From NCBI GenBank assembly GCA_015061815.1, contig SUVW01000001.1, forward strand, positions 124,001-188,000: a stretch of 64,000 nucleotides of DNA. The letters run 5' to 3'. Source of the stretch: Lentisphaerota bacterium (GTDB lineage: Bacteria > Verrucomicrobiota > Lentisphaeria > Victivallales > Victivallaceae). Made by a program: the position numbers and the translations under genes. The notes under the pieces were generated by a model, which worked only from the letters and a program-made list of their open reading frames with translations, searched no databases and was not told where the DNA came from. This document shows, one piece after another, positions 1 through 64,000 of the stretch. Positions within the stretch are counted from its first letter, which is position 1; every line of letters starts with the position of its first letter.

Positions 1-1
1 T

Positions 2-1015
2 GCCAAAGGTCTGCGTTTGTGGAAAAATCCCAAAGATAAGATCTTGAGCACATGGGTGATCGGGCCGCCGACGCACTCTTATGCGGACTTCATTTCGGCG
101 GTGACCAATGTTTCCGGCGGTCGCGGGCGGCTGCTCTATGAGGTGTACAACCGGGCGCAGTACAATAAGACAGATGCGGAAAACTACATCCGTCAGACGG
201 CGCAGCATGTGGCACTTTACAAGGATATTTCTCCGGGATTATTCAACAACATTTCGGTGATCCTCGGCAACTTCTCCTATGCCCCGCTGATTTCACTGGA
301 TAATATTCCGACGGTGGACTTCCGCTACTATCTGGATATGCAGATGAATCTGCTGGCCAATCATCCGGGACTTGACGGACTTGGCGGTGTGGGTTACTGG
401 GGTTCGATGAATTGTGATGAGGAGATCCTGCGCTGGTGTTTTGCGCTGTTGAAACACTACTGCATAGAGGGCAACACCACGATGCTGTCGGATAAATACG
501 GTTTCACCTACCATTTGAATATTCTGAAAAATCCGGATTTTGAAGACGGCCTGAATAACTGGCAGGTCACCGGCAAAGTTGAAGCCGGGAAGAAAAAGGA
601 TTTCGGCAGCAAATTTCAGAAGCGTTACGGTTCAGCCTATACGCAGGGTGACACATTCGCGCTCTTTACCCGGGAAGAAGGTCAACCCTCGGAAGTGCGC
701 CAGAAGATCACCGGACTTACGCCGGGGAAACTCTATTCAGTATACTATATGGCGGCAGATTACGATGATGTGCAGAAGGAAAAATACAATGCCAAACGTA
801 TCGGACTGACGCTCACCATTCCCGGTGCGGTGATAATCCGCCGGAGCTATTTTATTGATGACAGGAAAAGTATGAAAGCATGTATGAACAGCTGCAAATA
901 TATATTCCGGGCCAAAAGCAGTGAAGCGGAACTGGTCTTCAACAACCGCAAAGCTCTTCCCGGTGAAAAGCAGATGTTGAATTATATTACGGTCAGACCG
1001 TATTTTGAACGTTGA
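2..1015 (+). CDS. Exported glycoside-hydrolase-like protein, C-terminal part (5' end outside window)
   Basis: The frame is open from the left edge and ends in TGA at 1013-1015, so this is the last 337 or so codons of a longer gene. It aligns along its whole length with the C-terminal half of the 830-residue protein at 5315-7807. Shared blocks include [15 protein letters not shown] against [33 protein letters not shown] against GKVGFWGTYAADEEIARW, the [16 protein letters not shown] block, and an ending with [19 protein letters not shown]. The first part resembles the end of a TIM-barrel hydrolase domain. The last 160 residues look like a beta-sandwich carbohydrate-binding module ([15 protein letters not shown]). 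The protein is probably exported, as its paralogue has a signal peptide. Family and substrate are not identified. Confidence 0.8.
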
Positions 1016-1038
1016 ACCAATTAAAAAGGAGTGTCAAA

Positions 1039-1812
1039 ATGAAAAAATCAATGCTTTTGAACAATCTTTATTCATCGGAACGCGTTCCGATGAATGCCCG
1101 CCGGGCATTCACGCTGATCGAGCTTCTGGTTGTCATCGCCATTATTGCCATCCTCGCCGCGATCCTGCTGCCGGCCCTCAACTCCGCCCGTGAGCGCGGT
1201 CATGCCGCCAGCTGTATCAATAATTTGAAGCAGATAAGCGGTTTTTTTATACAGTATGCTGATGCCAATGATGACTTTTTAATTCCTTGGAATATGCAAT
1301 ACGCAGGAGGAGCTTCAAAACAACTTTGGCCTGCTACATTCAGAATTTTTATGGGATTAACCTCTTCTGACTATGAACAGATAGACTACCTTTTTTGTCC
1401 CAAACGCAAACGAATCACTGATTATGGTTACAGCAATTTTGCAGAATACGTCAGTTATGGAGTTCTTGAATATGGTCCAACCCGTTGGGCTGCTGACACG
1501 ACCAACACGGTACATCATCCTTTAAAAGTGACACGTATCAAAAACCCGTCATCAACAATCCTTTTGAGCGATTCTTTCTACTATCACTCCAGCGGTCAAT
1601 ATGCCAATACCGGCTATTACCACATCAACAATACTGCTGCCGGGGCAGGAAAAGGAGAATCCAACGGCACCGGCAATATGGCAGGAGTTCACAACAAATC
1701 CGACAATATTGCCTTCTGTGACGGCCATGTGGAGGCGGTTTCCAAGGATGTCCTGCACTGGTGGCTGGATAACGGTACCAAACGCGTAACTGGAGAATTG
1801 GAAAGACCGTAA
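1039..1812 (+). CDS. Prepilin-type protein with H-X9-DG signature
   Basis: This 257-residue protein has a type IV prepilin N-terminus. A basic leader (MKKSMLL...NARRA) is followed by [24 protein letters not shown], with F24 the expected first mature residue, and continues [18 protein letters not shown]. The residue before the cleavage point is Ala rather than the classical Gly. The C-terminus carries [12 protein letters not shown], the H-X9-DG pattern of pseudopilin-like proteins abundant in Planctomycetes and Lentisphaerota. ATG 1039 is chosen over an upstream TTG because AGGAG at 1027-1031 sits 7 nt before it. The gene lies between two hydrolase-like genes and reads with them. Its role, perhaps in a secretion or pilus-like apparatus, is inferred only. 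The leader is encoded by nested inverted repeats at 1071-1110. Confidence 0.9.
1071..1094. repeat. 24-bp perfect palindrome inside prepilin leader
   Basis: The half-site TTCATCGGAACG is followed directly by its exact reverse complement, with no spacer. It lies in the codons for the prepilin leader (residues about 11-19) and overlaps the next hairpin (1092-1110) by three bases. Confidence 0.95.
1092..1110. repeat. Hairpin ending on the prepilin Phe codon
   Basis: GAATGCCC (1092-1099), loop GCC, GGGCATTC (1103-1110) form a perfect 8-bp stem. The last three bases of the 3' arm are the TTC codon of the FTLIELL cleavage motif. Confidence 0.95.
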
Positions 1813-1815
1813 CGT

Positions 1816-3837
1816 ATGACGATGCCATCACAGGAAACGTGGATTTGGACGGAGCTGCTGGCCTTTGACTGTACAGCTCCGGATTGCGGAGTAAAAGCGT
1901 ATATCGACCGTCTGGGATTCGTCCCGGACGGGATATCCGCACTGCTCTCGGCGGTGGATTTTGTCCTGCTTCACAAGGGCATGGATGAGGAGTATGAACT
2001 CTTCCCCGATGTCTGTTCCCGCTTCGGACACGCCCGGAATGAGGAGAGAGAAAGACAGAAGTGGACCAACTTCACCCTCCGCAAATTGATTGCCGAACTC
2101 CACAAATATCAGATCAAGGTCTTTGTTTCGGTATTTATTCTCAATCTGCATAATAAATATCATGATGAATTCGTTTCCACCCATCCGGAAATCCGCATGG
2201 GCGACAAGATCTACGGTCTGGATAACGCGATCTCTTTCCTCTCGCGCCTTGAAGACGGAACCCTTTTTGAGGATATCTTTATCCCCAAACTGGTCGATGT
2301 ACTGCGCGATTACGGCTTTGACGGCTGGCACGGTGCCGACGGTCAGGGCCCGGGATGGAATTTGACCCATTCGGATTCTTCCGACAGTTTCGTTTTCCAA
2401 TTCGCCGAATATCTCGGCAAAGATAAACTTCCGGCGAAATTTCTGGAAAAAGCCGACCATTCCGAAGAATTGATGGCCGAAAGACTCGACTATATCTGGC
2501 AGAATTTCCGCCGTCAATGGGCGGAATTTACTTCAGAGTGCTGGATAAGATTCTGGCGCAAGGCCGCTTGCGCCGTACACGGCTGCGGCGGCGAAGTGAT
2601 GATAAATTCACCTTTTGCCAAGTCCGTCTTTGAATCCATCTTTTACTTCGGGCTGGACTACCGCAAACTTGCCGCTTTGAAAATCGATTATCTGCTCACC
2701 GAATCCGTGACCACCAGCTGCGCTCTGAATTACGGAAACTATGAGCGCGTATTCGACTTCAGTGCCATGATCGCCGAAATGCGCGCCGTCCTGCCGGATA
2801 TGAAAATCATCGTTATGCCCGGAGTCAAAGATGTGGTGGAGAGTTACGATGCCCTCCGCCATGCCCCCTGCCGTCTGGAACGGGATATCTTTGCCAATGT
2901 CAACCAGAGCATTCTGCTGGATTCGCAGATCCGCCGTGCCGCCGATGGACATTTGATCTGTCTGGGCGACGGGATATCACGTGATGAGTGGAAGCATCTG
3001 GCTGATATCCGGCAGATGTCATTCGGCTTTGATATCGCCCGCGCCGGAGAGATCACATGGATGGTATCACCGGAAATTTTCGATCCACTGGTCGATGAAT
3101 ATGAAAAATTCGGCACCATGCCGCCATATCAATTCACCGCCAGACTGGTCGAAACCCAGAATCTGGATATCTCTTGCGTCACCCTGCCGGAAAATCTGGA
3201 AAAAGTGGAGCAGCCGCTTTTCGTGCCGATGTTCAATCTTTACAGCAGTGAATGCAAAGCAAAAATCCTTGCCCGCAAAGGTTTAACCATTCTGATGGGG
3301 CGGCTGGAAGATGCCGGATTACCCGGAAATATCCCGCTCGTCACCTGCCGTCTGGCAGAAAATTACACCCTCTTCTGCGCGGTACTCAACGGTAATAAAT
3401 ATGATCCCGTAACCGTTCCCGCGCCCGAAGATGCCAAACCTTTTGACTGGAAGCCCACTTATATGAAATTCATATCCACCCGGATCCCCCGCACGGAAAT
3501 TCCCGAAGCATTCTTCGACGCCGCCGGAAAGATCATCCGGGCAAGTCTGCCGCCGTCACCGCTGCTCAATGCCGATGACGGCGTAAGCACCATGAATTTC
3601 ACCGACTCCGACGGTAATCAGTGGATCGCTCTGTTGAACCACAACGATACCTACAAGGTCGCCCGGTATCAGCTCCCGGCAAGCGGGATCAAACTTGAGA
3701 AAAAAAGTCCGTTCCCCTACTCTCCGGTACATTCCGCCGGCGGATTCATCGCTCTGGATGAGCATGATTCCCCCTTGCATTTGCCGCCGAGAGGGATTAT
3801 ATTAATAAAAGGAACCGCCGCCGGAAATCTTCAATGA
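1816..3837 (+). CDS. Putative TIM-barrel glycoside-hydrolase-like protein
   Basis: This 673-residue protein has no signal peptide. The N-terminal 450 residues read like a (beta/alpha)8 sugar hydrolase. Strands ending in acidic or aromatic residues include YQIKVFVSVFILNLHN, YGFDGWHGADGQGPGW (about 165-185) and LKIDYLLTESVTTS. A second half (EIPEAFFDAAGKIIRASLPPSP..., DGNQWIALLNHNDTYKVARYQLP) looks like a beta-sandwich domain common after such barrels. ATG 1816 follows the prepilin stop by 3 nt, with GGAAAG about 10 nt upstream and a second ATG two codons in. The position between exported hydrolase-like genes and a GH20 gene supports glycan catabolism. I do not recognise the specific family. 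Confidence 0.75.
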   Translation: MTMPSQETWIWTELLAFDCTAPDCGVKAYIDRLGFVPDGISALLSAVDFVLLHKGMDEEYELFPDVCSRFGHARNEERERQKWTNFTLRKLIAELHKYQIKVFVSVFILNLHNKYHDEFVSTHPEIRMGDKIYGLDNAISFLSRLEDGTLFEDIFIPKLVDVLRDYGFDGWHGADGQGPGWNLTHSDSSDSFVFQFAEYLGKDKLPAKFLEKADHSEELMAERLDYIWQNFRRQWAEFTSECWIRFWRKAACAVHGCGGEVMINSPFAKSVFESIFYFGLDYRKLAALKIDYLLTESVTTSCALNYGNYERVFDFSAMIAEMRAVLPDMKIIVMPGVKDVVESYDALRHAPCRLERDIFANVNQSILLDSQIRRAADGHLICLGDGISRDEWKHLADIRQMSFGFDIARAGEITWMVSPEIFDPLVDEYEKFGTMPPYQFTARLVETQNLDISCVTLPENLEKVEQPLFVPMFNLYSSECKAKILARKGLTILMGRLEDAGLPGNIPLVTCRLAENYTLFCAVLNGNKYDPVTVPAPEDAKPFDWKPTYMKFISTRIPRTEIPEAFFDAAGKIIRASLPPSPLLNADDGVSTMNFTDSDGNQWIALLNHNDTYKVARYQLPASGIKLEKKSPFPYSPVHSAGGFIALDEHDSPLHLPPRGIILIKGTAAGNLQ

Positions 3838-3876
3838 TTTTCAGCCGCAGTTCCCTCCACAAAAAGGAAAAACAAA

Positions 3877-4665
3877 ATGAAAAAAACATTGTCCGGTGTC
3901 ATGTTTCTGGCGGCTGTCGCACTGTCCGCAGAAGTTGTCACATTCAACACCCCCGCTGACTGGCGGCGAAGCAAAGATTTCATCCCCGTTGAAAACGGCG
4001 CACTGCAAATCAAAACTTCCAACCATCTCTCCGCCAGAAAAAGCATTCCTGTCGACCCGGAAAAAAGTTACAAGTTGTCCATGAAGATCCGGCGCGCCCC
4101 CGGTTCAGCCAAAGAACCGCAGGTCTACCTGTCCGCAGTGCCTTTCAATGAAGAAGGACGCACCATACACATGCAGCATGTCACTCCCCTTAAAGGCAGT
4201 GATGCCGTTCTGACCGCCGATTGCACCAAAGAAAGTACCGAATTGCTGGTCAAACCGGAAGATGAGCGTTACTGGGCCCCCATCAAATCATGGAGAGTCC
4301 AATTCTATGCCGCCAAAGATTTTTCCGATCTGCCCAACTTTGCTGTTTCCAACAATATCAGCAAAATCGACAAAATGGGCGACGGCGTGATCAAAGTCAC
4401 CCTGCGCGGCCCCGCCGGTATCGAAGGCAAAGCCGGTACCCCCGTCCGGATCACCCAGGGCGGTGCGTATATGTATCTGGCATCAATAAAACCGACTGAA
4501 CAATGGCAGGATGTCACCGCCACCGTCAAAGGCGTGAGCGACATGGGTTGGAGCAATACGGTCTTTCCGGCCGGTACCTGCACTTTCGCCCCTGCGCTGC
4601 TGGCAAACTGGGGGTCTTCCGGTTCAGTTTTTGAAATAAAAGACTTTAAAGTGGAAGAGTTGTAA
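3877..4665 (+). CDS. Secreted carbohydrate-binding-like protein
   Basis: This 262-residue protein has a clear Sec signal peptide (MKKTLSGVMFLAAVALSAE, cleavage near residue 18). The mature part is beta-rich, with the pattern of CBM4/9- or CBM16-like jelly-roll modules (SYKLSMKIRRAPGS, KSWRVQFYAAKDFSDLPNFAVSN, GSSGSVFEIKDFKVEEL at the end). AAGGAA precedes the ATG at a normal distance. There is no catalytic motif. It follows the TIM-barrel gene by 39 nt and precedes a HAD phosphatase by 4 nt, so it is probably in the same transcript. A ligand-binding role at the cell surface or outside the cell is inferred from architecture only. Confidence 0.75.
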   Translation: MKKTLSGVMFLAAVALSAEVVTFNTPADWRRSKDFIPVENGALQIKTSNHLSARKSIPVDPEKSYKLSMKIRRAPGSAKEPQVYLSAVPFNEEGRTIHMQHVTPLKGSDAVLTADCTKESTELLVKPEDERYWAPIKSWRVQFYAAKDFSDLPNFAVSNNISKIDKMGDGVIKVTLRGPAGIEGKAGTPVRITQGGAYMYLASIKPTEQWQDVTATVKGVSDMGWSNTVFPAGTCTFAPALLANWGSSGSVFEIKDFKVEEL

Positions 4666-4669
4666 AAAA

Positions 4670-5314
4670 ATGAATAAACTGGTCATTTTTGATCTTGACG
4701 GCACCCTCATTGATTCGGTCGGCGGCATCGCCCGTTCAGTAAACCGCACCCGGGCTGACTTCGGTTTTGCAGAACTGGAAGAATCCGTCATCACCGCATT
4801 TACCGGTGACGGAGCTAAAAAATTACTGGAACGTTCCTGCGCCGACGTCACGCTGCCGGTCTCCATCGACGAGGCAGTGCAGGTCATGATCCGGAATTAT
4901 GCCGATGACCCGTTGTACCATACTTATCTCTACGACGGCGTTAAAGAGGGCTTGAGCCAACTGAAAAACGCCGGATGGATCACCGCAGTGGTCAGCAATA
5001 AACCCCAAACCGTTGCCGAAAAAATAATTTCCGGCCTGGGGATCGCCGAACTGCTCGATGAAAATATCGGAGGCGGAGCCGGTTTCCCGCTGAAACCGGC
5101 TCCCGATGCCATGCTTTTTCTGTTGGATAAATATGGTGCCAAAGCGGAAAATTCCTACATCGCAGGCGACAATCATACCGATATGAATGCCGCACGCAAT
5201 GCAAAAATGAACAGTATATTCTGCCGTTACGGATTCGGTGTGAAACTTGATTCCGTGTCCACTGTCGAAGTGGACGATTTCTACCAATTGACCAATTACC
5301 TGTTAGATAAATAA
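4670..5314 (+). CDS. HAD-superfamily phosphatase, phosphoglycolate phosphatase-like
   Basis: This is a 214-residue cytoplasmic phosphatase. HAD motif I is FDLDGTLIDS (D8 nucleophile, D10 acid/base), motif II is VVSNKP, motif III is the Lys in PLKPAPD, and motif IV is AGDNHTDMNAARNA. A helical cap lies between motifs I and II (subclass I). Family members hydrolyse small phosphates such as 2-phosphoglycolate or sugar phosphates; the substrate cannot be read from the sequence. The gene sits between two exported carbohydrate-active genes, suggesting sugar-phosphate turnover. Its TAA (5312-5314) directly abuts the next ATG (5315), so coupled translation is likely. Confidence 0.88.
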   Translation: MNKLVIFDLDGTLIDSVGGIARSVNRTRADFGFAELEESVITAFTGDGAKKLLERSCADVTLPVSIDEAVQVMIRNYADDPLYHTYLYDGVKEGLSQLKNAGWITAVVSNKPQTVAEKIISGLGIAELLDENIGGGAGFPLKPAPDAMLFLLDKYGAKAENSYIAGDNHTDMNAARNAKMNSIFCRYGFGVKLDSVSTVEVDDFYQLTNYLLDK

Positions 5315-7807
5315 ATGAAAAAATTTTTCCTGTTTTCCCTTATGGCGGTACTGTATACTTTTGCCGCCAATGCCAAAGAATTGATCATCAATGGCTCGTT
5401 TGAAGCCAAAGACCGTTCTTTCCCGACTGCCTGGATGCCGTTGACCCGTTCCGGCGCGCAGGTGCAGTACTTCCGCGAAGGCGGCCCGGATAACAAACCT
5501 TTTATCCGTCTGACCTCCCCCAAAGCCCCCGCACAGCTCCATCAGACCAATCTGAAACTGGTCAAAGGCGAAAAATATCTCGTCGGCGCATGGTTCCGCA
5601 CCAAAAACGCCGTCAACCGCATGTCCGGTATCCGCGTGGCCAGCAGTTCCAACCACATGGAACGCGAAGGCGATCACCTGCTGGTCGGCCTGCCGGAAAA
5701 TCTTCCGCAGTGGCGGTACTTTGAAAGAGTCATCACTCTCCCCGCCGAAGAAAAACCGCTCTACCCCTATTATGATGTGGAGTTGATCCTCGATGCCGGC
5801 GGCGGCGAATTGGATATCGCCGGAGTCACCCTCAAACCGATGACCGAAATCGCCAAAAGAGATTCCAAAACCCTGATGGAAAATGTCGCGCCCACTCTGG
5901 TGCCGCTGAATATTCTCTACTATCTGCCCGCCGACAATGCCGCCATCGAATTCCGCTGGGTCGGCCCTTTCGCCGGTGGTGATCCGGAAAATTCCGAATG
6001 TGAATTTTATTTTTCACACGACAAAAAAACCGTCAAAGCTCCTTTTACTTTTGACCGTTTCAAAGTCGATTTCGGCAGGCTTACCGCAAAAAAACCCCAG
6101 AGCATGCGCATCCGGATCATCAGCAAAACTTCCGGAAAAATCTGGTATGAGGAATCTTATGCCGTCCGGGCGATGAATATCCCGCAGCTTCCGGAAAAAT
6201 CCAGACAGCTCAATAATATCGTTACCGAAGTTTTCAACGGCAAAGTCAAAGACGGTGAAACCGTCAAAATCACCAACAACCGTTACGGTTTTGTCCTCTT
6301 CCACTTCGACGCCGACGGCGGCAAACCTTTCACCGTTTCGCTGGACGGCAAAAAACTTTTCAATGAGAAATTTCAGCAGAGCGAAGTTATCCGCGACCTC
6401 GATCCCGGAGTTTTTGCGGTAAAAGTTTCCGGAGCTTCCGGAAAACTTCAGGTGCGCCTGATCCCCGACGTGATGACATTTGCCCTGATGACTCCGCGTA
6501 TGCCGGGAAACGGCAGATATGATTGGGAATTTGCCAAAAAATATCTCCTGCCCGGATTGACGACCATCAATGTCGCCGGTTTTACCAAAGAACAATTCGC
6601 TGAATTAAATCAGCTCGGCAGAAAATATCTGGAAAATTACGGTATTCAGAATTGGGCCAATCCCAACGTCCCGGAAGATGATCTGAACCGGATACTGAAA
6701 AGCAAAGCTTTCCGCAATCCTTACAGTCACGGCACCACAATGGATGAATCAGAGTGCTTCTACCCGGTCATGCTCGATCCGTACGCCTACGCTCTGAAAA
6801 AATTCACCAACCCGTATGATAAACAGGTCGTCACCTATCAGACCGGTCCGGTGACCGACGCGCTGCTCAATGCCATTTCCGCCGCAGCCAATGTCACCGG
6901 AGGCAAATCATACATGGCCTTTGAATTGTATCCGCGCGGCGAAGAGAATATGCGCGACGTGCAGGCTATGTTGAGCAATGCCGCGCAGGAGTGGAATATG
7001 TTCCGTGACTGTGCGCCGGGACTCTTTTCCAAAGCCGGTGTCTGCTGGGGCAACTTCTCCTGTCCGCCGAATATCTCTCTGGCCCACTACCCGGATATCG
7101 ATTACAAGGTGATCATCGATATGAAAATGCATGCTGTCGCCAATGATCCGGCATTCAACGGCGTGGGCAAAGTCGGCTTCTGGGGAACTTATGCCGCCGA
7201 TGAAGAGATCGCCCGCTGGAGCTTCCGGGTGATGCGCCACTACGCTTTTGAAGGTAAAAAAGAGCTGCTTTCCAAGCAGTACGGCTTTGCCCTCAAACCC
7301 GGATTCCTCAAAAATCCGGCATTTACCGACGGCTTGAAACACTGGGATGTTTCCGGCAATGTGGTCAAAGAGTTCTACCCCGGATACGGCAAAAACTCCA
7401 TCAAATTTCACGGTTCCAAAGGTGCAGGCGATGACTTCGCTCTCTTTACCAAAGAACCGGGCAAAGTCGCCAGATTGAGCCAGGAAGCCAAAGGATTGGA
7501 AAAGGGCAAAAAGTATCTCCTCTACTTCTACGTCGGAGATTATGATGATGTGATCTGCAACCGGCAGAAAATCAGCGAATTGCCGCTGAATGTCACCCTC
7601 GAAGATGCCGAAATCACCGATCACACCCATTACAACGGCAGAGCCACCAAAAGCAATCATGCCTATGTAAATATCCATAAAATCATTTTCACCGCCAAAG
7701 ATGATGAAGTCAAACTGACTTTTGACAATAAAAATGCGCCGGATGGAAGTATGTTGATGCTCAACTACATCTGCCTGCGTCCATACTATGACAAAGAGGA
7801 GTTATAA
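5315..7807 (+). CDS. Large exported glycoside-hydrolase-like protein, paralogue of the gene at 2-1015
   Basis: This 830-residue protein has a signal peptide (MKKFFLFSLMAVLYTFAANA). An N-terminal carbohydrate-binding-like module follows (ELIINGSFEAKDRSFPTAW, about 22-175). Next come an Ig-like segment and a central region that resembles a TIM-barrel hydrolase (about 390-650; TTMDESECFYPVMLDPYAY, YMAFELYPRG, KVGFWGTYAADEEIARW). A C-terminal module (NPAFTDGLKHWDVSG, about 665-830) has the same ...N.F..GL..W pattern as the N-terminus. Acidic pairs in these segments could be catalytic, but I cannot assign a family. No strong ribosome site is seen; the ATG abuts the stop of the HAD gene. The truncated first gene of the window is its paralogue. 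Confidence 0.8.
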   Translation: MKKFFLFSLMAVLYTFAANAKELIINGSFEAKDRSFPTAWMPLTRSGAQVQYFREGGPDNKPFIRLTSPKAPAQLHQTNLKLVKGEKYLVGAWFRTKNAVNRMSGIRVASSSNHMEREGDHLLVGLPENLPQWRYFERVITLPAEEKPLYPYYDVELILDAGGGELDIAGVTLKPMTEIAKRDSKTLMENVAPTLVPLNILYYLPADNAAIEFRWVGPFAGGDPENSECEFYFSHDKKTVKAPFTFDRFKVDFGRLTAKKPQSMRIRIISKTSGKIWYEESYAVRAMNIPQLPEKSRQLNNIVTEVFNGKVKDGETVKITNNRYGFVLFHFDADGGKPFTVSLDGKKLFNEKFQQSEVIRDLDPGVFAVKVSGASGKLQVRLIPDVMTFALMTPRMPGNGRYDWEFAKKYLLPGLTTINVAGFTKEQFAELNQLGRKYLENYGIQNWANPNVPEDDLNRILKSKAFRNPYSHGTTMDESECFYPVMLDPYAYALKKFTNPYDKQVVTYQTGPVTDALLNAISAAANVTGGKSYMAFELYPRGEENMRDVQAMLSNAAQEWNMFRDCAPGLFSKAGVCWGNFSCPPNISLAHYPDIDYKVIIDMKMHAVANDPAFNGVGKVGFWGTYAADEEIARWSFRVMRHYAFEGKKELLSKQYGFALKPGFLKNPAFTDGLKHWDVSGNVVKEFYPGYGKNSIKFHGSKGAGDDFALFTKEPGKVARLSQEAKGLEKGKKYLLYFYVGDYDDVICNRQKISELPLNVTLEDAEITDHTHYNGRATKSNHAYVNIHKIIFTAKDDEVKLTFDNKNAPDGSMLMLNYICLRPYYDKEEL

Positions 7808-7810
7808 GTC

Positions 7811-8551
7811 ATGAAATTGAGAGTGATGAGCTACAATGTCCAATCCGGTTTCGCCAACGGCAGAGAGATCCACAACTATCTTCCGCAAGCCGAACATATC
7901 GCATCCTATTCTCCGGATGTAGTCGCGCTGCAGGAGGTTTCCATCCGCCATCCATTCGGCAAACCGATCGACTATCCTACGCTCGTCGCCCGGCATCTCG
8001 GTATGAATTACGCTTTTGCCAAAGCGTTGGATTATGCCGATTATTTTCCCGGTTGCGACGGCTGTTACGGTGTGGCTGTCCTCTCAAAATATCCGGTGGA
8101 GCTGATCACATCGCTGATGCTTCCGGTGCCGGAAGGTATCGAACCGCGCACAGCGGTCATTACCCGTATCCACGCTCCGGAACCATTCTATATGATCAGC
8201 ACCCACCTCTCCTATCAGGGTGAATTTGAAGGCGATGCCGAAGGACGGATCGAACAATTGGCGACAATTTTCCGTTATCTGGATGCCAACGGTCTCTATC
8301 CTGCCATCCTTGCCGGTGATCTCAATTCCCAGCCGGATGATGCTTCCATCTACGCACTGCGGGAAAAATTTGATGTCTTCAACGACGGCAGAAGCGATCA
8401 GCCGACCGCCAATTCCCAAAAGTTCGGCTGGGTGCAGATCGACTATATCTCCGCCGCCCCCAAAGGCGCGGTCAGATGTGAAAAATTTTTCACCGGAAAC
8501 GATTGCACCGCCAGCGACCATTACGCCGTGCTGGCTGACCTTGAAATATAA
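7811..8551 (+). CDS. Endonuclease/exonuclease/phosphatase (EEP) family hydrolase
   Basis: This 246-residue metal-dependent phosphodiesterase or phosphatase has the family residues in order: N9 (SYNVQSG), E42 (LQEVS), H132 (ISTHLSY), D170 and N172 (AGDLNSQPDD), D211 (QIDYIS), and D236-H237 (SDHYAV). It is the usual length for the single-domain family and has no signal peptide. GAGGAG lies about 8 nt before ATG 7811, three bases after the preceding stop. Members act on nucleic acids, phospholipids or inositol phosphates. The surrounding glycan genes suggest a small-molecule phosphodiester rather than DNA, which is inference. A terminator-like hairpin follows at 8585. Confidence 0.88.
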   Translation: MKLRVMSYNVQSGFANGREIHNYLPQAEHIASYSPDVVALQEVSIRHPFGKPIDYPTLVARHLGMNYAFAKALDYADYFPGCDGCYGVAVLSKYPVELITSLMLPVPEGIEPRTAVITRIHAPEPFYMISTHLSYQGEFEGDAEGRIEQLATIFRYLDANGLYPAILAGDLNSQPDDASIYALREKFDVFNDGRSDQPTANSQKFGWVQIDYISAAPKGAVRCEKFFTGNDCTASDHYAVLADLEI

Positions 8552-8584
8552 GTTCAGCAGTGCTATATTAACATTTGTAAGTTG

Positions 8585-8622
8585 ATTTTCCCGGGATTCC
8601 CCGGGAAAATTGTAAATTTTTT
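8585..8622 (+). terminator. Intrinsic terminator-like hairpin after EEP gene
   Basis: ATTTTCCCGGG (8585-8595), loop ATTC and CCCGGGAAAAT (8600-8610) form a perfect 11-bp stem. A T-rich run begins about 5 nt later (attttttat). The offset of the T run makes it less than ideal. It separates the 1-8.5 kb operon from GH20. Confidence 0.65.
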
Positions 8623-8664
8623 ATATCCCAGAGGCTTTTGCCTGATTCAACAAGGAGAAAACTG

Positions 8665-10086
8665 ATGCCAGATCACACAGCAAGTGTACTCATCCCCGCG
8701 CCGGAATCCATGAAAGAACTTTGCGGTAAACTGCCGGTAAACAAAATCACCACCTTCGCGGTGGCCGATGAACTTGCCGCCGTTGCCGCCGAACTGGAAA
8801 AAGTATTCAACGTTCTGGGAATGAATGTTTCCCGGAGCGCGGACAAAGCGATAATAAACTTCAAATACGCTTCGTTGCCCGATGGTGCATGGCAGATGTC
8901 CATTACCCAGGAGGGCATCACAGCGGCCGCCGGAGACTTATCCGGAGCATCCTATGCCGCCGGCGCACTTGCCCAGATGCTTTTCGCCGCCACCGCCAAA
9001 AGTCTGCCGGATGATGCTCTGGATTGTGCGGAAATTTCCGATAAACCGCGTTTCCAGTGGCGCGGATTTATGCTGGACAGCGCACGGCATTATCAGGATA
9101 AAGAATTTGTCAAGAAATTTCTCCGCATCCTTTCCGTATTCCGCATCAACAACTTCCACTGGCATCTGGTAGACAGTCAGGGTTGGCGTTACCCCAGCAA
9201 ATATGCTTCAAAACTTGATGCCAAAGGCCTCTGGTCGGTCGGTCAGTATACCCTTGATGACCTGCGTGAAGTCAGTCAGTGCGCCAGAGATCTCGGTATC
9301 CGGATCATTCCGGAAGTCGATGTCCCCGGGCACTCCCGGATCATGCTGGCCAACTATCCGGAATACACCTGCACTCCGGAAAAACCGGGCGCGGAATTCT
9401 GTATCGGCAATCCGGAAACAATGAATTTCATCAAAAATATTTTCACCGAATTAATGGAAATATTCCCGGATTCCCCATACATCCATGTGGGGGGCGATGA
9501 AGCTGATACTGCCAACTGGGATGCCTGTCCGGTCTGCCGCAAAGCGATGGAAGCCAAAGGATTTTCCACCATGCGGGAATTGGAAAATGATTTCATGATC
9601 GAGTTGACCCGTTTCATCATCTCCAAAGGCCGTACCCCGATCATCTGGGGAACCTGTTCCGGACAGCTCTATCCGGCGGACACCATCGTTCAGGTCTGGC
9701 TGGATATCCGCGAACCGCTTAAAGTCATCCCCAACGGCAATAAGATCATCTATTCAGTCCACAATTCTCTCTACTTTGACTACCCTGCCAATCTGGATGA
9801 ACCCTGGGAAACCTGGATGTTTGAATTGTCGGAAAAAGGTGTTTATATGACCGATCCGTACATCATCTGGCCGGAAAAAGTCAAAGATGCAACTCTGGGG
9901 ACAGAAGCATGCCTGTGGACAGAAACCGTACCGCAGCACCGGGTGCTGGCGAAACTTTTTCCGCGTATTTTTGCCTATTCAGAGTGTGCATGGAGCGCGC
10001 CGGAAAACAAATCGTGGCATGATTTCCAGCGGCGCAAGGAACTGCTTGAGGCCGCCGGTTATATGGATTATATCAAAAGTCTGTAA
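8665..10086 (+). CDS. Beta-N-acetylhexosaminidase, glycoside hydrolase family 20
   Basis: This 473-residue protein is a GH20 enzyme that removes terminal N-acetylhexosamine through substrate-assisted catalysis. A GH20b-like N-terminal domain (about 1-125) precedes the barrel. The barrel contains FRINNFHWHLVDSQGWR (about 159-175), IIPEVDVPGHSR (about 214-225) and HVGGDEADTANW (274-285), with the catalytic pair D278-E279. The indole-lined pocket is suggested by later W residues (WLDI, CLWTE). ATG 8665 is chosen for AAGGAGA at 8652-8658, rather than the upstream TTG. There is no signal peptide, so it probably acts in the cytoplasm on imported oligosaccharides. This fits use of host mucin or chitin-type glycans, though substrate is not determined. 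Confidence 0.95.
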   Translation: MPDHTASVLIPAPESMKELCGKLPVNKITTFAVADELAAVAAELEKVFNVLGMNVSRSADKAIINFKYASLPDGAWQMSITQEGITAAAGDLSGASYAAGALAQMLFAATAKSLPDDALDCAEISDKPRFQWRGFMLDSARHYQDKEFVKKFLRILSVFRINNFHWHLVDSQGWRYPSKYASKLDAKGLWSVGQYTLDDLREVSQCARDLGIRIIPEVDVPGHSRIMLANYPEYTCTPEKPGAEFCIGNPETMNFIKNIFTELMEIFPDSPYIHVGGDEADTANWDACPVCRKAMEAKGFSTMRELENDFMIELTRFIISKGRTPIIWGTCSGQLYPADTIVQVWLDIREPLKVIPNGNKIIYSVHNSLYFDYPANLDEPWETWMFELSEKGVYMTDPYIIWPEKVKDATLGTEACLWTETVPQHRVLAKLFPRIFAYSECAWSAPENKSWHDFQRRKELLEAAGYMDYIKSL

Positions 10087-10106
10087 GACAAGGAATATAC
10101 AAGATT

Positions 10107-10772
10107 ATGAAAAAATTACTCTACCTTTTTCTTCTGGCGGCCCTGCCGCTTTGTGCCGCTGACCGGATCAATGTATCTTTTGCCAAAGGCAAATGGGATA
10201 ATGCACTTTTCCAACTGGTCAAAAGCCCCCGCTTCCAGATGAAGGGTGAATTTATCCAGCAGGATGATCATATCGTGAACAAAGTTCCGGCCAATCTGAC
10301 GGAAAAAGAATTGTTGAGCTGTCATGAAGCCTATTGCGCGCTGCTGACCAAAGAAAAATTCAATGGGAATATTACAATTTCCAGCAAAATGAGTTTCGAT
10401 CACCTGATGGCCCCTCTGATCGTCATCGCTCCGGAACTGGGCAAAAGTGCCGACGGGAAATATCCGGAACTGCGCGATCACTACGAGATCGTCCTTTTCT
10501 ATCAGGGAATAAATGTCTGGCATCACCGTTACATTGACGGCAAACCCTCATGGTACAAACTGGCTTATCTCAAATGCGACTTCAAAGCCAAAACCGTTTA
10601 TGATCTGGCAGTAACTTTGCGGCACACCAAAAAAGGTGTGCAAATGATCATCAAATGCGACGGCAAAGAATTCGGTTGTGCCATGCCGAAAGAATTTACC
10701 GCCAAAGATTACTTTGCCGGAATCATCGCCTGCGAAGGCGTGAACCGTTTTTATGACTTCCTGGTGAAATAA
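10107..10772 (+). CDS. Small exported protein, concanavalin-like fold suspected
   Basis: This 221-residue protein has a signal peptide (MKKLLYLFLLAALPLCAAD, cleavage about residue 18). The mature part is beta-rich and ends with segments seen in LamG- or DUF1080-type sandwich domains (HYEIVLFYQGINVWHHRY, YDLAVTLRHTKKGVQMIIKCDGKEFG, AGIIACEGVNRFYDFLVK). No catalytic signature is visible. It follows GH20 by 20 nt on the same strand and ends before a strong terminator. It may bind glycan for the GH20 pathway, but this is only contextual. Confidence 0.7.
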   Translation: MKKLLYLFLLAALPLCAADRINVSFAKGKWDNALFQLVKSPRFQMKGEFIQQDDHIVNKVPANLTEKELLSCHEAYCALLTKEKFNGNITISSKMSFDHLMAPLIVIAPELGKSADGKYPELRDHYEIVLFYQGINVWHHRYIDGKPSWYKLAYLKCDFKAKTVYDLAVTLRHTKKGVQMIIKCDGKEFGCAMPKEFTAKDYFAGIIACEGVNRFYDFLVK

Positions 10773-10797
10773 ATATTCCGGAGAGCTATAAGCAGAA

Positions 10798-10832
10798 ACA
10801 CCGCCCGGCCGCAGCCGGTGCGGTGTTTTTTT
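10798..10832 (+). terminator. Intrinsic terminator of the GH20 unit
   Basis: ACACCGC (10798-10804) pairs with GCGGTGT (10820-10826), and inner CCGGC pairs with GCCGG. Seven T follow. A textbook rho-independent terminator. Confidence 0.92.
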
Positions 10833-10853
10833 ATTATACACCTTCAGGTCAAG

Positions 10854-10880
10854 AAAACCACCGGCTTTGCCGGTGGTTTT
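10854..10880 (-). terminator. Terminator hairpin of the serine hydrolase gene
   Basis: AAAACCACCGGC (10854-10865), loop TTT, GCCGGTGGTTTT (10869-10880) form a perfect 12-bp stem flanked by A and T tracts. It can work on both strands and lies 13 nt beyond the minus-strand gene end. Confidence 0.85.
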
Positions 10881-10893
10881 GATTTTACCGGTA

Positions 10894-12093
10894 TTATTCC
10901 ATACGTCCGGTATAGGCATCGACACCGGATGTGTCGATTTCAGTGGCAAAAAATTTGTTGGCGGCGTGAGAGAGGTTGTTGCGCATGAGGGTATAATTGC
11001 CGAGAACCTGAATAACAAGCAATGAGAGCTGTTTTTTCTGCCAGTTGACCGTACATACGCTGCCCCAGGCACCGCCGTGACCGAAAGAGCCATCCTTGTT
11101 GACCGCCAGACCGAGGGAATAACCTTCCATTCCGGCAGGACGGGTACTGGTGGCAAGCAGATTTTTGACGGTTTCTTCTTTGAGAATGCGCACTCCGTTT
11201 TCTCCGACACCGAGATTCATCAGCATTTTATAGAATTTGAGCTGATCATTGGCGGTGGTCCAGAGGCCGGCACCGGCAGATGGATGAACATTCGGACCAT
11301 TGTGCGGAAGCGGCATAGCTGGATGGAATTTCCGGACTTTGGCTTTCTGGCCGAGTTTGATATCGTAAAGTAAAATAGCATTGGCAAGCTGTTCATCCGT
11401 AGGCTTGAATGTGGATGAGGTCATGCCGAGGGGATCGAGGACCCGTTCTTTGAGGAAGATATCCCACGATTTCCCGGTAACGACTTCCACGATGGCGGCA
11501 CCGACATCGATACCGGCGTTGGAATATTTCTCTTTGGTTCCCGGTTCAAAGTGAAGTGGGACGGAAGCGGATTCTCCGGCTGCCTGCCGGAGAGGAATGG
11601 CAGGCCAGCCGTATTTTGATTTGCTGGGTGCCTCGAAGGAAAGGCCACCGGTATGATTCATGACCATGCGGACAGTCAGAGTGTTTTTTGCGGGGACGGT
11701 GATCGGTTTACCGTTTTTATCCTTGCTTCTTACGGTGAGATTTTTGTATTCCGGCAAATATTTATAAACGGGATCGTCCAGTGAAATTTTGCCTTCTTCA
11801 ATGAGAATGGCAACCGTTACTCCGCAGAATCCTTTGGTTTGAGAACACTGCATAAAAATCTGATCCATGCTGATCGGTATTTTCTTATCCACATCAGCCC
11901 AGCCGAAGCATGAAACTTCCTGAATGCCGTCTTTGTAAAGGACGGTGATCGCGCCGGGATATTCGCCGGAATCGATCCATTTGTTGAAGAAACCGGCCGC
12001 GAAGTTAGTTTTTGCCGCTTTCACTTCAGCGGCGCAGACAGTCGCAGAAATGACGAATGCCATAAACAGGGTTGTTAACCGATAGAATTTCAT
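10894..12093 (-). CDS. Exported serine hydrolase, class C beta-lactamase/DD-peptidase-like
   Basis: This 399-residue protein has a signal peptide (MKFYRLTTLFMAFVISATVCAA). The penicillin-binding fold motifs are SxxK as S84-Q-T-K87, YxN as Y190-S-N192, and HGG (in FGHGGAWGS) in place of KTG. Members include esterases, D-aminopeptidases and beta-lactamase-like enzymes; the HGG variant is common in the esterase and AmpH-like branches. AGGAGAT lies about 8 nt before the ATG. The gene is single, converges on the GH20 unit and has its own terminator. Action outside the cytoplasm is expected; the substrate is unknown, and drug resistance should not be assumed. Confidence 0.9.
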   Translation of the reverse strand: MKFYRLTTLFMAFVISATVCAAEVKAAKTNFAAGFFNKWIDSGEYPGAITVLYKDGIQEVSCFGWADVDKKIPISMDQIFMQCSQTKGFCGVTVAILIEEGKISLDDPVYKYLPEYKNLTVRSKDKNGKPITVPAKNTLTVRMVMNHTGGLSFEAPSKSKYGWPAIPLRQAAGESASVPLHFEPGTKEKYSNAGIDVGAAIVEVVTGKSWDIFLKERVLDPLGMTSSTFKPTDEQLANAILLYDIKLGQKAKVRKFHPAMPLPHNGPNVHPSAGAGLWTTANDQLKFYKMLMNLGVGENGVRILKEETVKNLLATSTRPAGMEGYSLGLAVNKDGSFGHGGAWGSVCTVNWQKKQLSLLVIQVLGNYTLMRNNLSHAANKFFATEIDTSGVDAYTGRME

Positions 12094-12434
12094 ATACAGT
12101 TATCTCCTTTTTTTGCAGTTTCCGGTAAATGTAGCATAAAAAAAAGTATTTTTCAAGAAAAAGTGGTCAACGGCGACAGATTTTTCTGAAAGTTTGCATT
12201 TTTTTACTGCAGCAGCGGGAGCTTCGGGAGAAGAAAGTATATTCTGATAAATCTTTAGGACCGTGACCGCCGGCTTTACCGGAAAAATTCTGCTTGCCTA
12301 TTTCGATGCATAATCAGCTGAAAACTGTTAAAATTATCCATGTAAGTGAATTTTTTATTTGCTGTGATTTGCTTTTTTACAGAAAGAACATTATATTAAT
12401 AAACAGTAAATATCTGAAAAGGAGCTGTTTATTA

Positions 12435-12454
12435 TTTTTAAGCATTTTTAAGCA
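12435..12454. repeat. Tandem 10-bp repeat TTTTTAAGCA x2
   Basis: Two exact head-to-tail copies of TTTTTAAGCA lie about 35 nt before the structured element at 12488. The one-turn spacing fits a protein site or a curved promoter region. Confidence 0.85.
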
Positions 12455-12487
12455 TACTTTTATCAATTGAAAATCAAATATAGGCGT

Positions 12488-12610
12488 CCGCTCCAGAACT
12501 ACCACTTCTAAAAAAGACGTCAGCAGAATGTGTAATTCGATTGTGTTGCCAAATTTGGCGGCTCATTTCGAAGGCTATGCATTCTGCTGGCTGTGGTAGG
12601 CTTGGAGCGG
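12488..12610 (+). ncRNA. Candidate structured RNA or miniature inverted-repeat element
   Basis: Three blocks of the left arm match the right arm in reverse complement and in mirror order. CCGCTCCA (12488-12495) pairs with TGGAGCGG (12603-12610). CTACCAC (12499-12505) pairs with GTGGTAG (12593-12599). CAGCAGAATG (12521-12530) pairs with CATTCTGCTG (12580-12589). The apical part holds the palindrome GCCAAATTTGGC (12548-12559). A terminator starts on the last four bases. Together they fit an RNA of about 150 nt ending near 12637. The strand is inferred from the terminator; no promoter is certain. A MITE-like remnant is the main alternative. Confidence 0.5.
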
Positions 12611-12637
12611 GCATTCGTCGGAATGACCGCCTTTTTT
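12607..12637 (+). terminator. Intrinsic terminator overlapping the long hairpin
   Basis: GCGG (12607-12610) pairs with CCGC (12627-12630) and CATTC (12612-12616) with GAATG (12621-12625), loop GTCG, followed by six T. Its first four bases are also the end of the 123-nt hairpin, so the two foldings compete at the base. Confidence 0.85.
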
Positions 12638-12708
12638 ATATCCTTAAACCGGAGGTAAAAACAGTTATAATCACAAAATTCAAAGATAATTCGTACTGAA
12701 ACTTGTAT

Positions 12709-12750
12709 CCGCTCCAGATCTACCACATCAAAACGAACAAGTCAGCAGAA
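12709..12750 (+). repeat. Partial direct copy of the left arm of the 12488 element
   Basis: CCGCTCCAGA, CTACCAC and GTCAGCAGAA recur in the same order and nearly the same spacing as at 12488-12528, 221 bp downstream. No matching right arm was found, but a terminator follows at 12849. Confidence 0.8.
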
Positions 12751-12848
12751 AATATAAAGAGTACAGGATAATTATATACTTTTTCCTGCAAATTTCTCCA
12801 TCCCGGATCATATCTGTATTCCCGGGGATTTTTTGTCGTGCAGATAAG

Positions 12849-12880
12849 ACGGATACTTTGTAAAGAGTGTCCGTTTTTTT
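12849..12880 (+). terminator. Intrinsic terminator or attenuator before glycosyltransferase genes
   Basis: ACGGATAC (12849-12856) pairs with GTGTCCGT (12867-12874) with one G-U pair, then seven T. It ends 36 nt before the GTG start at 12917, so it may end an upstream short RNA or attenuate the glycosyltransferase transcript. Confidence 0.8.
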
Positions 12881-12916
12881 ATTTTCCCGGAAAACAGAAA
12901 ATCCAGAGGTTCTATT

Positions 12917-13702
12917 GTGACGGCAGAAAAGGTTGTTTTTACAGTATTGACAAAAGATTATGATGAATTAAGGCAGCCGGAAAGTATCCGGAGAGATTTT
13001 GATTATATTTGTTTCTGTAATGATTTTACTGAAACAAACATCGGCATTTGGCAAATCAGACCGATCCCTTATGAAAATTCGGAACCGGTGCGGATGTGCC
13101 GCTACGTTAAATTGCTGCCGCACAGGCTGCTGCCGGAATACAAATACAGTTTATGGTTGGACTGTAATCAACGTCTGACGGAAGAACTGTATCGGAGATT
13201 TGACAAATGTATTGCGGACAATTCCCGTTGTGCAATGGTCTTACATCCGGAAAGAGATTGTACATATCAGGAAGCATACGTTTTAATTGGAGGATTGGTC
13301 GATCGGCCTGAAATAATTTACCGTCAAACAGAATATTTATTGCGCAATAATTTTCCTCCCCGATGCGGGTTGTTTGTCACCTGCTGCATTTTCAGGGAGC
13401 ATAATAACCGGGGAATCGTTGATTTTGATGAATTGTGGTGGCAGTTGCTTGATGAATTTTCCTTTCGTGATCAGATGAGTGTAATGTTTGCTTTACGCGC
13501 AACAGGTATCCGGCCGGCAATTTTCTATGGACGGGATTTTTGGCAAAAATTCCGTCTTGATCACACAAAAACAGTGCAGAATTACAGCATTGTGGAAAAA
13601 ATATACCGCCGTTTCCGCAGTAAAATCTGGATCATAAAATTGGCAGGATTGCTGCGCAAAAATAGTATTTATGATTTCTTGAATAAAGATGTTGAATTAT
13701 GA
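12917..13702 (+). CDS. Glycosyltransferase-like protein, DUF616/TOD1-MUCI70 type
   Basis: This 261-residue protein resembles the DUF616 (TOD1/MUCI70) glycosyltransferase-like family. It has an N-terminal strand with VFTVLTKDYDELRQP, then FDYICFCND, then the donor-site-like segment YKYSLWLDCNQRL, where the aspartate could serve as the metal-binding residue. HPERDCTYQEA and FRDQMSVMFALRATG follow. There is no signal or membrane segment. The start is GTG at 12917, with AGAGG 7 nt upstream and no better ATG. Its stop overlaps the next ATG in ATGA, giving a two-gene unit with a GT2 enzyme. It is more AT-rich than the surrounding metabolic genes. Surface polysaccharide or O-antigen synthesis is inferred. 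Confidence 0.7.
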   Translation: MTAEKVVFTVLTKDYDELRQPESIRRDFDYICFCNDFTETNIGIWQIRPIPYENSEPVRMCRYVKLLPHRLLPEYKYSLWLDCNQRLTEELYRRFDKCIADNSRCAMVLHPERDCTYQEAYVLIGGLVDRPEIIYRQTEYLLRNNFPPRCGLFVTCCIFREHNNRGIVDFDELWWQLLDEFSFRDQMSVMFALRATGIRPAIFYGRDFWQKFRLDHTKTVQNYSIVEKIYRRFRSKIWIIKLAGLLRKNSIYDFLNKDVEL

Positions 13703-14601
13703 AAAATCCGGAAGTTTCAGTTGTCATCCCGGTTTACAACACCGGAATAATTTTACAGGAAACGATCAATTCTGTGTTGAATCAGATATTCACGGATTTT
13801 GAATTGATCATTGTCGATGACGGTTCGACCGATCCGGTGACGCTGGATATTTTGAAAAATCAAAGAGATGGACGCATCCGGATCATTCACCAGGTCAACG
13901 GTGGCGTTGCGGCGGCCAGAAACCGGGGGATCGCCGGGGCAAAAGGGAAATATACCGCTTTTTTGGATCACGATGATCTCTTTCTGCCGGAAAAATTGAA
14001 GATGTCAAAGGAGTTTATGGAAAAGCATCCCGGATGTATTTCCGTATACAGCCGGATCATTCCCCGGGGAGAAGATAATGGAAGTTTTCTTGAACTGCCG
14101 GTGATGGAAAGGATAAATTTTCCAGAGCTGTTGAATCGCAATTTGATATATTCCATGAGTTGTGTGATGGTCAGAATGGCGTTGATAAAAAAATACCGGA
14201 TCACGTTTGATCCGGAGTGTGTGCCCTGTGATGATTGGGATTTTCATCTGCAATGCGCATTGCATGGGGAGATTTGCAGCCTTGCTCATCCGGTAACGGA
14301 ATACCGTTTTTACGAGGGAAATCAGAGCAAAGATCAGGAAAAAATGTATCTTGCCGGTATCAGAACCATTCACAAATACCGGAAAAATTTGAAATATTTT
14401 TCCCGTATAAGCAATGTACCCATGCGGATTTTACGTTCAGCGGTCAGATTCGCACTGTCAGAACATCACTACGGTATAGCGTTTCAATATTTCTGCCGGA
14501 AAAATTACCGGAATGCGTTGATACATGTTGCAAAAGCGTGCTTTTACCGTCCGTTTTCTCCGAAACTTTTCAACTTTATCCGAAAGAAAATAAGAGTTTG
14601 A
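13699..14601 (+). CDS. Family 2 glycosyltransferase
   Basis: This 300-residue GT-A enzyme has PEVSVVIPVYNTG at the N-terminus, DDGSTD (nucleotide-sugar binding), the NGGVAAARNRGI loop and DHDD as the metal-binding DXD-like motif (about 89-92). CDDWDFHLQC serves as the acceptor-side ED/DD motif. The last 80 residues are basic and helical without a clear membrane span. ATGA overlap with the DUF616-like gene indicates one operon and coupled translation. Transfer of a sugar to a cell-surface glycan at the cytoplasmic face is expected; donor and acceptor are unknown. Confidence 0.9.
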   Translation: MKNPEVSVVIPVYNTGIILQETINSVLNQIFTDFELIIVDDGSTDPVTLDILKNQRDGRIRIIHQVNGGVAAARNRGIAGAKGKYTAFLDHDDLFLPEKLKMSKEFMEKHPGCISVYSRIIPRGEDNGSFLELPVMERINFPELLNRNLIYSMSCVMVRMALIKKYRITFDPECVPCDDWDFHLQCALHGEICSLAHPVTEYRFYEGNQSKDQEKMYLAGIRTIHKYRKNLKYFSRISNVPMRILRSAVRFALSEHHYGIAFQYFCRKNYRNALIHVAKACFYRPFSPKLFNFIRKKIRV

Positions 14602-14620
14602 GCTGACCGCCGACAGCCAA

Positions 14621-15415
14621 TCAAAGCAATTGCGGTGAACCGATGAGATTGAGGAAATTATCGTGCAGGATATTTTTCTTTTCAACGGCATTCAGATCCT
14701 CAAAGAGAACTCCGGCAACATTCATCGCCGGATTGCAGATCGGGTAATCTGTCCCGAAAAGTATCCGTTCACTTCCCATGATATCCACCCCCCGGCGGAG
14801 CATGCCCATGCGGAACAATCCGGAGCCGGAGAGGTCGAGGAACATATTATCATGTTTCCGGGCCAACTGATAAGTGCCGCTGATACCGTAAGGACCTTCC
14901 GGATGGGCTATCACAAAACGGGTGCGGGGAAATGCTCCGAGCAATTCATCAAGGTCTTCCAGTGAAGATGGGTGCAGATTTACCGGCATATCCAGAGAAC
15001 CGGCCAGGTCACAAATCATTTTCATGCCGGGCAGAAAGTATTTTTCATATCCCATGACATACCATGCCAACTCTCCGATCCAGCGGAATCCCTGACGGTA
15101 AAAATCTTCAATAAGCGAGCAGGATAATTCCGGCAGCAGCGGTGAAACATTCACCCCGGGATAGAAACTTTCCGGATGCTGCTGGCGGACCGCCAGGACT
15201 CTTTGATTGCACTGCTGCAGCTTTTCCGGATCTTTCCCGCCGTCCGCCTGATTGAATGAGCCGCAGGAAAGTTTGATCCCGGCGGCCTGCTGGACTGCAA
15301 AAAAACCGGAGAAATCATCCGGCACTTTGAATGCAAAATTGCGGTCACCGGACAGATACGGGTGCATGTGTGCATCTATTACCGGATAATCCGGCAGAAC
15401 AGGAAAGTTTTTCAT
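14621..15415 (-). CDS. Amidohydrolase-2 family TIM-barrel hydrolase
   Basis: This 264-residue protein has the metal-site pattern of the amidohydrolase 2 family. It shows VIDAHMHPYLSG (HxH at the first strand), NLHPSS and IAHPEGPYG for later histidines, and LFGTDYPICNP with the conserved aspartate. Members hydrolyse or decarboxylate small ring and lactone substrates, and many are of unknown function. AAAGAG lies about 8 nt before the ATG. The gene is alone, converging on the glycosyltransferase pair and divergent from the EF-G-like gene. The substrate cannot be deduced. Confidence 0.85.
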   Translation of the reverse strand: MKNFPVLPDYPVIDAHMHPYLSGDRNFAFKVPDDFSGFFAVQQAAGIKLSCGSFNQADGGKDPEKLQQCNQRVLAVRQQHPESFYPGVNVSPLLPELSCSLIEDFYRQGFRWIGELAWYVMGYEKYFLPGMKMICDLAGSLDMPVNLHPSSLEDLDELLGAFPRTRFVIAHPEGPYGISGTYQLARKHDNMFLDLSGSGLFRMGMLRRGVDIMGSERILFGTDYPICNPAMNVAGVLFEDLNAVEKKNILHDNFLNLIGSPQLL

Positions 15416-15858
15416 TTTTTTGCTCTTTGAGAATTATAATGAATATTTGTGAATTTTTGGCAAATGTCCAAAATTTTGTAAAATTTACATTCAAGATCCG
15501 TTGCTCGTGATAATCGCAGGCATAATATATCACAGACATTATGATTTGTCAATCACGCAATAACGGGCAAAACCGCACGGTGGATGCAGTGTATCACACT
15601 GAATGTAACAATAGCGTTTGATTAAAATGCGTGTTTTGAAGATAATTTTCAAGCCGGATATCATTTTTCAATAGTTGAATGTATCGTGAAAATCATCCGG
15701 CTTTGTAAAGTTTCCTGCATTATCCGGCGTTTGATTTTTTAGACAAAATCACATTTTTTTTGTAAAAAGGACTTGACAATAATTAAAGAACCTGCTATTG
15801 TAACTTCCAGATTGGTTTTTTGAATCAAATCCATCCAAAAAAACGAAAGGAGATTTTG
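15416..15858. other. Divergent intergenic region with EF-G-like promoter
   Basis: No gene is seen. The region holds a loose inverted repeat (AAGCCGGAT 15651-15659 with ATCCGGCTT 15695-15703, 35-nt loop, no T run) and the promoter at 15773-15801. The left part must hold the promoter of the amidohydrolase gene, which I could not pinpoint. Confidence 0.6.
15773..15801 (+). promoter_or_regulatory. Sigma-70-type promoter of the EF-G-like gene
   Basis: TTGACA (15773-15778), a 17-nt spacer and TATTGT (15796-15801). The expected start near 15808 gives a leader of about 50 nt ending in GAAAGGAGA before ATG 15859. Confidence 0.85.
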
Positions 15859-17874
15859 ATGTCCAATGCTGCCAACACCCGAAATTTCGTAGTTGCCGGT
15901 CACTCCGGCAGCGGAAAAACCACCCTCTGCGAACAAATCCTCCGATTGACCGGAGCCATTCAGCGCGCCGGAACGGTGGAAAACCGCAATACAGTGAGCG
16001 ATTTCATGGTAGAGGAACAGACCAAGCAATCAAGTATTTACGCTTCTTTGCTCAACTGCAGCTGGCGTGACACCAAACTCTTTTTTACCGATACTCCCGG
16101 TTACGGAGAGTTTGTCGGTCAGGTCGTAGGCGCGATCCGTGCTTCTGATGCGGCGGTGGTCGTTATTGATGCTATCGACGGGCCGCAGATCGGTACCGCC
16201 CGGGCGTGGAAAATTGCCAAACAGCGTCGCATCCCCCGTTTCGGATTGGTCAACCGGCTGGATAAAGACCGGGCCGATTTCAAGGCCACGCTGGAGATCA
16301 TGCGTAAAAATCATGGTAGAAATGTGATCATTCCGCTTTTCTGGCCGGTCGGTAAAAATGCTGAATTTTCCCGGGTGGTCAATGTGCTTTTTGACAAAGA
16401 TATTCCGGCGGATATTGCCGATGATGTCGCCGAATGCCGCGCTTTGTGGATGGATGCCATCGCTGAAACCGATGAAGAACTTATGGAGCGTTTTCTGGAT
16501 GGCGGCGAGTTGACTGATGAAGAGATCCGCAAAGGTTTGCGGGCCAGTATCCGCGCCGGCAACACTATCCCGGTGTTTGCGGCAAGTGCGGTCAAAGAGA
16601 TCGGTTTGAAAGAACTTCTGGATACCATCGTGGACTTTTTCCCGACTCCTCTGGAATATGTTCCGCTGCCCGGCGGCCCGGAAGAGATCGTCGAATCCGG
16701 CGATGCTTACGGCGTGGTATTCAAGAGTGTCAACGATCTTTTCAGCGGCCAATTGGCATTTATCCGTACTGTTACCGGCACATTCAAGGCCGACAGTGAT
16801 GTTTTCAATATTACAGAACAGCACAAAGAGCGTTTCGGCCAGCTGCTGATGATGAATGGCAAAAGTCAAACACCGATCACCGAAGCCGGTCCCGGAACGA
16901 TTTTCGCCGTTGCAAAATTGAAAAACACCAAGATCGGCGATACTGTTGCTGCCAATTCCGGCTGCAAGTCACTGCCGGGAATCGAATTTCCCGGTGCGAC
17001 TATGTCATACGCGGTCACGGCTGCCAAAAACGGAGAAGATGAAAAGATCGCTGCCGGTTTGCAGAAGATAGCAGAGTGTGATCCGACGGTCCGGCTTTCC
17101 CGCAACGATGAAACTCATGAATTCATTCTTTCGGGTATGGGAGATCAGCATCTGGCGATCGTTGCCGGGCGTCTGAAAGAACAATTCAAAGTGGAAGCTG
17201 TCCTTTCCACACCAAAAGTTCCTTACCGGGAAACTATTACCGCCAGCGGCGAAGGTCACTACCGGCATAAAAAACAGACCGGCGGTGCCGGACAGTTTGC
17301 CGAAGTCTATTTGCGCATAGCTTACAATGAGTCCGGTTATGAATTCACCAACGATGTGGTCGGCGGAACAGTGCCCAAGAACTTTATTCCGGCGATCGAA
17401 AAAGGCATTCAGGAAGTCATGAGTTCAGGGCCGCTGGTCGGCTGCCGGATGGAAAGGATAAAAGTGTCGGTCTATGACGGCAAATATCACCCGGTGGATT
17501 CCAATGAAATGGCATTCAAAATTGCCGGAAGAGCTGCATTCAAAGAGGCTATCGCCAATGCAAAACCGGTTTTGCTTGAACCGATAATGAAGGTGAATAT
17601 CAGTATTCCGGATGCTTACATGGGAGATATTACCGGAGATTTGAATCACAAGCGCGGCCGGGTGCTGGGAATGTCGGCGGATGAAGGATTGCAGATAGTT
17701 CATGCCGAAGTGCCGATGGCGGAAATGTTCCGGTATGCCACCGAATTGCGGAGCATGACGCAGGGGCGCGGATCGTTTGAAATGAGTTTTGAGCGTTACG
17801 AACAGGTTCCCGGCAATGTCGCCTCTGAAATCATCGCCAAATATCAGGCTGAAGCCGGTGAGGACAAAGAGTGA
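15859..17874 (+). CDS. Elongation factor G-like translational GTPase (EF-G2 type)
   Basis: This 671-residue GTPase has the P-loop GHSGSGKT (14-21), G3 DTPGY (78-82) and G4 NRLD (132-135, where EF-G usually has NKMD). An EF-Tu-like domain 2 follows, then domain IV (GGAGQFAEVYLRIA) and the C-terminal domain (VLGMSADEGLQIVHAEVPMAEMF). It is slightly shorter than canonical FusA (about 690-700). The isolated setting, away from rpsL/rpsG/tuf, fits the EF-G-like paralogue family. Such proteins bind ribosomes, but their role in translocation or recycling is often unclear. ATG 15859 is preferred to the upstream TTG because of GAAAGGAGA. It is single-gene transcribed, with a strong promoter and a terminator at 17920. 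Confidence 0.92.
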   Translation: MSNAANTRNFVVAGHSGSGKTTLCEQILRLTGAIQRAGTVENRNTVSDFMVEEQTKQSSIYASLLNCSWRDTKLFFTDTPGYGEFVGQVVGAIRASDAAVVVIDAIDGPQIGTARAWKIAKQRRIPRFGLVNRLDKDRADFKATLEIMRKNHGRNVIIPLFWPVGKNAEFSRVVNVLFDKDIPADIADDVAECRALWMDAIAETDEELMERFLDGGELTDEEIRKGLRASIRAGNTIPVFAASAVKEIGLKELLDTIVDFFPTPLEYVPLPGGPEEIVESGDAYGVVFKSVNDLFSGQLAFIRTVTGTFKADSDVFNITEQHKERFGQLLMMNGKSQTPITEAGPGTIFAVAKLKNTKIGDTVAANSGCKSLPGIEFPGATMSYAVTAAKNGEDEKIAAGLQKIAECDPTVRLSRNDETHEFILSGMGDQHLAIVAGRLKEQFKVEAVLSTPKVPYRETITASGEGHYRHKKQTGGAGQFAEVYLRIAYNESGYEFTNDVVGGTVPKNFIPAIEKGIQEVMSSGPLVGCRMERIKVSVYDGKYHPVDSNEMAFKIAGRAAFKEAIANAKPVLLEPIMKVNISIPDAYMGDITGDLNHKRGRVLGMSADEGLQIVHAEVPMAEMFRYATELRSMTQGRGSFEMSFERYEQVPGNVASEIIAKYQAEAGEDKE

Positions 17875-17919
17875 TATTTTCTGACCGGCCGGGGCTTCCC
17901 GGCTGAAAACAGATGCATG

Positions 17920-17950
17920 CACTGCGGAATGGTTTTTCCGCAGTGTTTTT
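17920..17950 (+). terminator. Terminator of EF-G-like gene
   Basis: CACTGCGGAA (17920-17929) and TTCCGCAGTG (17936-17945) form a perfect 10-bp stem with a 6-nt loop, followed by five T. Confidence 0.93.
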
Positions 17951-17995
17951 GTTGCAATAACGCACTGCTATTTTGAAATCAAAGAGGAACAAATC

Positions 17996-19354
17996 ATGAA
18001 AATCAAATGCGGTCTGGGACGCAGAAATATAGTTCCGGAAGTGCCGATATCGCTTGCCGGATACTTTAACCGCCGTCCCTGGGACACGGTGCTGGATGAT
18101 ATCGAGGTACGGGCGGTGGTATTGAAAAGCAGCGGGGAATATGCTGCCATACTCCAGTTTGATCTGCTGTGTGTGAATCACAAACTTTACAAGGCGGTGG
18201 AAAAGGAGTTACGCAAGGCGGATATAAAAAATATTTCCATGAAAAACATGCTGGTTTGTGCCACTCATACCCATACCGCGCCGGATATAAATTGCGATGT
18301 CAACAGCGAAAAATTTATTAAATCCGCAGCAAAAAAAGCGGTGGAGGCTCTTGTTGAAGCTGCCGGGGAGTTGACCCCCGGTGAATTATTCGGCGGCATG
18401 GCGCAGGATGGCAGATTTATTTTCAACCGCCGTTATTGGATGAAAGACGGTTCTGTTCTGACCAATCCGGGAAAGTTGAATCCAAATATCGTCAGACCGG
18501 AAGGGGAAATCGATCCGCAAATACCGATGCTGGCGGTCAAAACGGATTCCGGAATGGTTCTGCTGATAACCAGTATCGTCAATCATACCGATACCATCGG
18601 CGGTTGCGGGGTGTCGGCGGACTGGCCCGGATTTATGCGGCGTACTCTGGAGGCGCAAATGCTTCCGGGAGCAATGGTCATGCCGTTGATCGGAGCATCC
18701 GGTAATATAAATCACTTCGATGTCGCATCTGCCGGAGATCAAACTTCTTATTCCGAACCGGAACGGATCGGCAAAGGATATGCGGCAACGATCATGCAGA
18801 TGTGGGACAGTTTGCAGCCGGTAGAGGGAAAAGGTTTGAGTGTACACTGCCGCAAGGTCAAAGGTAAGTCACGGGAGATTGATCCGGCGGAGATCGCTGA
18901 AGCCGAAAAAATCATGGCGAAATATCCGGATATCGATGTCGATACCCCCGAAGCGATCCGGGATTTGACCAGTGAAGATCTGGCCAAAGGAACTCCATTC
19001 GCGCTCAAATATTTTGCCAATGCTCTTTTGAATCAGGCCAGAGATGCCAATAAGCCCGAGTTTCTGCTGACAAGCATCAAATTCGGCTCACAGGCGGTGA
19101 TAGCTTCTCTGCCATCTGAACCTTTTGTGGAGATCGGTCTGGCTTTGCGCAAATCTGTTTTCCATGACCGGTTGTGTCTGGTTTCCTCTCATGGAAATTA
19201 TAATGGCGGCAAAGGTTATGGCGGCGGTTATATTCCAAACCGCTGGAATTATGGCCGGGGAGGATATGAAACCACGCCGCGCAGTAACGGATTCGGGATG
19301 AATACCGCAGATTTGCTGTTGAGCAACTGGCGGAAGCTGGCAGGCAAAAAATAG
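17996..19354 (+). CDS. Neutral/alkaline ceramidase-like hydrolase (copy 1)
   Basis: This 452-residue protein is related to the catalytic domain of neutral/alkaline non-lysosomal ceramidases. It begins with the family-like GLGRRNIVPEVPISLAGYFNRRPW. It has the histidine cluster CATHTHTAPD and a second histidine in VNHTDT. PLIGASGNINHFD sits where true ceramidases have the nucleophile motif G-D-V-S-P-N; Ser is retained but the surrounding motif differs. There is no signal peptide, whereas classical bacterial ceramidases are secreted. The C-terminal Ig-like domain is absent, so the protein is shorter than the 650-residue family. AGAGGAA precedes the ATG. A paralogue lies at 37690-39042. The real substrate is uncertain. 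Confidence 0.85.
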   Translation: MKIKCGLGRRNIVPEVPISLAGYFNRRPWDTVLDDIEVRAVVLKSSGEYAAILQFDLLCVNHKLYKAVEKELRKADIKNISMKNMLVCATHTHTAPDINCDVNSEKFIKSAAKKAVEALVEAAGELTPGELFGGMAQDGRFIFNRRYWMKDGSVLTNPGKLNPNIVRPEGEIDPQIPMLAVKTDSGMVLLITSIVNHTDTIGGCGVSADWPGFMRRTLEAQMLPGAMVMPLIGASGNINHFDVASAGDQTSYSEPERIGKGYAATIMQMWDSLQPVEGKGLSVHCRKVKGKSREIDPAEIAEAEKIMAKYPDIDVDTPEAIRDLTSEDLAKGTPFALKYFANALLNQARDANKPEFLLTSIKFGSQAVIASLPSEPFVEIGLALRKSVFHDRLCLVSSHGNYNGGKGYGGGYIPNRWNYGRGGYETTPRSNGFGMNTADLLLSNWRKLAGKK

Positions 19355-19369
19355 TCGCCGGAAAATAAA

Positions 19370-19400
19370 TCCCCGCAAGTAAAATTTTCACTTGCGGGGA
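19370..19400. terminator. Bidirectional hairpin between convergent genes
   Basis: TCCCCGCAAGT (19370-19380) and ACTTGCGGGGA (19390-19400) form a perfect 11-bp stem with loop AAAATTTTC. It lies between the convergent ceramidase-like and alcohol dehydrogenase genes. T runs are weak on both sides. Confidence 0.75.
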
Positions 19401-19423
19401 TAATTCCAACTGTTTACAGTTGA

Positions 19424-20680
19424 TCATGCACCGAAATGGGCAAGCAGAACTTTTTCCGCTTCAGCGTTCCAGAGCATGTTGTGCTTCTCCACGATCTTCG
19501 CCAATTCAGCAAAAAACGGATCAGTTTTTCCTTTTTCTGCGAAGTCAGCGATCGCGGTCAACGGCATATTGATACCGGTGTAGATCAACTTCTTGCCGCC
19601 CTTGATTTTGGGCAGATTCAGCGTGGTTTCAATAACCGCATCCATACCGCCGACGTGGGTGATCATGCAAGCGGGGTTGATCTTGCCCTGTTCCATAAGC
19701 GAAAGAGCTTCTTTCATGTCATCGGTGTTGCCGCCGGAAGTACCAACGATGTGGGTCGAGGCATAGTGGACATTGTAGAAGTTGAATTCCGCTTTGAATT
19801 GCGGATCCAACGGACCGGCAAAGAAGTTCAAACAACCATCTTTCCCGAGGATTTTGTCACCCTGTTCCACCACCGGGCGCACCGGAGCAAAACACATGAC
19901 ATCATCGTAACCGGTGCCGCCGGAAATTTCCATCAGTCTGGCGACCGGATCATCACAACCGGTATTCAAATATACCAGATCGACACCGTTGGCTTTGGCA
20001 TCCTCTACGGTATACAAACTCGCAGCACGGGCCAGACGGTCATCATCGATATCGGTCACTACCAGCAGTTTCGGACGGCGGGGACCGTGAATGGCATAAT
20101 CGACCGCGCCCAATCCCATCGGACCGACACCGGCGAGAATCGCCATTTTACCGCCTTCAACAATGCCCATTTTGTGTTCATAACTGCCGTTTGTCGTGTG
20201 ATACTGGGCATGGAACGCTCCAATAACACAGGAAACCGGTTCAGCCACAGAACCGTAGAAGAAAGCATCACCGTTATAGGGCAGCAAACTGCCGGTGAGC
20301 ATGACCTCTTCCGGAATAATGATATAGGTGGCATCGCCGCCGATGTACTGATATGAGTATCCGGGGGCAGCCAGTGAACCTTTGTAATTCAAGGCCGGCT
20401 GAATGGCAAAACGCTGACCGGCTTTGAATTGATCCTGCCATTTGGCACCGACCTGAACGATCTCACCGCAAAATTCATGCCCGATAATGATCGGTTTTTC
20501 AGCGACATCATCCGGAACACGCTTGTGGGCGGCTCCCTGTTCGGCAGCCTTGAAGCTGGACATACAGATGCTGTCACTGGTGATTTTTGCCAGAATTTCG
20601 GAGTCGGAGATCTCCGGCAATTCGAAAGTTTCGAGCCGGAGATCCTCTTTGCCGTAAAGTCTTACAGCTGTAGTTTTCAT
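19424..20680 (-). CDS. Zinc-dependent alcohol dehydrogenase, sorbose-1-phosphate reductase-like
   Basis: This 418-residue medium-chain dehydrogenase has IIIGHEFCGEIVQVG (the catalytic-zinc GHE motif), the NAD(P)-fold AILAGVGPMGLGAVDYA, and SVAEPVSCVIGA. It lacks the usual four-cysteine structural zinc lobe. Its length exceeds the 350-residue norm, as in the L-sorbose-1-phosphate reductase branch. It starts 3 nt after the fused E1 stop and is the last gene of the DeoR-E2-E3-E1 operon. It probably makes or consumes a polyol, hydroxy-acid or sugar-phosphate intermediate that feeds the dehydrogenase complex. That link is inferred from the operon only. Confidence 0.85.
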   Translation of the reverse strand: MKTTAVRLYGKEDLRLETFELPEISDSEILAKITSDSICMSSFKAAEQGAAHKRVPDDVAEKPIIIGHEFCGEIVQVGAKWQDQFKAGQRFAIQPALNYKGSLAAPGYSYQYIGGDATYIIIPEEVMLTGSLLPYNGDAFFYGSVAEPVSCVIGAFHAQYHTTNGSYEHKMGIVEGGKMAILAGVGPMGLGAVDYAIHGPRRPKLLVVTDIDDDRLARAASLYTVEDAKANGVDLVYLNTGCDDPVARLMEISGGTGYDDVMCFAPVRPVVEQGDKILGKDGCLNFFAGPLDPQFKAEFNFYNVHYASTHIVGTSGGNTDDMKEALSLMEQGKINPACMITHVGGMDAVIETTLNLPKIKGGKKLIYTGINMPLTAIADFAEKGKTDPFFAELAKIVEKHNMLWNAEAEKVLLAHFGA

Positions 20681-20683
20681 AGA

Positions 20684-23155
20684 TCAGATTCCCAATTTGG
20701 CGCGGCGCAGTTTTTCCACGCGGGTGAAGTTCATTGCGGAAGTATAACCCGGCAGCGGCAGGATCGCTTCGTTGACTGCATCAAGGATCCAGGATGCCTG
20801 CGGATAGTAGAACTGTTCCAGTTCCGGGCACGGTGAAATGCTGTTGGGCGCACCGACCACGACCGGAGGCGCATCCAGATAATCAAAGGCCAGACGGGTG
20901 ACATTGGCCGCAACATCGTTGAGGAAGCTGCCGCGTTCGCAAGCGTCAGAGATCAACAGCAGACGGCCGGTCTTTTTGACCGATTCGATCAGTTTGTCGT
21001 AATCAAACGGCACCAGACTGCGGGCATCGATAACTTCAGCTTCGACACCATATTTCTCGCTCATCTCTTTGGCAGCTTTCATTGCCGGATAGAGCGTGGC
21101 TCCGATGGAAAGGATGGTCAAATCACTGCCGGCACGTTTGATATCCGGTTCACCGATGGTGATTTCGTAATACTCTTCCGGGACGCCGCCTTCGTGGAAT
21201 TGTTCGCTGGTATCGTAAAGTTTCTGGCTCTCAAAGAAGATCACCGGGTCAGTACCGCTCAACGCGGCATTCATCAGACCTTTGGCATCGTACGGAGTAG
21301 CCGGGAAGCAAACTTTCAGACCGGGGATGTGAGCGCACAAACTGGTCCAATCCTGCGCATGCTGGGCACCATATTTGGCACCGACGGAAACACGGAGAAC
21401 CACCGGCATTTTCAACACGCCGGCAGACATTGCCTGCCATTTGGCCAGCTGGTTGAAAACTTCGTCACCGGCACAGCCGAGGAAGTCGCAGTACATCAAT
21501 TCCGGAATGGCACGGCCGCCGCAAAGAGCGTAACCGCAAGCCGCCGCCACGATCGCGCTTTCAGAGATCGGAGCATTGAAGAAACGATGGTAGGGGATCG
21601 CTTCAGTAAGACCGCGATAAACACCGTACGCACCGCCCCAGTCACGGTTGTCTTCACCGAATGCGATCAAGGTCGGATCGGTGTAGAATTTATTGATGAT
21701 CGCTTCAAAAAGCGCATCGCGCATATTGTAAGCCATCAATTTGGAAACTTCTTTACCGTTCTCATCAAATCCGAAACGTTTTTTGGTTTTGATCTTTTTG
21801 AGGTTGGCATTCTCTTCCAACGGCATGGTGACTTCCGGTTTACGGTCGTCGAATTTTTCCACATGTTCGTTGGAAAGCATATATTTACGCATGGCATCCG
21901 GCTCATTGGCAGGATCGATACGCGGTGAAACCTGTTCATCGATCGCCAGTTTCATGATACGGGTGATGCGTTCTTTGATATCAGCATTGAATTCATCGAA
22001 TGCGCCGTCGCTTTCGACTTTGCCCTTGACCAGCTTCGCCCGGAATGCGGCGATGGAATCCTGTTCTCTCCAGGCTTCGATCTCTTCCTGAGTACGATAA
22101 CTGGAACTGTCAGTGGCACTGTGACCGACATAACGGTAGGTGACAGTTTCCAACAGCACCGGTCCCTGACGGTTTTCGAGGATTTCGCGTTTGCGTTTGA
22201 ATGCATCGATAACAGCCAGCGGATCATAACCGTCGACCCGTTCCGCATGCAGACGATCCGGACGGACACCGGAACCGATCCGGGCGGCAATATCGTAAGC
22301 CATAGTTTCACCGCGAGTCTGTCCACCCATACCGTAACCGTTGTTGATACAGTGGAAGATCACCGGCAAACCGCCTTTGTGTTCATCATCCCAAAGCTGG
22401 AAGTACTGATCCATTGATGCGAAGTTCAACGCTTCCCAGACCGGACCGCGTCCCATCGCACCGTCACCGCAGTTGCAGACGACGATACCGGGTTTGTTGT
22501 TGACCTTTTTGTAGAGGGCGGCACCGGCGGAAATACCGGCAGAACCACCGACGATGGCGTTATTCGGATAGATACCGAAAGGCAGGAAGAAGACGTGCAT
22601 GGAGTTGCCCAGTCCCCGGGTGAAACCATTGGCACGGCCGAAAAGTTCCGCCATAAATCCATAGAGCAGATAGTCCAGAGCCAGATCGCGGACATTGCCG
22701 GTCTTGTTGTGTTTTTCCACGACACGGAGCAGATCGCCGCCGAAGAAGCCTTCCATGATCTGCATAAGTTCTTTTTCCGGCAGATTGCGGATGGCGTTGA
22801 AACCTTTGGCCAGCACTTCACCGTGACTGCGGTGTGAACCGAAAATCATATCATCATGGGTCAGGGTGTAAGCCATACCGACCGCCTGTGCTTCCTCACC
22901 GGTATAGAGGTGAGCCGGACCGGTATAGAGGTAATCGATACCATTGTAGTGCTTCTGGGTACGCACCTGAAAGAGCATCGTTTCAAACTCGCGGATAAAC
23001 TGCATATCCTGATAGATGCCCAGCAGAGCGTCCTTGCCGAAGATCTTTTTCTCTTCAGCGAAGGTTTTTTTGTACTGGTTGAGTTCGATCTTGCCCAGAT
23101 CGACGATCCCGGGTTTGCGGATTTCCGCCGGGTCGATAAATTGACATTTCGGCAT
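20684..23155 (-). CDS. 2-oxoacid dehydrogenase E1 component, alpha and beta fused
   Basis: This 823-residue protein joins an E1-alpha domain (about 1-440) and an E1-beta domain (about 480-823). The alpha part has the thiamine diphosphate motif GDGAMGRGP...INNGYGMGGQ and the phosphorylation-loop-like YRYVGHSATDSSSYR. The beta part has IAFGEDNRDWGGAYGVYRGL, ISESAIVAAACGYALCGGRAIPE and the C-terminal LLISDACERGSFLNDVAANV. Fused E1 proteins are known in PVC bacteria and elsewhere. The complex oxidatively decarboxylates pyruvate, acetoin or branched-chain 2-oxoacids; the sequence alone does not settle which. AAGGAAA precedes the ATG. It lies between E3 and the alcohol dehydrogenase in a tight operon. 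Confidence 0.92.
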   Translation of the reverse strand: MPKCQFIDPAEIRKPGIVDLGKIELNQYKKTFAEEKKIFGKDALLGIYQDMQFIREFETMLFQVRTQKHYNGIDYLYTGPAHLYTGEEAQAVGMAYTLTHDDMIFGSHRSHGEVLAKGFNAIRNLPEKELMQIMEGFFGGDLLRVVEKHNKTGNVRDLALDYLLYGFMAELFGRANGFTRGLGNSMHVFFLPFGIYPNNAIVGGSAGISAGAALYKKVNNKPGIVVCNCGDGAMGRGPVWEALNFASMDQYFQLWDDEHKGGLPVIFHCINNGYGMGGQTRGETMAYDIAARIGSGVRPDRLHAERVDGYDPLAVIDAFKRKREILENRQGPVLLETVTYRYVGHSATDSSSYRTQEEIEAWREQDSIAAFRAKLVKGKVESDGAFDEFNADIKERITRIMKLAIDEQVSPRIDPANEPDAMRKYMLSNEHVEKFDDRKPEVTMPLEENANLKKIKTKKRFGFDENGKEVSKLMAYNMRDALFEAIINKFYTDPTLIAFGEDNRDWGGAYGVYRGLTEAIPYHRFFNAPISESAIVAAACGYALCGGRAIPELMYCDFLGCAGDEVFNQLAKWQAMSAGVLKMPVVLRVSVGAKYGAQHAQDWTSLCAHIPGLKVCFPATPYDAKGLMNAALSGTDPVIFFESQKLYDTSEQFHEGGVPEEYYEITIGEPDIKRAGSDLTILSIGATLYPAMKAAKEMSEKYGVEAEVIDARSLVPFDYDKLIESVKKTGRLLLISDACERGSFLNDVAANVTRLAFDYLDAPPVVVGAPNSISPCPELEQFYYPQASWILDAVNEAILPLPGYTSAMNFTRVEKLRRAKLGI

Positions 23156-23191
23156 TTTTCTGTTTCCTTTATGTTAGGTTGAAAGTTTTGA

Positions 23192-24559
23192 TTATGCTTC
23201 GTTGAGAGCTGCTTCCCGGAATACTTCACCGACGGTCGGGTGCGGGAAAACTACTTTGCTGATCTCGGCGCAATTGAGCTTGCGGGTAATGGCCATTGCC
23301 AGACCGAAGATCATCTCTGATCCCGGGTTTCCGATAACACATGCACCGATAACGATATCATCCTGATCGAGGATCATTTTGATAAAACCGTTACCGCCCT
23401 CATTTTCCGCGATGTAACGGCCGCTGAAAAGCAACGGCATTTTGACCACGCGGAATTTAAGACCTTTCTGCCGGGCGGTCTCTTCGGTTTCACCGACACT
23501 GGAAACTTCCGGATTGGTGTAGATAACGGCAGGGATCGCGCTGTAATCCATGCTGTCTTTTTCTCCGGCGATCACATTCACCGCGACTTCAGCTTCGCGG
23601 TATGCGGTGTGAGCGAGCATGGATTTGCCATTGACATCGCCGACGGCATACACATCGGAAACGTTGGTTTTCATCTGATCATCGGTTTTAACAGCTCCGC
23701 GTTCCATATACAGACCGATATTTTCATATCCCATATCAGCGGTATTGGCTCTGCGGCCGATGGCGACAAGGATCTTGTCAGCTTTCAATTCGGATTTGCC
23801 ATCGGCATTTTCCACAGTAAGAGTACTGCCGTTGACGGCGACGGCCTTGGTTTTAAGCATGAATTTCACGCCGCGTTTTTCATAGATGCCGCGCAGCATT
23901 TCAGACATTTCAATATCGGTGGGGCCGCCGATACGATCCATCATCTCAACGACAACGACTTCAGTACCGATGCTGTTAAAGTAAGAGGCCATTTCCAAAC
24001 CGATGACACCGCCGCCGAGAACGATCAGTTTTCCGGGAGCTTCGGTCAGAGCCAGAATTTCACGGTTGGTCAACGCATCACCGGAAGCGACTGCCTCTTT
24101 CAAACCGGGGATCGGCGGTACCGCCGCTACAGAACCGGAAGCGATGATCAGTTTTTTACCGGTAAACTTTTCTCCGTTGGCTTCAACAGTGATACCGGAA
24201 GCATCTTTGGCGACAACTTTTGCCTGTGCCTTGACCACATTGACTTTCGCCCCCTTCATCTGCATGGCAACGCCGGAAACCAGCATTTTCACCACTTTGT
24301 CCTTGCGGGCGACGACTTTGGCGTGATCGATAGCGGCCCCGGTGGTGGTGACACCGTAATGTTCACCGCCGCCGTTGGCATAATCAAAAATTTTCGCGGA
24401 ATAAAGAAGTGTCTTGGTCGGCACGCAACCCTCATTCAGACAGACTCCGCCCAGAGAGCGTCCCTCGAAAAGACAGACGCTCATTCCTTTGTGACCGGCG
24501 CGCTCCGCCGCTTTGTAACCGGCAGGACCTCCACCGATCACCAGAACATCATAAACCAT
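23192..24559 (-). CDS. lpdA: Dihydrolipoamide dehydrogenase (E3)
   Basis: This 455-residue flavoprotein reoxidises the dihydrolipoyl groups of E2, using FAD and NAD. It has the FAD-binding VIGGGPAGY (8-16) and the redox disulfide GGVCLNEGCVPTK with C40 and C45. The NAD site is LIVLGGGVIGLEMASYF, and the second FAD motif is VYAVGDVNGKSMLAHTA. The C-terminal catalytic region includes FPHPTVGEVF. Length is normal for the family. AGGTGA lies before the ATG. It lies between E2 and the fused E1. Confidence 0.95.
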   Translation of the reverse strand: MVYDVLVIGGGPAGYKAAERAGHKGMSVCLFEGRSLGGVCLNEGCVPTKTLLYSAKIFDYANGGGEHYGVTTTGAAIDHAKVVARKDKVVKMLVSGVAMQMKGAKVNVVKAQAKVVAKDASGITVEANGEKFTGKKLIIASGSVAAVPPIPGLKEAVASGDALTNREILALTEAPGKLIVLGGGVIGLEMASYFNSIGTEVVVVEMMDRIGGPTDIEMSEMLRGIYEKRGVKFMLKTKAVAVNGSTLTVENADGKSELKADKILVAIGRRANTADMGYENIGLYMERGAVKTDDQMKTNVSDVYAVGDVNGKSMLAHTAYREAEVAVNVIAGEKDSMDYSAIPAVIYTNPEVSSVGETEETARQKGLKFRVVKMPLLFSGRYIAENEGGNGFIKMILDQDDIVIGACVIGNPGSEMIFGLAMAITRKLNCAEISKVVFPHPTVGEVFREAALNEA

Positions 24560-24583
24560 GATAATTCACCTGTATATTAATGA

Positions 24584-26287
24584 TTAAAGTGCAAGGATCA
24601 AATTGAATTTTTCCAGTTTGTCCGCCAGAGCCTTGAGGAATTTCGCCGCCGGCGCACCATCGACCACACGGTGGTCAAAAGTCAGCGACAAGCCCATCGC
24701 CTGATAGAACTCGACCGATCCGTCAGCTTTCTGACGGGGACGCAGAGTCGTACCGCAAACTCCGAGAATGGCGGTCTGGGGCGGATTGATAATGGGAGTG
24801 AAACTCTCAATTCCCAGATTACCGAGGTTGGTAACGGTGAAACTGCCGCCGGTAAGTTTGTCGGAAGCAAGAGAACCCTCTTTACAGGCATTGGCATACT
24901 CTTTGACCTGGGCGGAAATCGCTTTCAGACTCATGGTATCGGCATCTTTCAGCACCGGAACCAGCAAACCTTTCGGAGTATCGATGGCAACACCGAGCTG
25001 GGCATGAGTGAAACGGCGCATCTTGTCACCGATAAAGTTCGCATTGATATCGGGGAATTCCACCAGAGTCTTGGCAACCGCGAAAAGAACGAGATCGTTG
25101 ATGGTGACCTTGTCCAGGCCCAATTCCGGAGCGTTTTTCATCTGCTTGCGCATCTCAAGGATAGCGGTGGCATCGAATGTCCGGTTGAGAGTCAGCTGTG
25201 CCATATCTGCCAGCGATTTGTGCATATTGTCGGCAATAACTTTGCGGATGCGGGAAATTTTTTCTTCAGTATATTCTGCCGGAGCAGCGGCAGCCGGAGC
25301 GGCAACAACCGGAGCAGCGGCTTTTTCTTCTGCCGGAGCAGCAACCGCAGCAGCGGCGGCCGGAGCGGCGGCTTTCAGAGTTTTTACATCGCGTTCAATA
25401 ATGCGGTTTTCCGGACCGGTGGGAACCGCTTTGGAAATATCCAGTCCCAATTCAGCGGCAAGTTTTTTCGCCCGGGGGGAAGCCAGCACTTCGGCTCCGC
25501 ACGCGGCAGGAGCAGCAGCAGGGGCAGCGGCCGGAACAGCAGCGGCGACCGGAGCGGCGGCAGCCGGAGCAGATTCAACAGCGGCAGGAGCAGCAGCACC
25601 GGGAACAGTAAAAGAGGCTCCGGGTTTACCGATAACGGCGACCGGGGCACCGACAGCGACCTCTTCACCGGCAGGAACGAGGATCTTCAACAACGTGCCT
25701 TCGTACTTCGCCAGCTCTTCAAAAGAGGATTTACCGGTTTCCAGACCGAAAATCGGCTGTTCGAGTTTGATAACATCGCCCTCTTTGACCTTCCATTCCG
25801 AAAGCAGTGCGCTCTCTTCAGAAACGCCCATCTGGGGCATCAAAATGAAGTTGACGTCTTTATTGTCGGCAGCAGCCGGAGCGGCGGCCGGAACAGCAGC
25901 CGGAGCAGCAGCCGGAGCAGCGGCCGGAGCGGCGGCCGGAACAGCAGCCGGAGCAGCAGCCGGAGCAGCGGCCGGAGCGGCGGCCGGAGCAGATTCAGCG
26001 GCGGACGGGGCAGCAGCCGGAGCGGCACCGGGCAGAGTATAAGCTTCACCGGGTTTACCGATAACAGCGACCGGGGCACCGACAGCGACCTCTTCACCGG
26101 CGGGAACGAGGATCTTCAACAAAGTGCCTTCGTACTTCGCCAATTCCTCAAAAGAGGATTTGCCGGTTTCCAGACCGAAAATCGGCTGTTCGAGTTTGAT
26201 AACGTCACCCTCTTTGACCTTCCACTCCGAGAGCAGTGCGCTCTCCTCGGAAACGCCCATCTGGGGCATCAGAATAAAATCTGCCAT
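24584..26287 (-). CDS. Dihydrolipoamide acyltransferase (E2) with two near-identical lipoyl domains
   Basis: This 567-residue E2 core has lipoyl domain 1 (about 3-80, lipoylated K43 in LETGKSS) and a long Ala/Pro linker (about 85-140). Lipoyl domain 2 (about 146-223, K186) is almost identical in protein and DNA to domain 1. A second Ala/Pro linker, an E1/E3-binding domain (about 265-305, LASPRAKKLAAELGLD) and the acyltransferase domain (about 340-567) with catalytic DHRVVDGAPAAKFL follow. It moves acyl groups from E1 to CoA. AAGGAG and AAAGGT precede the ATG. It is the second gene of the DeoR-led operon. Whether the substrate is pyruvate, acetoin or a branched-chain acid is not resolved. Confidence 0.94.
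   Translation of the reverse strand: MADFILMPQMGVSEESALLSEWKVKEGDVIKLEQPIFGLETGKSSFEELAKYEGTLLKILVPAGEEVAVGAPVAVIGKPGEAYTLPGAAPAAAPSAAESAPAAAPAAAPAAAPAAVPAAAPAAAPAAAPAAVPAAAPAAADNKDVNFILMPQMGVSEESALLSEWKVKEGDVIKLEQPIFGLETGKSSFEELAKYEGTLLKILVPAGEEVAVGAPVAVIGKPGASFTVPGAAAPAAVESAPAAAAPVAAAVPAAAPAAAPAACGAEVLASPRAKKLAAELGLDISKAVPTGPENRIIERDVKTLKAAAPAAAAAVAAPAEEKAAAPVVAAPAAAAPAEYTEEKISRIRKVIADNMHKSLADMAQLTLNRTFDATAILEMRKQMKNAPELGLDKVTINDLVLFAVAKTLVEFPDINANFIGDKMRRFTHAQLGVAIDTPKGLLVPVLKDADTMSLKAISAQVKEYANACKEGSLASDKLTGGSFTVTNLGNLGIESFTPIINPPQTAILGVCGTTLRPRQKADGSVEFYQAMGLSLTFDHRVVDGAPAAKFLKALADKLEKFNLILAL
25881..25976 (-). repeat. Tandem 48-bp repeat encoding the E2 linker
   Basis: Two exact 48-bp units (25881-25928 and 25929-25976), each built of four 12-bp subunits ending in GCCGGA, encode Ala-Ala-Pro-Ala repeats. 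A coding minisatellite, not a CRISPR. Confidence 0.95.
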
Positions 26288-26327
26288 TTTACCTTTTCTC
26301 CTTGTTTTAAGGTTTTAACTACCTGTT

Positions 26328-27074
26328 TTATAATACTTTAGACGATTGTTTCATAATTGTTTCAGAAATATTGCCATCCCCGACCAACACATCCACATCC
26401 TCCATTTTCGCGAAAGTGAATGGCAGCAATGTACCGATTTTGGAAGAATCCAGCATCATTACCACTTTTCTGGCCCGCTTGACCACCGCCCGTTTGAGCA
26501 ATGCTCCCAATTGATTACCGACGGTGAATCCCCCCTTTTCATCATACCCGGAAGCTGCCATAAAAGCAGTATCGATATTGAGATGTTCCAGATGACTCAA
26601 CACTTCGGGGTCGGCGACAGCTATCTCATCGCGGCAGAGAGTACCGCCGAGCATGATGACCGACGGTTTGGCTTTGCGCATGGCGATTTCCAGAGCGATA
26701 TTCGGAGCGGCAGTTATGACTGCCAGATGGCAATCGGGCAATCTTCTGGCCAGAGCCATCGCAGTGGTCCCTGAATCGATAAAAATGCCGGTATCCGGTT
26801 CAACCAGTCCGACCGCTTTGGATGCAATAAGCTGTTTGGCATCATCATTGAGCTGTTCCCGGGCACTGTAAATATCTTCGTGCAAGCCATATCTGGATGG
26901 TATGGAACGCGCGCCCCCCCGGGTGAGGATGATTCTGTGCATCTGTTCAAGAGCGGCAAGATCCCGGCGCAAAGTCATCTCGCTCCATGAGGTGAAAAAC
27001 GAAGCAAGTTCCCCGATGGAAACTTCCCCTTTTGCCTCAATAAATTTCAAAATTTCTTCGCGTCTTTCCGTCAT
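26328..27074 (-). CDS. DeoR/GlpR-family transcriptional regulator
   Basis: This 248-residue regulator has an N-terminal winged helix (RREEILKFIEAKGEVSIGELASFF, then SEMTLRRDLAALEQMHRIILTRGGA). A C-terminal ribose-5-phosphate-isomerase-like sensor domain follows, with IFIDSGTTAMALARRLPD and VMMLDSSKIGTLLPFTF. The family usually represses sugar or polyol genes and responds to a phosphorylated sugar. GGAG lies 8 nt before the ATG. It leads the E2-E3-E1-alcohol dehydrogenase set with a 40-nt gap, so it probably controls that operon and itself. Direct repeats at 27153-27190 are candidate operators. Confidence 0.92.
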   Translation of the reverse strand: MTERREEILKFIEAKGEVSIGELASFFTSWSEMTLRRDLAALEQMHRIILTRGGARSIPSRYGLHEDIYSAREQLNDDAKQLIASKAVGLVEPDTGIFIDSGTTAMALARRLPDCHLAVITAAPNIALEIAMRKAKPSVIMLGGTLCRDEIAVADPEVLSHLEHLNIDTAFMAASGYDEKGGFTVGNQLGALLKRAVVKRARKVVMMLDSSKIGTLLPFTFAKMEDVDVLVGDGNISETIMKQSSKVL

Positions 27075-27117
27075 TGCGGAAACTCCATTTTCTGTTGGAT
27101 ACTCAAATGCATATTAT

Positions 27118-27146
27118 AATATACACGCGACACGATGCTTTTACAA
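27118..27146 (-). promoter_or_regulatory. Putative promoter of the DeoR-led operon
   Basis: Minus strand: TTGTAA (27146-27141), 17-nt spacer, TATATT (27123-27118). The start near 27110 gives a leader of about 36 nt to the DeoR ATG. Confidence 0.6.
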
Positions 27147-27152
27147 ACCGGA

Positions 27153-27190
27153 TTTGTTAAAAATTATCACATTTTGTTAATTTTTATCAC
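27153..27190. promoter_or_regulatory. Two 18-bp direct repeats, candidate DeoR operator
   Basis: TTTGTTAAAAATTATCAC (27153-27170) and TTTGTTAATTTTTATCAC (27173-27190) match at 15 of 18 positions. They lie 20 bp apart, start to start, two turns of helix, just upstream of the minus-strand -35. Confidence 0.65.
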
Positions 27191-27602
27191 GCTGTATTAT
27201 CAAAAATTTTTTGCAAAATATAAACAGCGATGTTATATTAACCGGCAGTACGATTATACCCGTATGATTAAACAACCGGAAAGGAGACAAAACAGAAGTG
27301 ATCATCAAATGATCCGGAAAAAAATAAAAATCAATATTTATCAGTAAAGTAATTGCAAAAGCAATTCAATTTGAAAAATTTTACAACAGAAGATAAAATC
27401 TTCAAGCGATGGAAACATAAGAAAACGCCAAATTTCATCAAACTCCATCCAGCTTGTGTCATGGTATGTCTGCATCTGTTTTTGTGGACGTACTCGTGTT
27501 ATTTGCGTGGAGTTGTGGCATTGGCGTGCCTCTTATGTTCGCAAAACAATACCGGGTGCGTCTTTTTTGTTGCCCGGATATCTGCACAAAGGAACATTTT
27601 CC

Positions 27603-28886
27603 ATGATCAAAAAACTTTTATCAAAAAAACTGCTGTTGTTTTTTCTGATTTATGCCGCTCTGATGCTTCTTTTCATCGGATTTGGCACAACAGTTGCCGC
27701 ACTGCCGCACACCGCCCGTATGGAGAAAAATTTCTGCAAATCGGCATCGCATCTTGTTTCGCAGGGGACTCACCCCCGATTGCTGTGGGCAGTGTCGGAT
27801 AATTACACCGATGCTCTGATTTTGAACGTCGCCCTGGGTTACCGTTACAGCGGCCACACTCCTCTGGCAGCGGCAATGCAGAACACTCTGCACCACACCA
27901 GACCGGGAAAAAATCCGGTTCAGGAGCTTTCCGCCTTCACCGCCTCCCCCGGTGAATCAGAAAATTTCTCTTACGGCAATTATAACCGTTATTTTTTCGG
28001 CAGTGCCCCGATAGCCAAACTGGCCCATTACATCGGTTCTCTGAAGTCTTTGCAAACGGCACTGGGAAGCATCGTCTGCATTCTGGCATTTGTCCTGTTC
28101 GCATGGCTGTATAAAAAATATGGATGGGAAAAAGCAGCCGCATGGCTGTTTATACTCATGACAACACAATTTTATATTTGTTTTCACTCTCTGCAATTTA
28201 CTCCGGTTTTTATCATCGGCATGGGAATATTGGCAACAGCCTTGTGCATGCCGGATGATCTCCGGTTGAAATATGCACTGTTTTTTTCCGGCGGCATGCT
28301 CTGCGCCTATTTTGATTTGCTTACCACACCGCTGCTGTCAGTTATGATCCCGGCTCTGTTTCTGGCAGAAGCAGATTTCCGTAAATCTGACGGATGCTGG
28401 AACAATTGGTTGAAAATCTTTGCCGGCTATCCTCTATTCTGGTTCACCGGTTACGTTGCCAGCTGGGGGAGCAAACTGATCATTGCCGATATTTGCAACG
28501 GCAAACTTTTCAGCTGCATACACAACATAAGCTACAGAATGTCTTCTGACGGAGGTTTTGAACACACTGCCGATGCGTCCCGTCTGACCGCGATTTCCCG
28601 TGCATTCAAAGAATTCACTTCATTGAATACTTTTATTTTTGCGGTCATTTGCATCACGGCGGCAATTATTCTGATAACATATTTATATCAAAAGCGTTCT
28701 GTTGACAAGGCTGTTGCCGTTGGATATCTGGCGTATGCTATTGTGCCATTGATGTACATGCTGGTCATGGCCAACCACTCAATAGTCCACCCCTGGATGT
28801 CCTACCGCAATATTTCTCTGGTTTTAACATCTCTGTTTTTACTGGTGACAAGTTCCAAAAAAAAATCTGACGGGGTGAATAAATGA
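27603..28886 (+). CDS. Polytopic membrane protein, GT-C-like, function unknown
   Basis: This 427-residue integral membrane protein begins with a hydrophobic helix (LLLFFLIYAALMLLFIGFG). A soluble loop of about 110 residues follows (about 35-150), then about eight more membrane helices (for example GSIVCILAFVLFAWLY, FIIGMGILATALCM, FIFAVICITAAIILITYLY). This shape resembles GT-C sugar transferases or related membrane enzymes. ATG 27603 is chosen for AAAGGAA about 8 nt upstream; the upstream extension in frame lacks a site and membrane character. Its stop overlaps the ATG of a DPM1-like glycosyltransferase, and the pair suggests lipid-linked sugar transfer. I do not recognise the family. Confidence 0.7.
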   Translation: MIKKLLSKKLLLFFLIYAALMLLFIGFGTTVAALPHTARMEKNFCKSASHLVSQGTHPRLLWAVSDNYTDALILNVALGYRYSGHTPLAAAMQNTLHHTRPGKNPVQELSAFTASPGESENFSYGNYNRYFFGSAPIAKLAHYIGSLKSLQTALGSIVCILAFVLFAWLYKKYGWEKAAAWLFILMTTQFYICFHSLQFTPVFIIGMGILATALCMPDDLRLKYALFFSGGMLCAYFDLLTTPLLSVMIPALFLAEADFRKSDGCWNNWLKIFAGYPLFWFTGYVASWGSKLIIADICNGKLFSCIHNISYRMSSDGGFEHTADASRLTAISRAFKEFTSLNTFIFAVICITAAIILITYLYQKRSVDKAVAVGYLAYAIVPLMYMLVMANHSIVHPWMSYRNISLVLTSLFLLVTSSKKKSDGVNK

Positions 28887-29794
28887 AAAAAATTGCTGTT
28901 TTGATTCCATGCTACAATGAAGAATTGACTGTCGGCAAAGTTATCAAAGATTTTCAACAGTCGTTACCGGAAGCAGATATTTATGTTTATGACAACAACA
29001 GCACCGATCGCACTGCTGAAATAGCGGCCTCATGCGGAGCTGCAGTACGACACGTCCCGATTCAGGGCAAAGGTTTTGTTGTCCGGCAGATGTTTCAGGA
29101 TATCCAGGCCGACTGCTGTCTGATGGTCGATGGAGATGACACCTATCCGGCCGAAGAGGCACAAAAACTGCTCCAACCGATATTGAATAATGAAGCAGAT
29201 ATGGTTTGCGGTGACCGTCTGTCAACCACGTATCTGCACTTGAATAAAAGAAGATTCCACAATATCGGCAACCTGCTGGTCTGCAAAATGATAAAAATAT
29301 TTTTCCATTCAAGGATATCGGACGTCATGACCGGCTACCGGGCATTCAGTGCAGAATTCATCCGCTTGTGCCCGATCATGAAACCGGGATTTGAATTGGA
29401 AACGGAAATGACGATCTGGGCTGTTGAAAGACGTTTCCGCATCAGGGAAATCCCCGTAACTTACCGCGATCGTCCCGCTGGCAGTCACTCAAAATTAAAT
29501 ACCGTCAAAGATGGTTTCAAGGTAATAAACACCATTATCCGTTCATTGCGTGATTACCGGCCGCTTTTCTTTTTCGGCATGATTGCGGCAATATGTTTTC
29601 TTGCTTCCATAAGCGCATTTATCCCGGTGCTGATCGACTACATCAACACCGGGATGGTTCCGAAATTTCCGACACTTATCTGTTCGGTATTCTGTGCTGC
29701 AATCGGATGCATCGTGCTGACCTGCGGCTTGATATTGCACTCAATAAACAATCACTTTGCCAGTCTGTTTGAATTGATGCGGAAACGGAATTGA
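28883..29794 (+). CDS. DPM1-like polyprenyl-phosphate glycosyltransferase with membrane anchor
   Basis: This 303-residue family 2 glycosyltransferase has KIAVLIPCYNEELTVGKVI, DNNSTDRTAEIA, MVDGDDTYP (donor-metal aspartates), SDVMTGYRAFS and the acceptor-loop-like ETEMTIWAVERRFRIREIPVTYRDRPAGSHSKLNT. Two C-terminal membrane helices (about 229-250 and 265-290) anchor it. Such enzymes load a sugar onto undecaprenyl phosphate for later use outside. ATGA overlap couples it to the membrane protein upstream, the likely user of the lipid-linked sugar. Confidence 0.9.
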   Translation: MKKIAVLIPCYNEELTVGKVIKDFQQSLPEADIYVYDNNSTDRTAEIAASCGAAVRHVPIQGKGFVVRQMFQDIQADCCLMVDGDDTYPAEEAQKLLQPILNNEADMVCGDRLSTTYLHLNKRRFHNIGNLLVCKMIKIFFHSRISDVMTGYRAFSAEFIRLCPIMKPGFELETEMTIWAVERRFRIREIPVTYRDRPAGSHSKLNTVKDGFKVINTIIRSLRDYRPLFFFGMIAAICFLASISAFIPVLIDYINTGMVPKFPTLICSVFCAAIGCIVLTCGLILHSINNHFASLFELMRKRN

Positions 29795-30299
29795 TCCTTC
29801 CATCGGTGGATGCAGTGCGAGGTAAGGTCGAAGGCAAATCAAGGCGGATGAGCAGGATCCTCCTTCGCCGGAGGCTACGGCAGGACAAGGTGTACTGAAA
29901 GGTACTCGACTGCGAATACGTCCGATGCCCCGGGTTCCGCCAAGAACCTGCTATAACTATGCAAGAAAGCATCCGATAAGATGTACAGACACAATCCTAC
30001 CGGATACATTTCACCTCAAGTTACAGCAAATAAACTTATTATCTTGGCGGATTCAGGGTATATTTGCTGAAATATAACGGTTGTCGATCAGCCACTGCTT
30101 TGCCCGCAGTACCGATAATATATATCCTCTTATCAGAACAACCTGAATAATAAAAAAATCACCAGATGTATTACCGGCGGAAAAATCCCATTTCAATCTT
30201 CAGAGCAGATACCTTTTCCGCCGGATATAAAAAAGAGGTACTGCATACCGTTGAAGGTTCTGCAGCACCCCTTGAAAGAAGCGTTCAGCGCAACATGAA
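29795..30299. other. 505-bp non-coding stretch with GC-rich block, possible dispersed repeat
   Basis: No gene supported. Roughly 29804-29955 is GC-rich and unlike the AT-rich flanks. It contains a small CTCC/GGAG hairpin and short frames in several phases without ribosome sites. The right part (about 30000-30180) shows nothing clear. A weak GGTA/TACC hairpin beside six A (30229-30249) could be the minus-strand terminator of groEL. Confidence 0.5.
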
Positions 30300-31940
<1,641 letters not shown>

Positions 31941-31965
31941 TTAATCTTTTATTGTAAAATCCGGT

Positions 31966-32262
31966 TCAGCCGACGATGGCCAGGATATCTTCCTGATTGA
32001 CCACTTTGTACTCTTTGCCGTCGACTTTGACTTCAGTGCCGCCGTAACGGCTGGTCAAAACGATATCACCGACTTTGACATCAAACGGGATCTTGTTGCC
32101 GTTGTCATCATTTTTGCCGGTTCCCAGAGCGACGACGGTGTACTCCTGGGGTTTCTCTTTAGCGGTATCGGGAATAAGGATGCCGCCTTTCATCTCTTCA
32201 GTGTTCTCTTTGAGCTCGAGCAGAACGCGGTCGCCCAACGGTTTGATGTTGACATTTGCCAT
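31966..32262 (-). CDS. groS: Co-chaperonin GroES
   Basis: This 98-residue lid of the GroEL chamber has the start [18 protein letters not shown], the mobile loop [22 protein letters not shown] and the ending [17 protein letters not shown] precedes the ATG. It lies 40 nt before groEL and 92 nt after the dnaK stop. No CIRCE element (TTAGCACTC-N9-GAGTGCTAA) is present upstream. Confidence 0.98.
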
Positions 32263-32296
32263 TTTTGTCTTTCTCCTTGACTTGTTTATGTTAGCT

Positions 32297-32332
32297 GTGC
32301 CACTGCCGCCTTTTCCCGGGAGGCAATGGCAC
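32297..32332 (-). promoter_or_regulatory. Stem-loop in dnaK-groES spacer
   Basis: GTGCCACTGCC (32297-32307) pairs with GGCAATGGCAC (32322-32332), one G-U pair, 14-nt loop. No T run follows on the minus strand. It may be a processing or stability element, or a partial terminator, between dnaK and groES. Confidence 0.6.
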
Positions 32333-32354
32333 TGTCACTTATTGTAACTCTTTA

Positions 32355-34247
32355 TTATTCGACGACTTCGGCATCAACTACGCCATCATCGTTTTTCTTT
32401 TCTCCCTGCGGCGGCGGAGGAGTTCCGGCTCCGGCGGCCCCTTGAGTCTGCTGCTGGGCATAAACGGCTTCCCCGAGCTTCATTGCCAATTCTTCAAGCT
32501 CTTTCATACCGGCCTTGAGAGCTTCGGTATTATCTGCTTCCAGATCTTTTTTCAGTTTGGCGATTTTTTCTTCCAAAGCGGATTTGGTTTCCGCCGGAAC
32601 TTTATCACCATGCTCTTTAAGCTGTTTTTCCAACTGATAGACCATTGAATCGGCGTGGTTGTGAACTTCGATCTTCTCCTTGGCCGCTTTATCATCAGCC
32701 TCATGAGCTTTGGCCTCATTGACCATCTTTTCGATCTCTTCTTCCGAAAGTCCGCTGGAAGCGGTGATGGTTATTTTCTGCTCTTTTCCGGTTCCCAGAT
32801 CTTTGGCGGCGACGTGCAGGATACCATTGGCATCGATATCAAAGGTCACTTCGATCTGCGGCACTCCGCGCGGAGCCGGAGCGATACCGTCAAGTTTGAA
32901 TAATCCCAGAGATTTATTGTCCCGGGCGAGTTCGCGCTCACCCTGAAGCACCCGGACATCCACCGCCGGCTGATTGTCGGAAGCAGTACTGAAAATCTCG
33001 CTCTTTTTGGTCGGGATCGTGGTGTTCCGTTCAATAAGTCTGGTCATCACGCCGCCCATTGTTTCAATACCCAGCGACAGGGGGGTCACATCCAGCAGCA
33101 GCACGTCATTGACTTCACCGCCCAGCACACCGCCCTGGATGGCGGCACCGGCAGCGACCACTTCGTCCGGATTGACACCTTTATGGGGATCTTTACCGAA
33201 AATAGCTTTGGCCGTATCCTGAACTTTCGGCATACGGGTCATACCGCCGACGAGGATAACTTCTTTGATTTGAGAGGCAGAAACTTCAGCATCGCGCATA
33301 CAATTTTCGCACGGTTTGCGGGTACGTTCCAGCAGCGGGTCGCACAAACGCTCCAACTGGGCCCGGGTCAAAGTGATATTCATATGCACCGGTCCATCCT
33401 GATTCATCGTGATGAACGGCAGATTGATATCGCTGGACATACTGCTGGAAAGTTCGCATTTGGCTTTCTCTGCCGCTTCTTTGAGCCGCTGGAGAGCCTG
33501 CGGATCTTTGCGCAGATCGACACTGTTCTCTTTCTGGAACTCCTCTGCCAGATAGTTGATGATGGTCTGGTCGAAGTCATCACCGCCGAGGTGAGTATCA
33601 CCGTTGGTGGCTTTCACTTCGAAAACACCGTCACCGATTTCCAGAGTGGAGATATCAAACGTTCCACCGCCGAGGTCGTAGACCGCGATGGTTTCATCAG
33701 TCTTTTTATCCAATCCGTAAGCCAGAGCGGCGGCGGTCGGTTCATTGATGATACGCAGAACTTCCAGACCGGCGATCTTACCGGCATCTTTGGTGGCCTG
33801 ACGCTGACTGTCATTGAAGTAAGCCGGCACGGTGATAACAGCCTGGGTGATTTTTTCACCGAGATATGCTTCTGCATCAGCTTTGAGCTTCTGCAAAATC
33901 ATAGCGGAAATTTCCGGAGGTGAATAGAGCTTGTCACCGACTTTCACGTGAGCATCGCCATTGGGAGCTTCCGCGATTTCATAGGGAACCAGTTCGCGCT
34001 CTCTGCCGACTTCGGAAAATTTGCGTCCCATCAGCCGTTTGATGGAAAAGATAGTGTTTTTAGGATTGGTCACCGCCTGCCGTTTGGCAGTCTGACCGAC
34101 CAGCCGTTCGCCGCTTTTGGTGAATGCAACGATACTGGGAGTGGTGCGGTTACCTTCCGCATTGGGGATGATTTTGTACTCGCCATTGTCCATGACAGCC
34201 ATACAGCTGTTGGTGGTGCCGAGGTCGATACCGATAATTTTACTCAT
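32355..34247 (-). CDS. dnaK: Chaperone DnaK (Hsp70)
   Basis: This 630-residue Hsp70 has [16 protein letters not shown] (phosphate 1), [33 protein letters not shown] (phosphate 2), and [14 protein letters not shown] (adenosine). The linker [15 protein letters not shown] leads into the substrate domain. The acidic tail is [11 protein letters not shown], after a Gly/Pro-rich stretch. AAGGAG precedes the ATG. grpE, dnaJ and hrcA are not neighbours. It is the first gene of a dnaK-groES-groEL run, with a sigma-54-type promoter about 50 nt upstream. Confidence 0.98.
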
Positions 34248-34294
34248 GATTTTTTCTCCTTTTCTTAAAGGTTGTTTGTTGCACTTCTTACAGG

Positions 34295-34311
34295 AGCAAG
34301 ATATGTGCCAA
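34295..34311 (-). promoter_or_regulatory. Sigma-54-type (-24/-12) promoter of dnaK
   Basis: On the minus strand the sequence is TTGGCACATATCTTGCT. It has the GG at -24 and GC at -12 separated by exactly 10 nt, and matches the RpoN consensus TGGCAC(G)-N4-TTGC(A/T) at all but one key base. The predicted start near 34285 gives a 5' leader of about 38 nt to the dnaK ATG. Confidence 0.7.
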
Positions 34312-34351
34312 CCATTTTTTCAGGATAAAAAAATAATTTTCCGGCATAAAA

Positions 34352-34404
34352 TGTGTCACAATGTCACACTTTGTGTCATAACCTGTGTCACAGCCGGTGT
34401 GTCA
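34352..34404. promoter_or_regulatory. TGTGTCA motif cluster, candidate enhancer-binding sites
   Basis: TGTGTCA occurs at 34352, 34372, 34384 and 34398. The first forms a near-perfect dyad with TGTCACA at 34362-34368 (3-nt spacer). The cluster is about 67-119 bp upstream of the predicted sigma-54 start, the usual range for activator sites. Confidence 0.6.
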
Positions 34405-34648
34405 CGCCCGGCACATGCAATCAGCTTACGTCATACTTACAGTACGCGCGCGATCCGGCAGGATATCAGCTTCTGCTCCGGGGGGGCCGGTAAAAACAGC
34501 GGCAATGCCCGATCCGCATGCGGCAGCCGGATTGAATATCGCAGATTTTCGACCGGATAAATTTTATTTCCCTGCTTGCATTATCTGAAATCAACATTAT
34601 ATTAAATCCCCGTCGGTGAATTAAAGAAATAAAAATGGGGATTTACAC

Positions 34649-36835
34649 ATGATTAAGGTAAGTTACGAATATCCTTTGACAACGATCACCAGCGGTGCGA
34701 TGTTGGGCAACGGTATTACCGGTGAAACGCTCTGGGGCGAAAAAAACGTTCTCAATATCACTCTCGGCAGCGGTAATCTCTGGGATCACCGGGGCGGGAT
34801 GGCCTGGACACCGGGACAGAACTATAAAGCGACAAAAGCTGCTTTGGAAGCCGGTGACATGGGACGGATCAGAGAAATTTTTGCCAGCGACACGAGTTCC
34901 GGGGTAAAGCGTCCGAGCCTGATACCGGTGGGACGGTTGGTCATAACCCTGCCGGAAAATGCAGAATTGCTCCGCTATGAACAGGATCTTGCTGCCGGTA
35001 TCGTAAAGGTCATCTATGAGCAGAATGATAAAGAGAAAGTTTTGACTTTCTGCGCAGATATGAGCATGCATGATGCATTGGCCGGAAGCGGTCTGACCGA
35101 TGAGATGCAGATCACCGTGATCCCGTCCTACGAACTTACCGCCAAAGCTAATTACAAATGGCTTTTGAGTGAACACTCCAGTCTTGCTGAACACGGATTT
35201 GAAGCACCGGAAAAATTCGCGGCGGAAAATATCGCCGGCTTCACCCAGAAAATGCCCGACGATCCGTCATTCACTATGGCATACCGGAAGTTTGATGACG
35301 GAACATTCACCCTGATTTTCCGCAGAGATTTCTCCGGGACTCCGGAAACTTTGCAATGCAATGACTTCAATACGATCAGGGAAAGTTCGGAAAAATTCTT
35401 TGCCGACTACTGGTCGACCGTGCCGGAGATCAAGTATCCGGTCAAAGAGTTGGAAGAGCTCTACTATCACGGCTTATTCAAATATGGCATCATGACCAAT
35501 CCTGCCGGATGTCCTGCCGGATTGCAGGGGCCCTGGATCGAAGATGACCGGCTGCCGCCCTGGCAGGGAGATTATCACTTCAACATCAATGTCCAGATGT
35601 GCCATCTGCCGGGATTGAAGGCCGGAAGATTTGCCAATTTGAAAAACTTTTTCGACATGGTCCTCTCTTGGAAAGATAAACTGCGTTACAATGCAAAATG
35701 TTTCGTCGGCATTGACGATGGTTACATGCTGCCTCATGCGGTGAATGACCGCGCAGTCTGCATGGGCGGATTCTGGACCGGCTGCATCGACCACGCCTGC
35801 GCCGCATGGGTGGCAGGCATGATGTTCGATTATTGCGAATACTCCTGCGACATGGATTATCTGAAAAACGAGGTATATGATTTCATGCTCGGGGTTCTCC
35901 GGGTTTACCGGGCCATGATGGATCAAAGTGCCGACGGCAAACTCTGTCTGCCGCTGACCATCAGTCCGGAATACCGGGGCAGCAGTATTGATGCCTGGGG
36001 CCGCAATGCCAGTTTTCAATTGGCGGCGACTCATCAGCTGGCAGCCAATATCCTCCGGGCAGAGAAACTGCTCGGTATCCCGGCTGATCCGATGAGTCTG
36101 GAAATACGGAAAAATCTGCCGCTGTACAGCATCACCGAAAATCAGCTCTCCCGGGATACCGGAGAACCGCCCAAAAAAGTTATCGCCCTCTGGGAGGGAT
36201 TGGCTCTGGAAGAGAGCCACCGTCACCACTCCCATCTGGCCGGTATATGCCCGTTTGAAGTTATCGACCCGTTTGCCCCTGAAAACGAAGAGCTGGTCAC
36301 CGCTTCCATCGAACAGTGGACCGTCCTCGGCATGGGGTTGTGGACCGGTTGGTGCGTACCCTGGGCATCACAGATTTTCAGCCGGTGCGGCAATGGTGAT
36401 GCTTCAGCATTGATGCTGAAGATCTGGAAGGATTGTTTCACCAATTACGGCGGCGGTTCGCTCCATGACGGCCGCTACAAAGGAGTCACTTACTTCTCGC
36501 AAATTCGCGGTGAAGTCATGCAGATGGATGGCGGAATGGGAGCAGTAACGGCGATCCAGGATCAATTCATGCATGTTTTTGACGGACAGATCCGGGTGTT
36601 TTACGGAGTTCCGCCGCGCCTGAACGATGTATCATTCAAAGATATGTTTGCTCCCGGCGGGTTGAAAGTAAGCGGTTCGATCACCCGCAAAGGCGGCACA
36701 ACCGTAAGCGTTTATGCTCCGCGTGACACAGACTTGCGCCTGAAAGTCCGCAACAGCGAAGAATTCTCCGGCCGGATCAAAGCCGGAGAAACCATCACTT
36801 TGCATCTGAATGACGGGAAACTGGTTCGCGCCTGA
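34649..36835 (+). CDS. Glycoside hydrolase family 95-like protein (alpha-L-fucosidase/galactosidase type)
   Basis: This 728-residue protein has the layout of GH95. The N-terminal beta-sandwich begins with ITSGAMLGNGITGETLWGEKNVLNITLGSGNLWD. A helical barrel carries LQGPWIEDDRLPPWQGDYHFNINVQMCHLPGL (about 287-318), matching the conserved LQG.W...P.W..DYH.NIN.QM block with catalytic-site Asn residues. HRHHSHLAGICPFEVI (about 526-541) matches the family's HRH.SHLYG.YP. GH95 enzymes invert alpha-L-fucosidic or galactosidic bonds. There is no signal peptide, so action on imported sugars is likely. It is transcribed alone, divergent from dnaK, with a terminator at 36869. Confidence 0.85.
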   Translation: MIKVSYEYPLTTITSGAMLGNGITGETLWGEKNVLNITLGSGNLWDHRGGMAWTPGQNYKATKAALEAGDMGRIREIFASDTSSGVKRPSLIPVGRLVITLPENAELLRYEQDLAAGIVKVIYEQNDKEKVLTFCADMSMHDALAGSGLTDEMQITVIPSYELTAKANYKWLLSEHSSLAEHGFEAPEKFAAENIAGFTQKMPDDPSFTMAYRKFDDGTFTLIFRRDFSGTPETLQCNDFNTIRESSEKFFADYWSTVPEIKYPVKELEELYYHGLFKYGIMTNPAGCPAGLQGPWIEDDRLPPWQGDYHFNINVQMCHLPGLKAGRFANLKNFFDMVLSWKDKLRYNAKCFVGIDDGYMLPHAVNDRAVCMGGFWTGCIDHACAAWVAGMMFDYCEYSCDMDYLKNEVYDFMLGVLRVYRAMMDQSADGKLCLPLTISPEYRGSSIDAWGRNASFQLAATHQLAANILRAEKLLGIPADPMSLEIRKNLPLYSITENQLSRDTGEPPKKVIALWEGLALEESHRHHSHLAGICPFEVIDPFAPENEELVTASIEQWTVLGMGLWTGWCVPWASQIFSRCGNGDASALMLKIWKDCFTNYGGGSLHDGRYKGVTYFSQIRGEVMQMDGGMGAVTAIQDQFMHVFDGQIRVFYGVPPRLNDVSFKDMFAPGGLKVSGSITRKGGTTVSVYAPRDTDLRLKVRNSEEFSGRIKAGETITLHLNDGKLVRA

Positions 36836-36868
36836 TTTTCAGTACTCGTCTGATCAGACAAAAAAATT

Positions 36869-36908
36869 CCGTTCCGCCGGAAACATCTGACGGAACGGAG
36901 ATTTTTTT
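36869..36908 (+). terminator. Terminator of GH95-like gene
   Basis: CCGTTCCG (36869-36876) and CGGAACGG (36891-36898) form a perfect 8-bp stem with a 14-nt loop, then AG and seven T. It also lies close to the end of the convergent gene at 36921. Confidence 0.9.
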
Positions 36909-36920
36909 ATCTTTTTCAAC

Positions 36921-37700
36921 TCAAAAAGAGGTGTTTTTTACGAAACTTTCCCATGAATCACGATCCCAGACCCCCGATTCAGTTTCCGCATGCAGCATCC
37001 GGGGACAACGATCCAGCGATCCGGTCAACTCCTTCCAATCGGTATTACCCTGCCCCGGCGGATTGTGGTCATCAAATGAACCGTAATTATCATGCAGATG
37101 GCAGGTGACGATATGATCTTTCATCACCTCATACGTTCCGGCGATCCCCCCTTGATAACAGTTGGCATGCCCCGAATCAAAGCATAATCCCACCAGTTTG
37201 TCATCATAAGATGCCGCCAAATCAGTTAATTTCCGGATGATTTCCAGCGATTCTCCGCTGTTTTCCAATGCCAATGCGATCCCGTTGCGGCTGAGCGCGG
37301 GCAGCAAATCATCAACAGTCCGCCGGACACGGTCAAAATCAGCATCGGTCTGTTCATAATCCGGCATACCGAGGTGCATGGTATAACTTTTCACTTCCAA
37401 TTCTGACAACTGATCCAAAAAACGGCTGTGTCTGGCGATCATGGCACTGTGCGCGGCAGCATCGCGCTGAACACAATCATTGCCGTTCCCCCACAAAGCA
37501 TGGCACGCCGGAGCATGCAGACCGTTTTTCTGCAATTCCCGGGCAATTACCGGAATAAAATTGCCGCTTTCACGGAACCACCGGGGATGTGCCACGATAT
37601 CGGTCAATCCCGGCCATGAAGCGATATCTGCCATAACAGCCGGAATATTCTCATCTGAAATCTTCCGCCATTCAACAAAATGGACAAGTTTATTTTTCAT
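36921..37700 (-). CDS. Sugar phosphate isomerase/epimerase-like TIM barrel
   Basis: This 259-residue protein belongs to the xylose-isomerase-like (AP-endonuclease 2) barrel family. The metal ligands are spread as IALALENSGES (Glu), LCFDSGHANCY (Asp, His), VTCHLHDNYGSFDDHNPPGQGNTDW (His, Asp) and MLHAETESGVW (Glu). It probably isomerises, epimerises or dehydrates a sugar or sugar acid. GGAGGTGA just before the ATG lies inside the end of the ceramidase-like gene, and the two overlap by 11 bp, so translation is coupled. The exact substrate is unknown. Confidence 0.87.
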   Translation of the reverse strand: MKNKLVHFVEWRKISDENIPAVMADIASWPGLTDIVAHPRWFRESGNFIPVIARELQKNGLHAPACHALWGNGNDCVQRDAAAHSAMIARHSRFLDQLSELEVKSYTMHLGMPDYEQTDADFDRVRRTVDDLLPALSRNGIALALENSGESLEIIRKLTDLAASYDDKLVGLCFDSGHANCYQGGIAGTYEVMKDHIVTCHLHDNYGSFDDHNPPGQGNTDWKELTGSLDRCPRMLHAETESGVWDRDSWESFVKNTSF

Positions 37701-39042
37701 TATTCACCTCCAACACTTTTTTCAAATCACGGCATGCCTCTTTCAATTCTGAAGCAAAATGTATGGAATACGGATTTGAACGCGGAGTATTTTCATATCC
37801 GCCGCGCTGATAATTCCACAAATTCGGGATATAGCCGCTGCCGCTGCCGTTATTCATAATTGCAAGTAATACTTCCCGGCGGTCGCCAAAGATCTCCTTG
37901 CGCAACTCAAGGCCGATTTCAACAAACGGTTCACACGGAACACCGGCAAGCAGAACATCGCCGATGGCAATAAGAGTGATCTCAAAATCGAACTGCCGCT
38001 TTTCACTGGCCACTTTCAACAGATTTTCCGCGAAATACCGCAACACTTTCGGAGTTTTCAAAGCGAAATCCTGGGCCGTAAGTGCTTTGGAAGAATTTGC
38101 CGTATCCTCCACCGGATACTTCGCCAATATCTCATGAGCCTCTGCCAGTTCCTCCGGGAACAATTCCCGTGAACCGATATGGATCGGCACACACACTGCC
38201 CGCATAACCGCTTCACCGGCATCCGGCATATCCGCCAGAGCCGCAATAATACTTTCAGCATATCCCGAACCGATACGCAACGCTTCTTCAAAAGAGGCCT
38301 GTTCTCCCGGATCACTTAAATCGAAATGGTTGATATTGCCCGATGCACCGATCAACGGCATGCACATGCTTTTTTCGCCCAGAACTTTTTCCACCAGATG
38401 GGCGCAATGCGCCGGCCAGTCCCCGGAAATATCATTGCCGCCGGTGGTGTCGGCATGATTGCAAATCGAAGCCAAAAGCAGTTTGCCATTTTCATTTTCC
38501 AGCAGCAGCAGAGGAATTTCCGGATCGACCTCTCCTTCCGGACGGATCGCATCCGGAGAACACTTCGGAGGATTGGTGACCACTTTCCCGTCGCGCATCC
38601 AGAATCTCCGGTTGAAGCCCAATTCAAAATTAAATCCCCGCCCGCAGCTTATACGCTGACACGGAGCAAGTGACGCCTGCGCCTGAAGCAAAGCTTTTTC
38701 AAACATCCCTGCGGCAAATTCAGCATACTTTTCATCGTACCCGCCACGTCCCCGGCGCAGCTCCGGGGCGGTATGACAATGAGTTGCGGTACTTAAAATA
38801 ACCGGATCAGCCCAATACCTTTCCGTGACTTCCCGGACTTTGGCAAAAAGTTCCGGTGTCACCGTGATCAATTCAAATTGCACACACAGAGCCGTCAACT
38901 CCCCCTGTCTGAACAGTGCCACGCGCACTTCCAGAGAGTCATGCACCTTTTCCCATATCCGGGTATTGAAATAGCCTGCCAATCCCATTTTGAATGGCGG
39001 ATCGATCACACTTCTGCCGGTGCCGAATTGCAAAACACTCAT
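37690..39042 (-). CDS. Neutral/alkaline ceramidase-like hydrolase (copy 2)
   Basis: This 450-residue paralogue of the protein at 17996-19354 matches it along the full length. Shared blocks are MGLAGYFNTRIWEKVHDSLEVRVALF, STATHCHTAPELRRG, the FNRRFWMRDGKVVTNPPKCSPDAIRPEGEVDPEIP block, CNHADTTGG, PLIGASGNINHFD, and YIPNLWNYQRGGYENTPRSN. As in copy 1, there is no signal peptide and the ceramidase G-D-V-S-P-N motif is replaced by GASGNIN. GGAG lies 9 nt before the ATG. It overlaps the isomerase-like gene by 11 bp, tying the function to sugar rather than plain lipid metabolism. A glycolipid or acyl-sugar substrate is possible but unproven. Confidence 0.86.
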   Translation of the reverse strand: MSVLQFGTGRSVIDPPFKMGLAGYFNTRIWEKVHDSLEVRVALFRQGELTALCVQFELITVTPELFAKVREVTERYWADPVILSTATHCHTAPELRRGRGGYDEKYAEFAAGMFEKALLQAQASLAPCQRISCGRGFNFELGFNRRFWMRDGKVVTNPPKCSPDAIRPEGEVDPEIPLLLLENENGKLLLASICNHADTTGGNDISGDWPAHCAHLVEKVLGEKSMCMPLIGASGNINHFDLSDPGEQASFEEALRIGSGYAESIIAALADMPDAGEAVMRAVCVPIHIGSRELFPEELAEAHEILAKYPVEDTANSSKALTAQDFALKTPKVLRYFAENLLKVASEKRQFDFEITLIAIGDVLLAGVPCEPFVEIGLELRKEIFGDRREVLLAIMNNGSGSGYIPNLWNYQRGGYENTPRSNPYSIHFASELKEACRDLKKVLEVNNEK

Positions 39043-39093
39043 TTATTTTTCTCCAACAATATATCTGACTTCCAAAACACCAAGAAATCTCCC

Positions 39094-39127
39094 ATCCGTC
39101 AGCAGTACCTGCTGAAACATGACGGAT
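39094..39127. repeat. Stem-loop upstream of ceramidase-like copy 2
   Basis: ATCCGTCA (39094-39101) pairs with TGACGGAT (39120-39127). An alternative inner pair is CAGCAG with CTGCTG. It could end the minus-strand transcript of the 39206 gene, but a T run is lacking. Confidence 0.5.
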
Positions 39128-39205
39128 CGGAGATCTTTATTACTTCCCGTTCAAGCCCCGACGGATAATGCCGGAATAAGACCGGATAATTTTTGCGGGG
39201 ATCAA

Positions 39206-39712
39206 TTATTCCACGACTTCTTCCAGACGCACATCATCAAAAAATGCTTCACCGCAAAATCCGTGAGTCATGACAAATTGCAATTCAAAAGCCCGCAATC
39301 CTGCCGGTACGGCGAACACAATTTCTTTTTTTACCCAACCATCGGAAGTTGCAGTCAGTCCTTCATTATTCTGCCGTTTCACAACTTTTTTGTCACCATG
39401 AAAAACCAGAACAGAAGATGCCCCGATATTATTTTTCCCCGTTTTGGTAATGACTGCTTTGGTCATATAGGACAACTTATAGCTTTTACCGGCTTCGACC
39501 CGGACAAACTGCCATGCCCGGCAGCCTTTCGCCGGATCATCATTTTTCAAATAAAGTCCTCTGGAACCATTCATTCCGGCCCCATCTTTCAATTCACCGC
39601 CGACAATGCGCCAGCTGCCTTTATTTTCAAATCCGCCATTGCCAATCCCGGCGGCTGAAACGGCCAAAGTCATCGCCGCAGTAAAAACAAACATCAATAC
39701 AAATTTCATCAT
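39206..39712 (-). CDS. Small exported carbohydrate-binding-like protein
   Basis: This protein of about 168 residues has a signal peptide (MMKFVLMFVFTAAMTLAVSAAG). Its single jelly-roll-like module (IGNGGFENKGSWRIVGG, SRGLYLKNDDPAKGCRAWQFVRVEAGKSYKLSYMTKA, ending FDDVRLEEVVE) has the pattern of CBM4/9-type modules. ATGs lie at 39718, 39712 and 39709; 39712 is favoured because AGGAG at 39727-39723 is then 10 nt away, against 4 nt for the first. No catalytic motif. It lies between the ceramidase-like and prepilin genes on the same strand. Confidence 0.75.
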   Translation of the reverse strand: MMKFVLMFVFTAAMTLAVSAAGIGNGGFENKGSWRIVGGELKDGAGMNGSRGLYLKNDDPAKGCRAWQFVRVEAGKSYKLSYMTKAVITKTGKNNIGASSVLVFHGDKKVVKRQNNEGLTATSDGWVKKEIVFAVPAGLRAFELQFVMTHGFCGEAFFDDVRLEEVVE

Positions 39713-39750
39713 TCCCATATACTCCTGTTATAACTTCAAATTATTCCTGC

Positions 39751-40689
39751 TTACGGCGCCGGTTGTTTTACCTGATTTTTATCAATATAGTTGCTGAACA
39801 ACTGCTTTTCATTACTATTGATCACGGCATCATTAAAATATACACTGCCATCGGACAAATTTCCAGGGCTGATTCCCGCACAATGCCCATCAAAAAACAC
39901 CATATTGCAAATATTGTTATGTACAAAATACGGAACTCCTTTTCCAGCCTCTTCGGTCGAATCAAGCTTCCAGTGTCCGGTTTTAGTGTCGCCGGGGTTA
40001 TGTATGGTGGTGAAATTATCAGCGACCATCACCTGTTGGGTCGGATGAAGAACCTTTCCCATAATGATCGGTGTTGTCCAGCCACCGCTCGTTCTGATAA
40101 ATCCGTAAGTGTAAAGCAAACTGTTCCTGCTTTGATAACTTGTTGACGGACAGTGCAGGATGTCAGGTACATTATCAACTTTACCAGGCAGAAAACCGCT
40201 TTTGACCAAATTGTAATTCAACCAACCTCCGGAAGCACCAGATGTCGAAGTAGCATAAAGCCGCCCCTCAAATGCATCGGCATACATCATTGCAGCAGCT
40301 CCGATGTTTTTCAAATTGGAAATACATGATGCACTGCGCCCCCTTTCCCGGGCTGAATTAAGTGCCGGCAGCAATATTGCCGCCAGTATCGCGATAATGG
40401 CGATGACAACCAAAAGTTCAATCAGCGTGAACGCTGATTGAGTGAAGATGTGAAGGTGTGAAGAGTTTGCCTGCGGCAAACGTGAAGTGCGCCCTGACGG
40501 GCGTAAGGATGTGCAGTTTTTATGAATTTTTTTGAGGCAATACAACGGTAAAATACCTATTTGACAAGTAGCACTCACCAACAATTCAATGAGGGTGAAG
40601 TACTCTTGCTTCACCCGCCGTACGGCGGAACCGATATTTTGCCGGAACAGTGTTCTTTTTCCGGCAACAGCCTTTGATTCTCTGAACAT
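39751..40689 (-). CDS. H-X9-DG prepilin-type protein with duplicated cleavage motif
   Basis: This 312-residue protein contains two prepilin motifs. The first is [15 protein letters not shown] at about residues 30-44. The second, complete one is [19 protein letters not shown] starting 56 residues later. The 48 residues between are Ser/Arg/His-rich and unlike a folded domain. After the second motif the protein is a normal H-X9-DG pseudopilin: [20 protein letters not shown], then [13 protein letters not shown] near the C-terminus. GGAAAGGAAG precedes ATG 40689. No other Met lies before the second motif. Processing would be expected at A|F of the second copy, leaving a leader of about 85 residues, which is unusually long. 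The 5' region is packed with hairpins (40418-40667). Confidence 0.88.
40418..40441. repeat. Hairpin H1 at second FTLIELL motif
   Basis: TCAATCAGCG (40418-40427) and CGCTGATTGA (40432-40441), perfect 10-bp stem, loop TGAA. The loop and left arm are the Phe-Thr-Leu-Ile-Glu codons on the minus strand. Confidence 0.95.
40442..40465. repeat. Three tandem 8-bp repeats GTGAAGRK
   Basis: GTGAAGAT, GTGAAGGT and GTGAAGAG lie head to tail. Further GTGAA copies occur at 40427-40431, 40482-40486 and 40595-40599, always next to or within a hairpin. Confidence 0.9.
40465..40503. repeat. Hairpins H2 and H3 in the inter-motif insert
   Basis: H2: GTTTGCC (40465-40471), loop TGC, GGCAAAC (40475-40481). H3: CGCCC (40490-40494), loop TGAC, GGGCG (40499-40503). 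Both are perfect stems inside the insert between the two cleavage motifs. Confidence 0.92.
40593..40667. repeat. Hairpins H4, H5 and H6 around the first FTLIELL motif
   Basis: H4: GGGTGAAG (40593-40600) with CTTCACCC (40609-40616), 8-nt loop, containing the Phe codon of the first motif. H5: the perfect 14-bp palindrome CCGCCGTACGGCGG (40615-40628). H6: TTGCCGGAA (40639-40647) with TTCCGGCAA (40659-40667), 11-nt loop. Confidence 0.93.
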
Positions 40690-40745
40690 AACTTCCTTTC
40701 CTTTACTTTTTATATTTTGATTACGATCCGGTTATTTGTATCTCC

Positions 40746-41846
40746 TCAACTGCGGGGGATCCGCTGCCGGTCAAAATACCGGCCATGTTCAAACTTCATC
40801 AACCCCCGCCGCAAATATCCGCCGGGAGCAAGGATAAATTCATTTGAGGAAAAATTCACCGGCAATATCCGGCACGGCAGCTCCATTTGACCGATTGCCT
40901 CCTGCACTCCATCGCATACAATCTGACGCGGATGCATCAGAACCAAATATTCCGGCTTCAAATTCTCTGCCAATTTCACAAACAACTTTCCCAAAAACGT
41001 TCCATATCCACGCAGCAGCGACTCCGAATATCCGTCGCCGCCGATAGCCCGGGTACACACCACATTGTAAAAATCTTCTGCCTCAAAATCCTGCAGCCTA
41101 TTCAACGCATCCCGATGAAACTCCCGGATGAAATTAGCAAAAGACATATTTTTCATCCCGGCTTCATCGAGAACTTTTTCCGCCCTCAACTGCAGTGATT
41201 CAGATATGTGACCAGATTCAACAGCCACACACTGGATATCTTCCCGGTAACTGATCCCGATGATCCGTCCATCCAGATGATTATTCACCTGATACTGCGA
41301 CAACAAAACCGCATCCACATTGAATACCGGACAATCACATTGCAGAATATTCGCCAATGTATCTGACCACCGTTGCCGCACTCTTTCCGGCGGTTGCTGC
41401 GGCAGCATGAATTCCAGACAGGCGGCAATGATAAATCCATTGTGCATCACCGCAGATTCCAGCACCTCTGCCGCCAGTGATTTCAACTTTGCATTCAACA
41501 ATTCCGGATGCTTATCCTGCCAGAGATCCTGCGGGAAATCCTCCCGGATCAAGCACAAAGGGAACTGCCGTAAATCGCAGACTATTGCATAAATTTCCTG
41601 CCTGGTCACAGTGAAATGCAATAATCTCAACGTTTTCATCCGCAATTTATAGTATTGCGACGGCCTCCCCTGGCCATCTGTTCTATCTGTTATACTGATC
41701 AACTGCCGTTCTGCCAGCTCTTTCATGCATTTGCTCACTGTCCGGGGATTCATCCCGGACAGTTTTATGAGCCGCTGTCTGGATATCTCACGCTGTTCCC
41801 AGAGGATGCTCTTAAGTTTGTTGCTTTTTTCGATATGACAGCTCAC
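40746..41846 (-). CDS. ROK-like transcriptional regulator, degenerate sugar-kinase domain
   Basis: This 366-residue protein has an N-terminal winged helix (KLKSILWEQREISRQRLIKLSGMNPRTVSKCMKELAERQLISI, then a GRPSQYYKL wing) followed by a domain laid out like ROK/NagC repressors. The ROK kinase-type signatures are missing: no clear DxGxT loop and no CxCGxxGCxE zinc motif. It is therefore a distant or degenerate member. GTG 41846 is preferred to TTG 41861 because GGGGAGA sits about 6 nt upstream. It follows two large exported paralogous genes on the same strand and may sense a sugar they release. Effector unknown. Confidence 0.7.
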   Translation of the reverse strand: MSCHIEKSNKLKSILWEQREISRQRLIKLSGMNPRTVSKCMKELAERQLISITDRTDGQGRPSQYYKLRMKTLRLLHFTVTRQEIYAIVCDLRQFPLCLIREDFPQDLWQDKHPELLNAKLKSLAAEVLESAVMHNGFIIAACLEFMLPQQPPERVRQRWSDTLANILQCDCPVFNVDAVLLSQYQVNNHLDGRIIGISYREDIQCVAVESGHISESLQLRAEKVLDEAGMKNMSFANFIREFHRDALNRLQDFEAEDFYNVVCTRAIGGDGYSESLLRGYGTFLGKLFVKLAENLKPEYLVLMHPRQIVCDGVQEAIGQMELPCRILPVNFSSNEFILAPGGYLRRGLMKFEHGRYFDRQRIPRS

Positions 41847-42012
41847 AAATGCTCTCCCCAAAACCGATATATGCTCTTTAAGTATAAATATAACACCGAT
41901 GATTTATTTATACCATATTTTAATGCACATTTCAAGTCTTTTTCACATAAAGAAGATTCATCCATGTGTAAAACAGCGATTATTTAAGTGTACTTTTCAA
42001 GCAAACGGCTGT

Positions 42013-44760
42013 TCAATCCCGCGATATACATATTATCTCACCGATATCGATCCAAGAAAATATATTCGGGGTCAAAACGAACTCCACTTTGCTGACGGCT
42101 TTATCCGGCAATGACCACCAGAATATATATTTGCGGTACCAGATCCCGCGTCCGCCGGTAAATCCCTGCCGATCCTGAAGTTTCATCGAGCTGCCATCTG
42201 CAAAGAAAACGGTGCCGCCAACTGCTTTCAAACCGTATGTCTGATTATTCCAGCCGCACATGACCAGATTTTTCAATTTCTGCGCTTCCGGAAAATTCAG
42301 TGTGATCATCGGCCGTATTTTACCCAACCGGTTACGGGAATTGCTCCAGCGCGGTCCTTTGACAAAATTACCGTCACTTAAAGCCTCGGCTTTTTCTTTG
42401 CTGCACGGTTCATCCCCGGTAATAACCGCACTCCATTTGCGGTTTATTTTCAGTGGAGATTCCGCTTTCTCACGGGGAACAAAATAGAGTGAACGTCCGG
42501 CAACTCCAGCTCGCAGATTCAACTTCATAACGGCATTTTTTCCATCATGGCGTATACGGATCGCAGTGCGGCGGACCGGTTCCAACATCAACTCGGTAAT
42601 AGAATTATCTCCGGAAATCAATTCGATACTGCACATCTCTTTTGAGGAATACTGGATAAACAAATCCCCAGCTTCAGCCGGGAGATTCCACTGAATCGTC
42701 ATCCCATCCATTCCGGCACGGCGATAAGTTTGACCCTGAAAATGCTCCAGGAATGCCCCATTCATACTCTCCGGGGTACCGCCATTTTCCGTTTCAGGAG
42801 CAATCATTCTGGAGTTTATCAGCGGCAGATAATCTTTCAAATCGATCACTGCGGCATTCTTTTTTCCGTTATACAGTTTTTCAGCCATAATATTATTCGG
42901 CTTGATTTGAGTATTCCAGATATTTTCAATTTTCTCCGCAGCCGCCGCACTGTGAGGAATAATGTAAAATGCACTGTGCGTCATTTCATCCACTTCAAAA
43001 GCGACTTTCGCATCTGACGCAGAAATCTTATCCAATTTAACCGGACCATTCAAACTCATCCGGTAAACAGCTGCCGCTTTTTTACCCGGCGGCAATGCCG
43101 TTTCGATCCGGAATTTCCCCGGAGATGGGATCGTGATCCCTTTTGCATCAGATACACATCCGGTATTAATGAGCATAAGCATTGTCGCTTCATCATCTAT
43201 AGTCCGCAGCAAGTGAGCCGACACACCGGCCGGCAGCTTGATCGAGTGACCGACCTGATAAGATTTGCGCAAAAGGTGTGCTGCGTTTTTCAGTTCGCCA
43301 TTGACAAGCCCCATCGAGTACCAGGTTTCCGGACTGGAAACCGGACCATAGGTCAATGAACCATTCACATACATCCAATATCCGAGACTCTGGGTTCCTG
43401 CTGCCACTGCTCCGCGTGCCATATAATGCAGTTCCTCCCGATTTGGAAAACGCTTCCAATGGGCATTTTTATAAGCGTAACACCCGATCAGTGTCCAGAA
43501 CGATCCCGGTTCATTGGCCGCCCGCACGACATTGCCAAGATCGTAAACTTCACTGACTTTACGGCCGGCAGAAACAGCATACGGATCCATGACCACAATA
43601 TCCGTGATCCGGGCATAGTTATAATATTCTCCCGGCTTGAATGTTCCGTTTATGGTGGACAAATTAAGCAGACTTTGAGCCTTTTCGTTCTTATTTCTGA
43701 CCGTTTTATTAAGCCCGGGTGCATTGCTTCCCAAACGGAGCCAGGGCGGATTGATATTCGTAAAACGGAGATAATCCCCCACGTCAGGTTCGTCAGTAAG
43801 ATAATCCGCGATCACTCCGGGAACATTACGGTAATGCTCATAATCGCCTTTGATCATAAAAATGCTTCCGATTCCGTGACGGAAATAATTTACGACCTCA
43901 TTAACCGGGATCGTTCCGTGACTCCATATAACATCAAAGTGATGCCACTTCATGTTTTCCGGGTGCGGGCCGCTGTAAATGGCAAAATAAAATTTGTTGG
44001 GGTGAGCCTGAAATCTATACCCGGAATTTACTCCGCCACACTCAAAAATCAATGTATGATGCGTCCCTTTTATCAGAGCTTCCGGCAGCTGCAGCACCAC
44101 CGGTGTAATTCCACCGAAAGTTTCACCGGCAGAAATTCTATCCGAAAAATCGATTCCGTCAAAAAGCACCTTTTCAACAGCCGCACCGCCGGGATTTTTC
44201 ACCCAGAAATTAAGTTGCCGCATAGAATCATCCATTGTCAATCTCACCAGCGGTGAACGCGGCTGCTTACGCACATCCACGCAGCTTTCATATAAAATTT
44301 TTCCCTCGGCAGCCAACTGGAGTTTGACCGCTTTTTCCGGATGACGGCGGAAACGGATCATCAAATGAACCACCTGCCCCGGCCGGGGAGAAGCCGGAGA
44401 TATACGATACCACACGACATTGCGCCCGGCCTGTTTCATGACTTCCGATTGCGCAACGCCATCCAGCAGCAATTCCAATGGCGGCAGTTTCTGATTTTTA
44501 CCGCAATAAATAAAACTGATTTCAAACATTCCACCTTCAGTAAAATATTCCGGATAGAACTGGATCGGTTCTCCCTTTTCATTCCGCCAGCCCCAAGCTT
44601 CAAAATAGTGTTTTTCTGCTGCCCCTTTATACCCGTAATCCGGAGCATAAGTCATTGCTGCCACCCGCCAGTCCGGATAACTTTCCGCCGGAGCTGCCAT
44701 CGCAGTTCCCCAAATGGTCATCACAACCGTTAACAGAATTTTCGTTGCGCTTTTTTTCAC
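42013..44760 (-). CDS. Large exported hydrolase-like protein, tandem paralogue A
   Basis: This 915-residue protein has a signal peptide (MKKSATKILLTVVMTIWGTAMAA). Two beta-rich N-terminal modules (about 30-270) precede a TIM-barrel-like central domain (about 270-560). That domain contains VIADYLTDEPDVGDYLRF, DIVVMDPYAV, FWTLIGCYAYK and GTQSLGYWMYVNGS, a pattern like GH-A type barrels with Glu in DEPD as a candidate catalytic residue. The C-terminal part has more sandwich modules, ending FADGSSMKLQDRQGF...DIGEIICISRD. The start is GTG with AAAGGAGA 6 nt upstream. The upstream gene (44787-47507) is a full-length paralogue. Family not recognised. Confidence 0.8.
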   Translation of the reverse strand: MKKSATKILLTVVMTIWGTAMAAPAESYPDWRVAAMTYAPDYGYKGAAEKHYFEAWGWRNEKGEPIQFYPEYFTEGGMFEISFIYCGKNQKLPPLELLLDGVAQSEVMKQAGRNVVWYRISPASPRPGQVVHLMIRFRRHPEKAVKLQLAAEGKILYESCVDVRKQPRSPLVRLTMDDSMRQLNFWVKNPGGAAVEKVLFDGIDFSDRISAGETFGGITPVVLQLPEALIKGTHHTLIFECGGVNSGYRFQAHPNKFYFAIYSGPHPENMKWHHFDVIWSHGTIPVNEVVNYFRHGIGSIFMIKGDYEHYRNVPGVIADYLTDEPDVGDYLRFTNINPPWLRLGSNAPGLNKTVRNKNEKAQSLLNLSTINGTFKPGEYYNYARITDIVVMDPYAVSAGRKVSEVYDLGNVVRAANEPGSFWTLIGCYAYKNAHWKRFPNREELHYMARGAVAAGTQSLGYWMYVNGSLTYGPVSSPETWYSMGLVNGELKNAAHLLRKSYQVGHSIKLPAGVSAHLLRTIDDEATMLMLINTGCVSDAKGITIPSPGKFRIETALPPGKKAAAVYRMSLNGPVKLDKISASDAKVAFEVDEMTHSAFYIIPHSAAAAEKIENIWNTQIKPNNIMAEKLYNGKKNAAVIDLKDYLPLINSRMIAPETENGGTPESMNGAFLEHFQGQTYRRAGMDGMTIQWNLPAEAGDLFIQYSSKEMCSIELISGDNSITELMLEPVRRTAIRIRHDGKNAVMKLNLRAGVAGRSLYFVPREKAESPLKINRKWSAVITGDEPCSKEKAEALSDGNFVKGPRWSNSRNRLGKIRPMITLNFPEAQKLKNLVMCGWNNQTYGLKAVGGTVFFADGSSMKLQDRQGFTGGRGIWYRKYIFWWSLPDKAVSKVEFVLTPNIFSWIDIGEIICISRD

Positions 44761-44786
44761 TTTCTTCTCCTTTTACAAAATATTTA

Positions 44787-47507
44787 TTAACGCGAAATTC
44801 CGATCACTTCTCCCAAAAACAGCCAAAAATGGTTTTCCGGTACCGGATTCAACACGATCCTCTGTACCGGCTTATCCGGCAACTCCCAATGCATTACAAA
44901 TTTACGGTATCCGGCTCCGATGCCGCCGCGAAACCCCGGACGGGACGGTAATTCCATACAACTGCCATCGGTGAACCAAACAGTCGCCTGCAACTTCCGG
45001 AGCGCATACCAACGATTGTAATGGCCGCAGACGATCAGGTGCCGCAAGCTTTCCGGATTTTGCAATTCAGCAGTTACTTCAATTTTTTTAGTTGCAAGCC
45101 GATTTTTTGAGTTGCTCCAGCGCGGCCCTTTCAGAAGATCTCCATCATTCAATGTTTCAGCCTTTTCTTTGCTGAATGGGTCATCCCCGGTAACAGAACA
45201 CTTTAATAAAGTCCGTTTAAAATCCAGTTTACTGATGTCAGAGTGTTTGATGAATAAAATATTTTCACCGGCAACACCATTTTTCAAAGAAAGTGTCAAT
45301 CTGCCTTTACGTCCATCATGTTTCCATTGTACAATCCGGCGCACTGACGGCTGCAACAGCATTTTTTCTTTTTTTCCGGATTTTTCCACGATCAATTCCG
45401 CAAACTCTCCGGTTGAATACTGTAAAATCACTTCTCCGGCAACCGCAGGCAATTCCCATGTCAGACTCATTGCCGCGCTCCCCTGCATAAAACTCTGCCC
45501 CTGCAGAGAATCCAAAGCTGATTGGGAAAAATCAACCTTTTCCGCCCCTTCCGATGCCGCCGGAGCAATTTTTTCTGCATAAGGCAGCGATACGGCAAGT
45601 GCGGCAAAATCCGCATCCGGAGCTTCAAGCTTACCACGCAGTATCATATCGGCCACCCGGTTTCGCGGTTCAATAACTTCCCGGAATACCGTCTTCACCT
45701 TTTCTGCAGCCCCTCCGGAATGGAATATCACAAAAGCGGCACACTCTCCCAAGCCGGAAACGTTGAATCTCACTTCCCCGCCGTTATCGGTAAATTTAAC
45801 CTCTGACATACCATCCACCGACAATCTGCCGACTTCCGTACTCCGTACTCCGGCAGGAAGTTTTATCCGCGTTTCAAATGCAGGCAAAGCCGGAACCGTG
45901 AGTCCTTTTTGATCTGACCGGCTGTTTTTATTCAGTAAAATCACGATTGTCGCCTCATCTCCGGCAGTACGTAAAACCGATCCGATAACAGTTTCCGGCA
46001 CCTTGATGACCGAACTGTCGGCCGGATTACTGATCTCCAGCAAATGTCCGATCATTTTCATTTCACCGTTAAGTTTGCCCATATAATTCCACAGCTGCGG
46101 ATTACTCGCCGGACCTTTGGTCAAAGTGCCGTCAACATACATCCAGTAACCGATGGAACTGGCCCCGCCTGCAAGCGAACTCCAAGCCATTAAACGCATC
46201 TCCTGATTATTGGGAAAACGTTTCCATTTGGATGTAGTCGGACGGCTGACACACCCCAGAACCATCCAGCTGGGCAAAGGTTCCGCAGCGATCCTCGACA
46301 CCCGGGCAGTTGGATAGCAGGTCACCGGCTGCAAGTCAGAACTTATGCAATAATAATCCACTGCCGTAAAATCAGCCATCCGTCCGTAAGCAAAAAAATT
46401 TGCAGGACGATTGGTTTTATCCAGCACCAGCATATTCGGCACATGACTTAATCCGTGAATGATATTTTCGGCGCGGCGGTTAACGAACGGAGCCAGCATC
46501 CCCAAACGCTGTCCCATCCAGCGGATTTCTTTAAATCTACTGGCTTCGGTGGCATCCGGTTCATCCGGCAAATAGTTGGCCGTAACAGTTTTCAGACTGC
46601 GATATTCAGGTAATTTATCCGGCGGGATGGATACAACGGCACCGATATTTTCTTCACCAAATTGTTTGATCGTGTCCGCTGCAGTAACATGCAAATTCCA
46701 AAAATCATCAAAGTTATGATATTTCATCCCCCCGTTTACCGGACCATTATAAATTCCGGCATGAAAAATATTGCTGAAAGCCCTGAATGAAACTGCGCTG
46801 CCGCCTTTTTTATGGCCGATATATACATTATGAAAACTTCCTTTAACCAATTTCTGATCAAAAGATACAGATACCGGGACAGTACCGCCGTAGAAACTGC
46901 CGATTTTTGCACGGCTGGTATGATCCACGCCATCAAACATGACCCGCGTGATTTTTTCCCGGCCATCGACCCACAAATGTACAGTTTTCATATCCCGGCT
47001 CAAAATCACCCGGCGTATAAGTTTATTACAGGGAAGACTTCTAAAATCGACGACATGGACAAAAGTCCGGTTATCGGCAGTCTCAAATTTGAATTCAACA
47101 GTTTTTTCAGGAGTATACCAGAACTTGACAAGCAGTGAAAAAACTTCTCCCGGCTGAACGGTTTCCGGCACGATCCGGTGCCACACGACATTACCGGAGG
47201 TGCGGTAACAATCTGCTATATTTTTACCGTCCAGCCGGATATTTTTTATTGTTGCCGGCTTTTTGCCGCGATAAATAAAATAGAGTTCAAAAGTCGTACA
47301 ATTGTTTTCCATCCACCGGACATCTGTCCAGGGAACCAGTAATTTCCCATCCGGATTTTTTATCCCCCAGTCCTTCCCCCAATCTTTAACTTTAGTATCA
47401 CGCAAAGGACGATAAAATGAACTTAACAGCTCCCATTCCCCGGCCTGTACCGCAACAGCAGCAATTATCAATAATAATGATAACATTTTACACATTGCCA
47501 CTTTCAT
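44787..47507 (-). CDS. Large exported hydrolase-like protein, tandem paralogue B
   Basis: This 906-residue protein has a signal peptide (MKVAMCKMLSLLLIIAAVAVQAG). The same domain plan as paralogue A is visible: VTANYLPDEPDATEASRFKEI, DFTAVDYYCIS, SWMVLGCVSRPTTSKWKRFPN and SIGYWMYVDGTLTKGPASNP. The C-terminal blocks SVTGDDPFSKEKAETLNDGDLLKGPRWSNSKNRL and FTDGSCMELPSRPGF...FLGEVIGISR match ITGDEPCSKEKAEALSDGNFVKGPRWSNSRNRL and its ending in A. AAAGGG lies 7 nt before the ATG. The pair arose by duplication and is transcribed together, 26 nt apart. Probably a secreted polysaccharide-active enzyme; substrate unknown. Confidence 0.8.
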   Translation of the reverse strand: MKVAMCKMLSLLLIIAAVAVQAGEWELLSSFYRPLRDTKVKDWGKDWGIKNPDGKLLVPWTDVRWMENNCTTFELYFIYRGKKPATIKNIRLDGKNIADCYRTSGNVVWHRIVPETVQPGEVFSLLVKFWYTPEKTVEFKFETADNRTFVHVVDFRSLPCNKLIRRVILSRDMKTVHLWVDGREKITRVMFDGVDHTSRAKIGSFYGGTVPVSVSFDQKLVKGSFHNVYIGHKKGGSAVSFRAFSNIFHAGIYNGPVNGGMKYHNFDDFWNLHVTAADTIKQFGEENIGAVVSIPPDKLPEYRSLKTVTANYLPDEPDATEASRFKEIRWMGQRLGMLAPFVNRRAENIIHGLSHVPNMLVLDKTNRPANFFAYGRMADFTAVDYYCISSDLQPVTCYPTARVSRIAAEPLPSWMVLGCVSRPTTSKWKRFPNNQEMRLMAWSSLAGGASSIGYWMYVDGTLTKGPASNPQLWNYMGKLNGEMKMIGHLLEISNPADSSVIKVPETVIGSVLRTAGDEATIVILLNKNSRSDQKGLTVPALPAFETRIKLPAGVRSTEVGRLSVDGMSEVKFTDNGGEVRFNVSGLGECAAFVIFHSGGAAEKVKTVFREVIEPRNRVADMILRGKLEAPDADFAALAVSLPYAEKIAPAASEGAEKVDFSQSALDSLQGQSFMQGSAAMSLTWELPAVAGEVILQYSTGEFAELIVEKSGKKEKMLLQPSVRRIVQWKHDGRKGRLTLSLKNGVAGENILFIKHSDISKLDFKRTLLKCSVTGDDPFSKEKAETLNDGDLLKGPRWSNSKNRLATKKIEVTAELQNPESLRHLIVCGHYNRWYALRKLQATVWFTDGSCMELPSRPGFRGGIGAGYRKFVMHWELPDKPVQRIVLNPVPENHFWLFLGEVIGISR

Positions 47508-47681
47508 ACCATATCCCTTTCGTAATACTATATAATAAACCCCTTACAGATGACATAATATATAATTTACGAAGAAAAAAAGCAATATTATAGTGCATTA
47601 TGGCTGGCATTGGAACTGAAAAAAATAATTTTCCAACGATAAAACAAAAATAATTAAATGCATTAATACAAAATTAAGGCA

Positions 47682-48503
47682 TCAATTTTCAGAAGGAATT
47701 TCACAACTTAAAAATTCCCGGTGGACATCTTTATCGCCGTAACGGTCATCCGCTTGAGGAGCCAACTCTTCCGGAGTATAATTGGATTGAATCTTTTCCG
47801 CGCAGATCTTCCGCTGTTCCGCATCCGCATGGAAAATTATCCGCCATGTCCGGCAGCCGAGCTGCCACGAACCTGATTCAGGCAGAAATTTCACCCGTTT
47901 GCGCGAAGCGTCAAGTGGTTCATTGGCCAGATGTATGGCCGAAAAATTGAGCAGATCCAGACCGCTCCGGCGGAAAATAAATGCCGCTTCTGCACGGAAT
48001 CGGGATGTGTACTCCACTTCCCAGCGAATCTTTCCGGCTTCCGGCACTTCCATACGCCAACCTGCGACCGAATCCGGAAATGCATCGGCTTCCGGGATAT
48101 ACGGTTTTATATCCAGTACCGGTGTTCCGTCAAGCATATCCATTTCCGCGATTTTCAGCCGGTTGCCGGAAATCCCGGTCAACCGGACACAGCTCAAGCC
48201 GACCGGATTGACCCGATACGGTGAACGAGTGGCAAAAAGACTGCGGCATGGTCCATCGGCTGGAAATGGCGGCCGCACTTTGGCTTTCCATGCCCGTTTT
48301 TGATTCAGATGAAAACAGAATATCACCCAGATCCGCTCAAATCCTGCCAGATCGCTCACCGCATCTCCCCCGTAGGCAGGGAGCAATTCGATCACCCCGT
48401 CGCTGCCGTCAAATGCTCCCTGACGCGGTGTTTCATAACGGTATTTACGCGCACAGCGGACGACACCGATCGGCTGAAATTCTATTTTTTGCATCTCACC
48501 CAT
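47682..48503 (-). CDS. trmO: tRNA (N6-threonylcarbamoyladenosine37-N6)-methyltransferase TrmO-like
   Basis: This protein of about 273 residues has a TsaA/TrmO beta-barrel N-terminal domain (FQPIGVVRCARKYRYETPRQG, then FERIWVIFCFHLN, RSLFATRSPYRVNPVGLSCVRL, LDGTPVLDIKPYIP). It should methylate t6A at tRNA position 37. The C-terminal part (about 170-273) is less conserved. Candidate starts are TTG 48509, ATG 48503 and ATG 48494. None has a good ribosome site, as a terminator hairpin ends a few bases upstream, so initiation may be weak or leaderless. It is downstream of the secretin operon on the same strand. Confidence 0.85.
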   Translation of the reverse strand: MGEMQKIEFQPIGVVRCARKYRYETPRQGAFDGSDGVIELLPAYGGDAVSDLAGFERIWVIFCFHLNQKRAWKAKVRPPFPADGPCRSLFATRSPYRVNPVGLSCVRLTGISGNRLKIAEMDMLDGTPVLDIKPYIPEADAFPDSVAGWRMEVPEAGKIRWEVEYTSRFRAEAAFIFRRSGLDLLNFSAIHLANEPLDASRKRVKFLPESGSWQLGCRTWRIIFHADAEQRKICAEKIQSNYTPEELAPQADDRYGDKDVHREFLSCEIPSEN

Positions 48504-48505
48504 AA

Positions 48506-48532
48506 TCAAAAAAGCCCCGGCTTAACCGGGGC
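48506..48532 (-). terminator. Terminator of the secretin operon
   Basis: GCCCCGG (48514-48520) and CCGGGGC (48526-48532), loop CTTAA. On the minus strand six T follow directly. It is 16 nt past the secretin stop and only a few bases before the trmO start. Confidence 0.9.
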
Positions 48533-48547
48533 AAAAATCATATGTTT

Positions 48548-50851
48548 TTACAGATTTCTGGAAAATTCCGGCAATCCCCTCTGACCGCCGATATTTGCCG
48601 CTTTGCCGGTCTTGGGATCTTTGTTCCACGCCGATCCATCGGTATCCACCAGTTTGCAGGTCATAAATACCAGCAAATTATTCTTTTTACTGATGGTGTA
48701 TTTGGACTGGAAAAGACGGCCGATCAGCGGGATATCTCCCAGAATCGGAATCTTGTCATGCATCTGGGTCGTCAAATCCTGGGCGATACTGCCGATAAGC
48801 ACCGTTTCACCGTCACGCAAAGTCACATTGGTGTTGATCGAACGGGTATTGATAACCGCCTTTTTCTGATATTCACCGTCATCATCCTCATTATCCGGAT
48901 TACGGCTGTCCACGATCAGCCAGGAGTCGAACTGTTTGATCGTAAATTTGACATCAGTGGTAATCAAGTCACCCTGAACTTTGGGCGTAACGGTAAAGTT
49001 ATTGATACCCAATGCCTGTTCATCATCAAGTGTCGGCTGCGGTTGAGGCACATACACCCTCGCCTTTTCGGTATTTTCATTATCAACATCCTCGTATTCG
49101 CCGGGATAGTAGTGCATTTCTGACATATTCACATACGCCTGCGCTCCGGCGCGGGTCGTGACCCGGGGAGAATACAATATATCGGAGGAATCGGCCCAGT
49201 CAAGCGCATAGACACTGAATCCCAACTGGTTGCGTTTATCCGCCCAGTTGAAGTTGTAAGTCGCATCATTATCTTTCCCATTGACAAAAGTGGCAGCTAC
49301 CGCATTCCCGCCGAAACGGTCATTGGCATCGTCGTTGGCATAGTGCCGGAGCAGCGAATTGCCGCCGGCCTGAAAATTCACATTGCTGTTGACGCGGGAG
49401 TACTGCCAGTTGAATCCAAGTTCATCCAAATCATTCTGGGCGACTTCCAGAAATTTGAACATCAACTGCACCATCGGCGTACCTTTTTCGCTGTTATTGG
49501 CCAGCCACTGCTCAATTTTCCGCTGGTTGGCCGGAGTATTCCGGGAAATAACCTCGTTACGCACCTGTGACAATGTCAATGATGAACCGGGGCCGAAGAC
49601 GACCTGCGCACCGGACTGCAAGTTCTCTTTCAATGTTTCAGCTGTGTCATCCGGAGAAAGCGCGAAACTGAATACCTGCACATTCATTTTTTCCAACTGC
49701 TGACCTTTGGCAACAATGACCACTGCATTGTCATCAAGTTTGAAACTCAAGTCGCCGCGCTCCTGCAATTCCGTAAGAATATCATAAAGCGAACTTTTTC
49801 CGGGAGAGTAACCGGCCAGTTTCGGCGCATTTTTCGGATCATCATGCTTGATATCCCGAATAACGAAGTTGATTCCCCGTTTGGCCGGATCATTCTCTTC
49901 GGCCTGACGGCGCAAGTCATCGACCGCCTCTTTGAATGTCTGCAAATCATCATACAGCACAAAGTTGGGGATTATGATCGCCCGCAGCTGTTTTTCCAGA
50001 TCACCGATCTCTTTTTTATCCACCGGCGAAGCCAACTGATTTTCGCCGCTGCCGGCATCAGATTCAGCTACTATCGGAATCGAAGACTGCCACTCGACAT
50101 CACCGACCATCCGGCGGGCAGAAGCATTGGCTCTGGCAGTTGCCGCATCTTTGATCCGGATATTTATTGCCATCATATTCTGCTGCGCCACCGCGTTGAA
50201 TGGATCGATCAGCTGAACTTCCTCAAATTTCCTTTTGGCTTTCATCAATTCATCCCGCTTGGCCAGTGCGATACCCTGCTCGATAAGCAGTTGTATCTGA
50301 TACTCCTGCGCGCTGAAATTGGGTTCCATTTTGGTGATTTCGGCATTCTCACGGTTCGTGGCGGCCTCCCGGCGGGTGGAGTAGAATTTTATCCGTTTTT
50401 CCAACTCCTCTTTGCGCTCCGGACAATATTCCAATGCTTCCTCGCACAATTTGACTGCTTCATCAAAATCATAGGAAGTGACCAATTCATCCGCCTTTTT
50501 CATCGCCTCATCGGCCATCATATAGTAACAGTCGGAAATACGTTTCCGGCAGAATTCGATCTTATCTTTGAATCTCTCACCGGCACCGGTGGGCGAAAGC
50601 AGTTTCACCACTTCCCGGTATTTGGCGATAGCTTCCCGGTATTTGGCATCCTGCATAAACTTATTGGCCTCATTGACCATTTTGGTACTGCGGAAAAGCA
50701 GCTCCTGACGGCCGATATTTTCCAACGCTTCAGCTTTGCTGGATATACCGCTTTTTTCCGGGAAAATTTCCGGTCCGGCACTCTCCGCCGCCATTGCCAT
50801 CACTCCCAGAACCACACCCGGGGCCAGCAACATAATCTTCTTATTTATCAT
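48548..50851 (-). CDS. Secretin-family outer-membrane protein (copy 1)
   Basis: This 767-residue protein has a signal peptide (MINKKIMLLAPGVVLGVMAMAAES) and a TPR-like helical region (about 40-230, NEANKFMQDAKYREAIAKYREVVKLL). Short periplasmic domains (about 300-430) and a C-terminal secretin domain follow, ending RDGETVLIGSIAQD...HDKIPILGDIPLIGRLFQSKYTISKKNNLLVFMTCKLVDTDG. That ending is the signature V.IGGL....KIPILGDIP.LG.LF of the GspD/PilQ family. It forms an outer-membrane ring for type II secretion or pili. GGAGG lies 8 nt before the ATG. It is 22 nt after the second secretin and the last gene of the pilus-like operon. Confidence 0.92.
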   Translation of the reverse strand: MINKKIMLLAPGVVLGVMAMAAESAGPEIFPEKSGISSKAEALENIGRQELLFRSTKMVNEANKFMQDAKYREAIAKYREVVKLLSPTGAGERFKDKIEFCRKRISDCYYMMADEAMKKADELVTSYDFDEAVKLCEEALEYCPERKEELEKRIKFYSTRREAATNRENAEITKMEPNFSAQEYQIQLLIEQGIALAKRDELMKAKRKFEEVQLIDPFNAVAQQNMMAINIRIKDAATARANASARRMVGDVEWQSSIPIVAESDAGSGENQLASPVDKKEIGDLEKQLRAIIIPNFVLYDDLQTFKEAVDDLRRQAEENDPAKRGINFVIRDIKHDDPKNAPKLAGYSPGKSSLYDILTELQERGDLSFKLDDNAVVIVAKGQQLEKMNVQVFSFALSPDDTAETLKENLQSGAQVVFGPGSSLTLSQVRNEVISRNTPANQRKIEQWLANNSEKGTPMVQLMFKFLEVAQNDLDELGFNWQYSRVNSNVNFQAGGNSLLRHYANDDANDRFGGNAVAATFVNGKDNDATYNFNWADKRNQLGFSVYALDWADSSDILYSPRVTTRAGAQAYVNMSEMHYYPGEYEDVDNENTEKARVYVPQPQPTLDDEQALGINNFTVTPKVQGDLITTDVKFTIKQFDSWLIVDSRNPDNEDDDGEYQKKAVINTRSINTNVTLRDGETVLIGSIAQDLTTQMHDKIPILGDIPLIGRLFQSKYTISKKNNLLVFMTCKLVDTDGSAWNKDPKTGKAANIGGQRGLPEFSRNL

Positions 50852-50873
50852 CGTTCTTATCCTCCGAACTTAA

Positions 50874-53483
50874 TCAGCGTCTCAACAGGGGGATGCCGCC
50901 ATTGCCGAGATTCTCGGTTCGCGGAAGCGGGGCACCGTCATTATTGATCAATCTGGCCGTAACAAATATCAGCATATTCCGCCGGGTTGAAACTTCCGAC
51001 TGGGACTGGAAAAGCCGGCCGATAAAGGGGATATCCGACAGAATCGGAATCTTATCAAGGCGTTTCTGGGAGTTGCTGTCAGACAATCCGCCGATAACCA
51101 CCGTTTCGCCGTGATTGACATCCACCTGCACCCGTAATTCCCGGGTCGCGATCACCGGACGCCATACGACAAAACGCTCTTCTGTAGCATTCCATTCACC
51201 ATTATTATTCAGCCGTGCGATCTGCACAACGACCTCATACTCATCTTTTCCGGTATATGCGGTGATTTTGGGATTGAGATGCAGACGGATCACCTTGTTG
51301 CCCGGCTGAATCTCCGGCTTGACAGAAAACTCCGTTCCGACATCAGACGCAGTCTCCGCAAAAGTCGGACTTGGAGGTGTAATTGTGACCTGAATATCAC
51401 CGGAATCTCCCACCTCTTCAGTTTCCACTTCCATCTCTTCCCACTCTTCCGGGAAGAAGTATGCTTTGGTCATTTTTATATGCGCCTGTACGCCGTTGGC
51501 CACCAATACGCGCGGAGCGGAAATCTGCTCGGTACGGTCGCTGTGATCCAGCGCATTGATCGTCAATGTCAGATTGAAACTGTCATCGATGCCGAAAGGC
51601 TTGAATGAACCGAAAATATCCGGGAAGATGTTCAAATTGCTGATGACCCGGGAATCGACCCCGCTCAAAAGACCATCCAGCATCCGCAGCATACCGCCTT
51701 CTGTGGTATTCGCGCCCTTTTCCAAACTCCATCTGGAACCGCCTGTCCGGTCAGTCATTGCTTCCAAGGCCCAGTTGAAACCGAGTTCTTCCATATCGGT
51801 TTCTGCAAGTTCAATGGATTTGACTTCGACTTCGACCATCGGGGATTCCACATTGAGCCGGTCGAGCAATTCTTTCATTTTCCGGTGGTTCTCTTCCGTA
51901 TTGTTCATAAACATATTTTCACGGAAACTTATTGAACTGCCCTCCGGGAAGGTCACACCGTAAAGTGTGAAAAAGTTCTGCAGCGCAGCCGGAGTCAAAT
52001 CTGCCTCATTGACCACCGGCGCAGCGGGAGCTGCGGGGGCAGCCGGGGCATCACCGCCCTCTTCGCCGCCTTCGCCGCCCTCATCTTCCATCGGGACATC
52101 TTCAGCGGCACCACCGGCCTCACCGCCGGTTTTTCCGGCGATCATCGCTTTGACACTGTTGAATAATTCATAAGATTCCGGATAAAGCCGTTTATCCGGC
52201 GCACCGAAAACCACACGGTCAGGACGCACAACATAGGTCAGATCGGTCAGAAAACAGACATAATCAAGCAGCTGGCGCAAAGTGACATTTTTCAATTCCA
52301 GCGTAATGTAAATACCATCTTTCGCTTTTTGCGCGCTCTCGCCGCCGGCATCATCTGCAGCCGGAGCTTCGCCCCAGTCATCTTCAGCGTTTTCAGCATC
52401 CTCTGCATCTTCATTTTCCGCAGCGGCATCAGTTTTTGCCGCCGGAGCATCAGCTGCGCCATCGGCTTCTGCTTTCGCCTCCGGCTTCCGGCTCGGCTGG
52501 ATAAAGGTGATAGTCACACCCTCTTTATCCGGGTCAAAAATTTTGTTGTCGCGCATGAACTGCACGACCGCTTCCAAATCAGTTTCATTAAAGGGGACCA
52601 CCGGGAAAATGATGGTATCAAGCTTCTTCTGAATGGCATAATCATTTTCTTTGACCTGGGATGGGCCGTCGCCGACAGCAGTTCCGCGCTCTTTTTCCAT
52701 CGGGAAGACCGGTTCCACCCACTGCCATGCGCCATAGGAAAGCTGGCCCTGAATATCAGCCTTGCGCCGCTTCAAACCGGATTCATAATATTTTTTGTAC
52801 ATCTGTGAAGCCAGATAACTGGCATCGGCATTGTAGGGGTTGAGTACATAAACCTCTTCGATCTTCTGCCACACCTGATCATACCGGCCGCTGCGGTAAT
52901 ATGACCATGCTTCATTCAACAGCTTTTTGATCGTCTTTTCCCGCTGGATTATCTGCGGGTCAGTCGCCGAAACCGCCGTTGCCTCTTTGCGGGTCAACGC
53001 ACTTTTGCGACCGCGCGCCGCCACAATGATCGACATCGCTTTATCCCGCAAAAGCCCGGTAATCAATATCGCTTCATTAGCCAGAGCGACCGCTTCATCA
53101 TATTTTCCCTGAACCATTGCATTTTCGGCATCTTTCAACTTCAAATTGCCGTAAGTCAGCTGCAGTGCCCGCAATTCACCGGAAAACTCGGCCAACCGGG
53201 TACGCGCCACCCAGCTGTCCACTTCGGCAGCTTCCAATTCCAGAGGACTGATAACATTTTCCTGAAGCACTTTGATCGCTTCGGCATACTTCTGCTGCTG
53301 TGCCAGCTTGCGGCTGCGGGCAGCTTCAGCATCCTGATCGGCATAAATCTTTTTGCTGGTTTTCTCATGCCGGGTCCCGATCCCGTCTCCGGCCGCATAC
53401 GCCGGAGAACAAAAGCAGATACCCAATGCCGCCGCCAAAGTGCAAACAATGGCTCCTGAAGCAAATGGTTTGGTCTGTTTCAT
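50874..53483 (-). CDS. Secretin-family protein (copy 2), Amuc_1098-like
   Basis: This 869-residue protein has a signal peptide (about 1-30), a helical N-terminal domain with repeats like copy 1, and two acidic/Ala/Pro low-complexity linkers (about 335-390 and 460-500). A secretin domain ends NHGETVVIGGLSDSNSQKRLDKIPILSDIPFIGRLFQSQSEVSTRRNMLIFVTARLINNDG. Gene order suggests it corresponds to Amuc_1098 of Akkermansia. AAGGAAG precedes the ATG. The acidic linkers are unusual for secretins and may reflect a flexible periplasmic stalk. Two adjacent secretins suggest a hetero-oligomeric or two-channel system. Confidence 0.92.
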   Translation of the reverse strand: MKQTKPFASGAIVCTLAAALGICFCSPAYAAGDGIGTRHEKTSKKIYADQDAEAARSRKLAQQQKYAEAIKVLQENVISPLELEAAEVDSWVARTRLAEFSGELRALQLTYGNLKLKDAENAMVQGKYDEAVALANEAILITGLLRDKAMSIIVAARGRKSALTRKEATAVSATDPQIIQREKTIKKLLNEAWSYYRSGRYDQVWQKIEEVYVLNPYNADASYLASQMYKKYYESGLKRRKADIQGQLSYGAWQWVEPVFPMEKERGTAVGDGPSQVKENDYAIQKKLDTIIFPVVPFNETDLEAVVQFMRDNKIFDPDKEGVTITFIQPSRKPEAKAEADGAADAPAAKTDAAAENEDAEDAENAEDDWGEAPAADDAGGESAQKAKDGIYITLELKNVTLRQLLDYVCFLTDLTYVVRPDRVVFGAPDKRLYPESYELFNSVKAMIAGKTGGEAGGAAEDVPMEDEGGEGGEEGGDAPAAPAAPAAPVVNEADLTPAALQNFFTLYGVTFPEGSSISFRENMFMNNTEENHRKMKELLDRLNVESPMVEVEVKSIELAETDMEELGFNWALEAMTDRTGGSRWSLEKGANTTEGGMLRMLDGLLSGVDSRVISNLNIFPDIFGSFKPFGIDDSFNLTLTINALDHSDRTEQISAPRVLVANGVQAHIKMTKAYFFPEEWEEMEVETEEVGDSGDIQVTITPPSPTFAETASDVGTEFSVKPEIQPGNKVIRLHLNPKITAYTGKDEYEVVVQIARLNNNGEWNATEERFVVWRPVIATRELRVQVDVNHGETVVIGGLSDSNSQKRLDKIPILSDIPFIGRLFQSQSEVSTRRNMLIFVTARLINNDGAPLPRTENLGNGGIPLLRR

Positions 53484-53556
53484 TCGTTTTCTTCCTTTTG
53501 AAATATATTATGAATTTCCAAATTCTTTTTGTTTCATACTTCTGACAATACTCTGC

Positions 53557-55050
53557 TTACTTTACACCCGGCCCCGGAGCGCGGACGATCTCTTCTTCAT
53601 CACCGTCGACATCGTTCTTTTTCTCGACCTTCTTTATCGGAGTCTTATCGGCCGGAACCATACCGGCTTTGGTAATGATGATCGGCACGACCTCCTTCTT
53701 TCCGGAAGTCTCCTCTTTAACATTGTTTTTCTTCTTGTCGGAAGCGCGAACGACCTCTTCCATTTCCACTCTCATATTCGCGATATCCACCGACTTCAAG
53801 CGGTAAAATCTAACCTCTCTCCGGCGTTCCTTTGCCGTCAATCCGCCCTCTTTTTTCTCCGTCGCGAATAATCCGATCGGCAGCGTGTCACCAACTTTGA
53901 GCACGTATTCACGCTTGTTTTTGATATTTCCGGTATCAACCAGCACCGGACGGCGGTCACTGGAATACGCAGTTTTATTCAAAACCATTTTCAACTTATC
54001 CGGAGTCACTCCGGCTTTGGCGACCTCGACCAAAGTCACCTCTGATTCATCGATTTTTTCCACCAGTTCACCCTTGGCATCCAGGTTACCGCCGGCACGT
54101 TTGCGCTCAATGATCTTGCGCTCGACATCCTCGACCCGGTAAGTTTTACCCTCGATTTTTATAGTCGAACCGATCCGCAGATAAGAACTGGTCAAACGTC
54201 CGGCACGGCGCGGATTCGGGTCGGGATAGTTGAACTGAAGCTGCCAGGTGTTTTTATCCTGATTGGCGTTGTCGTTGAGAGCCATGAATTTGACCGGAAG
54301 TTCGATCTGACGGATATCTTTCAACTGCAGCCGCCACCACATCGGCGGGTGATCTTTGGGATCATTGGGCATGGTCTTATTCTCAAGCTCAAAGATATTG
54401 GAAAAGCCGTCACCGTCAATGTCGTAACGAACATCATACCGGTCATTGGGATCCATGCCGAAACGCTCCTCGACCTCATTGGGCAAACCATCATCATCGC
54501 GGTCTTTTTCATCCTCCTGACGCTGATTTTCCGTTTCCTGCCGTTTCTTTTCCTCTTCGGCAGCCTTGAGCCGTTTATCCTCATCGGCGGCATAGAATTT
54601 ATATTCGTAATCAACCACATCTATATTCAAGGGCGGCTGCAGCTGATTCTGACACTCCGGACACTTACCAAGCTCTTTGTCAGTGGAATTAAAGTGAAAC
54701 ACCGGGATCAACATCGTATATTTGCCGTTTTCATCCTCGCTGCCGCAATGCGGACACTCGGCCATACTGAAAGGTTTGACAAAATCGCTCACCGGCAATT
54801 CATCTTTTTCCCGGTGCGCCTTGCGCTGCCAGTCAAAGTGGCTGGCCTCCCAGCGTTCTACGGTATCAAACTTCTTATCTCCGGCATCTTCATTCACATA
54901 ATCCGGACGGCGGGCGGGCAGAGCCAAATCTTTATCTTTGACCTCCCGGGTCGAACTGATCACCGACTGCACCAGAAACATCAAACCGATAAAAATTACA
55001 AAAAGTCCAAGCAGGATGACTTTTTCATAATGTTTTTTAATAAAATCCAC
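53557..55050 (-). CDS. Inner-membrane protein with zinc ribbon and calcium loops (Amuc_1099 position)
   Basis: This 497-residue protein has one N-terminal membrane helix (VILLGLFVIFIGLMFLVQSVI) and a periplasmic part. The periplasmic part holds a zinc-ribbon-like pair (CPHCGSEDENGKY... then CPECQNQ, about 98-138). It also holds two Asp-rich loops, DRDDDGLPNEVEERFG and DIDGDGFSNIFELENKT (about 184-230), that match calcium-binding thrombospondin-3/dockerin-type motifs. A beta-rich C-terminal half and a Lys/Glu-rich tail follow. The start is GTG with GGAGG about 9 nt upstream. The place in the operon equals Amuc_1099. A scaffold role between inner membrane and secretin is inferred. Confidence 0.75.
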   Translation of the reverse strand: MDFIKKHYEKVILLGLFVIFIGLMFLVQSVISSTREVKDKDLALPARRPDYVNEDAGDKKFDTVERWEASHFDWQRKAHREKDELPVSDFVKPFSMAECPHCGSEDENGKYTMLIPVFHFNSTDKELGKCPECQNQLQPPLNIDVVDYEYKFYAADEDKRLKAAEEEKKRQETENQRQEDEKDRDDDGLPNEVEERFGMDPNDRYDVRYDIDGDGFSNIFELENKTMPNDPKDHPPMWWRLQLKDIRQIELPVKFMALNDNANQDKNTWQLQFNYPDPNPRRAGRLTSSYLRIGSTIKIEGKTYRVEDVERKIIERKRAGGNLDAKGELVEKIDESEVTLVEVAKAGVTPDKLKMVLNKTAYSSDRRPVLVDTGNIKNKREYVLKVGDTLPIGLFATEKKEGGLTAKERRREVRFYRLKSVDIANMRVEMEEVVRASDKKKNNVKEETSGKKEVVPIIITKAGMVPADKTPIKKVEKKNDVDGDEEEIVRAPGPGVK

Positions 55051-55074
55051 TTGCTCAATCCTCCGGAAAAATCT

Positions 55075-56748
55075 TCATTGATTCTGTTCCAAAACCACAT
55101 AATCCACATCAAGATACACTATGCAGTCATCGGCATGTTCTCCCACCACGACGGCAGCATAACCGAACTTCTCATGCATTTGAAGAGATTTTTCAAACTC
55201 ATCATATTTTTTTGCTTTCTCTTCTTCAGAGAGCTGTTTTTCAGAATTTTCGCGCATCCCGAAGTCGCCAAGCTGCTGCGCTTCATCCGGATTGTCCGCC
55301 TTTTTTTCTTCCACTTTGGGCGGCGGATTCTCCTTTTCCTCCTTCTCCTTGCGCAAACGCATCAGCACATCATAATATCTTTTCCGGGCCTCACTTTCCG
55401 ATACTTCATTCAGAGGCTTGAATACCGGTGTTTTGGAATTTTCATCGTTACGACTGAAATTTTCCGCATTCTGCTGCGCCTGACGGCGACGGCGGCGACC
55501 GGTATTCTGCACCGGTTCATTATTTTTATGCGTATCACTCTTTATAACCGAATTCATCAGATCGCCTGCACCATTTTCACTGGCATAAAGAGCCAAACCG
55601 CGCACGATATACATGCGGTGTCCCTTGCCGTCTTTGTTGCCTTTCCAGGCGCTATCAAACTCCTTGATCGCATCGCGGATGGAATTCATAGTGCCGGAAA
55701 ACACCAGCGTATAGTGATACAATTTGTAGTTGCCGTCCTGCTCAAAGGATTCAGCCAGTGAACTGCCGGATTCCGAACCGGAACCGCTTGCCCCTTCTTC
55801 GCTCCGCTTGCGCAAAATCACCTGCTGCAATGTCGAAACTTTAGCAGAATTCAACCGTTTTACGATATCCCCGAACACATCCCAATGGAAAAATATGGCC
55901 GGATAATCTTTTGCCGCCGGTTTCGCATGCTTGTCAAAAGTACCTCCACCGACAAAATCCAATGCCCCATCCGCGAAAAACTCCTCTTTGTCTGCCACTA
56001 TCGGACGGATCTTCAACGAAATGATATCATCCACCCGGGCCCGCAATGTACGGATATCACGGTCGACCCGGCGCGGGAAACCGAATCCGTAAAGCAAAAT
56101 CGGCAACTGTGTGGCATCGTTTATCACCTCGTAGGTAAGATTTTCAGCCTCGGCCCGGAACTTCTCCATCGCATGGTTCCAACTTCCGGTCGGAAACAAC
56201 TCGCGGCATTGATAACTGAATTGCTCCAGAACAGAAAGGGAGAATTTCTCCGTATCTTCAGTGATATTGTTATCTGAACAATACTTCTCAAAACGGTTGT
56301 TGAAAAATGTAATAAACTCTTCATAAGTAAGTTTGCGTATCTGCAGCGGCACAGCCGGAGTATCCTCATCTCCCTCAATGCCGGTGTGAGGCACCTTATA
56401 AGCTTCTTTCTCTTCATCACTCATTTTGGCGGCATTCGGAGCCGGAAGTGCCGCAATAAATGCATCCACTGCCGGGCGCAAAGGCGATTTGAAGTTATCC
56501 ACCAAGCCTTTGCCTTTTTCTTCATACAGATCGATATCTTTCTGAATACGCGCCTCATTCTCCCGCCCGGGAGCCGGTTTGCTCTTCACCAGATTCTGCA
56601 CTTTGTTGCGGGTTTGTATCGTCAAATCACGCGATGAACTCCAATCAAAAAAGAGTATCACCACATAAATCAAAAGTCCCAACGCCACGACACCCGTTCC
56701 GCTCAATGAAACGATCATGGTCAAATTTTTCTTGATCTTCTTATTCAC
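55075..56748 (-). CDS. Inner-membrane pilus-assembly-like protein (Amuc_1100 position)
   Basis: This 557-residue protein has a single N-terminal membrane helix (MIVSLSGTGVVALGLLIYVVILFF). A coiled-coil (about 40-75) and a periplasmic region follow, with a PilO-like layout: helices, then LYHYTLVFSGTMNSIRDAIKEF. A Lys/Glu-rich tail ends it. It starts at GTG with GGAG 9 nt upstream. It lies between the PilM-PilN fusion and the Amuc_1099-position gene, the place held in Akkermansia by Amuc_1100, which is shorter (about 317 residues). Homology is inferred from order and architecture, not from residue identity. Confidence 0.7.
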   Translation of the reverse strand: MNKKIKKNLTMIVSLSGTGVVALGLLIYVVILFFDWSSSRDLTIQTRNKVQNLVKSKPAPGRENEARIQKDIDLYEEKGKGLVDNFKSPLRPAVDAFIAALPAPNAAKMSDEEKEAYKVPHTGIEGDEDTPAVPLQIRKLTYEEFITFFNNRFEKYCSDNNITEDTEKFSLSVLEQFSYQCRELFPTGSWNHAMEKFRAEAENLTYEVINDATQLPILLYGFGFPRRVDRDIRTLRARVDDIISLKIRPIVADKEEFFADGALDFVGGGTFDKHAKPAAKDYPAIFFHWDVFGDIVKRLNSAKVSTLQQVILRKRSEEGASGSGSESGSSLAESFEQDGNYKLYHYTLVFSGTMNSIRDAIKEFDSAWKGNKDGKGHRMYIVRGLALYASENGAGDLMNSVIKSDTHKNNEPVQNTGRRRRRQAQQNAENFSRNDENSKTPVFKPLNEVSESEARKRYYDVLMRLRKEKEEKENPPPKVEEKKADNPDEAQQLGDFGMRENSEKQLSEEEKAKKYDEFEKSLQMHEKFGYAAVVVGEHADDCIVYLDVDYVVLEQNQ

Positions 56749-56764
56749 GATTCAATACTCCAGC

Positions 56765-58558
56765 TTATTTTTTCAGTGCCTCTTTCAGTGTCAGGATAAC
56801 TTCAAAGTAAGTCAGATTGCTGTTTCCATCCACTGTTGTTTCATATTTGATCCCCTCGAAAAGCTCCGGATTCTTCCGGACCTCTTTTTCAAACTCCCGG
56901 ACAACGTCACGGTCGCTCTCATTATCCTGACGGGCGATACGCATAACGTAACCTGCCAGACGGAGTTGTTTGATTTCGGTAAGTGCATTGAATTTCTGCG
57001 GCGTCATCCGCTGATTGGGATCATTGCTGCGCTCGGAACGCTGCGTTCCGCCATCCATATTGCTGTCTTCTTCAACAGCGTAGGGCTCCAACGCGATCAA
57101 CCACATCCGGTCGGCAGGGATCATCTTCTGCAGCTCCGTCATGATCACACCGAATTTATTGCGGGCATCCAGGAATTTTGCCGACTGATCGTAGTTGGCG
57201 ATCAGAGTATCCAGTTTTCCTTTCAGTTCCTTGACTTTTGCCAGCTCTTTTTCGGCTTTGGTCACATCGGCACTGACTTTGGCCACACGGGTTTTCTCAA
57301 AATCCCGCACCTGACTGATACCGATCACACTGATCAGCAAACAACTCAAAAGCGCGATCGCCGAAGCGTAAAAATAGGGCTTACGCGCGTCAAGCTCATA
57401 CTGTTTTTTGATCTCACGGGGCAAGAGGGAAATATCCACCGGACAATTTCCGATGTTATGCAGAGCCATACCGATCATCCCCTGCGACATCGAAGCCTGC
57501 GCCTGCAGCACACTCCGGTCAACACCGGGACCGATGGTCAGCAAACCGAATGCATTGAGATATTCCACCGGGATATGCAGCTTTTCATTGAAAAATTCGG
57601 TCGTATACTGCATCGTTGAACCGCCGCCGGCCAGAAGCATCCGCACCGGAGCATTACCATTGTGCTGCGCCCGCCAGACGTTGATCGAACGGCTGATCTC
57701 TCCATGCAGACGGGTCATCACATTGCGGGTAAGTTTGGAAATCGTCGCGGCCAGAGTGGATTCCGGTTCATCGTAAGCACCGCCCAGGGCGACGAATCCG
57801 TGCCGCCGCTTCAAATCTTCAGCTTCTTTATCCGACACTCCGAATTCCCGGGCGATCTGGGTATTGACCGTATCACCGCCGATGGGGATGTTGCGCATGA
57901 ATATCCGCCGGTTGTCAGCTATCATCAGACAACTGCCTTTTGCCCCTATTTCCAGCAGCAGTGCAGGCTCTTTTTCATCGATCTGGGCAATCACCGCTGC
58001 GTTGAAAAGATTCAGCGAAGACAGCTCCACAGACAGAAGTTTTTTTCCGGAACGCTCTATTGCATCAGTGTAACAAACCACATCTTCAGTTTTCACCGCC
58101 ACAAAAAGAGCTTCATACTCCTCATTTTTCACGGTATTGGTTTCCACCGTGCCATCTTCAAGAGTTTCCTCGACTGTCTCCTCCCACTCATGGTGAAGCA
58201 ACTGATAGCCCCACTCGATCTCATGCATTGAATAAGGAACCGCCTGCGATGCCTCAAATTCAATGATCCGGGCGACAGTTGAACTGCTGCCGAGCATCGG
58301 CGGCAGTTTGCTCAAACGCTGGAAAGAACTGCTGGACGGCAGAGCCAAACGGACCTGCCGGGCGGAAAAACCGCCCTCCAGAAGCATCTCGTTGTAATTG
58401 CGTTCAAAACACTCTGCCACACTTTCATCTTCCAGCTGCTCGACCCGCCGGTTCAAAAAATTGGTCAGAACGATGATGCCATTCTGGAAGCTGAATTCAG
58501 CCATTCGCAAACTGCGGCTTCCGATGTCCACTGTAAGGATACTGTTTTCTTTACCCAT
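56765..58558 (-). CDS. PilM-PilN fusion protein (Amuc_1101-like)
   Basis: This 597-residue protein fuses a PilM/FtsA-type actin-fold domain with a PilN-type domain. The actin-fold domain (about 1-370) contains ILTVDIGSRSLRMAEF, ALLLEIGAKGSCLMIADN, RNIPIGGDTVNTQIA and RMLLAGGGSTM. The PilN part has a membrane helix (about 403-420, FYASAIALLSCLLISVIGI), a coiled-coil and a small domain ending TYFEVILTLKEA. In type IV pili PilM binds PilN at the inner membrane and links it to the motor. ATG 58558 is preferred to 58621 because GGAAAG lies 5 nt before it and the MGKENSILTVDIG start matches PilM. The fusion removes the need for a separate PilN. Confidence 0.88.
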   Translation of the reverse strand: MGKENSILTVDIGSRSLRMAEFSFQNGIIVLTNFLNRRVEQLEDESVAECFERNYNEMLLEGGFSARQVRLALPSSSSFQRLSKLPPMLGSSSTVARIIEFEASQAVPYSMHEIEWGYQLLHHEWEETVEETLEDGTVETNTVKNEEYEALFVAVKTEDVVCYTDAIERSGKKLLSVELSSLNLFNAAVIAQIDEKEPALLLEIGAKGSCLMIADNRRIFMRNIPIGGDTVNTQIAREFGVSDKEAEDLKRRHGFVALGGAYDEPESTLAATISKLTRNVMTRLHGEISRSINVWRAQHNGNAPVRMLLAGGGSTMQYTTEFFNEKLHIPVEYLNAFGLLTIGPGVDRSVLQAQASMSQGMIGMALHNIGNCPVDISLLPREIKKQYELDARKPYFYASAIALLSCLLISVIGISQVRDFEKTRVAKVSADVTKAEKELAKVKELKGKLDTLIANYDQSAKFLDARNKFGVIMTELQKMIPADRMWLIALEPYAVEEDSNMDGGTQRSERSNDPNQRMTPQKFNALTEIKQLRLAGYVMRIARQDNESDRDVVREFEKEVRKNPELFEGIKYETTVDGNSNLTYFEVILTLKEALKK

Positions 58559-58630
58559 CTGTCTTTCCAAACATTTCAATATTTTTTTACTTCTTCGCCG
58601 TTCTCCGGCATCGCCCATCACCCGGGAAAT

Positions 58631-59320
58631 TCACTGCCTTTTCTCCAAATCGAAGTCATCCGCCCCCAATAATGCCCAAGGGGTCTGTGAACGGGGCAAC
58701 ACTCCCCCGGTAAAAATCATATTCTCCGGAACCATTTTGCAATACTCTTCAAAATTTTTCCGGCCGGATGAACTGCAGTAAGCGCGCGCCAACTGTCTGC
58801 CCGCTGCACTGAAGATCACCTCTCCTTTAAAATCAACCTTGGCCGCCCGGCGGATACCGCCGGTAGCCAACACACTGTACCGGTCAATAAACTTCCCCGG
58901 CACAAACATCGTAACCACGTGACGTTTACCATCACGTCTTACGGTGTACAACTCTGTTTCTCCGGTATACATCCCGAAAATCGTCTTACCGTCCACCTTC
59001 CATCCGGTATCCAGCAATACCCGCACCTGCAGTTTCAAATCATCGACAAATCCCCCTTGCAGGAAACGGAATCCGCTGCCGCTTTTTCTGATTTTCGGCT
59101 CCGGAAGCGATTTCCGGTCGACGGTAAATTCGATTTTTACCATCAGCCACCGGTTTTCAGAAGTAACTTTGGCAAACATTGCGCCGCTGTGCCGATACTC
59201 CACCTCGGGGGGACTTACCAGAAACATATCCACATCCACACGGGAGATCAAGTCATCATCGGCAAATACCGGAATATTGATCACAACTCCGATCAACAGA
59301 ACCAGTATCCGCCAGGGCAT
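58631..59320 (-). CDS. Exported protein at Amuc_1102 position
   Basis: This 229-residue protein has a signal peptide (MPWRILVLLIGVVINIPVFA). The mature part is beta-rich (VDVDMFLVSPPEVEYRHSGAMFAKVTSENRWLMVKIEFTV, GWKVDGKTIFGMYTGETELYTV), consistent with an immunoglobulin-like fold. It is the first gene before the PilM-PilN fusion, in the place of Amuc_1102 in Akkermansia. AAGGAG lies 8 nt before the ATG. Function unknown; envelope-located part of the pilus-like system is inferred. Confidence 0.72.
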   Translation of the reverse strand: MPWRILVLLIGVVINIPVFADDDLISRVDVDMFLVSPPEVEYRHSGAMFAKVTSENRWLMVKIEFTVDRKSLPEPKIRKSGSGFRFLQGGFVDDLKLQVRVLLDTGWKVDGKTIFGMYTGETELYTVRRDGKRHVVTMFVPGKFIDRYSVLATGGIRRAAKVDFKGEVIFSAAGRQLARAYCSSSGRKNFEEYCKMVPENMIFTGGVLPRSQTPWALLGADDFDLEKRQ

Positions 59321-59332
59321 TTGCGAATCTCC

Positions 59333-59650
59333 TTACTTTTGAGCTTCCACCGGAGCAGCAGCATCCGCTTTCGCCGCCAATTTTTCCTGCAGCGCATCAC
59401 CATCGCGCCCGGAACCGAATCCGATAACTGCCGCCAGAATCAATGCGACAATAAAAAACACTGCCGTCAATACAACTGTACTCTTGGTCAGATGACTTCC
59501 GGCTTTACCGCCGAAAACCGACTCTCCGATCCCGCCGAATGCCGCCCCCATGCCGCCGGACTTCGACGGCTGGAGCAAAATCAGCGCAATCAACAGCAAT
59601 GCAACAATAAAAATCACCACATAAAGAAGCACTGTCAGAACTGGCATCAT
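59333..59650 (-). CDS. secG: Protein-export subunit SecG
   Basis: This 105-residue protein has two membrane helices (about 5-25 and 55-75) separated by LLQPSKSGGMGAAFGGIGESVFGG, the SecG signature loop. It assists SecYE translocation. The Ala-rich tail is longer than minimal SecG. Two ATGs (59650, 59647) follow AGAGG; either may be used. The gene ends 12 nt before the next exported-protein gene and follows tpiA on the same strand, a frequent pairing (tpiA-secG). Confidence 0.93.
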   Translation of the reverse strand: MMPVLTVLLYVVIFIVALLLIALILLQPSKSGGMGAAFGGIGESVFGGKAGSHLTKSTVVLTAVFFIVALILAAVIGFGSGRDGDALQEKLAAKADAAAPVEAQK

Positions 59651-59760
59651 TACCTCTCTTTTTGCACCTGTTGTTTATTCCCCGGCCGACATGCCGGAAC
59701 CTTATAATCTCATCCGCAACACTGCTGCGGCGATACTGTCAAAACCTCTCCGGACGGAAC

Positions 59761-60534
59761 TTATTTGCCCAGAGCCTCTTTTACTAATTCAGCGAAACTG
59801 TCGGCCTTGAGCGCAGCTCCACCGATCAAACCGCCGTCGATATCTTTCTGGGCAACCAATTCACGGGCATTGGAAGCTTTCATGCTGCCGCCGTACTGGA
59901 TGCGGACCTTTTCTGCAACTTCGCTGCCGAACATGCCGGCGATCTCCTGACGGATATGAGCATGAGCTGCCTGGGCGATCTCCGGAGTGGCAGTTTTGCC
60001 GGTTCCGATGGCCCAGACCGGTTCGTAAGCGACAATGGTTTTGGCCATATCATCAGCAGAAATACCATCGAATCCGCCCCGGATCTGCCGGGTCAACACC
60101 TCTTCGGTCTTGCCGCTTTCGCGCTCATCAAGCAGCTCACCGACACAAACGATCGGGATCAAATCATACTTCAGCGCGGCTTTCAAACGGGCATTGACGG
60201 TCGCATCGGTTTCCCCGAAGTACTGACGGCGTTCGCTGTGACCGATGATAACGTATTCTACACCGGCACTTTTCAGCATGTCGCCGGAGATTTCTCCGGT
60301 AAAAGCACCGTTATCCGCCCAATGGATATTCTGGGCACCGACTTTGATGGCAGTACCTTTGACCGCCTCGACCACCGTCGCAATAGTGGTAAACGGCGGA
60401 CAAACAACCACATCAGCTTCGCAACAGCAGCAGCAATTGCCGCAAATCGCTTTCAAATCATCCACCAGAGCTTTGCCCTCGGCGGCATTTTTGTTCATTT
60501 TCCAGTTGCCGGCGATAATAACTTTACGGCTCAT
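59761..60534 (-). CDS. tpiA: Triosephosphate isomerase with a cysteine cluster
   Basis: This 257-residue glycolytic enzyme interconverts dihydroxyacetone phosphate and glyceraldehyde 3-phosphate. It has GNWKMNK with K12, IIGHSERR with H99, AYEPVWAIGTG with catalytic E171 and lid loop 6, and GGSMKASN and GGLIGGAAL for phosphate. Full length. The odd feature is C31-G-N-C34-C-C-C-C38 just before ADVVVCPPF, a Cys-rich insertion encoded by TGC repeats in the first helix-to-strand turn. AAGGAG precedes the ATG and a promoter lies at 60630-60657. Confidence 0.97.
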   Translation of the reverse strand: MSRKVIIAGNWKMNKNAAEGKALVDDLKAICGNCCCCCEADVVVCPPFTTIATVVEAVKGTAIKVGAQNIHWADNGAFTGEISGDMLKSAGVEYVIIGHSERRQYFGETDATVNARLKAALKYDLIPIVCVGELLDERESGKTEEVLTRQIRGGFDGISADDMAKTIVAYEPVWAIGTGKTATPEIAQAAHAHIRQEIAGMFGSEVAEKVRIQYGGSMKASNARELVAQKDIDGGLIGGAALKADSFAELVKEALGK

Positions 60535-60629
60535 CTTATATTTCTCCTTGTTATTTAATATATAATTTTATGTCAACGTCACTGCATAAAAACGCCTCCA
60601 CATCTGCAAAAAAAATATGCAGACAGGAA

Positions 60630-60657
60630 AATATAGCATATCAAATGCTTTTTTCAA
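60630..60657 (-). promoter_or_regulatory. Putative promoter of tpiA-secG
   Basis: Minus strand TTGAAA (60657-60652), 16-nt spacer, TATATT (60635-60630). About 100 nt upstream of the tpiA ATG. Confidence 0.55.
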
Positions 60658-60658
60658 G

Positions 60659-61102
60659 TCATTTATTGTCTGTGATTGCAGTTTTTTTGCCATCCGGCAC
60701 TACTTTTACCGCAACTCCGGTGGCGCGCATCGTCCGATTCCAAACAATCCACAACGAAAATGCTCCGGATGAAGTTGTGCTTATCTGCACATCTTCCACC
60801 CGGTCGGCTCCCAGTTTTTTCAACGGGACATCCATCATCTGCCGCATCTTTCCCCGGGTCAAGGTATTCTGCAATATCCGGTACTCATGCTGGTTGGGAC
60901 TGCCGATCCGACCTGACCACAACGGGATGAAATTGAATAAATACATTCCCCGGTTGGTTGCCGTCATATTCCACAAAACCCGGTTCCCCCGGCTGCTGAA
61001 CTGTCCCGGATATGATTTTTCCCACTCCAGAGTTGACGTATGCGCACAACCGGCACCGGCCAATAATATCAACCCTGCAAAAAATATCTTTTTCATTATC
61101 AT
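60659..61102 (-). CDS. Small lipoprotein, function unknown
   Basis: This protein of 147 residues (or 145) has a lipoprotein signal (MKKIFFAGLILLAGAGCAH) with lipobox LAGAGC. The short mature part includes TNRGMYLFNFIPLWSGRIGSPNQHEYRILQNTLTRG, VPLKKLGADRVEDVQISTTSSGAFSLWIVWNR and TGVAVKVV. ATG 61102 overlaps the stop of the upstream gene in ATGA; ATG 61096 has better spacing from AGAGG. It resembles small outer-membrane lipoproteins of unknown role. Translation is coupled to the RsmE-lipoprotein frame. Confidence 0.8.
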   Translation of the reverse strand: MIMKKIFFAGLILLAGAGCAHTSTLEWEKSYPGQFSSRGNRVLWNMTATNRGMYLFNFIPLWSGRIGSPNQHEYRILQNTLTRGKMRQMMDVPLKKLGADRVEDVQISTTSSGAFSLWIVWNRTMRATGVAVKVVPDGKKTAITDNK

Positions 61103-62241
61103 CTGCCTCTTTGTATTTTCTGCCGGAGTTTATTATTGTCCTCCAGCTGTTTTCTCAACTGCCGCATCAAATTACTGTTGGCAATGCGCAACTGCTCACA
61201 CTCGGCCTGCAAATTCAGCAATTCCATACTGCTGCCGCCTGCCCATTTGGTAACGGCCCGTTCCCGCAAACCGGACAAAGCTGCTTCAGCTTCCGCCCTG
61301 CCGTCTGCTCCTTCGGGGAGAAGTTCCAGAAACATTTCATAAGCATAAATGGCCTCCAGAGGTTCGTTGAGATTTTCATCACAAACCCGGGCCAAAGCCT
61401 GAAATGCTTCAGGATCATCCGGACTGACCGCCACCGCTTTGCGGAAATGATCCCTTGCGCCGCTGGCATCGCCGCTTTCCAGCAGACGTTTCCCCCGGGT
61501 CAACAGCGATTCACTGCCCGGATCGCCGCATCCGGATAAGATCACCATTCCCGCCGCGATCACCAGACCAAGACGCCGGAGCACAGCCAATGCACAAACC
61601 GCCGCTGTTTCCAACCGCAACACATGCGGTCCGAGATTCAAAGGTTCTGCGTTATATTTTTTCATCATCTCTTCCTCCTCCGGGGCAAATCCGCCCTCCG
61701 GTCCGATCACCACTGCTTTGCCGGCAGCCGCAGTACCGCCAGTTTCCGCCGGTGCGACAGAACCATAATATATTTTGATATTTTCACGCTGCAATTTTTC
61801 CAATACCGCCGGTAATTTTTCTTCCGGCAACACCTCCGGCAAATAGGGATTCCCGGACTGCTTGCAAGCCTCCCGCAGCAGCAGTTCCCACCTCTCCCGG
61901 GGACCGCCGGATGCCACTGATCTGGCACAGAACACCGGCCGGATGCTCCATGCTCCCAACTCGACGGCCTGTTTCAACAGCTGGTCCAACTTCTGCTTCC
62001 GGGGCAGAGCGCAGCACAAATGCAGCTTCATCTCCGGTTCCGGCAACTGCTGTTTGCTCAAAACGGTAATACTTTTATCCTTTTCGATAACCCCCCGGGC
62101 CAGAACACCTTTCCCGTCCATCAACTCCACATTTTCTCCGGCCCGCGCCCGGAAAACTTTGAAAAGATGCTCGGCCTCACGGCTTTCCGGGATAACGCTG
62201 TTTCCCGGTTCCGGGATATCCGTACAAAAAACCCGATGCAT
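61099..62241 (-). CDS. rsmE: RsmE 16S rRNA methyltransferase in frame with a TPR lipoprotein
   Basis: This 380-residue frame has two unlike halves. Residues 1-222 are RsmE, which methylates U1498 of 16S rRNA: the PUA-like start MHRVFCTDIP, SREAEHLFKVFRARAGE, then the SPOUT knot AVVIGPEGGFAPEEEEMM and LGPHVLRLETAAVCALAVL, where RsmE normally ends. Directly after comes LRRLGLVIAAGMVILSGCGD, a complete lipoprotein signal with lipobox LSGC (C238). TPR-like repeats (about 244-330) and a coiled-coil (NLQAECEQLRIANSNLMRQLRKQLE) follow. GTG at 61584-61582 (residue 220) could start the lipoprotein separately, but it lacks a clear ribosome site. Either one fused protein, an internal in-frame start, or a sequence error that removed a stop. 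Confidence 0.88.
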   Translation of the reverse strand: MHRVFCTDIPEPGNSVIPESREAEHLFKVFRARAGENVELMDGKGVLARGVIEKDKSITVLSKQQLPEPEMKLHLCCALPRKQKLDQLLKQAVELGAWSIRPVFCARSVASGGPRERWELLLREACKQSGNPYLPEVLPEEKLPAVLEKLQRENIKIYYGSVAPAETGGTAAAGKAVVIGPEGGFAPEEEEMMKKYNAEPLNLGPHVLRLETAAVCALAVLRRLGLVIAAGMVILSGCGDPGSESLLTRGKRLLESGDASGARDHFRKAVAVSPDDPEAFQALARVCDENLNEPLEAIYAYEMFLELLPEGADGRAEAEAALSGLRERAVTKWAGGSSMELLNLQAECEQLRIANSNLMRQLRKQLEDNNKLRQKIQRGR

Positions 62242-62300
62242 TTTTATATTCCCTTTGTTATAATTTACATGAAAAGCTGTATAAAATCAAGCACTGCACT

Positions 62301-63974
62301 TCAAAATTTGAATATCGCTCCGATTTTTCTGCCCAGCAAAATCCCCGCTGAAGCCATCGTCAGAGCCAGAAAAGCCATCGCCCACACCCCGAATGCCGAA
62401 GCTGACGACGGACCTGCCCCCAATATCTGCGATAATTCCAACAAAGCTTTGGTTATCGGGAAAAAGATACTTTTCTGGGCCAGAATCAGCGAATCGGAAA
62501 CTTCCAGCATGGAAAAACTGAAAGCAAACAATCCGCCGACCAGCAAATTCGCCCCGATCAGCGGGAATGTGATGGAGGTCAAAGTTTTTACCGGACCGGC
62601 TCCAAAATTCCGGGCCGCATGTTCCAGCTCTTCCGGAGTCTGCTCCAAACCGGAAGCAACCGCCCTGACCACATACGGTATCCGTCTGACAGCATACGCT
62701 ATTGCCAAAAGCCACAACGGATTATCCACCGGATTGAATATCGCCCGCGCCCAGGCATAACTGGAGGTCATCCCCAGAAAACCGAAAGCGATCACCAACC
62801 CCGGGATAGCCAGCGGCAGCATCGACAGCAAATCCAATGCCCATGCCCCGCGCAACCGCCAGCGCGACGTGATCAAAGCGGTCAAAGTTCCGCAAACTAC
62901 CGCGATCACCATCGCCAAAGCTGAATAACGCAAACTGTTGACGATCGACGGAACCACCAGCGGATTGGAAAGAGCATTTTCAAAGTTGCTCAAAGTGAAA
63001 ACTTCCGGCAGAACCGTATTGTACCACCGCCGGGAAAACGCCACCCCGACCAGAGCCAGATGCGGCAGTACCGACAGCAGAGCCACCAGTAAAAATGCGG
63101 CAACCGGCAGCATCTTCTGCCATGAACCAAGTTTTTTTGCCCGGGACCCCATCGAACCTTTGACCGCCGCGCCACCGGCAGGAGTGCCGAAAATTTTGCG
63201 CATCAACAGATAGATCAATGCCGAAACGGTCAACATCACCACCACCAGAGAGTAAGGCAGCGGATTGTTTTCCAGTTCCATCAATCCGTTGAAAACCTGT
63301 ACCGGCGTGACCCGGTTGTAGCCGAACATCAACGGAGTTCCCAGCTCGGTGAAACTCCAAACCAGCACGATGCTGCCGCCGGCTAAAAAACCGCTTTTCA
63401 ACAGCGGCAGTTTGATCCGGATAAAACGCTGCAGTTTCGATGCTCCCAAATTAGCTGCCGCATCGGTCAGAGTCGGGTCGATATTACCTAAAGCCGTGAT
63501 CAGATTCAGATAAAAAACCGGATACAAATGCAGTGCTTCGATCACACATACCGACCAGAATTTCCCTTCGCCGCCAAGAAAATCCACCCTCGGCAAACCA
63601 CATTCCGTCAAAATGGTATTCACCACACCGTAATATCCCAATATCTGCTGAAATCCCAAAGCTCCGACAAACGGCGGCAATATCATCGGCAGCAGCATCA
63701 ACAGCGAACAATACTCTTTACCGGGAAAATCATAACGGTCATAAATCACTGCCAGTATCAGCGACAGTATCGCCACCATCATTGTTGTCACCAGAGCGAT
63801 CGCCAGACTGTTCAACAAACCTTCCCGGTAAACCGGAGTACGGAAAACTTCCATCAGCAAGTTCCAGTCGCACCCCTCACCGATGACCGTGAACAACGGC
63901 AATATCAGAAAAACCAATAAAAAAAGCACCAATATCAGCATCAGCAGATATTGCATCATTCTGCGGAAAATCAT
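62301..63974 (-). CDS. Iron-type ABC transporter permease (two fused permease domains)
   Basis: This 557-residue inner-membrane protein has about 12 helices in two halves, each with an EAA loop that contacts the ATPase. The loops are DAAANLGASKLQRFIRIKLPLLKSG (about 174-198) and EHAARNFGAGPVKTLTSITFPLIG (about 457-480). The duplicated layout and length match FbpB/SfuB-type ferric-ion permeases, with thiamine or phosphonate permeases as alternatives. GAAGGAGGG precedes the ATG, and the stop of another gene lies 2 nt upstream, so it belongs to an operon that extends beyond the window, probably with the ATPase and binding protein. Confidence 0.9.
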   Translation of the reverse strand: MIFRRMMQYLLMLILVLFLLVFLILPLFTVIGEGCDWNLLMEVFRTPVYREGLLNSLAIALVTTMMVAILSLILAVIYDRYDFPGKEYCSLLMLLPMILPPFVGALGFQQILGYYGVVNTILTECGLPRVDFLGGEGKFWSVCVIEALHLYPVFYLNLITALGNIDPTLTDAAANLGASKLQRFIRIKLPLLKSGFLAGGSIVLVWSFTELGTPLMFGYNRVTPVQVFNGLMELENNPLPYSLVVVMLTVSALIYLLMRKIFGTPAGGAAVKGSMGSRAKKLGSWQKMLPVAAFLLVALLSVLPHLALVGVAFSRRWYNTVLPEVFTLSNFENALSNPLVVPSIVNSLRYSALAMVIAVVCGTLTALITSRWRLRGAWALDLLSMLPLAIPGLVIAFGFLGMTSSYAWARAIFNPVDNPLWLLAIAYAVRRIPYVVRAVASGLEQTPEELEHAARNFGAGPVKTLTSITFPLIGANLLVGGLFAFSFSMLEVSDSLILAQKSIFFPITKALLELSQILGAGPSSASAFGVWAMAFLALTMASAGILLGRKIGAIFKF

Positions 63975-63975
63975 C

Positions 63976-64000
63976 TTATTTTCCCTCCTTCGCCAATTGC
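63976..64000 (-). CDS. C-terminal end of an upstream gene (partial)
   Basis: On the minus strand the frame CAA TTG GCG AAG GAG GGA AAA TAA ends 2 nt before the permease ATG and carries its ribosome site. The short spacing suggests it is the end of another gene of the ABC transporter operon, but only seven codons are visible, so identity is unknown. Confidence 0.5.

Follow-up and report, generated by a model that had tools for sequence, protein, structure and literature searches.

Predicted control of dnaK-groES-groEL and clpB by sigma-54 and an upstream activator in Verrucomicrobiota, including Lentisphaeria

Introduction

Which factor drives the major chaperone genes in a bacterium where neither the HrcA repressor nor its CIRCE operator is found? 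The question was raised by the dnaK-groES-groEL operon of a Lentisphaerota genome (2.5 Mb, 94% complete), which lies on the minus strand of the window, the whole 64-kb stretch of DNA analyzed here. Lentisphaerae, Verrucomicrobia, and Planctomycetes lack HrcA, and conservation of AtoC extends across the PVC bacteria (PMC4989314). In our partial coverage of the literature, we found no account of sigma-54 chaperone control or of chaperone regulation in Verrucomicrobiota or Lentisphaerota. A first-pass annotation of the window had proposed that RpoN controls the operon from a -24/-12 promoter with exact GG-N10-GC spacing, had expected transcription to start near 34285, and had seen no CIRCE element; it named as checks the presence of rpoN and of orphan enhancer-binding proteins in the genome and the conservation of the -24/-12 element in relatives. 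Its finding held and proved larger than claimed: a putative activator site in phase with the promoter was found, and clpB was added as a further target. We consider it highly probable, from sequence comparison, that a sigma-54/activator regulon for proteostasis genes (dnaK-groES-groEL and clpB) stands in place of HrcA/CIRCE and sigma-32 control in Verrucomicrobiota, including Lentisphaeria.

Results

The features of the locus, all on the minus strand, were as follows.

34372 to 34411, minus strand: further TGTGACAC-type repeats, three copies of a 14-mer at a spacing of 12–14 bp (from sequence)
34352 to 34368, minus strand: putative upstream activating sequence, perfect palindrome TGTGACA-TTG-TGACACA (from pattern search, with enrichment and phasing in relatives)
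34295 to 34311, minus strand: sigma-54 (-24/-12) promoter element TTGGCACATATCTTGCT of the dnaK-groES-groEL operon (from pattern match and conservation)
34284, minus strand: predicted transcription start of dnaK, 12 nt past the -12 element (from geometry only)
34256 to 34261, minus strand: Shine-Dalgarno sequence AAGGAG of dnaK (from sequence)
32355 to 34247, minus strand: dnaK, 630 aa, first gene of the operon, ATG at 34247
31966 to 32262, minus strand: groES, 92 nt downstream of dnaK
30300 to 31925, minus strand: groEL

The element TTGGCACATATCTTGCT, located 47 nt upstream of dnaK, had GG at 34309–34308 and GC at 34297–34296 with exactly 10 nt between them, within the pattern TTGGCAC-N5-TTGCW, and showed a single difference from the textbook sigma-54 consensus, A for G after GGCAC. 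The RpoN-type fit described in the first-pass annotation was borne out on the minus strand at 34311..34295, and the usual spacing from -24/-12 to +1 predicted a start at about 34284, in agreement with the position expected there. When both strands of the window were scanned with TTGGCAYG-N4-TTGCT, with GG and GC intact and one mismatch at most, TTGGCACATATCTTGCT was the sole site; the whole genome (5 Mb of strand) contained seven sites with no more than one mismatch to the sigma-54 pattern. RpoN-dependent transcription from TTGGCACATATCTTGCT is predicted. A single dnaK was detected in the window's genome, with groESL linked to it, and a groES or groEL motif followed dnaK in 29 of 30 relatives examined, the exception being a sequence (L022) that ends just past dnaK. 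The gap between dnaK and groES (32263–32354) contained an inverted repeat, GTGCCATTGCC..GGCAGTGGCAC, lacking a T-run, which may serve in the processing or stability of the mRNA.

For the analysis of conservation, the 200 bp upstream of dnaK were taken from relatives at growing distance and searched for GG-N10-GC sites with up to three mismatches to TTGGCAYG-N4-TTGCT; expected counts were derived from dinucleotide shuffles of the same sequences and came to about one per group at most. Within the window's own order, 72 of 73 genomes had the site (30/30, 37/38, and 5/5); the other orders of the class had it in three of six genomes, and the other classes of the phylum in 45 of 53 (about 0.9 expected). 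These counts come from related genomes and are not independent trials; the out-of-order sample spans about 36 families. Non-PVC controls (Proteobacteria, Desulfobacterota, Zixibacteria, Nitrospirae, Marinimicrobia, and others) had it in 2 of 69 cases, with 1.08 expected. All six named Lentisphaeria and all three named Verrucomicrobia carried the site. TGGCA and TGC were invariant in all 72 sites of the order, and the spacer drifted. Some lineages (L322, L323, and L372) had no clear sigma-54 site before dnaK. In two members of family f24 (L347 and L348), a GGCACG element preceded dnaK with GT replacing the GC at -12, possibly a tolerated variant or a sign of decay. A highly reduced 0.9-Mb Verrucomicrobiota genome (L349, family f25) had a recognizable -24/-12 site, TTGGAACAGATTATGCT, before dnaK, and TTGGCATATATATTGCA was found before dnaK of the unclassified bacterium STD1_172 (L192), which is outside the named PVC set. 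In genome G183, which we take to be Akkermansia muciniphila ATCC BAA-835, TTGGCATGCCATTTGCA was located about 120 nt upstream of dnaK.

The perfect palindrome at 34352–34368 was situated 40 bp before the -24 element and was the sole perfect copy of the 17-bp pattern TGTGNCA-N3-TGNCACA in the 2.5-Mb genome. TGTGACA alone was not enriched in the 64-kb window; the full palindrome is what counts. The TGTGACAC-type repeats at 34372–34411 probably serve the same activator as accessory half-sites. Promoters of dnaK from the window's own genus were used to define the palindrome pattern, which was then tested elsewhere: in other classes, it was present with up to three mismatches in 36 of 53 dnaK regions, versus 5.3 in shuffles. 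The distance from palindrome to promoter, for which the best palindrome was used where several stood in tandem, ranged from about 30 to 130 bp and clustered at about 40, 51, 63, 74, 84, 96, 107, and 118 bp. This corresponded to a periodicity of 11.1 bp within the order (p 0.0002 versus jittered distances, a result that held when the own genus was thinned) and of 11.2 bp in the independent out-of-order sample (p 0.0002). A sigma-54 activator that works by DNA looping requires placement on the same face of the helix at variable distance, and the spacing places the putative upstream site on the correct helical face of the promoter. The palindrome array (34352–34411), which the first-pass annotation had missed, is stronger evidence than the -24/-12 site.

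The same arrangement was found at a second locus. The clpB gene of the window's genome had CCGGCACGCTATTTGCT 42 nt before its ATG and TGTGTTGATATGACACA 65 bp upstream. Among 45 clpB regions of the order, 38 contained a sigma-54 site (0.5 expected) and 29 the palindrome, with palindrome-promoter distances similar in phase to those at dnaK. An exact scan of 100 genomes of the order for the composite of palindrome and promoter placed 15 of the 16 matches listed at dnaK and the remaining one directly before clpB. In the window's genome, site and palindrome occurred together only at dnaK and clpB among the 100 listed of 110 sites with up to two mismatches; the other listed sites with GG and GC intact were without a good palindrome and mostly inside open frames. 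The genes grpE, dnaJ, hsp20, and htpG, which were not located, may belong to the regulon as well. Between the clpB module and a divergent RNA-methyltransferase-like gene, a conserved block, GTCATAAATATACACT, was observed (G000:C5; L094/L252; L253–L281), which is probably that gene's own promoter.

The genome encoded an intact RpoN, with the RpoN box ARRTVAKYRE and a TIGR02395 score above the cut-off. A search with PF00158 retrieved one true activator, P0001, the other three matches being Clp or MoxR-type ATPases. P0001 (454 aa; G000:C37, L072:1081–2445, just after argS) consists of a receiver (PF00072), a sigma-54 AAA+ domain (PF00158), and a Fis-type HTH (PF02954). Its best NCBIfam model was AtoC, at 440.5 bits versus an equivalog cut-off of 714, and it missed all the NCBIfam equivalog cut-offs shown; its closest solved relatives were NtrC-family activators and ZraR. 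Of the 100 relatives, 98 had a counterpart of P0001, nearly all at 48–78% identity, and all 46 genera were represented. Many members of the order had 2–14 activators, and in 17 genomes, including the window's, the P0001 counterpart was the sole activator detected (E 1e-20 or better). Since sigma-54 promoters need an enhancer-binding ATPase, the P0001 counterpart would be the protein that fires dnaK in these 17 genomes, provided that the assemblies are complete. The GAFTGA loop read GAFTNA in P0001 and nine close relatives (L142–L151), ten genomes, which is an uncommon change in the loop that contacts sigma-54; the more distant orthologues examined had GAFTGA. The checks named in the first-pass annotation were thus answered in its favor: the -24/-12 element was kept in near and far relatives alike (within the order, in 72 of 73 genomes), rpoN was present, and there was exactly one enhancer-binding protein, with no kinase gene adjoining.

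We also searched for the usual regulators. A search for the HrcA family, in which the controls matched, came up empty in the window's genome, in 100 relatives of the order, and in 145 genomes of the phylum. No CIRCE element (TTAGCACTC-N9-GAGTGCTAA) was seen at 34240–34660, and in the named relatives L172–L178 the best fits to CIRCE had at least seven mismatches. HrcA/CIRCE control was therefore rejected (0 of 145 phylum genomes; no CIRCE before dnaK), and the earlier statement that the element is not seen was confirmed and extended to its repressor. Of five sigma-70-family factors in the genome, two of them smaller (L140 and L141), the three larger proteins were scanned and reached at best 157.7 bits versus the RpoH cut-off of 323 (TIGR02392). 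RpoH (sigma-32) control was rejected with the three larger factors below the curated cut-offs. A short RpoD-like sigma factor of 246 aa (L139, G000:C3:29647–29850) fell below all RpoH cut-offs. Upstream of dnaK, two weak matches to a sigma-70 promoter were at chance level; an additional sigma-70 start may exist, because chaperones need basal expression.

Discussion

What computation on the genomes shows is a conserved promoter with a phased palindrome upstream of it, clpB as a target, rpoN, one activator, and no HrcA. Promoter, rpoN, activator, and conservation, with no HrcA, CIRCE, or RpoH found, support at the level of sequence the RpoN control of the chaperone operon proposed in the first-pass annotation. 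In the mechanism that we propose, dnaK-groES-groEL and, separately, clpB would be transcribed from sigma-54 promoters, where RpoN holoenzyme would sit on TTGGCAC-N5-TTGCT in a closed complex until activated. One activator of the NtrC/AtoC type (receiver, AAA+ ATPase, and Fis-type HTH) would bind TGTGNCA-N3-TGNCACA 40–120 bp upstream, loop on the same helical face, and open the complex by ATP hydrolysis; we infer that P0001 is the protein that binds the palindrome. The trigger would be a protein-folding stress signal, presumably heat or unfolded protein. It would perhaps arrive through a remote, unlinked kinase that phosphorylates the receiver, or through an activator held by free DnaK and controlled by DnaK titration. 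We lean slightly toward a broader reading, in which the whole core heat-shock response of the phylum would be an all-or-none sigma-54 response, with one AtoC-like stress-sensing activator (perhaps by DnaK titration) acting on dnaK-groESL and on clpB. For small gut genomes such as this one, that would be the sole job of sigma-54 and its only activator.

Several other explanations were weighed against this mechanism. That the -24/-12 match before dnaK is a chance resemblance might be suggested by the genome-wide count at two mismatches, which was near background (110 sigma-54-like matches versus 76 for the reversed control pattern). However, the site was conserved across dozens of families and absent from nearly all of the 69 non-PVC controls, which refutes chance as a general explanation and leaves it a negligible probability. 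The palindrome, a symmetrical 17-mer like many repressor sites, could be the operator of a repressor unrelated to sigma-54; we regard this as very unlikely, since it lies 40–120 bp upstream of the promoter and not over it, and since its variable distances keep an 11-bp phase typical of an activator working by looping. It is somewhat easier to imagine, yet still improbable, that an activator other than P0001 serves the promoter in multi-activator genomes or that P0001 acts without binding the palindrome. The abundance of activators in many members of the order and the GAFTNA loop of P0001 speak for such a reading, whereas in the window's genome and 16 others only the P0001 counterpart was detected, the single-activator genomes whose dnaK promoter was examined keep the sigma-54 site, and the P0001 counterpart is as widespread as the promoter.

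An appreciable though minor chance is left to a further reading, in which the sigma-54 promoter is real and responds to another signal (nutrient, redox, or envelope stress), merely boosting the chaperones, and the main heat-shock start belongs to a sigma-70-family factor. The five sigma-70-family factors and the weak sigma-70-like matches upstream of dnaK are compatible with it, as are the tandem sigma-66 and sigma-54 promoters of the Chlamydia hrcA-grpE operon (PMC8762339). Against it, no RpoH-grade factor was found among the sigma factors tested and there was no HrcA, the sigma-70 matches were at chance level, and dnaK-groESL and clpB, the classical heat-shock genes, are almost the only targets in the genome.

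A sigma-54 switch would explain how chaperones are regulated in bacteria without HrcA, and the evidence joins two known facts, the absence of HrcA and the conservation of AtoC. If the proposal is true, heat-shock output in the phylum, including Akkermansia, depends on an ATP-driven activator and would therefore be off without it, unlike under repressor or sigma-32 control. Cultivable members make the proposal testable, and public 5'-end data exist for Akkermansia (PMC4782308).

The proposed system shares its target genes with HrcA/CIRCE and sigma-32 (RpoH) control. However, HrcA/CIRCE is negative control and RpoH uses a sigma-70-type promoter, and our searches turned up no HrcA and, among the sigma factors tested, no RpoH-grade factor. 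P0001 resembles the AtoC, NtrC, and ZraR activators in its order of receiver, AAA+ domain, and Fis-type HTH, but differs in the missed equivalog cut-offs, the lack of an adjacent kinase gene, and GAFTNA. In Bradyrhizobium, groESL3 is controlled by RpoN and NifA, and is likewise a chaperonin operon with a -24/-12 promoter and an activator site at a distance; it is one of several groESL copies and is tied to nitrogen fixation, whereas here no second dnaK was detected and the groESL in question is the one linked to dnaK. The hrcA-grpE-dnaK operon of Chlamydia trachomatis has tandem sigma-66 and sigma-54 promoters with AtoC as the activator (PMC8762339, citing Soules 2020). The likeness extends to sigma-54 on a chaperone operon, a PVC phylum, and an AtoC-type activator, but Chlamydia keeps HrcA/CIRCE and an extra sigma-66 promoter, and HrcA is absent here. 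Sigma-54 control has been predicted for GroEL, GroES, DnaK, GrpE, DnaJ, and Clp-type genes of Planctomycetota and Bacteroidota (PMC12316311, 2025), and the likeness lies in this predicted sigma-54 dependence of chaperone genes; in the available portion of that paper, there is no mention of chaperones from Verrucomicrobiota or Lentisphaerota, of an activator site or its phasing, or of a regulon of two operons under one activator. Sigma-54 chaperone promoters were thus known before, by prediction in Planctomycetota and Bacteroidota and by report in Chlamydia.
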